Below, one piece after another: positions 1-33,030 of a stretch of 33,030 bases of DNA. The position numbers were made by a program, and so were the translations under genes. The notes under the pieces are model-generated. The model did no database searches. It was not told the origin of the DNA and was given only the letters and a program-made list of their open reading frames with translations. The DNA comes from an uncultured Clostridia bacterium. Lineage in GTDB: Bacteria > Bacillota > Clostridia > Christensenellales > Borkfalkiaceae. The stretch is from assembly GCA_947630775.1 (NCBI GenBank), contig CANRIY010000003.1, positions 1 to 33,030 on the forward strand, written 5' to 3'. Position 1 is the stretch's first letter. Every line of letters begins with the position of its first letter.

Positions 1-29
1 GCGACAGGAGGCGTGGCCTCGCCGACGGG

Positions 30-55
30 GTTGCGGCGGTCCCTGCCGCCGCAAC
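30..55. other. Perfect 10-bp hairpin followed by G-rich tail GGGTAGGGGGGTGGGC
   Basis: GTTGCGGCGG-tccctg-CCGCCGCAAC, then cgggtaggggggtgggc; same layout as the R4 repeats near 17380, in mnmG and at 32600. Confidence 0.6.
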
Positions 56-94
56 GGGTAGGGGGGTGGGCAACGATTCTGATCGCGTTATGGT

Positions 95-155
95 GCCCCG
101 CGCGCATTCTATTGCACTAAGCACGGCACGAGCGGGCACCGCCCGCGAAGTAGCG
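95..155 (+). repeat. Dispersed repeat R5, copy A
   Basis: ccccgcgcgcattctattg...CGGCACGAGCGGGCaccGCCCGCGAAGTAGCG; related to 10184-10242 and minus-strand 32939-32998. Confidence 0.6.
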
Positions 156-182
156 CCGTCGAACCATCACCTTATTTATAAT

Positions 183-346
183 GCGGTGACCCTTCGACTA
201 CGCTCAGGGTGACGTATTGGAAAGCGGTGATCCTTCGACTACGCTCAGGGTGACGTATTGGAAAGCGGTGACCCTTCGACTACGCTCAGGGTGACGTATT
301 GGAAAGCGGTGATCCTTCGACTACGCTCAGGGTGACGTATTGGAAA
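183..346. repeat. Four tandem copies of a 41-bp repeat
   Basis: gcggtga[c/t]ccttcgactacgctcagggtgacgtattggaaa starts at 183, 224, 265 and 306; exact 41-bp period, C/T alternates by copy. Confidence 0.95.
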
Positions 347-365
347 TGACGCCGCCCCGCCCTTT

Positions 366-437
366 GGCTCCCCCTAAAAGGGGAAGCAAGACACCCCCTC
401 ACCGCCTGCGGCGGAGCTCCCCCTCGAGGGGGAGCCG
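366..437. repeat. Intergenic palindromic repeat (R2 type)
   Basis: ttggctccccctaaaagggg... and ccgcctgcggcgg...ctccccctcgagggggag palindromes; same family at 17377, 19100-19226, 19777, 32831. Confidence 0.65.
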
Positions 438-450
438 AGAAACGGGGCGC

Positions 451-480
451 AAAAAAATCCCGACGCATGGAAGCGTCGGG
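451..480 (-). terminator. Rho-independent terminator of the 488-3832 gene
   Basis: Minus strand CCCGACGC-ttccat-GCGTCGGG followed by ATTTTTTT, 8 nt past the stop codon. Confidence 0.9.
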
Positions 481-487
481 AGAAGTT

Positions 488-3400
488 TTAGTGGAGGGAA
501 CCTGCGATCGTTTGAACAAGCAAGATGACTTCATTGACAGTCAACTCGCCGAGATCCGTTTTGCCATTAAGCTCTTGAATAGGATGCGCTTCGAGCAATG
601 CGGAAATGTCTTGCGAGGGGTTGCTTTCGATGAGCTCATGGATATACATCTCGTCGAGGGTAAGTTTGTTGATCTCAGCGGCAACTGCCGTCACATGCGT
701 GCCGAGCTCGGTGATCTTGGTCGCGGCGCCGTCCGTGCCCTCTCCGAGGAGAAGGTACCACACGCCCGCATGGTAGGCGGTCACCTCTTCGCCCGTGGCC
801 GTTTCCGTATAGCGGACCTTCACTTCCTCTTTCCCGTAGGTGGTTCCGTCTGCCGCGGCATAGCGTTGGGTGACGGGCACCTTTTCGATATAATAGTACT
901 TCGTTTCGCCGCCGTCCTCTTCGGTCTGGACGCGGTATTTTTCGGGAAGGTCGCCGCCGTCCACGCGCGTGTATTTGTCCTTTTTCTCGAGGTCGACGCG
1001 CACTTCGGCACCCGTTTCGTCCGTATAGGTGTAATAGAAACCGTTTCTGTCTTCCTGAATGTCGCCCAAATCGCCCAAGTAGGGATGGCTCTCATCGTCG
1101 AGATCGTCGTAATTGACTTCATAATAGGTGGGGGCATAGTTGAGGTAGATCTTGTTTTCGATGTACCGCTGCGCGACGACATCCTGCCCTTCGGGGATCT
1201 TGGTGAAACCCGTCTCCGCGTCGCCCGTGTACCAGCCTTCCGTGACTTCCGTTTCCTCATGGTAATAGTGCACCGTGAGGGCGCCGGAATTGACTTTCTC
1301 CGTCGGGCGCATGCTTTCGGAATAGTTCTTCGCATACGACCACATTTCGTCGCCGAACACGTCTTCGAGGGTGAGTTTGTCGATCGCGTCGCCCAGTTCG
1401 TTGATCTGCTTATAGCGGAGGGTGTTCAAAATCAGGTTGCCGCCTTCGAACGCTTCCACGCCGAGCACATCCTCGAGGGTGAGCGTATCGATGCCCGTGG
1501 AGATCTCGCCGAGGGTCATGTCGTGCATGGCTTTGAGGATCTGGGGCGTGTCGGGGCTGTCCAAATCGATGCTGATGACGTCGGCGAGGGTGAGGGAATC
1601 GATCTTCTCTTGATTGTTCAGATCGCAGATGCGCCAATCCGCCATTGCCTTCAGGATGCCCGAAGGCTCCTCGCCGAGTTCGATGATCGTCCCGATCCTG
1701 AGCCGTTCAATGCGGTTCTGGTTTTCGAGATCTTTGATCGACCAGCTCTGCATCGCCTGCAAAATGCCTGAGGATTCGGCCGTGATATCGAGGAACTGGT
1801 TGAGTTTGAGACTTTCGATCTTGTCTTGGTTTTGCAGATCCTTGATCGTCCAGTCCCTCATCGCCCACATGATGTTTGAGGTGTCTTCGGGCTGCTCTTC
1901 GGCGGTGCGGTCGAGGTCGAGCACGTCGCCGAGAACGAGACTTTCGATCTTCTCTTGGTCTTGCAGGTCGTCGATCGTCCAGTCCTGCATCGCCTTCATG
2001 ATCCCCGAAGAATTTTCATCGATCTCGAGCACCGAGCCGAGCCGCATCCCTTCGAGGATGCCCGAATCTTCCGCCGTAAGGTCGCCGACCGTCTTTTTGG
2101 GGTAGAGCTTGCCGTCGGGATCGTTGGGGTCGGGCAGCATGACGATGACGAGTTTTTCGGGGTCGGATTTATCCGCCTTGATAACATATCTGCCGCCGCC
2201 GGCGTATTGCTTGGCGGTGCTGTCCGTCCCGTCGGCGTTTTTGACAAATTCGGTGAGGTAATTTCCGTCTTCGTCCACGAGATAGCCGTCTTCGTCATGA
2301 AGGATGGGGTTGCCCTCGTCGTCAACATCGCGGTCGGTCTTTTTCATCTCGTTGCCATAGGCAATATAGCGGACTGCGGCGTCCGACTCTGCATTGATCC
2401 CCATGAGCGCTTCGACTTGCAGCGAGTCGATGACGGCGTTCGGTTCGTTGATGAAGTCGCCCGCCAGAAGGAAGGGCTTGCCGCCCTCGATTTCTTGGAT
2501 GCGCAGACGGCCGCCCGTTTCGACGATCTCGTAATCCACGCCCTCGGTGCCGTAGCAGATGGCGTAGATGGCGGCGACGTCCTCTTCGTTCTCCGCCTTG
2601 TGTTCGAGCGCTTTTTGGGTGTTGAGCCCGAGCATTTCGCCGAGAGGCAGGGCGTTGACGTAGCCGTTGGTGTCGTTGATGAGCGTGTTGAGGTTTGCGG
2701 GCGTCTTGTCGCTGATCATTTGAAGAATGCCTTCATCGTCGAACACATAGTCCACGCCCTCGGTGCCGTAGCAGAGAGCATAGAACATAACGTTGTTCTG
2801 GCTGATCTCTCCGCCGTCCACGACGCTGTTGTCGTCGACCTCTTCGGGGAGCCTGATGTCGAGCCCGAGCAGGGAGCCGAGTTCGATCTCGTAAATGAAG
2901 TCCATTGCGGTCCGCTCCGACCCGTCCTCATTGTGGGCGGGCTCTTCCGCGAGGGTGGGGATGATGTCGAGAATGTTCGTGGGTTTGCTGCCTTCGCGCA
3001 TTCCGACCGTCATCGTGTCGGGTTCCGCCCCTTCCCTCGTATCGGGAATGAGTTCGTAATCCACGCCGTATTTGCCGTAAGCGAGGGCGTAGAGGAAGGC
3101 ATTGTCGTTGATCTTTTGGAGAGAGACGTCTTGGTCGAGCTCGAGCACGGGGCCGAGTTCGATCTGCGGGAGGTAGTTGTCCCGCGCGTACTTGGCAAGC
3201 GAGCTGAATGTCTGCTGTTTGAGTTCGCCGATGTCGAGCGTGACGCCGATGCTCTCGAGATTCGCCAGAAGAAAATCGTTAATGTAGGTATCGACGAGGG
3301 GAGAGTATTTCGCAAAGGTCTCGAGCGTGAGATTCGCGGGATCGCCGAGCTGGTTGATGTCGTTGAGCACGTCGTCCGCGATATCGAAGACGTTTTTATT

Positions 3401-3832
3401 GAGATAGGCCTCGGAAATGAATTCTCCCGCGTCGAAGTTAAAGTATTCGAGCGTATCCTTCGAGGGCCCCACGAGGAGGATCCCCATTGCGCCGAGCACG
3501 CCGCCGAATGCGGCGAAGATCCCGACGATGAAGGAAAGACTCACCGCAAAGGTACGCCAGAAGAACCCGCGCGGACGGTATTGGTTGCGCAGGGGGATCT
3601 TCTCCTCTTTGATGAGCTGTTTCTCGTAGGCGATCTGCCGTTTGAGGAGCTCTTTCTTCTCCCGCCGCGAGAGCTTTTTCTTCGGCCTCTGCGGGGGCAT
3701 GGGCTGCCTCACCGGGGGCATCGGACGGCCCATGGGAGGCATGGGCTGGCCCACGGGGGGCGTCGGCTGACCCGCGGGGGGCATCGGCTGACCCTGTGCG
3801 GGGTTGTTTTCGATATTCTTTTGATCCGCCAT
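488..3832 (-). CDS. Large membrane-anchored repetitive protein of unknown function (1114 aa)
   Basis: Intact ORF with promoter and terminator; Pro/Met-rich N-terminus (QPMPP repeats), basic segment, one TM, then repeats YGTEGVDYE and ILKAMxDWTIxDLxNQxKIxSLxLxDVLxLD. Confidence 0.85.
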   Translation of the reverse strand: MADQKNIENNPAQGQPMPPAGQPTPPVGQPMPPMGRPMPPVRQPMPPQRPKKKLSRREKKELLKRQIAYEKQLIKEEKIPLRNQYRPRGFFWRTFAVSLSFIVGIFAAFGGVLGAMGILLVGPSKDTLEYFNFDAGEFISEAYLNKNVFDIADDVLNDINQLGDPANLTLETFAKYSPLVDTYINDFLLANLESIGVTLDIGELKQQTFSSLAKYARDNYLPQIELGPVLELDQDVSLQKINDNAFLYALAYGKYGVDYELIPDTREGAEPDTMTVGMREGSKPTNILDIIPTLAEEPAHNEDGSERTAMDFIYEIELGSLLGLDIRLPEEVDDNSVVDGGEISQNNVMFYALCYGTEGVDYVFDDEGILQMISDKTPANLNTLINDTNGYVNALPLGEMLGLNTQKALEHKAENEEDVAAIYAICYGTEGVDYEIVETGGRLRIQEIEGGKPFLLAGDFINEPNAVIDSLQVEALMGINAESDAAVRYIAYGNEMKKTDRDVDDEGNPILHDEDGYLVDEDGNYLTEFVKNADGTDSTAKQYAGGGRYVIKADKSDPEKLVIVMLPDPNDPDGKLYPKKTVGDLTAEDSGILEGMRLGSVLEIDENSSGIMKAMQDWTIDDLQDQEKIESLVLGDVLDLDRTAEEQPEDTSNIMWAMRDWTIKDLQNQDKIESLKLNQFLDITAESSGILQAMQSWSIKDLENQNRIERLRIGTIIELGEEPSGILKAMADWRICDLNNQEKIDSLTLADVISIDLDSPDTPQILKAMHDMTLGEISTGIDTLTLEDVLGVEAFEGGNLILNTLRYKQINELGDAIDKLTLEDVFGDEMWSYAKNYSESMRPTEKVNSGALTVHYYHEETEVTEGWYTGDAETGFTKIPEGQDVVAQRYIENKIYLNYAPTYYEVNYDDLDDESHPYLGDLGDIQEDRNGFYYTYTDETGAEVRVDLEKKDKYTRVDGGDLPEKYRVQTEEDGGETKYYYIEKVPVTQRYAAADGTTYGKEEVKVRYTETATGEEVTAYHAGVWYLLLGEGTDGAATKITELGTHVTAVAAEINKLTLDEMYIHELIESNPSQDISALLEAHPIQELNGKTDLGELTVNEVILLVQTIAGSLH

Positions 3833-3870
3833 GAACTGTAACCGCCTTTTTTCGTTATTTTACTTTGTTT

Positions 3871-3899
3871 ATTATACTATTCACGCGTGCAAAAAGCAA
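3871..3899 (-). promoter_or_regulatory. Sigma70-type promoter
   Basis: Minus strand TTGCTT-17 bp-TATAAT upstream of the 3832 start. Confidence 0.65.
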
Positions 3900-3944
3900 C
3901 TGTTTGCGCGCGGAAATTTCAGGAAGAAGAGGGGAAAAGCGATT

Positions 3945-5084
3945 TTATTCCCCGTTTCCGCCGTCTCCGATCCCGCGGAAGGAGTCGAGCCGCCTTCCGA
4001 TCGTCCCCGTGCGCTTTTCGGCGCTCTCCACGGTGTCCTGCGCCTCCTGCAGTTTGCGACGGGTCTTTTCAAGGAGTTCCGCAAACGCCGCAAAGTCGTG
4101 GCGGAAGCTCTCGAGCATCTCTCTGAGCTCGCCCGACCGCTTTTCGATCGCGGCCTGTCGGAATCCCGTCTGCAGGGTGGAAAGCAGCGCCCCGAGGTTG
4201 GTGGGACCGCAGGCGATGACCCGCTTCTGCCGTAAAAAGTCCCCGAGCCCGGGCATTTTCGTCACTTCCGCATACAGCCCTTCCGAGGGAAGATACATCA
4301 GCGCAAAATCGCAGGTGACGGGCGGGAGAATGTATTTTCTCGCAATGGAGTCCGCCTGTAACTTCACGGCGCGCTCCAGATTTTTACGGGAGAGAGCTTC
4401 GGCTTCCCTGTCCCCGCGCTCCGAGGCGTCCACGAGGCGTTCGAACTCCTCGACGGGGAACTTGCTGTCGATGGGAAGGGAGACCGTCCGCCCGTCCTTC
4501 GCGGGAAGGAGTACCGCAAAATCCACGAGAGAATTGTCGAGCGGGTTGAGTTTGACGTTGCGCGCGTACTGTTCGGGGGAGAGCATCTGTTCGAGAAGGG
4601 CGTCGAGCTGGGCTTCCCCCCATGTGCCGCGGAGCTTGACGTTGGAAAAGACGCGCTTGATGTCGGCGACGTTGTGCGAGAGGCTCTTCATCTCGCCCAC
4701 GCTCTCGTACATCTTTTCGAGGCGCTCGCCGATGCGGTTGAAGCTGTCCGAGAGCTTGCCGTCGATCGAGGAAGCGAGCCTGTCGTCCACCGTGCGGCGG
4801 ATGCGCTCGAGGTTCTGCGCGTTCGCGTTTACAATGTATTTGAGGTCGTCCGTGAGACGGTTCTGCATGTTCATGAGCCGCGCCTCGGTGACGCGGTTGA
4901 GGTTGTCCGCCGCGCGGGCGGTGTAATCCGCGAGGGCATGGATCTTGTCGAGTTCGTCGGCGATCCGCTCCGCTTCCCGCATGGGGGCGGGCTCTTCATG
5001 CCGTTTGCGGAAGATGAGGAAGAGGACGGCGATAAGATCCAGCGCGCACAAAACAGCGATCACGATGAGTAGGGTTGTGGACAT
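3945..5084 (-). CDS. rmuC: DNA recombination protein RmuC
   Basis: N-terminal TM, coiled coil, then RmuC signature GTWGEAQLDALLEQML...VDFAVLLP...LPIDSKFP...YLPSEGLYAEV...TNLGALLSTL. Confidence 0.93.
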   Translation of the reverse strand: MSTTLLIVIAVLCALDLIAVLFLIFRKRHEEPAPMREAERIADELDKIHALADYTARAADNLNRVTEARLMNMQNRLTDDLKYIVNANAQNLERIRRTVDDRLASSIDGKLSDSFNRIGERLEKMYESVGEMKSLSHNVADIKRVFSNVKLRGTWGEAQLDALLEQMLSPEQYARNVKLNPLDNSLVDFAVLLPAKDGRTVSLPIDSKFPVEEFERLVDASERGDREAEALSRKNLERAVKLQADSIARKYILPPVTCDFALMYLPSEGLYAEVTKMPGLGDFLRQKRVIACGPTNLGALLSTLQTGFRQAAIEKRSGELREMLESFRHDFAAFAELLEKTRRKLQEAQDTVESAEKRTGTIGRRLDSFRGIGDGGNGE

Positions 5085-5148
5085 GGGTGCCTCCGATTTT
5101 GTCTCACGGGGGCATGGTACCCCCGCAGTAGGTAATTTTTACAGCGGT

Positions 5149-6498
5149 TTATTCGCCCGAAAAGCGGCGGATGCGCTTTAAGAGATAGGCGCGGTCGTTC
5201 CGCTTGCCGTCGAGCGCACACTCGAAGAGGAGCGTTTTCAAAACTTCCGCCGTCTCCTTTGCGGGCACGCCCGCCTCGCGCACGTCCGAGCCGTTGACTT
5301 TGAGCTCTTTGAGCGTCAAAGGCGCGCCCTCCGCCCGCATTTCGGAGAGGATCTTTTTCCATTTTACAACGCAGGGAGCGGGGGAGAGGTCGTCCATGCA
5401 CGCCGAATAATCCGCCTGTTTGACGGCGAAGAGTTCTTCAAGAAGGGGGAAATTTGCAACGATCTCCCGCCGCACTTTCGTTTCCTTCATGCGGAGATCG
5501 AAGTCGCGCATGTGCAGCCGCACGAGCGCACAGACCCGCTCTTTCGTTTGCGCCGGGGCCTTGAGGCGGGTGAGGGTCTCCCGCGCGATGCGTTCCCCCT
5601 CGGTCTCGTGGCCGTGATAGTTCCCGTAATTTTGCATGCAGTAGGGCTTTCCCACATCGTGCAGGAGAGCGGCGAGACGGACGCTATGCTCGGCATATCC
5701 CGCCGCGCGGAGGGAGTGTTCGAGCACATCATATTTGTGAAATTCCGCCCGCTGCATCATGCCTTCGCCCAATGTGAGCTCGGGCAGGATCTCGCGGAGC
5801 ACGCCCGTCTCTTTGAGGATGCAGAGCCCGCGGTAGGGCGCCGCTCGGTCACCCAGCTTCTCGTCCGCATGGAGAAGGAGCATGAGCTCGGCATAGACGC
5901 GCTCGGGGACGATGTCGCGGATGAGAGAGGCGTTCTCCCTTGCGCCTTCGAGGCAGGCCTCATCGGGAAGAAAACCCGTCTGGGCGGCTTGGCGGGCGAG
6001 CCGCATGAGCCTGAGCCCGTCCTCGCCGAATACTTTGCGGGAGGGGGCGACGGTGCGCAGCTTCTTTTCGTTGATATCGCCGATCCCGCCGAGGGGATCG
6101 AGGAAGCTGTCCGCCTTGATGTCGTAATAGACCGCGTTACAGCAGAAATCCCGCCGCTTGGCGTCGAGCACGATGTCGTCCGTAAAGACGACGGAAGAGG
6201 GGGCATGAACCCCCTTTTCGTAAGCGTCGTAGCGGAAACGGGTGAATTCGCAGGCGACGCCCTCTTCATCCTCGAGCTTGACCGTCCCCGTGCGCGGATA
6301 GAGGGCGCGGACGGTGAACCCGCATGTTGTTGCGGCAGAGATGAGCTCTTCGTCGCTCCCCGCGGCACAGATATCCCAGTCCGCCTCTCTTCGGGGAAAC
6401 CCAGCAAGGCGGTCGCGCACGCTTCCCCCGACGACATACAGGGGGAAGGGACAGGCGTCTGCCAGTTTCAGAAAACTTTTCGGTAAAATCTCTCTCAT
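5149..6498 (-). CDS. cca: CCA-adding tRNA nucleotidyltransferase with HD domain
   Basis: LYVVGGSVRDRLAG...EADWDICAAGS, RRDFCCNAVYYD, HD motif LAALLHDVGKP. Confidence 0.93.
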   Translation of the reverse strand: MREILPKSFLKLADACPFPLYVVGGSVRDRLAGFPRREADWDICAAGSDEELISAATTCGFTVRALYPRTGTVKLEDEEGVACEFTRFRYDAYEKGVHAPSSVVFTDDIVLDAKRRDFCCNAVYYDIKADSFLDPLGGIGDINEKKLRTVAPSRKVFGEDGLRLMRLARQAAQTGFLPDEACLEGARENASLIRDIVPERVYAELMLLLHADEKLGDRAAPYRGLCILKETGVLREILPELTLGEGMMQRAEFHKYDVLEHSLRAAGYAEHSVRLAALLHDVGKPYCMQNYGNYHGHETEGERIARETLTRLKAPAQTKERVCALVRLHMRDFDLRMKETKVRREIVANFPLLEELFAVKQADYSACMDDLSPAPCVVKWKKILSEMRAEGAPLTLKELKVNGSDVREAGVPAKETAEVLKTLLFECALDGKRNDRAYLLKRIRRFSGE

Positions 6499-6534
6499 GG
6501 CTTTGATATCTTCGATGATAAAAAGGGTAGTTCT

Positions 6535-6563
6535 ATTGTACCACCCGCCGTAAAAATTGTCAA
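6535..6563 (-). promoter_or_regulatory. Sigma70 promoter for cca
   Basis: Minus strand TTGACA-17 bp-TACAAT. Confidence 0.75.
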
Positions 6564-6587
6564 CCGTGGGAAATTTGCTTCACCGTA

Positions 6588-6616
6588 TTGATTTTTTCGA
6601 CAAAATGTTGTAAAAT
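6588..6616 (+). promoter_or_regulatory. Sigma70-type promoter for the lipid kinase gene
   Basis: TTGATT-17 bp-TAAAAT, about 16 nt from the ATG. Confidence 0.5.
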
Positions 6617-6631
6617 GGACGCACAAAGACC

Positions 6632-7495
6632 ATGTATCATCTCATTGTAAATCCCGCATCCGCACAGGGCGAAAAGACGCTCGCGGAAGCGGAGCAAAAA
6701 TTCAAGGCGCGCGGCGCCGAATACGACATCTTCCTCTCCTCCGCCCCCGGGGACATCGCGCGGGAGGCGGGACGGCTCTCCGCCATGGGGGAGGAATATC
6801 TTGTCGCGGTCGGCGGGGACGGGACGCTCAACGAGGTGCTCTGCGGGATCGGCGACCCCGCGAAGGTGATCTTAGGGCTTATTCCGTCGGGAACGGGCAA
6901 CGATTTCGCTTCCCATGCGAAGATCCCCCGCGGCGGGGCGGCGGTCGACCTCATTTTGGACGGAACGCCGAAGTACACCGACTATCTCGACTGCGGAAAG
7001 GGGCGGCGGAGCCTCAACATCGCGGGGCTCGGCATCGATGTGGATATTTTGGAACGCATCGAAAGGAGAAAGGCGGAGGGAAAGCGCTGTTCTTACTTCA
7101 AGAGCCTCGTCATTTCTCTCTTGAAATACAAGCCCGTTGCAATGAAGGTCATATCGGACGGGGAAGAGCGGGAGTACAAAGTGCTCATCGCGGCGGCGTG
7201 CAACGGGTCGCAGTTCGGCGGGGGGATCCCCATCTGCCCGCCCGCCGTCATCGACGACGGAAAGATCGATCTCATCGCGGTGGACTGTCCCAAGCGGATC
7301 GTTCTGCCCTACTATCTCATCAAACTCATGCGCGGGAAACTGCACACAAAGCGCATATATCACAGAGTGCTCTGCGAGGAGGCGGTGATCCTCCCGCAGG
7401 GGACCAAGAGCGTCCAGCTCGACGGCGAGCTTCTCCCCGCAGAGGAGCTCCGCGTCAGGGTGGTGAGCGGAAAATTGCGCATGTTCCGAGGCTGA
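6632..7495 (+). CDS. Diacylglycerol/YegS-family lipid kinase
   Basis: VAVGGDGTLNEVLCG, GLIPSGTGNDFA, ACNGSQFGGGIPICPPAVIDDGKIDL motifs. Confidence 0.93.
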   Translation: MYHLIVNPASAQGEKTLAEAEQKFKARGAEYDIFLSSAPGDIAREAGRLSAMGEEYLVAVGGDGTLNEVLCGIGDPAKVILGLIPSGTGNDFASHAKIPRGGAAVDLILDGTPKYTDYLDCGKGRRSLNIAGLGIDVDILERIERRKAEGKRCSYFKSLVISLLKYKPVAMKVISDGEEREYKVLIAAACNGSQFGGGIPICPPAVIDDGKIDLIAVDCPKRIVLPYYLIKLMRGKLHTKRIYHRVLCEEAVILPQGTKSVQLDGELLPAEELRVRVVSGKLRMFRG

Positions 7496-7496
7496 A

Positions 7497-8546
7497 ATGG
7501 CGAATCTGTATAAAGACATTCTCGAAATCATTCCCACGGCGGCGATCGTCGTGGATGAAAACTTGCGCGTCAGGTATTGCAACCGCGCCTTCCGCGCCTA
7601 TTTCGGGGCGGAAAGGGAGCGCGGCACCCTTGCGGACGCCATCTCCTGCCGTGAAGAGGAACATTGCGGGGAGGGGGTCAAGTGCGCCTATTGCGCCCTG
7701 CGCGCCCTCTTTCTCGATGCGGTCAAGGGGCGGGGATCCGCCTTCCGCAAACTCATCTTCCGCCGCGGCAGGGAGGCGCTCTCCCTCCGCATCAAGGTAC
7801 AGCCCATGGGCGAGTACTTTCTGGGACTTGCGGACAACGCTTACGAGACGGAGATCGCCCGCGAAATGTCCTCCGCGCAGGATATCCAGCAGCGGCTCCT
7901 GCCCGCCGCGCGGAGCGGCGCGCCCTATTCCTTTATGTATATCCCCTGCCGCGAGATCGGGGGGGACCTTCCCGACGTCTATGAGGCGGGCGGGGAGACC
8001 ATGGGGGTGCTTGCGGACGTTTCGGGCAAGGGCATCTCCGCGGGCATGCTCTCCGCCTTTGTGCGGGCGGGCTGGGACAGGAGCGAAATTTCTCCCGCGC
8101 GCGCCCTCTATGGCCTGAACGCGAAATTTCAGGAGCTCAATCTTGACGAGCGTTCCTATGTCACCGCCGTCGCCGTCCGCATCGAGCGGGAAGCGGGGCG
8201 GATCCGCTACTGCGCCGCGGGGCACAACGCGCCCATGCTCTTGAAGAGCGGCGCTTCCATCGACGAGATCGTGATGAATTCCCCGCCCGTCTCGACATGG
8301 ATCCCCGGGTTCCGCTACGAGGACGCCTCGATCCCCTACGGAAGGGGGAGCATTTTGGTGCTCCTGACGGACGGCGTCATCGAGAGCAGGAATTCCCGCG
8401 GGGAGCAGTTTTCCCTCGAACGGGTGGAGGAGATCCTGCAAAAATCGGACTGCGCGGAGCGGTTCATCGAGCGTCTCAAGGCCTCCCTGAAAGAGTTCTG
8501 CGGCAGTTTCGACGACGATATCACGGCGATCGCATTCGATCTTTGA
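7497..8546 (+). CDS. PAS domain plus SpoIIE/RsbU-type PP2C phosphatase
   Basis: PAS-like N-terminus, Cys cluster CREEEHCGEGVKCAYC, DIQQRLLPA linker, REIGGDLPDV and LADVSGKGISAGMLSA motifs; starts 1 nt after the kinase stop. Confidence 0.88.
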   Translation: MANLYKDILEIIPTAAIVVDENLRVRYCNRAFRAYFGAERERGTLADAISCREEEHCGEGVKCAYCALRALFLDAVKGRGSAFRKLIFRRGREALSLRIKVQPMGEYFLGLADNAYETEIAREMSSAQDIQQRLLPAARSGAPYSFMYIPCREIGGDLPDVYEAGGETMGVLADVSGKGISAGMLSAFVRAGWDRSEISPARALYGLNAKFQELNLDERSYVTAVAVRIEREAGRIRYCAAGHNAPMLLKSGASIDEIVMNSPPVSTWIPGFRYEDASIPYGRGSILVLLTDGVIESRNSRGEQFSLERVEEILQKSDCAERFIERLKASLKEFCGSFDDDITAIAFDL

Positions 8547-8574
8547 GGACTCTGCGCGAAAGGCGGAGTCCTTT
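8546..8574 (+). terminator. Hairpin at the end of the phosphatase gene, possible terminator
   Basis: AGGACTC...GAGTCCT then TT; only a short U tract. Confidence 0.5.
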
Positions 8575-8646
8575 GTGACTTCTTTGCAAAAGAGCCCGAA
8601 AAAATGACAGAATAAACCGTTTCGGGAATTATTTTTTCAAAACACA

Positions 8647-8675
8647 TTGACAGTCCGCATAACTGGGGATATAAT
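8647..8675 (+). promoter_or_regulatory. Sigma70 promoter for the GH16 gene
   Basis: TTGACA-17 bp-TATAAT. Confidence 0.85.
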
Positions 8676-8726
8676 CGAAGCACAGTATAAGTGGAGGCAT
8701 GTCCTTTTTCGGAAAAGGGGTGGAAC

Positions 8727-10106
8727 ATGCGGCTTGCGGGCAAACATCGAAGGTTTATGAGAGCGGGGGGGATTTCGGTCGCCCTTGCGCTTTTGCTTGC
8801 CTCGGCGGGCTGCGATTTCCGTCTGAACCTCGGCGGCGGGGAGAAGGAACCCTTAGAGGGGCTCTACATCGCCGTGACGGGGGCGGACGTCTCGGTCGGG
8901 GCGCAGTTTGCGCTCACTTCCGACCCTTGCGGCGAGGATGCGGTCTGGATCTCCTCCGACGAATCGGTCGCGTCCGTGGAGGAAGGGATCGTGACGGCGC
9001 TCGCGGAGGGGACTTCGCTTGTGAGTTTTTCGGACGGGGAAAAGTTCTTTTCCTGCGACGTCACCGTCCGCAGCGACATTCTCGGCGTCAAGATGATGAC
9101 GGCGGACGCCAACCTTGCCGAAGGGGATATTCTTCACCTTTCGGCGGAGCTTCCCAAAGGGTACAAGGCGGAATGGTCCACCTCGGACGAGAGTATCTTG
9201 ACGATAAATGACGGTACCATGTCCGCGATCTCTGGCGGAAAAGCGACGATCGGCGCAACTTGCGAAGACTTTGAAGCGGAGTATGAGATCGCCTCGATCC
9301 GCGTCGGGGAAGAGGGGAAGGGCCAGCTCCTTTGGTCGGACGAGTTCGACGGGGACGCCCTCGACGAAACAAAGTGGGAATATCAGGAAGGCGTGCAGGA
9401 CGCCTATATCAATATGGAAGATACGGCGTACGGGCCGTGGTTTTGGGGCAACAACGAACTTCAATACTACACCCGTGACGCGGTCTCGCTCGCGGAGGGA
9501 GCGCTCGTCATCACGGCGGAGCGGGAGAACGGCCTTCCGAGCGGCAGGCAGTTTACTTCGGCGCGCATTTCGACGCGCGACAGGGGATACTGGACGTACG
9601 GCTATTTCGAAGCCCGCATGAAGCTTCCCCTCGGGACGGGCATGTGGCCCGCATTCTGGATGCTTCCCCAGCCCGAAGCGGGCATGGGTACCAACAACCG
9701 CTACGGCGGCTGGGCGGCGAACGGCGAGATCGACATCATGGAAGCAAAGGGCAGGCTCCCCTATGAGGTCGGCAATACGCTGCATTTCGGCGGAAATCCG
9801 AGCACGTTCTCCCCGCATACCGAAAAATTGACGGGCTCGATCGGCGAATGGCATGTGTACGGGTTCGAGTGGCGGAGCGACCATATGACATGGTATGTGG
9901 ACGGCGCGGAGTCTTACCGCTTAAAGAATACGTCGTGGTTTACGACCTCTCCGCTCGGGCAGGAGAACGCCTCCGCGCCCTTCGACGTGCCGTTTTATCT
10001 TCTCATCAACCTTGCGGTCGGCGGAAATTACGACGGCGGCAACACGCCCGACCAAACGTTCACGTCCGCGGCGATGCAGATCGACTATGTTCGGGTCTAC
10101 GCATAG
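8727..10106 (+). CDS. GH16-family beta-glucanase (laminarinase-like) lipoprotein with Big2-like domains
   Basis: Lipobox LLASAGC; WSSDESVASVE-type Big2 repeats; GH16 LLWSDEFDGDALDETKWEY...WFWGNNELQYYT...GYFEARMKLP...WPAFWMLP...GEIDIMEAKG. Confidence 0.93.
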   Translation: MRLAGKHRRFMRAGGISVALALLLASAGCDFRLNLGGGEKEPLEGLYIAVTGADVSVGAQFALTSDPCGEDAVWISSDESVASVEEGIVTALAEGTSLVSFSDGEKFFSCDVTVRSDILGVKMMTADANLAEGDILHLSAELPKGYKAEWSTSDESILTINDGTMSAISGGKATIGATCEDFEAEYEIASIRVGEEGKGQLLWSDEFDGDALDETKWEYQEGVQDAYINMEDTAYGPWFWGNNELQYYTRDAVSLAEGALVITAERENGLPSGRQFTSARISTRDRGYWTYGYFEARMKLPLGTGMWPAFWMLPQPEAGMGTNNRYGGWAANGEIDIMEAKGRLPYEVGNTLHFGGNPSTFSPHTEKLTGSIGEWHVYGFEWRSDHMTWYVDGAESYRLKNTSWFTTSPLGQENASAPFDVPFYLLINLAVGGNYDGGNTPDQTFTSAAMQIDYVRVYA

Positions 10107-10395
10107 ATTTCGCTCGATTTCTTTGCTCGCCCCGTCGCTTCGCACAAGGCGCCCCGCGGACGCGCTCCTGTTTTGTCATTTCGCCCCGCCCGCACTTCTA
10201 TTGTGCACCAAGGGCGGCACGAGCACGAAGTGCGAAGTAGCGGAGCGAAGCGGAGTCGAGAAATCTCGATAAAATATGGTGGAGATGTCTCGACTGCGCT
10301 CGACATGACAATTTTTGCGAAGCGGAGTCGAAGAATCTCGCGGGGGGCGCCAAGAGGGCTACGCGTCATCCTGACCCCCGCAGGGACAGAAATTT
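10107..10395. repeat. Composite of dispersed intergenic repeats
   Basis: TTTCGCTCGATTTCTTT directly after the stop (also after dnaA), R5 copy B at 10184-10242, palindrome GTCGAGAaATCTC...GAGATgTCTCGAC near 10253-10300. Confidence 0.65.
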
Positions 10396-10407
10396 CAAAC
10401 GGTTACG

Positions 10408-10440
10408 ACGGCTCAGCCGTGTAATATAGTGTAATATGGA
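10408..10440 (+). promoter_or_regulatory. Possible operator: ACGGCTcAGCCGT palindrome plus 10-bp direct repeat
   Basis: Perfect 13-bp palindrome 10408-10420, then TGTAATATag/TGTAATATgg. Confidence 0.35.
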
Positions 10441-10458
10441 AAGGAAGGAGGAAAAAGC

Positions 10459-13400
10459 ATGAAAAAGAGATTTTTGACGGCGCTCATCGTTCTCTTTACC
10501 CTCGTCTTTTCTCTCGCGATCTTTGCGGCATGCGGAGATGAAGGCGGAGAAGAAGGCGGAGAGGGCGGATTCACGATCAACGAGCAATCCGTCACCATCG
10601 GCGTGGGGGATAACCACACGCTCATGGCGAGAGCGAGCGGAAAGAGCGTCACATGGGAAAGCTCAGACACGAGTGTTGTGAGCATCAAGACGCAGGTCGC
10701 CTCGAGGGGCACCTGTGTAATTTACGGCGAAGGCAGAGGAACGGCAACGCTCACCGCCAAGGCCAGCTCGGGCGAAACCGCAACGTGTACCGTTACGGTC
10801 GAGGAAATCACCATCGAACTCAGCGCGACGAGCCTCACCATTCTCAGGAAAGCTGACTTCAGCTACGAGAGCAAGACGCTCACGGCGACTGTCATGCGCA
10901 ACGGCGTGGCAGGTTCGGGCAGCGTGACGTGGAAATCTTCGGACGAATCCGTCGTTTCGGTTGCGGGCGGCGTTCTGACGGCGCACAAGCTCGGTTCGGC
11001 GACGATCACGGCGACGCTCACGGGCGGCACCGCAAAGGCGACCTGCGAAGTGAACGTCACATGGGAAAACCAGCCCGAAGGTTGGTATGAAGTTCAGGAA
11101 ACGGGTTCAAACGGCGCAGTCGAAACGCCCGGCATGTGGACATGGAGCGGCTTTAAGGGCGCGGATGACGACGTGCACCCCAAACTCTTCGGCGAAGGTT
11201 CGAGCGCGGAAGGCAAGGCCACCTTTACGGTGAGCGGCAACACGGGCTGGAGATGGTACGGCACGCAGATCTTCTATAAGCACCCCGGCACAGAGGCGAA
11301 CGCTCTCGTTGCGGGCGCCGTTTATAAGCTCACCTTCAAACTCGAATCTACGGCAGACGGCGCGATCACCGTCAACGATAACGACGTCGAAGTCAAGACG
11401 GGCACGCAGACCGTGGAAGTCATCTACCGTGAAGCGGGCGGGGGCGAGGCCTCTATCACGATCGCGTTCGCCACGCACGACAAGATCCGCAACGACGTCA
11501 ACACCATCGGGCAGCTCAAAGAGGGGACGGTCACGATCTCCGATCTGAAGTGGGAACCCTATACGACGACGATCCTCCATGCGCCCACGGCATTCACGGT
11601 TGCTTCGGACGGCGAGATCCAAATCACGGACGACAATGATGACAGCACCTTCGAAGGCTATGTGATCGGCTTCTTCAAAGAGGGCGATACGGAGCCGAGC
11701 TACACCCAGCCCATCATGAAGCCTGTAAAAGACAGGGATATCCTTGCCGACAGAGGCGGCGTTCCCGACATTGCGAACGATAAGGGCGAGAGGCCTGAAA
11801 ATGCGGGCAAGATGTATCTCGACGATTCCTTCGTCGAAGCGGACACTTACACCCTGAAAGTTAAAACGTATTGCGGAACGGCGCTCTTCGAGGCAAGCCC
11901 TTGGAGCGATGTGACCGTTTCCCGTACCGTAACGCATGAGAGCGGCGTGGATTATAAGGTCCTCGAATCTTACCGCGACGTCGACCGCGGCATCGGCAGA
12001 TATTACGTCTGGGCGGAGTGGGGACAGTTCGATCTCGGCGCTTGCAACTTCAAAAACAATGCGCTCACCCTTACCCTCAAGGGCGAATCGAGCTGGTATT
12101 CCAATCAGGTCTATTACGACATCCCCGGCGGGCTCGAAACTGACCATCTCTATAAGTATCAATTCACGTTGAACTATAAGACTGATTCGGGGAACGACCT
12201 CGCGGGCAGGCAGTTCGTCATCAACGGGCAGCGCATCGACGTCACTTCCGAAGCGCAGCACACGTACACCATTTACTTCGTCTATACGGGCGGCCTCGCC
12301 GTGAGCATGCTCCTCGGCCAGCCCACCGCGGATTGGCAGGGCACCGTGGAGAACGGCGGACTTCCCGCAGGCACCTATACCTTCTCGGACATCTCGCTCG
12401 CCGATATGACCGAGGGCAATGAGGCCATGATCTTCGGCGATTACAGCGATTCCAAATCCGACGCCGCCTCCGTGGAAGATCAGCTCGTATTCTGGTATGC
12501 CGCACTCAACGACTGGGCAGAAGGAAAAGCGTCGATCGCGATGCGTGACTTCTCCTATGAAGCAAGTGAGGAAAGCGACACGGGTTACAGCTACCACTTC
12601 AGCTATAAGATCACCCCGACCGACAATCAGGTCTGCAACTGGATCTTCCGTCTGTGGTACAAGAACACCAAGGTGACGAACGAAAAGCAGTATCACATCA
12701 CGCTTACCATCAACGCTTCCGAAGCGGGCGACATTCTTGTCAACGACGAAACGATCCACCTCGAAGCGGGAGAGCACACCTATAAGGTCTATCCCAACGA
12801 TGTCACTGCACCGCTCTCCATCAGCATGGCGACGCTCACTTCCATGACGGGCACTTCCGAAAATGGCATGGATATCACCTTCAAGTCCATCAAGTGGGAA
12901 GAGGGCGGCAGGACGCCGCTTGCGGCTCCCACGGGTACGGTTTCGGACAACGGCGTTGTTACGTTCACCGATCCCAACAACGGGACGGGCGTAGACCATG
13001 CGGAAATCGGTCTGTTCGAAAACGACGCGCTCATCTTCACGCAGACGGTCGAAAACGGCGGAAAGGTCGCGGCGGGGATGTATCAGATCGGCACATATAC
13101 GATCAAGCTCCGCCTCGTTGCCCAAGAGGACTATACCGATACAGGGTGGGTAGAGCTCGGTAAGTATACCGTCACGGACGGCTACGATCTCGATTCCCGC
13201 CTCGAACAGGATACCGACCATGCGGCAAATCATCCCGGGCAGTGGTACCACTGGCTCGATCACTGGGATTGGGAAGGCAGCACGGCTAAGGCGACCAAGA
13301 GCGAGATCGACATGGGGAATAAGACCTTTACCTTCGGCTTCACGACGGAGGGGACTCCCCGCCTCGGCTACGGCGTCCAGCTCTATTATAAGAATCCCGA

Positions 13401-14136
13401 CAATGTGAGAGGAAGGACCTATACCTTTACGGCAAATATCACGCTCTCCGTGGACGGTACGATCACGGTGAACAATCAGCAGGTCACGCTCAAGGCAGGG
13501 CAAAAGACGCCCGTCAGCATCCGCTATTCCGAAACGGATCTTTCCATCAGCATTCAGACAGGCGTCTATCAAGGTACGCCCGTGATGAACGGCGAGCTCA
13601 CCATCTCCGACTGGAACTGGACGGAGATCACGGGCAATCCCAACGGCGATGAGTACGATCTCCCTCATACCTTATTGAAGGAAGGGGAGATTCCCGCGGA
13701 TTCTACGTTCTACTACAATTCGCAGTACAGCCAGATGACCGAAGCCAAGTTCGATCACGGCACGGTGAGCTTCAAGCTCTCCGGGAATGGGAACTGGTAC
13801 AGCAACCAGATCTTCTACAACAGCGCGGCGTTCCCCAAGGACGGCACATATACGCTGAAACTGAAGATCCATTCCACGGTTGCGGGCAAGATCCGCGTCA
13901 ACGGGAAAGAACAGACGCTCGTCGTGGGCGACAACAACATCGAAGTTACGGGTACGAACGGCATGTTCTCCTTGCAGATGGGCATGCCGAAATGGGTAGG
14001 CCCCGGGGAAAACGACTTCGAATGGGGTGGAGGCATCACGACGGATTCCGTGAAAGACGGTGAATTTACTCTTTCCGATTTCTCGTGGACGACGGCGGAC
14101 GGCACGGTCTACGGGCTTGAAGGGAGAAATTCCTGA
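10459..14136 (+). CDS. Secreted lipoprotein with Big2-like N-terminus and five repeated beta-sandwich (CBM-like) modules
   Basis: Signal and lipobox FAAC, GDEGGEEGGEGG linker, Big2-like WESSDTSVVS; repeated modules with WYxxQIFYx...YxLxxxIxSxxxGxIxVNxxxVxLxxG. Confidence 0.85.
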   Translation: MKKRFLTALIVLFTLVFSLAIFAACGDEGGEEGGEGGFTINEQSVTIGVGDNHTLMARASGKSVTWESSDTSVVSIKTQVASRGTCVIYGEGRGTATLTAKASSGETATCTVTVEEITIELSATSLTILRKADFSYESKTLTATVMRNGVAGSGSVTWKSSDESVVSVAGGVLTAHKLGSATITATLTGGTAKATCEVNVTWENQPEGWYEVQETGSNGAVETPGMWTWSGFKGADDDVHPKLFGEGSSAEGKATFTVSGNTGWRWYGTQIFYKHPGTEANALVAGAVYKLTFKLESTADGAITVNDNDVEVKTGTQTVEVIYREAGGGEASITIAFATHDKIRNDVNTIGQLKEGTVTISDLKWEPYTTTILHAPTAFTVASDGEIQITDDNDDSTFEGYVIGFFKEGDTEPSYTQPIMKPVKDRDILADRGGVPDIANDKGERPENAGKMYLDDSFVEADTYTLKVKTYCGTALFEASPWSDVTVSRTVTHESGVDYKVLESYRDVDRGIGRYYVWAEWGQFDLGACNFKNNALTLTLKGESSWYSNQVYYDIPGGLETDHLYKYQFTLNYKTDSGNDLAGRQFVINGQRIDVTSEAQHTYTIYFVYTGGLAVSMLLGQPTADWQGTVENGGLPAGTYTFSDISLADMTEGNEAMIFGDYSDSKSDAASVEDQLVFWYAALNDWAEGKASIAMRDFSYEASEESDTGYSYHFSYKITPTDNQVCNWIFRLWYKNTKVTNEKQYHITLTINASEAGDILVNDETIHLEAGEHTYKVYPNDVTAPLSISMATLTSMTGTSENGMDITFKSIKWEEGGRTPLAAPTGTVSDNGVVTFTDPNNGTGVDHAEIGLFENDALIFTQTVENGGKVAAGMYQIGTYTIKLRLVAQEDYTDTGWVELGKYTVTDGYDLDSRLEQDTDHAANHPGQWYHWLDHWDWEGSTAKATKSEIDMGNKTFTFGFTTEGTPRLGYGVQLYYKNPDNVRGRTYTFTANITLSVDGTITVNNQQVTLKAGQKTPVSIRYSETDLSISIQTGVYQGTPVMNGELTISDWNWTEITGNPNGDEYDLPHTLLKEGEIPADSTFYYNSQYSQMTEAKFDHGTVSFKLSGNGNWYSNQIFYNSAAFPKDGTYTLKLKIHSTVAGKIRVNGKEQTLVVGDNNIEVTGTNGMFSLQMGMPKWVGPGENDFEWGGGITTDSVKDGEFTLSDFSWTTADGTVYGLEGRNS

Positions 14137-14152
14137 GAATTGAGCAGGCGAA

Positions 14153-14174
14153 GGGCGGCGGTTTTCCGCCGCCC
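14153..14174 (+). other. Intercistronic hairpin without U tract
   Basis: GGGCGGCGG-tttt-CCGCCGCCC between the 10459 and 14221 genes. Confidence 0.75.
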
Positions 14175-14220
14175 CATCGGCTTTTGTGAAGCCATAGGCA
14201 TAAGACAATAAGGAGGATCT

Positions 14221-17200
14221 ATGAAATTCAAATTCGGCGTGAAACAGATCGTGTTGCTTCTCGTGGCAGTCATTCTCATCGGCGTGCTCATCGCGGGCAA
14301 CATCATTCTGGTATGGCAGGCGCCCCTTCTGCACGGCTTTTTCGGCGGGATCGGCGGCGATACCGAGAGCGAAGAAGCCCAAAAAGCGCTCGGCACGGGC
14401 GATCAGATGGTGCAGGACATCTCCGAAGACAGCATCGTGCTTTTGAAGAACGATGAGGTGGACGGCAAGCCCTATCTTCCCCTCGATCTCTCGGATTATG
14501 ACGATGCGCACGGGATCAACCTCTTCGGGTGGGGCGCGACGGACAGCGGATTTTTGGTCGTCGGCGGCGGCAGCGGCGGCTCTCCCATCAATGAAGAGAA
14601 TCCCATGCACACGACCCTTACCGAGGCGTTTGCGGCGCAGGGCTTCCCCTATAATCACTCCCTCAGCGACGCATATGCGGGCGTCTCGTCGACCGATGCG
14701 GACTACCGCGGTTCCAGCGGCTCCACAAATGCGTACGTCGACCCCTGCATGACGAACCCGGGCGAAAGTTTCTATACGAACGAGCTCCTGAATCAGGCAA
14801 AGGCGAACTCGTCGGATGCGATCGTCGTGCTCTCCCGCTGGGGCGCAGAGAATATGGACAGCGGGAGCGGCCGCGAACTCAAAAATACCGAGCATTATAA
14901 GAACGGCGATTTCCTGAGACTGACGAACGAAGAAAAGCTCATGTTCAATAAGCTCAGGGAGAAGGGATTCAACGTCACCGTCCTTCTCAACACGACCAAC
15001 CCGCTCGAACTCGGCTTCCTCGAAGAATACGACGATATCATTCAGGCATGCCTCTATGTCGGCATCCCCGGGCAGTCGGGCACGATGGCGATCCCCAACA
15101 TTCTTCTCGGTTCCAAGCTCGTCGACGGAGAAGCCGTCGAGATCAGCCCCTCCGGGCGGCTCACGGATACCTATGCCCGCAACTGGCAGACTTGGAGCCC
15201 CAATTACAACAACATCGGCATCACGGGCAATATCGCCTATAAGGAAAACATCTACATCGGCTACAAGTGGTACGAGACGGCGGCCGCTGAGGGTTTGTTC
15301 AACTATAACGAAGTCGTGCAGTTCCCCTTCGGGTACGGGCTTTCCTACACTTCTTTTGAACAGACGATCTCGGGCGTCACGCTCGAAGGCTCCCCCGTTT
15401 CCGACGGCGCGGCGCTTTCGAAGGATGGGACGTATACCGTCACCGTCCACGTCAAGAACACGGGCGACCATGCGGGCAAGGACGTCGTCCAGCTCTACTA
15501 CACGGCTCCCTACACGAACGGCGGGATCGAAAAGGCGAGCATCAACCTGCTTGCGTTCGGCAAGACGGAAAACCTCGAACCCGGCGCCGAAGCGGACGTG
15601 ACGCTCACCTTTACGGCGTACGACATGGCGTCCTATGACGACTACAACAAAAATCATAACGATTACAGCTGCTACGAGCTCGACGGCGGCGCGTATGAGA
15701 TCAAACTCATGGAGAACGCGCACGATCTCTACGAAGGCGCCGCAAAGAATCAGTATACCCTCAATGTGCCTGCAAGCGGCATCCGGTTCGAGACCGACCC
15801 CGTCACGGGCACCGAAGTCAAGAATCTCTTTACGGGAAAAACCGCCTATGCGGGCGTTCCCATCGACGGCGAAAACGGCGTCAACGGCGGCGTCACCTAT
15901 CTTTCCCGCGCGGATCATTTCGCAAATTACAGCAAAGCGACGGAGGGCGGCATCGGGACCCTGACGAGCGCGGCGAACGATGCGCACAACAATTACACCT
16001 ATGACGGTTACAACACGGACGCGATCAGGGAGGAAGTCAATGGTTACATGCCGGGGACGGATGCGGCGATGCTGATCGTCGCCTTGGATGACGGCGCACC
16101 TCCCACACCCGCCACGCTCGACCAGCTCAACGGCAATGACGAGGAGGCGACGCTTGTCGTCCAGAAGGACGTCCTTCGCGACCTGATCGACGACAGCGAT
16201 CCCGCGACCAATGAACTGATGTGGACGATGTTCCTCGACCAGCTCACGACGGAAGAGATCTGCTCGCTCATCGGGCACGGATATTTCCACACCGTCGCGG
16301 TGGAGAGCGTCGGGAAGCCGAATAACTTCGAAACGGACGGCCCTGCGGGCTTCAACTCCGCCGTGGCGTCCCCCGGCAGTACGAACGGCTGGACGGTCTT
16401 CCCCGCCGAAACGCTCTCGGGGTGCTCGTGGAATACGGAACTCATGTATGAGCTCGGCAGAGTGCAGGGACAGATCGGCGTCGCGACCAAGACGGTGGGC
16501 TGGTATGCCCCCGGGGTCAATCTGCACCGTTCCCCTTACAATTCCCGCAACTATGAGTATTACAGCGAAGATGCCGTTCTCTCGGGCCATCTCGCCGCAG
16601 AGACCATCAGGGGCGCCAAAGAGGAGGGGCTCACCTGCTACCTCAAACACTTCGCCTTGGCGGAGAGCGGCCAGAACTCCGATGAATGGTACGAATGGAT
16701 CACCGAGCAGGCGCTCCGCGAGACCTATTGCAAACCCTTCGAGATCGCCGTGAAAGAGGGCGGCGCAAACGCCATGATGAGCGCATTCAACTGCGTCGGC
16801 GCCGTTTGGTCGGGATACAATCACGCCCTTCTCACGACCATGCTCCGCGAGGAATGGGGCTTCAAGGGCTCCGTCATCACCGACTGGGCAAAGAGCTATA
16901 TGAAGGATTACGCGAGAGCGGTCATCGCAGGCAACGACCTGTGGCTCGACCAGAACGAGCAGGACGCCGTGATCGACTTCGACGACCCCGTGCAGTTCTA
17001 TGCGGCGCGCCGCTCGGCAGGGCATATCCTGTATACCTACGTCGATACCCTGTATACCTCGGGTCTCGAAAGCGTCGTGCCTTCACCGCCTCCTTATTCG
17101 GGTCTCTTCGTAGGGCTCTGGTGCGCGATCGACATTGCGCTCGGGCTCGGCCTGATCGCATGCTGCCTGTTCTTCTTCTGGTCGCCGCTCAAGAACCGGA

Positions 17201-17316
17201 AAGCGAAGAAAGCCGCGGCAGCCGCCGAGGGCGACGTTGTGGAAGAGCAAGACGTCGAGGCAGGCGGACCTTCTCCCGACGGACCCGTCGAGAGCGAGCC
17301 GCACGACGATGATTAA
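14221..17316 (+). CDS. GH3-family beta-glucosidase with swapped domain order and TM segments at both ends
   Basis: N-terminal TM, then GH3_C-like DSIVLLKND...LFGWGA, FnIII-like FPFGYGLSYTSFE..., then GH3 barrel ETDGPAGFN...CYLKHFALAESGQN...GFKGSVITDWAKS, then C-terminal TM and acidic tail. Confidence 0.9.
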   Translation: MKFKFGVKQIVLLLVAVILIGVLIAGNIILVWQAPLLHGFFGGIGGDTESEEAQKALGTGDQMVQDISEDSIVLLKNDEVDGKPYLPLDLSDYDDAHGINLFGWGATDSGFLVVGGGSGGSPINEENPMHTTLTEAFAAQGFPYNHSLSDAYAGVSSTDADYRGSSGSTNAYVDPCMTNPGESFYTNELLNQAKANSSDAIVVLSRWGAENMDSGSGRELKNTEHYKNGDFLRLTNEEKLMFNKLREKGFNVTVLLNTTNPLELGFLEEYDDIIQACLYVGIPGQSGTMAIPNILLGSKLVDGEAVEISPSGRLTDTYARNWQTWSPNYNNIGITGNIAYKENIYIGYKWYETAAAEGLFNYNEVVQFPFGYGLSYTSFEQTISGVTLEGSPVSDGAALSKDGTYTVTVHVKNTGDHAGKDVVQLYYTAPYTNGGIEKASINLLAFGKTENLEPGAEADVTLTFTAYDMASYDDYNKNHNDYSCYELDGGAYEIKLMENAHDLYEGAAKNQYTLNVPASGIRFETDPVTGTEVKNLFTGKTAYAGVPIDGENGVNGGVTYLSRADHFANYSKATEGGIGTLTSAANDAHNNYTYDGYNTDAIREEVNGYMPGTDAAMLIVALDDGAPPTPATLDQLNGNDEEATLVVQKDVLRDLIDDSDPATNELMWTMFLDQLTTEEICSLIGHGYFHTVAVESVGKPNNFETDGPAGFNSAVASPGSTNGWTVFPAETLSGCSWNTELMYELGRVQGQIGVATKTVGWYAPGVNLHRSPYNSRNYEYYSEDAVLSGHLAAETIRGAKEEGLTCYLKHFALAESGQNSDEWYEWITEQALRETYCKPFEIAVKEGGANAMMSAFNCVGAVWSGYNHALLTTMLREEWGFKGSVITDWAKSYMKDYARAVIAGNDLWLDQNEQDAVIDFDDPVQFYAARRSAGHILYTYVDTLYTSGLESVVPSPPPYSGLFVGLWCAIDIALGLGLIACCLFFFWSPLKNRKAKKAAAAAEGDVVEEQDVEAGGPSPDGPVESEPHDDD

Positions 17317-17330
17317 CCGTAAATATGCAC

Positions 17331-17362
17331 AAAAAAAGACCGTCTTTTCGACGGTCTTTTTT
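17331..17362. terminator. Bidirectional-looking rho-independent terminator
   Basis: AAAAAAAGACCGTC-ttttc-GACGGTCTTTTTT. Confidence 0.92.
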
Positions 17363-17376
17363 GTTGCGAAAAATCA

Positions 17377-17418
17377 TGTAGCCCCCTCCTGAGGAGGGGG
17401 ACGAAGGGGGTGGGCAAG
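17377..17418. repeat. R4-type repeat
   Basis: agCCCCCTCCTgAGGAGGGGGacgaagggggtgggcaagg. Confidence 0.65.
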
Positions 17419-17449
17419 GGGAACCCCGTCGAGAAATCCGGGTACGTAT

Positions 17450-17562
17450 TGTCATTTCGAGCAAGGCGCCGCAGAAAGTAGCCGCGGGCGCCGCCGTCGA
17501 GAAATCTCCACCCCGGGGTTGCCGGGATTTCTCCACTCCGCTTCGCTTCGGTCGAAATGACA
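17450..17562. repeat. 113-bp MITE-like element with terminal and internal inverted repeats
   Basis: TGTCATTTCGA at 17450-17460 and TCGAAATGACA at 17552-17562; nested GAGAAATC...GATTTCTC. Confidence 0.65.
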
Positions 17563-17591
17563 GGAAAGCGCGCCGCAGGTGACTGAGGGGT

Positions 17592-19631
17592 TTACCGTTT
17601 CAAACTCAGATAGATCATCAAAACGGCGATGTCGGCGGGGGAGACGCCGGAGATGCGCTCCGCCTGCCCGAGGTTCACGGGACGGATCTTATCGAGCTTC
17701 TCCCGCGCCTCCAACCGCAACCCTCCGATCGAAAAATAGTCGATGTCGGGGGGCAGGGGCTTTGACTCCATGCGCCGCGCCTTGTCCGCTTCGAGCGCCG
17801 CACGGCGGAGATACCCCTCGTATTTGAGCTCTGTCTCACAGCTCAGAAGAATGTCGCGCGGCACGTCCCCGAAGAGAGAGAACGCCTCCGCGATCTCGTC
17901 GATCGGGATCCCGCGGCGGATGAGGTCCGCAAAGGTGACGCCCGCGGAGAGGGGCGGATCGCCGTGTTTTTGCACTACCATGTCCGCGATCCCATGTTCG
18001 GCGCGGGAATTCAGGGTATCCATGACCGAATCGCGTAATTTTTTGCGCTCGAGGTATACCATGTACCGCTCTTCCGTCACGAGACCGCACCCATGTCCGC
18101 GTTCCGTGAGCCGAAGATCGGCGTTATCCTGCCGCAAAAACAGGCGGAACTCCGCACGGGACGTCATCATGCGGTAGGGCTCTTCGGTGCCCTTCGTCAC
18201 GAGGTCGTCGATGAGGACGCCAATGTACGCTTCATCCCTGCCGAGGACGAGCGGGGGAAGACCGCGGAGTTTGAGCGAAGCGTTCAGCCCCGCCATCAGC
18301 CCCTGCGCCGCCGCTTCCTCGTAGCCGCTCGTGCCGTTGATCTGCCCTGCCGTGTAGAGCCCCCCGACGCGCTTATATTCGAGGGTGGGAAGAAGATCAA
18401 GGGTGTCGATGCAGTCGTATTCGATGGCGTAGGCGTAGCGGACGATCTCGCACCGCTCGAGCCCCTTCACCGTACGGTACATCTCCTTTTGCAGGTCGTG
18501 GGGGAGGGACGTGGAGAGCCCCTGCACATAGACTTCCGTCGTGTCCGCCCCCTCGGGCTCCAAAAAGATCTGGTGCCGCGGTTTTTCGGAGAAACGGACG
18601 ACTTTCGTCTCGATCGACGGGCAGTAGCGCGGCCCCGTCGAGGAGATCGTCCCGTTATAGAGGGGAGCGCGGCCGAGATTTTCGAGGATCAGCCCGTGCG
18701 TTTCCCCGTTCGTCCAGCCGAGAAGGCAGGGGATCTGCTTTTCGGGCACGGTTTGGTTCAAAAAGGAGAAGGGATAGGTCTGTTCGCCCGGTTGAAGATC
18801 GAACGCGGCGGGGTCGACCGTTCTCCCTTCGAGGCGGGCGGGGGTGCCCGTCTTGAAACGGCGCACGCGGAAGCCTAAATCGATGAGGTTTTGCGTGAGG
18901 GCGGTCGCGCGGGAGAAGCCGTTCGGGCCGCTCTCGGAGATCACTTCGCCCGTGATCGTCCGCGCGTTGAGGTACACGCCCGTCGCAACAACGACCGCGC
19001 GGCAGGAAAATACGCCGCCGTAGGTCGTCCTCACCCCGACGACGTGACGGCCCACCCCCCTACCCCCCTCCGAGGAGGGGGCAAAAAGGGCGTCCCCTTG
19101 GCTCCCCCTTGAGGTCACGTCTCCTCGGCTCCCCCTTGAGGGCGCGTCTCCTTGGCTCCCCCTTGAGGTCACGTCTCCCTGGCTCCCCCTTGAGGGGGAG
19201 CTGTCACCGCAGGTGACTGAGGGGGTGTCCTCTTCCACCAAGATCTCCGCCGCTTCGCCCTGCACGATCCGAAGATTTTCGGTGTGCTCCAAAACCCGCT
19301 TCATCTCGGTGTGATACTTGTTTTTATCCACCTGCGCGCGGAGAGATTGCACGGCCGCGCCCTTGCCCTCGTTGAGCATGCGGTATTGCAGGGCACAGCG
19401 GTCGGCATTGAGGCCCATTTCCCCGCCCAGCGCGTCGATCTCACGCACCAAATGCCCCTTCGCCGTACCGCCGACGGAGGGGTTGCAGGGCATAAAGCCG
19501 ATCGAATCGGGATTTAAGGTGAGCATGACGGTTTTGAGACCGGTTCGGGCCAAGGCGAGCGCGGCTTCGCAGCCCGCATGTCCCGCCCCGATGACGACGG
19601 CGTCACAGCTCCCTTCGGAAAAAGTTTGCAT
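17592..19631 (-). CDS. mnmG: tRNA uridine-5-carboxymethylaminomethyl modification enzyme MnmG (GidA) with a 61-codon repeat insertion
   Basis: [95 protein letters not shown]. Start set to MQTFSEG because the longer ORF N-terminus is translated repeat. Confidence 0.95.
19044..19226. repeat. 183-bp repeat cassette embedded in frame in mnmG
   Basis: R4-like cccacccccctacccccctccgaggaggggg, a 27-bp tandem (ttggctcccccttgaggtcacgtctcc variants), then R2 ggctcccccttgagggggagctgtcaccgcaggtgactgaggggg. Confidence 0.93.
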
Positions 19632-19663
19632 AATCTTGATGTTTGGTGTGAATTTGGTAGCCC

Positions 19664-19745
19664 CTTGCTTCCCCTTGTAGGGGAAGTACCCGCGCAGCCC
19701 CACCTCTTGCCTCCCCTTGTAGGGGAAGTACCCGCGCAGCGGGGG
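19664..19745. repeat. Two tandem copies of a 42-bp repeat
   Basis: cttgc[t/c]tccccttgtaggggaagtacccgcgcagc, twice, 42 bp apart. Confidence 0.85.
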
Positions 19746-19776
19746 ATAGGGTTTTCGAAAACTCGGCGAGAGGAAA

Positions 19777-19826
19777 CCCCTCAGTCACGCAAGGACGCGT
19801 GACAGCTCCCCTACGAGGGGAGCCAA
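19777..19826. repeat. R2 repeat copy
   Basis: cccctcaGTCACGCaaggacGCGTGACaGCTCCCCtacgaGGGGAGCcaag. Confidence 0.75.
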
Positions 19827-20097
19827 GTGGAGTGGACTCCGTACTTCGGGACTTACGATTCGGACTTCGTATAACTCACTGTCTCAGGATGACGCCGCAT
19901 TGCCCCCCACCGCCGCCTGCGGCGGAGCCTCCCCCCAGAGGGGCGAGGGCAAGGTGCCCTTCGTTCTAAATAACGGCGCGTGGCGGGGTCTCCCTGCCTA
20001 AGCGCACCCTATTTGGTACCCTACGGGAACCTTAATGTCGTGTGAAACAGAATAGTGGCGGCCGAATCGTTTTTACAAGGCAAAAGTCTTAACCCCT

Positions 20098-20155
20098 CGC
20101 TCGTATTTCTTTTGAGCGCGCGCCGACAAGGCGCAAGCTCAAAAGAAATCGAGCG
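20098..20155. repeat. Long inverted repeat directly downstream of dnaA
   Basis: CGCTCGtATTTCTTTTGAGC ... GCTCAAAAGAAATCGAGCG with inner GCGCC-gacaa-GGCGC. Confidence 0.85.
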
Positions 20156-20159
20156 AAAC

Positions 20160-21497
20160 TTACTGTTTCAATACCGCGCTTTTGATGTCGTTCACGTCCT
20201 TGGCCATGGCGTCGCTCACCTTCATGAGGCTCGCCACCTTGTCGCGGGAGTAGATGACCGTCGCATGGTCCCTTCCGCCCATCTCTTTGCCGACGGAAAC
20301 GAGGGGCAGGGCGAGCATGTCGCACATGAGATAGGTGCAGATCTGCCTTGCGCGCACAAGTTCCGCCCGCTTGCTCTTGCCGAGGAGCTCCTGTTTTGTG
20401 ATCGAGAAGTGCGCACAGGTTGCTCTCACGATCGTATCGGGGGTGACGACGGCGTTTTCGTCGACGTTGATCGCCTCTTGCAGGGCGATCCCCGCAAGTT
20501 TTAAGGTGATGGGCTCCTCGTGGAGCTTGCTTGCAAAGATGACGGTGTTGAGTTTTCCCTCGAGCGTACGGACGTTGTTGTCCGAATTTTTTGCGAGGAA
20601 GGCGAGTACATCGTCGGGCACGACATACTTCTTTTCGAGCGCTTTCCGCTTTAAGATGGCGATCTTCGTCTCGAGGTCGGGCGGCTGGATATCCGCGATG
20701 AGCCCCCCTTCGAAACGGGTGCGGAGCCGCTCCTCGAGCGTCGTAAGCTCCTTTGCGGGGCAATCCGAGGAGATGACGATCTGCTTATTCTGTGAGGAAA
20801 GTTCGTTGAAGGTATGGAAGAAGGCCTCCTGCACGCCGTACTTTCCCGCCCAGAACTGGATGTCGTCGATGAGAAGGACGTCCACGTTGCGGTAGCGGTT
20901 GCGGAAGCGGAACTCCCTGCCCTCTCCCTTGCGGGCGAGGCTGTCGACAAATTCATTGAGGAATTTTTCGCTCGTCGTGTAGAGCACTTTCAAGGAAGGC
21001 TTCTTTTCGCGGATCTCATTCGCGATCGCCTGCATGAGGTGCGTCTTGCCGAGCCCCGTCCCGCCGTAAATATAGAGGGGATTGTACTCCCCGCCGGGGT
21101 TGTTTGCGACGGACTTTGCCGCGGCATAGACGAATTTGTTGGAGCTCCCCACGACGAAAGAGTCGAACGTATAGCGCGGGTCGAGCGCGACGGCATTGCC
21201 CGCGTCGGTGTCGGGAAGTTTGTCGATGGAGTACTCCTCGCTCCCGTCCACGATGAGGGCGACATCCGAGAGCCCGACGTCCGCCGAGGCGATCGCCTCA
21301 CGGAGCTGGGTGAGATGGTGGCGGGAGACGGTCGCCGCGACGAGTTCGTCCTCCGCCCGCAGCACGAGGGTGCCGCCCATGACGTCCACGGGTTCCAGCC
21401 CGCGGATGAACCGTTCATAAGAGAGCGGGTTGATGAGCCGCTCCGCACGCTCACGGATCTTGTCCCAAAGGAAATCGAACTGTGTTTTTTCTGACAT
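20160..21497 (-). CDS. dnaA: Chromosomal replication initiator DnaA
   Basis: NPLYIYGGTGLGKTHLMQAIANE, VLLIDDIQFWAGK, RLRTRFEGGLIADIQPPDLETK, GGRDHATVIYSRDKV. Confidence 0.97.
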   Translation of the reverse strand: MSEKTQFDFLWDKIRERAERLINPLSYERFIRGLEPVDVMGGTLVLRAEDELVAATVSRHHLTQLREAIASADVGLSDVALIVDGSEEYSIDKLPDTDAGNAVALDPRYTFDSFVVGSSNKFVYAAAKSVANNPGGEYNPLYIYGGTGLGKTHLMQAIANEIREKKPSLKVLYTTSEKFLNEFVDSLARKGEGREFRFRNRYRNVDVLLIDDIQFWAGKYGVQEAFFHTFNELSSQNKQIVISSDCPAKELTTLEERLRTRFEGGLIADIQPPDLETKIAILKRKALEKKYVVPDDVLAFLAKNSDNNVRTLEGKLNTVIFASKLHEEPITLKLAGIALQEAINVDENAVVTPDTIVRATCAHFSITKQELLGKSKRAELVRARQICTYLMCDMLALPLVSVGKEMGGRDHATVIYSRDKVASLMKVSDAMAKDVNDIKSAVLKQ

Positions 21498-21623
21498 TTT
21501 ATCCTCACAAACGCTTTATGTTTTTTTCGGAATTTGGTATAATAAGCGGGAAGGGGCTACTCCCACGCATCCATTATAATACAAAATTGCCCGAAAAGAA
21601 AGTGTTTTTGCGGTGAAATCGTC

Positions 21624-22703
21624 ATGCTCATCGAAAATTTGACTCTCCACAATTTCAGAAACTATGTGGACGAGACCTTCGCGCTCTGCGACGGGCTCAA
21701 TGTCCTCACGGGCAAGAACGCGCAGGGCAAGACGAACTGTGCGGAGGCGGTCTACTATCTTTGCACGGGATCTTCCCTCCGCATCCGCCACGACAGGCAG
21801 CTCATCCGCTACGGGCAGGAGTTCGCCCGCATCCGCGCGGCGCTCAAAAGCCGCTACGGTCGGGTGGAACTTCAGGCGGATATCTATGAGAACCGGCGCG
21901 AGCTCTTCGTCAACGGCAACAAAGTCGCAAGATCGGTGGATTTTCTCGGAAACATGAACGCCGTCTTTTTCTCCCCGGGAGAACTCCGCCTCGTGCAGGA
22001 CGGCCCCGACGAGAGGAGAAGGTTTTTGAACCTCTCCATTTCCCAGACCTCGCGGGAGTATTGCACGGCGCTTTTAAGATACCAAAAGATCCTCGACCAG
22101 CGCAACAATCTCTTAAAAGAGCATGATTTCGGGCTCATTTCGGACACATTGCCCGTCTGGGACGAACAGCTCGCCCTCTATGCGGCGCGGATCGTCGCGC
22201 GGCGGCGGGATTTCATGAAAAAACTCGCCCCCCTTGCGGCGGAAGCGCACAGCTTTCTTACGGACGGGGCGGAATCGCTCTCCTTCGGCGCGGACGGGGG
22301 AGAAGAGAGCGAGGAAGAGATCCGCGTCAGGCTCCTGCATGAATTTGCAAGTGCGCGGGAGCGGGACATGCGGCTCGGATTTACGTCCGTGGGGCCTCAC
22401 CGCGACGACATCAAGATCATGATCGGCGGGCGGGACGCGCGCGGCTTTTGCTCGCAGGGGCAGGCGCGGACGGCGGCGCTCTCCATGAAACTCGCAGAGC
22501 TCGAGATCTTCCGTTCTATCACGGGCGAACCGCCCATTCTCATCCTCGACGACGTGATGAGCGAGCTCGATCTCCCGCGGAGGAAAAAACTCCTGAGCCG
22601 CGTGGACGGCGTGCAGTGCATCCTCACATGCACCCATGCCGAGCGCGTGTTATACGGCACGGAATGCAATAAGATACGGATACAGGACGGGAAGATCGTA
22701 TGA
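21624..22703 (+). CDS. recF: DNA replication/repair protein RecF
   Basis: MLIENLTLHNFRNY, LTGKNAQGKTNCAEAVYYL, FFSPGELRLVQDGPDERRRFLN, ILDDVMSELD. Confidence 0.95.
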   Translation: MLIENLTLHNFRNYVDETFALCDGLNVLTGKNAQGKTNCAEAVYYLCTGSSLRIRHDRQLIRYGQEFARIRAALKSRYGRVELQADIYENRRELFVNGNKVARSVDFLGNMNAVFFSPGELRLVQDGPDERRRFLNLSISQTSREYCTALLRYQKILDQRNNLLKEHDFGLISDTLPVWDEQLALYAARIVARRRDFMKKLAPLAAEAHSFLTDGAESLSFGADGGEESEEEIRVRLLHEFASARERDMRLGFTSVGPHRDDIKIMIGGRDARGFCSQGQARTAALSMKLAELEIFRSITGEPPILILDDVMSELDLPRRKKLLSRVDGVQCILTCTHAERVLYGTECNKIRIQDGKIV

Positions 22704-23602
22704 AACTCAGGGCGGATCTGCATACCCATTCCTATTTTTCGGACGGGGCATTTGCGCCCGAAGCGCTCGTGTCCCGCGCGGCCGCCGCGGGGGTGGAGCT
22801 TCTGGCGCTCACCGACCACGACAACATGGCGGGCTGTGCCGAAGGGGCCGCCGCCGCAAAAGCGCTCGGCCTGAAATTCGTGCGCGGGATCGAGGTCTCG
22901 TCCTATCTCGGCGCGGCGAAGGTGCATGTTCTCGGCTACGGATGCGCGGAAAACGAAGCATATGTGCGCTTTTTGAAGGAGCGGCAGGAGGGCGCCCGCA
23001 TGCGTGCGGAGGATATCCTCTCAAAGGCGAACGAAGCGCTCTCGCTCGACGTGAGCATGGAGGAAGTCGATTCTTTCCGCGCTTCCAAAGATACTCCCGT
23101 GCACACCATGCACATCGTGCGGGCGTTTGCGGCGCGTCTAAATGCGGACGCGGGCGAGCTCTACCGCAAGGTTTTCGCGCCCGGCGGAAGGGGGTTCTCG
23201 GACATGGGCCGCCCATTACCCGTCGATGCGGTGAGGATCATTCACGAAATGGGCGGGATCGCCGTGCTCGCACACCCCGCACAGATCCTCCTTTTGCCCG
23301 AGGATATCTCCGCGCGCTTTTCCTCTCTTTCCGCAGAGGAAAGGGAAGACGTAAAGCGGACTTACGGCAATGCGCGGGAGCCGTTCATGGAAATGCTTGC
23401 CGCGGCGGGGCTGGATGGGATAGAATGCTATCACCCGACGCATACTGAAGAAGAGACGGAGCGCTTTCTGCGTTTTGCCCGAGAGCGGGATCTCCTCGTG
23501 ACGGGCGGCTCCGATTTCCACGACGACGGAAGCGGAAGAAAGATCGGTCACCCTCCCTTTTTCGCGGAGGAAAGACTGCTTGCGGCGCTCCGCCTCCTGT
23601 AA
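22700..23602 (+). CDS. PHP-domain phosphoesterase
   Basis: ADLHTHSYFSDG, LALTDHDNMAG, RGIEVS, VLAHPAQI, GGSDFHDD; ATGA overlap with recF. Confidence 0.9.
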   Translation: MKLRADLHTHSYFSDGAFAPEALVSRAAAAGVELLALTDHDNMAGCAEGAAAAKALGLKFVRGIEVSSYLGAAKVHVLGYGCAENEAYVRFLKERQEGARMRAEDILSKANEALSLDVSMEEVDSFRASKDTPVHTMHIVRAFAARLNADAGELYRKVFAPGGRGFSDMGRPLPVDAVRIIHEMGGIAVLAHPAQILLLPEDISARFSSLSAEEREDVKRTYGNAREPFMEMLAAAGLDGIECYHPTHTEEETERFLRFARERDLLVTGGSDFHDDGSGRKIGHPPFFAEERLLAALRLL

Positions 23603-23609
23603 GGAGACG

Positions 23610-25010
23610 ATGAAAAAATTATTACGGCTTGAGATCGCGCTCCTCCTTGCGGGGTGCGCTTTTTTTACGGGCGGCTGGACGTTCGGCAAAGTCAGAAAGG
23701 GAGTTGTTGCGGACGGGGTCGCCGTCGGCGGGCTCACCTATGCCGAGGCGGCGGAGCGGGTTCGGAGAAGCTACCGCGACGAACCCTTTACCGTCCATAC
23801 GCCCGAGGGGGACGAACTGTTCGAAACGGAGTATGCGGATGACCTCGACGGGCTTCTCCGCGCCGCCAAAAAGGGTGAGGAAGTCCATGCCACGCGCAAG
23901 AGAGTCTGGGTGAATGCGGAGGAGGAGCTCGCTTCCCTCTGCGCCCGTCACAGTTTTGCGGCGGCGGAGGCCTCGCTCTCCTTTTCCGCGCGCGGCTTTT
24001 CGTATACAAGGGAAAAAGCGGGGCGGGCATGCGACCTTTCTGCGCTCCTTTGCGATGTGTTTGACGCCATGGAGCGGGGAGAAAACGAGGCGTCGCTCAC
24101 CGTGTTGCCCGTGCAGGCGGAAATTACGGAAGAAGACTTGCGTGCGCGTACCCGTCCGCTCGCTTCCTATACGACCTATTTCGACGCCTCGAACAGCCCG
24201 CGGGCGCACAATATCGCCCTCGCCGCAAGCCGCATTTCGGGGACGGTGATAGGCCCCGGGGAGGAGTTCTCCTTCAACGCCGCCGTGGGGAAGCGTACGC
24301 GGGAGAACGGCTTCGAAGAGGCGAACATCATCTCGGGCGGGGAATTTGTTTTGGGCGTAGGGGGCGGAGTGTGTCAGGCCAGCACGACGCTCATGAATGC
24401 GGCGCTTTTGTCGGGGCTCAAAGTGACGGAGAGCCGCCCGCACTCCCTCACGGTGGGCTATGTGCCCCCTTCGCGGGACGCAATGGTGTCGGAATATTCC
24501 GATCTGAAATTCGTCAATCCCTACCCCGAACCCGTCTACTGTTTGGGACTTGCGGGCGGGGGAAAGGTCCGCTTCACCTTTTACGGCCTGCCCGACGGCT
24601 GTCGCTACGAAGTGGAGAGCAAGGTGCTCCTCACTGCCGCTCCGCCCCCTGAAAAGATCGTCGAGGGGGAGGAGGACAGAGTGCTCCGTTCCCCCAAAGC
24701 GGGCGTGGCGAGCGAGAGCTATCTCCTCGTCTACCGCGGAAAGGTCCTTCTCCGCCGCACCCTTCTCCGCCGCGACACCTATGCCGTCGTGCAGGGGATC
24801 CGTCAGGTAAAGCCCACCGACGCACCCGAAGCGCCTTCTGACGGGACTTCTTCCGGCGACTCATCGAAAACACTTGACAGCCCCGCTCTTGCGGGATATA
24901 ATGTGAACAAATCGAATATTCTTTGGGGCGGAGTGAAAGTCTCCACCGGCAGTATAGTCTGCGAATCCCTTTGGGACCGAACGGGTGCAATTCCCGTACC
25001 GACGGTATAG
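23610..25010 (+). CDS. VanW-family (YoaR-like) protein; 3' end overlaps ribU promoter and FMN riboswitch
   Basis: AAGGAG ribosome site; SRISGTVIGPGEEFSFNAAVGKRT...GGVCQASTTLMNAALLSGL...RPHSLTVGYVP; no stop until TAG 25008-25010. Confidence 0.88.
   Translation: MKKLLRLEIALLLAGCAFFTGGWTFGKVRKGVVADGVAVGGLTYAEAAERVRRSYRDEPFTVHTPEGDELFETEYADDLDGLLRAAKKGEEVHATRKRVWVNAEEELASLCARHSFAAAEASLSFSARGFSYTREKAGRACDLSALLCDVFDAMERGENEASLTVLPVQAEITEEDLRARTRPLASYTTYFDASNSPRAHNIALAASRISGTVIGPGEEFSFNAAVGKRTRENGFEEANIISGGEFVLGVGGGVCQASTTLMNAALLSGLKVTESRPHSLTVGYVPPSRDAMVSEYSDLKFVNPYPEPVYCLGLAGGGKVRFTFYGLPDGCRYEVESKVLLTAAPPPEKIVEGEEDRVLRSPKAGVASESYLLVYRGKVLLRRTLLRRDTYAVVQGIRQVKPTDAPEAPSDGTSSGDSSKTLDSPALAGYNVNKSNILWGGVKVSTGSIVCESLWDRTGAIPVPTV
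24874..24902 (+). promoter_or_regulatory. Consensus sigma70 promoter driving the FMN leader/ribU
   Basis: TTGACA-17 bp-TATAAT. Confidence 0.9.
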
Positions 25011-25032
25011 TCCGGATGAGAAAAGAAACGCG
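24919..25032 (+). promoter_or_regulatory. FMN riboswitch aptamer (RFN element)
   Basis: GGGGCGGAGTGAAAGTCTCCACCGGCAGTATAGTCTGCGA...GGGTGCAATTCCCGTACCGACGGTATAGTCCGGATGAGAAAAGA; followed by a riboflavin transporter gene. Confidence 0.95.
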
Positions 25033-25040
25033 TATTTGCG

Positions 25041-25066
25041 CGCCCCGCTTTTTGCGGGGCGTTTTT
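25041..25066 (+). terminator. Riboswitch expression-platform terminator
   Basis: CGCCCCGC-ttttt-GCGGGGCG-TTTTT between aptamer and ribU. Confidence 0.9.
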
Positions 25067-25105
25067 CAAAGAATATCCGAAAAAATTTTTTTCAGAGGTG
25101 TTCTT

Positions 25106-25783
25106 ATGAAGGAAAGCACAAAGCAAGTTTTATCGTATCATTTTTCGGCGACGCATATCGCGTACATGGCGCTCTTTACGGCGCTGGCGTTCGTCGTCAC
25201 CTTTCTCGAGTTTCCCATTTTTCCCGCCACACCCTATTTGAAACTCGACTTTGCGAACGTCTTTTTCATGATCGAAGGGTTTCTCTTCGGCCCCGTCGAG
25301 GCGGTCGTCTCCATCGGGATCAAGGAGCTTTTATGCCTGATGAAATCCTCTTCGGGCGGCGTCGGGGAGCTGGCGAACTTCCTCATGTCAACGGCTTACG
25401 TCATCATTCCCGCGGTTTTGTACCGTTTCAAAAAGGGGAGATGGTGGGTCGCCGTGACGCTTGTGATGGCGTGCGTTATGCAGGTTGCGGTGAGCCTGCC
25501 CGTCAACCGCTATATCAATTTTCCCTTCTTTATGCCAAGCGGTGCGGCGGAGCTGTTCCGGGAAGCGTGGCCGTACGTCCTCGCATTCAATGCGGTGAAG
25601 AGCGTAATAATTTCTCTGATCGTGGCGATCATCTATAAGCCGCTGTCCCGTCTCATCAAGGCGACGCGGAAAAAGCTCGAGGCGCGCACCCGCCGCGTGA
25701 AAGCGGCGGCGCAAGCCGAAAAGACGGCATCGGAAGCCGAAAAACCGCAAGATCAGATGGACGAAAATTCTTCAAACACTTGA
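25106..25783 (+). CDS. ribU: ECF riboflavin transporter S component
   Basis: Multi-TM protein, LEFPIFPATPYLKLDFANVFFMIEGFLFGPVEAVVSIGIKELL; downstream of FMN riboswitch; AGAGGTG ribosome site. Confidence 0.92.
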   Translation: MKESTKQVLSYHFSATHIAYMALFTALAFVVTFLEFPIFPATPYLKLDFANVFFMIEGFLFGPVEAVVSIGIKELLCLMKSSSGGVGELANFLMSTAYVIIPAVLYRFKKGRWWVAVTLVMACVMQVAVSLPVNRYINFPFFMPSGAAELFREAWPYVLAFNAVKSVIISLIVAIIYKPLSRLIKATRKKLEARTRRVKAAAQAEKTASEAEKPQDQMDENSSNT

Positions 25784-25808
25784 CAGCCCGCATGAAATGT
25801 GGTATAAT
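25780..25808 (+). promoter_or_regulatory. Consensus sigma70 promoter for the toxin-antitoxin operon
   Basis: TTGACA-17 bp-TATAAT; the ribU TGA stop is inside the -35. Confidence 0.9.
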
Positions 25809-25837
25809 TATCCCACAAAGTATTCGAAGGAGAGAAA

Positions 25838-26098
25838 ATGGCACAGATTATTCCCATTCGTGATTTGAAAAATACGACAGCAATTTCCGAACGTTGCAAC
25901 GCATCCCGTGAACCGATTTTTATCACAAAAAACGGCTATGGGGATATGGTTTTGATGAGCATGGACGTTTATAATGAGATGTTTGCGGAAATTCGGCTTG
26001 CCCGTGATCTGAAAGAGGCTGAGGAAGAACTCAAGAACGGAAAAGGACTTACATTCGAAGAATTTTCCGAAAAGGTGCGGGAAAAATATGCCTTATAA
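25838..26098 (+). CDS. Phd/YefM-family antitoxin
   Basis: MAQIIPIRDLKNTTAISERCNASREPIFITKNGYGDMVLMSMDVYNEM; AAGGAG ribosome site. Confidence 0.9.
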   Translation: MAQIIPIRDLKNTTAISERCNASREPIFITKNGYGDMVLMSMDVYNEMFAEIRLARDLKEAEEELKNGKGLTFEEFSEKVREKYAL

Positions 26099-26408
26099 AC
26101 TGGTTGTTGCGCCTCAGGCAATGCTTGACATTGATAAAATAGGAACCTATATCAGAGAAGACTTGAAGGCGCCGGAAGCCGCGAAAGCTCTCATAGCCCG
26201 CATTCTCAATGCCGTCGGGCGTTTGAAAGATTTTCCGTTCTCCGGCGAAAAAATCAAATTCACCTATATCCCGGATTGTAATGTGCGCAGGGTTATCGTT
26301 GAAAATTATATCGTTCTTTACCGCGCGGAAGAACTGAATGACACGGTATCTGTTTTGCGTATCCTCTATGGCGGAACAGACTACCTAAACTATTTGAAAT
26401 TCGAATAA
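26088..26408 (+). CDS. RelE/ParE-superfamily toxin
   Basis: MPYKLVVAPQAMLDIDKIGTYI...RVIVENYIVLYRAEE...VLRILYGGTDY; overlaps antitoxin by 11 bp. Confidence 0.9.
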   Translation: MPYKLVVAPQAMLDIDKIGTYIREDLKAPEAAKALIARILNAVGRLKDFPFSGEKIKFTYIPDCNVRRVIVENYIVLYRAEELNDTVSVLRILYGGTDYLNYLKFE

Positions 26409-26423
26409 TCTCCCCCGAAAATC

Positions 26424-26452
26424 TTGCAAACTTCGGCCGTATGCGGTATAAT
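26424..26452 (+). promoter_or_regulatory. Sigma70-type promoter for tsaE
   Basis: TTGCAA-17 bp-TATAAT, 8 bp from ATG. Confidence 0.75.
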
Positions 26453-26460
26453 ACCCGTAT

Positions 26461-26868
26461 ATGGCTGTTTTTGTTTCACATTCCGAAGAGGAGACCCTGC
26501 GCTGGGCGGAGGAATTCGCAAAGTCGCTTGCGGCGGGAGATACCGTGCTTCTTGAGGGCGAAATGGGCGCGGGAAAGACGGTGCTCGCCAAGGGCATCGC
26601 AAGGGGGCTGGGCGTGAGATCGGAGGTTACGAGTCCCACCTATGCCTATATCAACAGCTATGAAGAGGGCAGGCTCCCGCTCTTTCACTTCGATTGCTAC
26701 CGCATTCCGTCCGAAGACTACGCGCGCGCCCTCGGGTTCGAAGAATATTTTTCCGCGGGCGGCGTCTGCTTGGTGGAGTGGAGCGAAAATATTCCGTCCC
26801 TATTGCCCGAACGGGTAAAAAGGGTGAAAATCGTCAAAACAGACGCGGGCAGGGAGGTCAGATTTTGA
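26461..26868 (+). CDS. tsaE: tRNA t6A biosynthesis ATPase TsaE
   Basis: LEGEMGAGKTVLAKGIARGLGV, SPTYAYINSYEEGRLPLFHFDCYRI. Confidence 0.93.
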   Translation: MAVFVSHSEEETLRWAEEFAKSLAAGDTVLLEGEMGAGKTVLAKGIARGLGVRSEVTSPTYAYINSYEEGRLPLFHFDCYRIPSEDYARALGFEEYFSAGGVCLVEWSENIPSLLPERVKRVKIVKTDAGREVRF

Positions 26869-27467
26869 AATTTCTTGCGATCGATACAAGTTCGAAGCGG
26901 CTGACCGTCGCCGCGCGGGGAGAGAAAACGGTGCTCCGCGACGCGCCCGATTGCGCCATGCAGCACTCCGTCCGTCTCATGGATGAGATCGACGCCGCAC
27001 TTTTGGGGGCAGAACTTTCCCCCGCGGCGTGCGATTTTTTCGCATGCGTCGTGGGCCCCGGCTCCTTTACGGGGATCCGCATCGGCATTGCGACGGTGAA
27101 GGGACTGTGCACCGCGCTTGGGAAGCCCGCGCTCGCCGTCACTTCCTTCGACTGCCTCGCATATGCTGAGAAGAGCGGGAAAAAGCTCACACTGGTGGAC
27201 GCGGGGCACGGCTGTTTTTACGGTTGTTGCTACGACGGCGTGAAAATTTCCTCTCCCGCCAAATACATGTCCCGCGAGGAAGCGGAGGCATTGATCGCGG
27301 AGGGCTACGCGCCCGTCTCGGCGGAGGAGCTTTCCATCCCGACCAAACTTCTTCCCGCGGGAGAAGGGCTTATTGCGGCGGCGGAGGCGCTTTCGGAACG
27401 CGCCGCGCCCTGCGCACAGCTCGAGGCGGTATATTTGAGAAAATCTTCGGCGGAGGAAGGACGATGA
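26865..27467 (+). CDS. tsaB: tRNA t6A biosynthesis protein TsaB (TTG start)
   Basis: LKFLAIDTSSKRLTVA, VGPGSFTGIRIGIATVKGL; AGGGAGG before TTG, TTGA overlap with tsaE. Confidence 0.9.
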   Translation: MKFLAIDTSSKRLTVAARGEKTVLRDAPDCAMQHSVRLMDEIDAALLGAELSPAACDFFACVVGPGSFTGIRIGIATVKGLCTALGKPALAVTSFDCLAYAEKSGKKLTLVDAGHGCFYGCCYDGVKISSPAKYMSREEAEALIAEGYAPVSAEELSIPTKLLPAGEGLIAAAEALSERAAPCAQLEAVYLRKSSAEEGR

Positions 27468-27898
27468 CGACAAGGGAATGGCGGATCGGCGATCTCGACC
27501 AGATCGCCGCGATCGAAGCGGAGAGTTTTTCCGATCCGTGGACGAGACGGATGCTCGCGGACTCCTTTCTCTCCGACCGCTTTACGGGCGTTCTTCTCGA
27601 AGAGGAAGGGAGCATCGTCGCTTACGGCGGCATGAGCGTCGTCTGCGACGAAGCGGAGATCGAGCTCGTCGCGGTGAGCGAAATGTTCCGCCGCTGCGGC
27701 AGAGGGAAAAAGATCGTAAGCGACCTGTTGGAGATCGCAAGAGGACGTGGGGTGAAGAAAGTCTTTCTCGAAGTGCGCGTCTCCAACGCCCCCGCGCAGA
27801 TCTTATATTTGAAGAGCGGCTTCCGCGGGCTGTACTGCCGCACCCGCTATTATCCCGACGGCGAGGACGCCGTCGTCATGGTGAAGGAGCTCTCTTGA
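27464..27898 (+). CDS. rimI: RimI-like GNAT acetyltransferase
   Basis: GNAT fold motifs, VSNAPAQILYLKSGFRGLYCRTRYYPDGEDAVVM; follows tsaB with ATGA overlap. Confidence 0.87.
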   Translation: MTTREWRIGDLDQIAAIEAESFSDPWTRRMLADSFLSDRFTGVLLEEEGSIVAYGGMSVVCDEAEIELVAVSEMFRRCGRGKKIVSDLLEIARGRGVKKVFLEVRVSNAPAQILYLKSGFRGLYCRTRYYPDGEDAVVMVKELS

Positions 27899-28590
27899 CG
27901 ATCAGTTTCGTGCAGCGGGGCGAGGGGGAGGATCTTTTGTTCCTTCACGGCTACCTCGCTTCCAAGGAAATTTTTACCCGTCAGATCGATTATTTTTCGA
28001 GATTTTACCGCGTTACCGCATTGGACTTCCCGGGCATGGGTGGGGCAAAACCGCTCGAAGCGCCGTGGTCGGTGGACGATTACGCGGACTGGACGCGGCA
28101 GGCGCTCAAAGAGCTCAACATCACCCGTCCCCGCGCCGTCGCCCATTCCTTCGGCGGCAGGGTGGCGGTCAAACTCCTCGCGGAGGGGGAGATCGGCCGC
28201 GCGGTGCTCACGGGCTGTGCGGGGATCGTAAAAAAACGCACGCTCTCCTATCATATCCGCGTGAAAAGCTATCATTTGGTCAAAAAAATCGCCCCGAATT
28301 TTGCGGAAAAGCATTTCGGGAGCAAGGAATATAAAACGCTTTCTCCCGTCATGCGGGAGAGTTACAAAAAGATCGTCAACGAGGATCTCAGGGAAACAGC
28401 CGCAAAAATTTCCGCGCCCGTGCTCTTTCTGCACGGGGAAAAGGACGAAGAAGTCCCGCTCTCGTCCATCCGCGTCTATCTGGAAGCGATCCATGGAAGC
28501 GAGCTGAAGATTTTGAAAAATTGCGGGCATTTTCCCTTTCTTGACGATCCGCTCGCCTTCAATCTGGCGGCAGAGGAGTTTTTACAATGA
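27895..28590 (+). CDS. Alpha/beta hydrolase (TTG start)
   Basis: LLFLHGYLASKEIF, DFPGMG, AHSFGGRVAVKL, VLFLHGEKDEEVP, GHFPFLDDP. Confidence 0.87.
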   Translation: MTISFVQRGEGEDLLFLHGYLASKEIFTRQIDYFSRFYRVTALDFPGMGGAKPLEAPWSVDDYADWTRQALKELNITRPRAVAHSFGGRVAVKLLAEGEIGRAVLTGCAGIVKKRTLSYHIRVKSYHLVKKIAPNFAEKHFGSKEYKTLSPVMRESYKKIVNEDLRETAAKISAPVLFLHGEKDEEVPLSSIRVYLEAIHGSELKILKNCGHFPFLDDPLAFNLAAEEFLQ

Positions 28591-30161
28591 CTACGACAAG
28601 ACTTTTGATATTTGCAGCGCTATCCGTGGCATTCACTACGATCCTGATCTGCTGCGCACTGCCGCTCTTCGGCATTTTGCAGCAGGAAAATTACGGGAGC
28701 GGCGACGCCGTCAAGTGGTATTGCAAAAAGAGGAACATGCTCCGCCGCAGGTATCAGCTTCTTGCGCTCTGCCTCGTGCTCGTCACGGCCATTCTCGGGC
28801 TGTGTTTTGCCTTTCTCGGTGCGTATGCGGAGATCGTCGGGGCGGTGGCATACATCGGGCTGTGCGCTCTGTTCGTGTTCGCCTTCCGCCGTGCGCTGAA
28901 GGTCCCCGTGAAGCCCACGAAGCGGCTCGTAAGGCTCGTAACTTGCACATATGTGTTGTTTTTTGCCGCGATCTACGGGTCGGAGATCGGGCTGTTTTAC
29001 GCGGCAAGGGCCATCGGGCACCCGCTTGCTGAGGCGCTTCGCCCCGTGCCGTTGGGGCTCTTCCCCATCCTGCTCTTCCTCTTTGCGGCGGCGGCGAACT
29101 GCGTCATGAAGGTCTATGAAGTCCCGCGTAGCCGCCATTTCATCAAAAAGGCGAAAAAGACTCTGGACGCGAGCGGTTGCGTCAAGGTCGGCATCACGGG
29201 GAGTTTTGCAAAGACGAGCGTCAAGCACATCGCCGCCGAGATCCTTTCGAAGAAATTCCGCGTGAAGGCGACGCCCGCCTCCTTCAATACGCCCATCGGG
29301 ATCGCGAAAACGGTCAACGGGGAGGGGCTCGACTGCGACATTTTTCTTGCGGAAATGGGGGCGCGGCACGTCGGAGATATCAGGGAGCTCTGCGACATGG
29401 TATGCCCGTCCTTCGCCGTCGTCACGGGCGTCTGCGCCCAACACCTCGAAACTTTCCATAGCCTTGACAATATCATCAAGGAGAAGGGCGAGCTCGCCCG
29501 CACGGCAAAGGTCGCCGTCTTGGGCGCTTCCGCCGAAGCGATGCGGGAGGACGCCCTGAAAGAGGGCAGGGACTTTGCGGCGGAAAACGTCGAACTCTTT
29601 GCCGATAAGACGTCTTTCACCCTCCGCATCGGGGAACGGAGCGCCGCGGTCGAAACCAAGATGCTCGGGCGGCATGCCGCAGAGGATATCGCGCTCGCCG
29701 CGGCCCTCTGTCATGCGCTCGGCATGACGTTTGAGGAGATCCTCTCGGCGATCCCCGCCGTCACCCCCGTGCCGCACAGGCTCGAACGGCTTGAAAGCGG
29801 CGGGCTCGTGATTTTGGACGACAGCTATAATTCCAACACGGAGGGCGCAAGAAACGCCGTCGAGGTGCTGAAACTTTGCGGCGGGAAGAAGGTCGCCGTC
29901 ACGCCCGGGCTCGTGGAACTCGGGGAGATTGAAGAAGAGGAGAACGCCGCGCTCGGCAGGGAGCTCGTCGGGCTCGATCTCGTCATTCTCGTCGGGGAGA
30001 CCCGCGTGCTCGCCGTCAGGAACGGCTATAAAGAGGGAGGCGGCGACGAGAAAAAGCTGAAGATCGTGCCCACGCTCGCGGCGGCGGAAGTGCTTCTTAG
30101 CGAATGTTTGCAGGCGGGCGACAGTGTGCTCTTTTTGAACGATCTGCCCGATAAATATTGA
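28587..30161 (+). CDS. murF: MurF-like Mur ligase with N-terminal multi-TM region
   Basis: About 180-aa hydrophobic N-terminus, P-loop GITGSFAKTSVKH, FLAEMGARHVGDI, VTPVPHRLERL, ILDDSYNSNTEGARNAVEVL. Confidence 0.85.
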   Translation: MTTTRLLIFAALSVAFTTILICCALPLFGILQQENYGSGDAVKWYCKKRNMLRRRYQLLALCLVLVTAILGLCFAFLGAYAEIVGAVAYIGLCALFVFAFRRALKVPVKPTKRLVRLVTCTYVLFFAAIYGSEIGLFYAARAIGHPLAEALRPVPLGLFPILLFLFAAAANCVMKVYEVPRSRHFIKKAKKTLDASGCVKVGITGSFAKTSVKHIAAEILSKKFRVKATPASFNTPIGIAKTVNGEGLDCDIFLAEMGARHVGDIRELCDMVCPSFAVVTGVCAQHLETFHSLDNIIKEKGELARTAKVAVLGASAEAMREDALKEGRDFAAENVELFADKTSFTLRIGERSAAVETKMLGRHAAEDIALAAALCHALGMTFEEILSAIPAVTPVPHRLERLESGGLVILDDSYNSNTEGARNAVEVLKLCGGKKVAVTPGLVELGEIEEEENAALGRELVGLDLVILVGETRVLAVRNGYKEGGGDEKKLKIVPTLAAAEVLLSECLQAGDSVLFLNDLPDKY

Positions 30162-30226
30162 GATAGAGCGAAAAAAGAAACGGTTTGAAACACCAAAGAG
30201 GAAAAATAACTCGGAGGTGTTTTTTC

Positions 30227-31303
30227 ATGCAAAAAAGGGTTGCGGTTTTCTTCGGCGGGACTTCCAACGAACACGAGATCTCCGTCATCACGGGCATGCT
30301 TGCCGTCAATCTGCTGCGCGGCGCGGCGTATGACGTTTTGCCCGTCTATCTCCCGCGGGCGGGCGGCATGGTCACGGGGGAAATGCGCGCGGTGGCGGAT
30401 TTCCGTACTCCTTCCGCCAAATGGAAGGAACTCCGATTCTGTACGGGCGGACTAAAAGGCGTGAAGGGGCATAAAAAATTCCCCGTGGACGTCGCGCTCA
30501 ACTGCTGTCACGGCGGGTTCGGCGAGGACGGGACGCTCTCCGCGCTCCTTCGGTGGCACCGCATCCGTTCCGCGTCGCCCGACGTACCCATGTCCGCGAT
30601 CTTCATGGATAAATCGCTCACGAAGGCGGCGGCGCGGGGGCTTGATATCCCCGTGCTCGACGGCGTTTCTCTGTCCGAAGGGCAGGGAGCGGAAGCGGTA
30701 AATATCCCCCTTCCCGTCATCGTGAAGCCCGCGCGGCTCGGCTCGAGCATCGGCATCAAAGTTGCCAAAACCAAGGAAGAACTCGAAAAAGCGCTTGCGC
30801 TCGCCTTCACACTGGACGGGACCGTGCTCGTCGAACCCTATCTCGAGGGGCGGCGGGATCTCAACTGCGCCGCTTGCAGGCTTCAAGGGGAAGTGCACCT
30901 TTCCCCCGTCGAGGAAGTCTTTTCAAGCGAGGACATCCTCACCTTTTCCGAAAAATACGAGGGGACGGGGGAGCGCAGATCCGCCCTTCCCGCAGAGATC
31001 CCCGAGGAGACCGCAACGGAGATCCAAAATTATACGCGGCGCATCTATGAGGCGTTCGGCGGGAGAGGCGTGGTGCGTGCGGACTTTTTGCTTGCGGACG
31101 GGAAGGCGTACTTCAACGAGCTCAACACTGTGCCGGGGTCGCTCGCCTGTTATCTCTTCGGAAAGAGCCTTACGGATGCGAAAAATTTCCTTGCATCCCT
31201 CGTGGAAGAGGCGCTTCGCGCTCCCGAAACCCAAAAACAGACGGTCGTAACGGGCATTTTGAACGGTTCCGTGTTCTCGGGCAAGGGCGGAAAGCGGGTT
31301 TGA
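30227..31303 (+). CDS. ddl: D-alanine--D-alanine ligase
   Basis: VAVFFGGTSNEHEISVITG, CCHGGFGEDGTLSALL, VIVKPARLGSSIGIKVA, YFNELNTVPGSLACYLF. Confidence 0.92.
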   Translation: MQKRVAVFFGGTSNEHEISVITGMLAVNLLRGAAYDVLPVYLPRAGGMVTGEMRAVADFRTPSAKWKELRFCTGGLKGVKGHKKFPVDVALNCCHGGFGEDGTLSALLRWHRIRSASPDVPMSAIFMDKSLTKAAARGLDIPVLDGVSLSEGQGAEAVNIPLPVIVKPARLGSSIGIKVAKTKEELEKALALAFTLDGTVLVEPYLEGRRDLNCAACRLQGEVHLSPVEEVFSSEDILTFSEKYEGTGERRSALPAEIPEETATEIQNYTRRIYEAFGGRGVVRADFLLADGKAYFNELNTVPGSLACYLFGKSLTDAKNFLASLVEEALRAPETQKQTVVTGILNGSVFSGKGGKRV

Positions 31304-31316
31304 CCCTCCGAAATTG

Positions 31317-31345
31317 TTGCAAAATTTACAATAAACCCTTATAAT
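31317..31345 (+). promoter_or_regulatory. Sigma70-type promoter for icd
   Basis: TTGCAA-17 bp-TATAAT, 6 bp from ATG 31352. Confidence 0.75.
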
Positions 31346-31351
31346 AGAGGC

Positions 31352-32554
31352 ATGGAAAGAATTCAAATGAAGACGCCCCTCGTCGAAATGGACGGGGACG
31401 AAATGACAAGGATCCTCTGGAAAAAGATCAAAGAGCTCCTCATCGAGCCGTACGTCGAGCTCAGAACGGAGTACTACGACCTCGGGCTCAGACACAGGGA
31501 CGAGACGGGCGACCGCGTGACGGCAGACAGCGCGCTTGCGACCAAAAAGTACGGCGTGGCAGTCAAGTGCGCGACGATCACCCCCAACGAGCAGCGGATG
31601 GAAGAATACGGCCTTCACGAGATGTGGAAGAGCCCCAACGGGACCATCCGCCGCATTTTGGACGGTACGGTGTTCCGCGCGCCCATTCTCGCAAAGGGGA
31701 TCCGCCCCTATATTCCGGGCTGGAAGAAACCCATCGTCCTCGCCCGCCATGCCTACGGCGACGTATATTCGGCGGCGGACGTTCTCGCGGAGCGGGGAGA
31801 AAAGGTCTACCTCGTGGGAGAGGACGCCGAGGGGAAGGAGACCTTCCGCCGTCTCGTGCACGATTTCAAGGGGGAGAAGGGCATGGTGCAGGGCATGCAC
31901 AACACGGAGAGCTCCGTCCGCTCCTTTGCCCATGCCTGTTTCCGCTATGCGCTCGAAGAGAACCTGCCCCTGATGTTCGCCTCCAAAGATACGATCGCCA
32001 AGATCTACGACGGGCAATTCAAGAAAATTTTTAATGAAGTCTATGAGGAGTACCGCGCCGAATTCGAGCGGAGAGGGCTGTGGTATCTCTATACCCTCAT
32101 CGACGACGCCGTCGCCCGCATCATCCGTTCGGAGGGCGGCATCCTCTGGGCGTGCAAAAATTACGACGGGGACGTGATGAGCGACATGGTCGCCACCGCG
32201 TACGGGTCGCTCGGCATGATGACGTCCGTGCTCGTTTCGCCCGACGGAAAATATGAATATGAGGCGGCGCACGGCACCGTCACGCGGCATTATTACAAGT
32301 ATCTCAGGGGGGAAGAGACCTCCACGAACTCCGTCGCCACGATCTTTGCATGGACGGGTGCCCTGAAAAAGCGGGGGGAACTCGACGGGATCGCAGAACT
32401 TGTCGCGTTCGCCGAACGGCTCGAACGGGCAACGGTCGCGACGGTCGAAGCCGGGGAAATGACGGGAGACCTCATCCCGCTCTGGTGCGGTGACGCTGCG
32501 CCCAAAAAATTGGACACGGAGGGCTTCCTCCGCGCCGTCGCAAGCAGATTATAA
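31352..32554 (+). CDS. icd: NADP-dependent isocitrate dehydrogenase, eukaryotic-type family
   Basis: VEMDGDEMTRILWKKIKE, CATITPNEQRMEEY, PNGTIRRILDGTVFRAPI, YDGDVMSDMVATAYGSLGMMTSVLVSPDG, EAAHGTVTRHY. Confidence 0.95.
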   Translation: MERIQMKTPLVEMDGDEMTRILWKKIKELLIEPYVELRTEYYDLGLRHRDETGDRVTADSALATKKYGVAVKCATITPNEQRMEEYGLHEMWKSPNGTIRRILDGTVFRAPILAKGIRPYIPGWKKPIVLARHAYGDVYSAADVLAERGEKVYLVGEDAEGKETFRRLVHDFKGEKGMVQGMHNTESSVRSFAHACFRYALEENLPLMFASKDTIAKIYDGQFKKIFNEVYEEYRAEFERRGLWYLYTLIDDAVARIIRSEGGILWACKNYDGDVMSDMVATAYGSLGMMTSVLVSPDGKYEYEAAHGTVTRHYYKYLRGEETSTNSVATIFAWTGALKKRGELDGIAELVAFAERLERATVATVEAGEMTGDLIPLWCGDAAPKKLDTEGFLRAVASRL

Positions 32555-32600
32555 ACGACATTTCCTCGGTGCCCCTCATAGGAGAGCTAAGGTCAAAATT

Positions 32601-32745
32601 TGCCTGCCCCCTTTTAAGGGGGCGGGGTAGGGGTGGGGGTTCCCTCGGCGCCCTTTTAGGGGAGCCAATGGGCAAAAACTTGCCTGCCCCCTTTTTAAGG
32701 GGGCGGGGTAGGGGTGGGGGTTTCCTCGGCGCCCTTTTAGGGTCC
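32601..32745. repeat. Two tandem copies of an 80-bp repeat: hairpin plus G-quadruplex motif
   Basis: tgcctgccccctttt(t)aagggggcggggtaggggtgggggtt(c/t)cctcggcgcccttttaggg starting at 32601 and 32681. Confidence 0.93.
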
Positions 32746-32757
32746 TTTCTTAGGGAT

Positions 32758-32800
32758 GGCGGGAAAAGGCGGCCATTCTATTTATGGAGCCTTTTCCGCC
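32758..32800. other. Long hairpin without U tract
   Basis: GGCGGGAAAAGGC ... GCCTTTTCCGCC with inner CCAT/ATGG. Confidence 0.75.
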
Positions 32801-32830
32801 TGAGCTGTCACGCGCCCTTACGCTCACACC

Positions 32831-32880
32831 TTGGCTCCCCTTATAGGGGAGCTGTCACCGCAGGTGACGGAGGGGTTTTT
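32831..32880. repeat. R2 repeat copy
   Basis: ttgGCTCCCCttataGGGGAGCtGTCACCgcaGGTGACggaggggttttt. Confidence 0.8.
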
Positions 32881-32938
32881 GAAACCCCTTTGGCTCACTT
32901 TGTTCGCCACTGTCTCATGCGGGTAGAGACCCGCATAA

Positions 32939-32998
32939 CTTCGCGCCTGTGGGGCTCGTGCCGCCCTTCGACGACAAAAGAACGTGCGGGCGGGGCGG
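32939..32998 (-). repeat. Dispersed repeat R5, copy C
   Basis: Minus strand gccccgcccgcacgttcttttg...gaagggCGGCACGAGccccacaggcGCGAAGTT. Confidence 0.55.
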
Positions 32999-33001
32999 TC
33001 A

Positions 33002-33030
33002 GCATTTGCCCGAAACATATGGGCAAATGC
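33002..33030. other. Perfect 10-bp hairpin at the window end
   Basis: GCATTTGCCC-gaaacatat-GGGCAAATGC. Confidence 0.75.

What the first reader, a model, noticed from the sequence alone, without database searches (positions are those of the whole stretch)
24874..25010. vanW ORF runs through the next gene's promoter and FMN riboswitch and stops inside the aptamer core
Seen: the VanW frame has no stop through TTGACA-17-TATAAT (24874-24902) or the FMN aptamer; it reads ...SSKTLDSPALAGYNVNKSNILWGGVKVSTGSIVCESLWDRTGAIPVPTV and ends at TAG 25008-25010 within the conserved GACGGTATAGTCCGGATG. Thus about 45 residues are encoded by promoter plus riboswitch DNA. Inference: ribosomes finishing vanW on readthrough mRNA would move through the aptamer and could disrupt folding, so the two transcripts could respond differently to FMN.
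Basis: partly seen in the sequence, partly recalled or inferred. Interest (0 to 1): 0.66.

Follow-up and report, generated by a model that had tools for sequence, protein, structure and literature searches.

The report
vanW reading frame overrunning FMN riboswitch
In this gut Clostridia lineage a gene-order rearrangement put a cell-wall-type gene (vanW) directly against the vitamin B2 sensor RNA of the next gene, so its reading frame now runs through that gene's promoter and into the sensor; this is real but looks like a tolerated accident rather than an evolved control device.

Summary
The VanW-domain ORF (23610-25010, 466 aa) has no stop through a perfect TTGACA-17-TATAAT promoter and ends at TAG 25008-25010, inside an FMN aptamer (24915-25031, 102 bits). 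In relatives, recF-php-vanW and riboswitch-ribU-tsaE-tsaB are two separate conserved blocks. They are joined only in this genome and two sister MAGs (G128, G146). One sister (G128) keeps the same run-through, but a 1-nt indel before the aptamer makes vanW stop at TAA +39 instead of TAG +93. In the other (G146) a small gene sits between promoter and aptamer, and vanW ends at that gene's ATGA. The tail beyond about residue 400 is weakly constrained. Among 138 FMN leaders examined, only this lineage has a credible upstream gene entering the aptamer. Best reading: vanW's stop was lost at a rearrangement junction, and the overlap is tolerated because ribU has its own strong promoter. The proposed FMN-response difference between transcripts remains possible but untested. 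Geometry predicts that vanW ribosomes would push ribU towards OFF. Side finding: in this genus the leader has an anti-Shine-Dalgarno element that covaries with the ribU ribosome-binding site (0 of 5000 permutations).

The parts
23610..25010 (+). vanW-domain ORF, 466 aa, stop TAG 25008-25010
   Evidence: Pfam VanW PF04294 residues 198-325, E 4.6e-44; below the NCBIfam cut-offs for the glycopeptide-resistance VanW models
24810..24873 (+). variable P/S/T/E-rich vanW tail upstream of the promoter (from residue ~401)
   Evidence: pN/pS about 0.6 versus about 0.14 in the core; only an in-frame 9-nt indel between sisters
24874..24902 (+). ribU promoter TTGACA-17-TATAAT, inside the vanW frame
   Evidence: 12/12 match; a promoter at the same place (-39 to -42 from the aptamer) in many genus members
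24915..25031 (+). FMN riboswitch aptamer (RFN element)
   Evidence: RF00050, 102.3 bits against a gathering score of 66.2
24916..24925 (+). 5' strand AUAUUCUUUG, shared between P1 and a 10-bp alternative helix with 25067-25076
   Evidence: near-invariant in the genus; complementary to the downstream element
25008..25010 (+). vanW stop codon TAG inside the aptamer core
25041..25066 (+). GC hairpin CGCCCCGC-UUUUU-GCGGGGCG + U5, probable intrinsic terminator
   Evidence: 30 nt after the vanW stop
25067..25082 (+). anti-Shine-Dalgarno element CAAAGAAUAUCCGAAA
   Evidence: found in 52 of the leaders examined; covaries with the ribU RBS, own-pair mean -8.02 versus swapped -7.03 kcal/mol, 0 of 5000 permutations
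25094..25105 (+). ribU Shine-Dalgarno and spacer AGAGGUGUUCUU; 25098-25105 pairs with 25069-25076
25106..25783 (+). ribU-like ECF transporter S component
   Evidence: Pfam ECF_trnsprt PF12822, E 1.1e-17; riboflavin-specific model below its cut-off; a ribU-type gene follows this riboswitch across the genus

Best explanation
A chromosomal rearrangement in the common ancestor of this genome, G128 and G146 joined the recF-php-vanW block to the promoter-riboswitch-ribU-tsaE block. The junction removed vanW's original stop, so the vanW frame now reads through ribU's own promoter until it meets a stop fixed by the aptamer sequence. The overlap is tolerated: vanW's core region is intact, its tail is under little constraint, and ribU is normally transcribed from its own strong promoter, whose transcript never carries vanW ribosomes. 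On the minority of transcripts that come from vanW, translation to 25010 would melt the aptamer and its 5' strand, leaving the anti-SD element free to close the ribU ribosome-binding site; the downstream hairpin would also form. vanW-derived transcription would therefore contribute little to ribU whatever the FMN level. Shown by sequence: anatomy, gene-order change, lineage restriction, frame change in the sister, covariation of the RBS helix. Inferred: promoter activity, tolerance, the OFF prediction.
For: The two blocks are separate and each conserved in relatives; vanW is upstream of the riboswitch only in G000, G128 and G146. Close relatives' vanW ends with its own stop, e.g. ...GIRQVKRMEQEDPDGTSPLPAAHF*. 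A promoter at the canonical place relative to the aptamer is the genus pattern, so it belongs to ribU. The sister G128 run-through has a different stop and frame; pN/pS is about 0.14 in the core and about 0.6 in the tail. In other leaders with a credible co-directional gene, its stop is at least about 14 nt, usually 36 nt or more, before the aptamer. RBS-sequestering helix: 0 of 5000 permutations; masking to 25022 gives RBS helix 0.99 and P1 0.
Against: No expression data. Equilibrium folding is sensitive to the upstream sequence included: G128 alternates between states, and shuffled upstream sequence also disturbs the alternative helix, so the OFF prediction is soft. The exact junction cannot be placed. 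The overlap has persisted through at least one speciation (about 9% divergence in vanW), which would also fit weak selection for it.
Confidence: 0.75

Rival explanations
1. The overlap is regulatory: vanW translation is coupled to the riboswitch, so that transcripts starting upstream of vanW give a different ribU output (insulated or FMN-blind) from transcripts starting at the internal promoter.
For: The geometry forces ribosomes on read-through mRNA across the aptamer 5' strand and core. Translation of riboswitch-linked ORFs does alter downstream expression in M. tuberculosis (PMC11260477). Two sister species keep the run-through.
Against: Single lineage; stop position, frame and peptide differ between sisters; a third sister has an intervening gene; the stop is 30 nt from the hairpin, at the edge where ribosomes no longer disturb termination (PMC4824070).
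Confidence: 0.12
2. vanW's true C-terminus is earlier or the frame is broken: a sequencing or assembly error hides a stop or a frameshift upstream of 24874.
For: Draft MAG in 184 contigs; the tail beyond residue ~405 is not conserved with more distant relatives.
Against: G128 and G146, other MAGs, keep the same frame through -35 and -10, differing by in-frame indels and many third-position changes.
Confidence: 0.05
3. The arrangement arose by loss of a small lipoprotein gene: the ancestor had vanW ending in an ATGA overlap with that gene (as in G146), and its deletion fused vanW to the aptamer. (A variant of the origin in the best explanation; both can share the rearrangement.)
For: G146 has vanW-promoter-lipoprotein gene-riboswitch, with vanW stopping at the lipoprotein ATGA.
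Against: A tree of vanW+ribU weakly groups G128 with G146 (bootstrap 75; 11 versus 5 versus 4 sites), which favours insertion of the gene in G146; the promoter in G000 and G128 stands at the canonical genus distance; the lipoprotein gene is sporadic, found in 3 of 103 genomes.
Confidence: 0.25

Closest known systems
FMN riboswitch (RFN element, RF00050) upstream of riboflavin transporter genes
   Same: Aptamer well above gathering score, own promoter, downstream hairpin, ECF S-component gene
   Different: In this lineage the upstream gene's reading frame covers the promoter and most of the aptamer
M. tuberculosis metE/ppe2 B12 riboswitches with translated uORFs (PMC11260477)
   Same: An ORF linked to a riboswitch, whose translation could change downstream output
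   Different: There short dedicated uORFs in the leader act on the downstream gene, tested by reporters; here it is the tail of an unrelated upstream gene, only on read-through mRNA, untested
Ribosome-repressed intrinsic terminators near stop codons (tR2 series, PMC4824070)
   Same: An upstream translated gene ends close to a hairpin terminator
   Different: Here the gap is 30 nt, where that study found near-maximal termination

Membership tests
FMN riboswitch RF00050 | Aptamer matches the covariance model above the gathering score | tested here: met
   102.3 bits against 66.2
FMN riboswitch RF00050 | Controls a flavin biosynthesis or transport gene | tested here: inconclusive
   ECF S-component gene directly downstream across the genus, but riboflavin specificity is not proven: PF07155 is below its cut-off and the best NCBIfam match is a folate-family S component below its cut-off
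FMN riboswitch RF00050 | FMN binding switches expression | not testable with these tools
   Needs in-line probing or a reporter
VanW glycopeptide-resistance accessory protein (NCBIfam equivalog) | Score above the curated cut-off | tested here: not met
   44.1 bits against 365; only the general VanW domain PF04294 is met
Translation-coupled riboswitch/uORF systems | ORF conserved in position with respect to the aptamer | tested here: not met
   Only G000 and G128, with different stops
Translation-coupled riboswitch/uORF systems | Translation of the ORF changes expression of the downstream gene | not testable with these tools
   Reporter needed

The most novel reading that the evidence does not exclude
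vanW translation acts as an insulator: ribosomes finishing vanW occupy the FMN aptamer and its anti-sequestor strand, so vanW-initiated transcripts keep ribU shut at all FMN levels and only the internal promoter gives FMN-controlled ribU. That would be a natural overlap of a structural gene's C-terminus with a riboswitch used to separate two transcription units.
Probability: 0.1. Interest if true: 0.6.

Novelty: new variant of a known kind. Interest (0 to 1): 0.36.

Why it matters
It is a clean natural example of one DNA stretch serving as promoter, aptamer and protein tail, and of how gene-order change can strip a stop codon and let a gene overrun a regulatory RNA without obvious harm. It gives sister-species controls (three different vanW ends over nearly the same leader) for testing whether ribosomes entering an aptamer alter switching. 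The covarying anti-SD element suggests that this genus controls ribU at translation as well as, or instead of, at the hairpin.

Tried and rejected
Two further apparent aptamer overlaps in the order (L217, L197) were rejected: their translations look like wrong-frame or antisense sequence. Equilibrium folding with 0-800 nt of upstream sequence, and with shuffled upstream, gave no robust prediction specific to vanW. An antiterminator competing with the 25041-25061 hairpin was not seen at equilibrium (hairpin probability 0.96-0.99 in every state). Covariation of the 5' strand with the anti-SD element cannot be tested because the 5' strand is almost invariant. Literature searches found no described case of an upstream structural gene ending inside a riboswitch aptamer, but the library is partial (one search was a malformed query). 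In one search the minus-strand loci were read unreversed, so only its plus-strand rows are used here.

Full report
OBSERVATION. The window is one contig (G000:C3) of a 184-contig draft genome. Its close relatives in GTDB are uncultured Clostridia MAGs titled 'Lapin'. The VanW-domain ORF starts at ATG 23610 and stops at TAG 25008-25010. It passes without a stop through TTGACA (24874-24879), a 17-nt spacer and TATAAT (24897-24902), then enters the FMN aptamer at 24915-25031 (RF00050, 102.3 bits). About 45 codons are encoded by promoter plus aptamer.

WHAT SURROUNDS IT. Upstream are recF and a PHP-domain gene. Downstream are a hairpin with U5 (25041-25066), an ECF S-component gene (ribU-like, 25106-25783), a Phd/YefM-ParE toxin-antitoxin pair (25838-26408) and tsaE/tsaB (recF, tsaE and tsaB are named from their sequence, not from a family search). 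The VanW protein has the general VanW domain but is far below the NCBIfam cut-offs for the glycopeptide-resistance VanW models, so it should not be read as a resistance gene.

COMPARISON. The riboswitch is present in most genus members searched (69 of the 72) and is normally followed by a ribU-type gene. It carries a -35/-10 pair at -39 to -42 from the aptamer start in many of them, followed by a conserved AUCGAAUAUUCUUUGGGG block. vanW is present in 77 of 81 genomes searched but lies elsewhere. In the relatives examined, recF-php-vanW and riboswitch-ribU-tsaE-tsaB are separate blocks. Only this genome, G128 and G146 have them joined. In a relative such as G031 vanW ends with its own stop shortly after the conserved GIRQVK motif.

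THE SISTERS. G128 (about 91% VanW identity) keeps the frame through the promoter. One extra base between -10 and the aptamer shifts the frame, and vanW ends at TAA 39 nt into the aptamer. In G146 vanW also runs through the promoter, then stops at an ATGA that overlaps the start of a small lipoprotein-like gene; the aptamer follows about 480 bp later without a recognisable promoter of its own. A tree of vanW+ribU weakly groups G128 with G146 (bootstrap 75), and the lipoprotein gene is sporadic (3 of 103 genomes). I therefore favour insertion in G146, but a deletion in the other two is not excluded.

CONSTRAINT. The VanW core (residues 1-400) evolves under purifying selection (pN/pS about 0.14, G000 against G128 and G146). 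The tail before the promoter is weakly constrained (about 0.6), although its only length change is a 9-nt in-frame indel. Past the -10 box frame and peptide differ between sisters. The aptamer-encoded peptide is therefore not a conserved product.

HOW UNUSUAL. Across 138 FMN leaders from the genus and order, a heuristic gene call found 79 with a co-directional upstream gene. Four appeared to enter the aptamer; two of these are spurious frames. The remaining two are G000 and G128, one lineage. In the other leaders with a credible gene the stop lies at least about 14 nt, and usually 36 nt or more, before the aptamer. Given entry in this phase, reading deep into the aptamer is unsurprising: 45 of 98 aptamers have no stop in that phase within 140 nt.

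LEADER ARCHITECTURE. Downstream of the hairpin lies CAAAGAAUAUCCGAAA (25067-25082). In 52 leaders the first 12 nt of this element can pair with the RBS of the next gene. Own pairs are more stable than swapped pairs (mean -8.02 versus -7.03 kcal/mol, 0 of 5000 permutations), while a control pairing shows nothing. The same element is complementary to the aptamer's 5' strand (24916-24925) over 10 bp. In G000, folding gives the 5'-strand helix without ligand (0.95), and the RBS helix when P1 is forced as a ligand proxy (0.99). This suggests translational control of ribU. The hairpin may add transcription termination, but folding shows no competing antiterminator. The 5'-strand step rests on complementarity only, because that strand does not vary.

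MECHANISM. Transcripts from the internal promoter contain no vanW start, so their riboswitch works undisturbed. Transcripts from upstream of vanW are translated to 25010. Masking up to 25022, as by a ribosome at the stop, abolishes P1 and the 5'-strand helix and leaves the RBS helix at 0.99 and the hairpin at 0.98. The stop-to-hairpin gap is 30 nt; in a published E. coli series termination was near maximal beyond about 27-30 nt (PMC4824070). The prediction is that vanW-derived mRNA contributes little to ribU at any FMN level. The caveat is that folding with more upstream sequence, real or shuffled, also disturbs the switch, and G128 gives inconsistent states, so this is a lead, not a result.

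LITERATURE. The nearest described situation is the interplay of riboswitches with short translated uORFs in M. tuberculosis (PMC11260477), and a ligand-dependent uORF stop-codon read-through in Listeria (PMC12519234). Neither is the tail of an unrelated upstream gene. Searches of the held library found no equivalent, which is weak evidence of novelty because most subscription papers are not held.

VERDICT. The overlap is real and lineage-specific, best explained as a by-product of a rearrangement that removed vanW's stop and is tolerated. The regulatory reading is not excluded and is easy to test with an early-stop reporter.

Noticed in passing
25067-25082 with 25098-25105 (and homologous leaders in the genus): Conserved anti-Shine-Dalgarno element after the hairpin covaries with the ribU RBS (0 of 5000 permutations) and is complementary to the aptamer 5' strand, suggesting translational control.
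   Followed up: partly
24902-25106: The ribU frame is also open upstream through the whole aptamer (previous in-frame stop TAA 24899, inside TATAAT); a -1 shift in the overlap would give a VanW-RibU fusion. Probably chance.
   Followed up: partly
25780-25808: A second perfect TTGACA-17-TATAAT overlaps the 3' end of ribU; the ribU stop TGA (25781-25783) lies within the -35 box of the promoter before the toxin-antitoxin pair.
   Followed up: no
L037, L038, L053, L086, L090, L096, L097 (G006, G007, G024, G060, G064, G071, G072): A subset of genus leaders has a weak or no recognisable promoter near the aptamer and a long GC hairpin without a U-tract just before the SD; they look like operon-internal, translation-controlled versions of the riboswitch.
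   Followed up: partly
L151:1705-2112 (G146): Small lipoprotein-like gene of no Pfam family lies between the vanW-end promoter and the riboswitch, separating the aptamer from its promoter.
   Followed up: partly
L152 about 5892-6044 (G128) against window 25838-26408: The toxin-antitoxin pair after ribU appears degraded in G128: only part of the antitoxin is detected (67%) and the toxin gives no match.
   Followed up: no
L111 after the vanW stop, also L118, L123, L124, L129, L135, L136: Downstream of vanW in several relatives a promoter-like stretch is followed by a shared motif GACTTCGGGCGnTCCTCTGC; L111 gave no Rfam match there. Possibly an unannotated small RNA.
   Followed up: no
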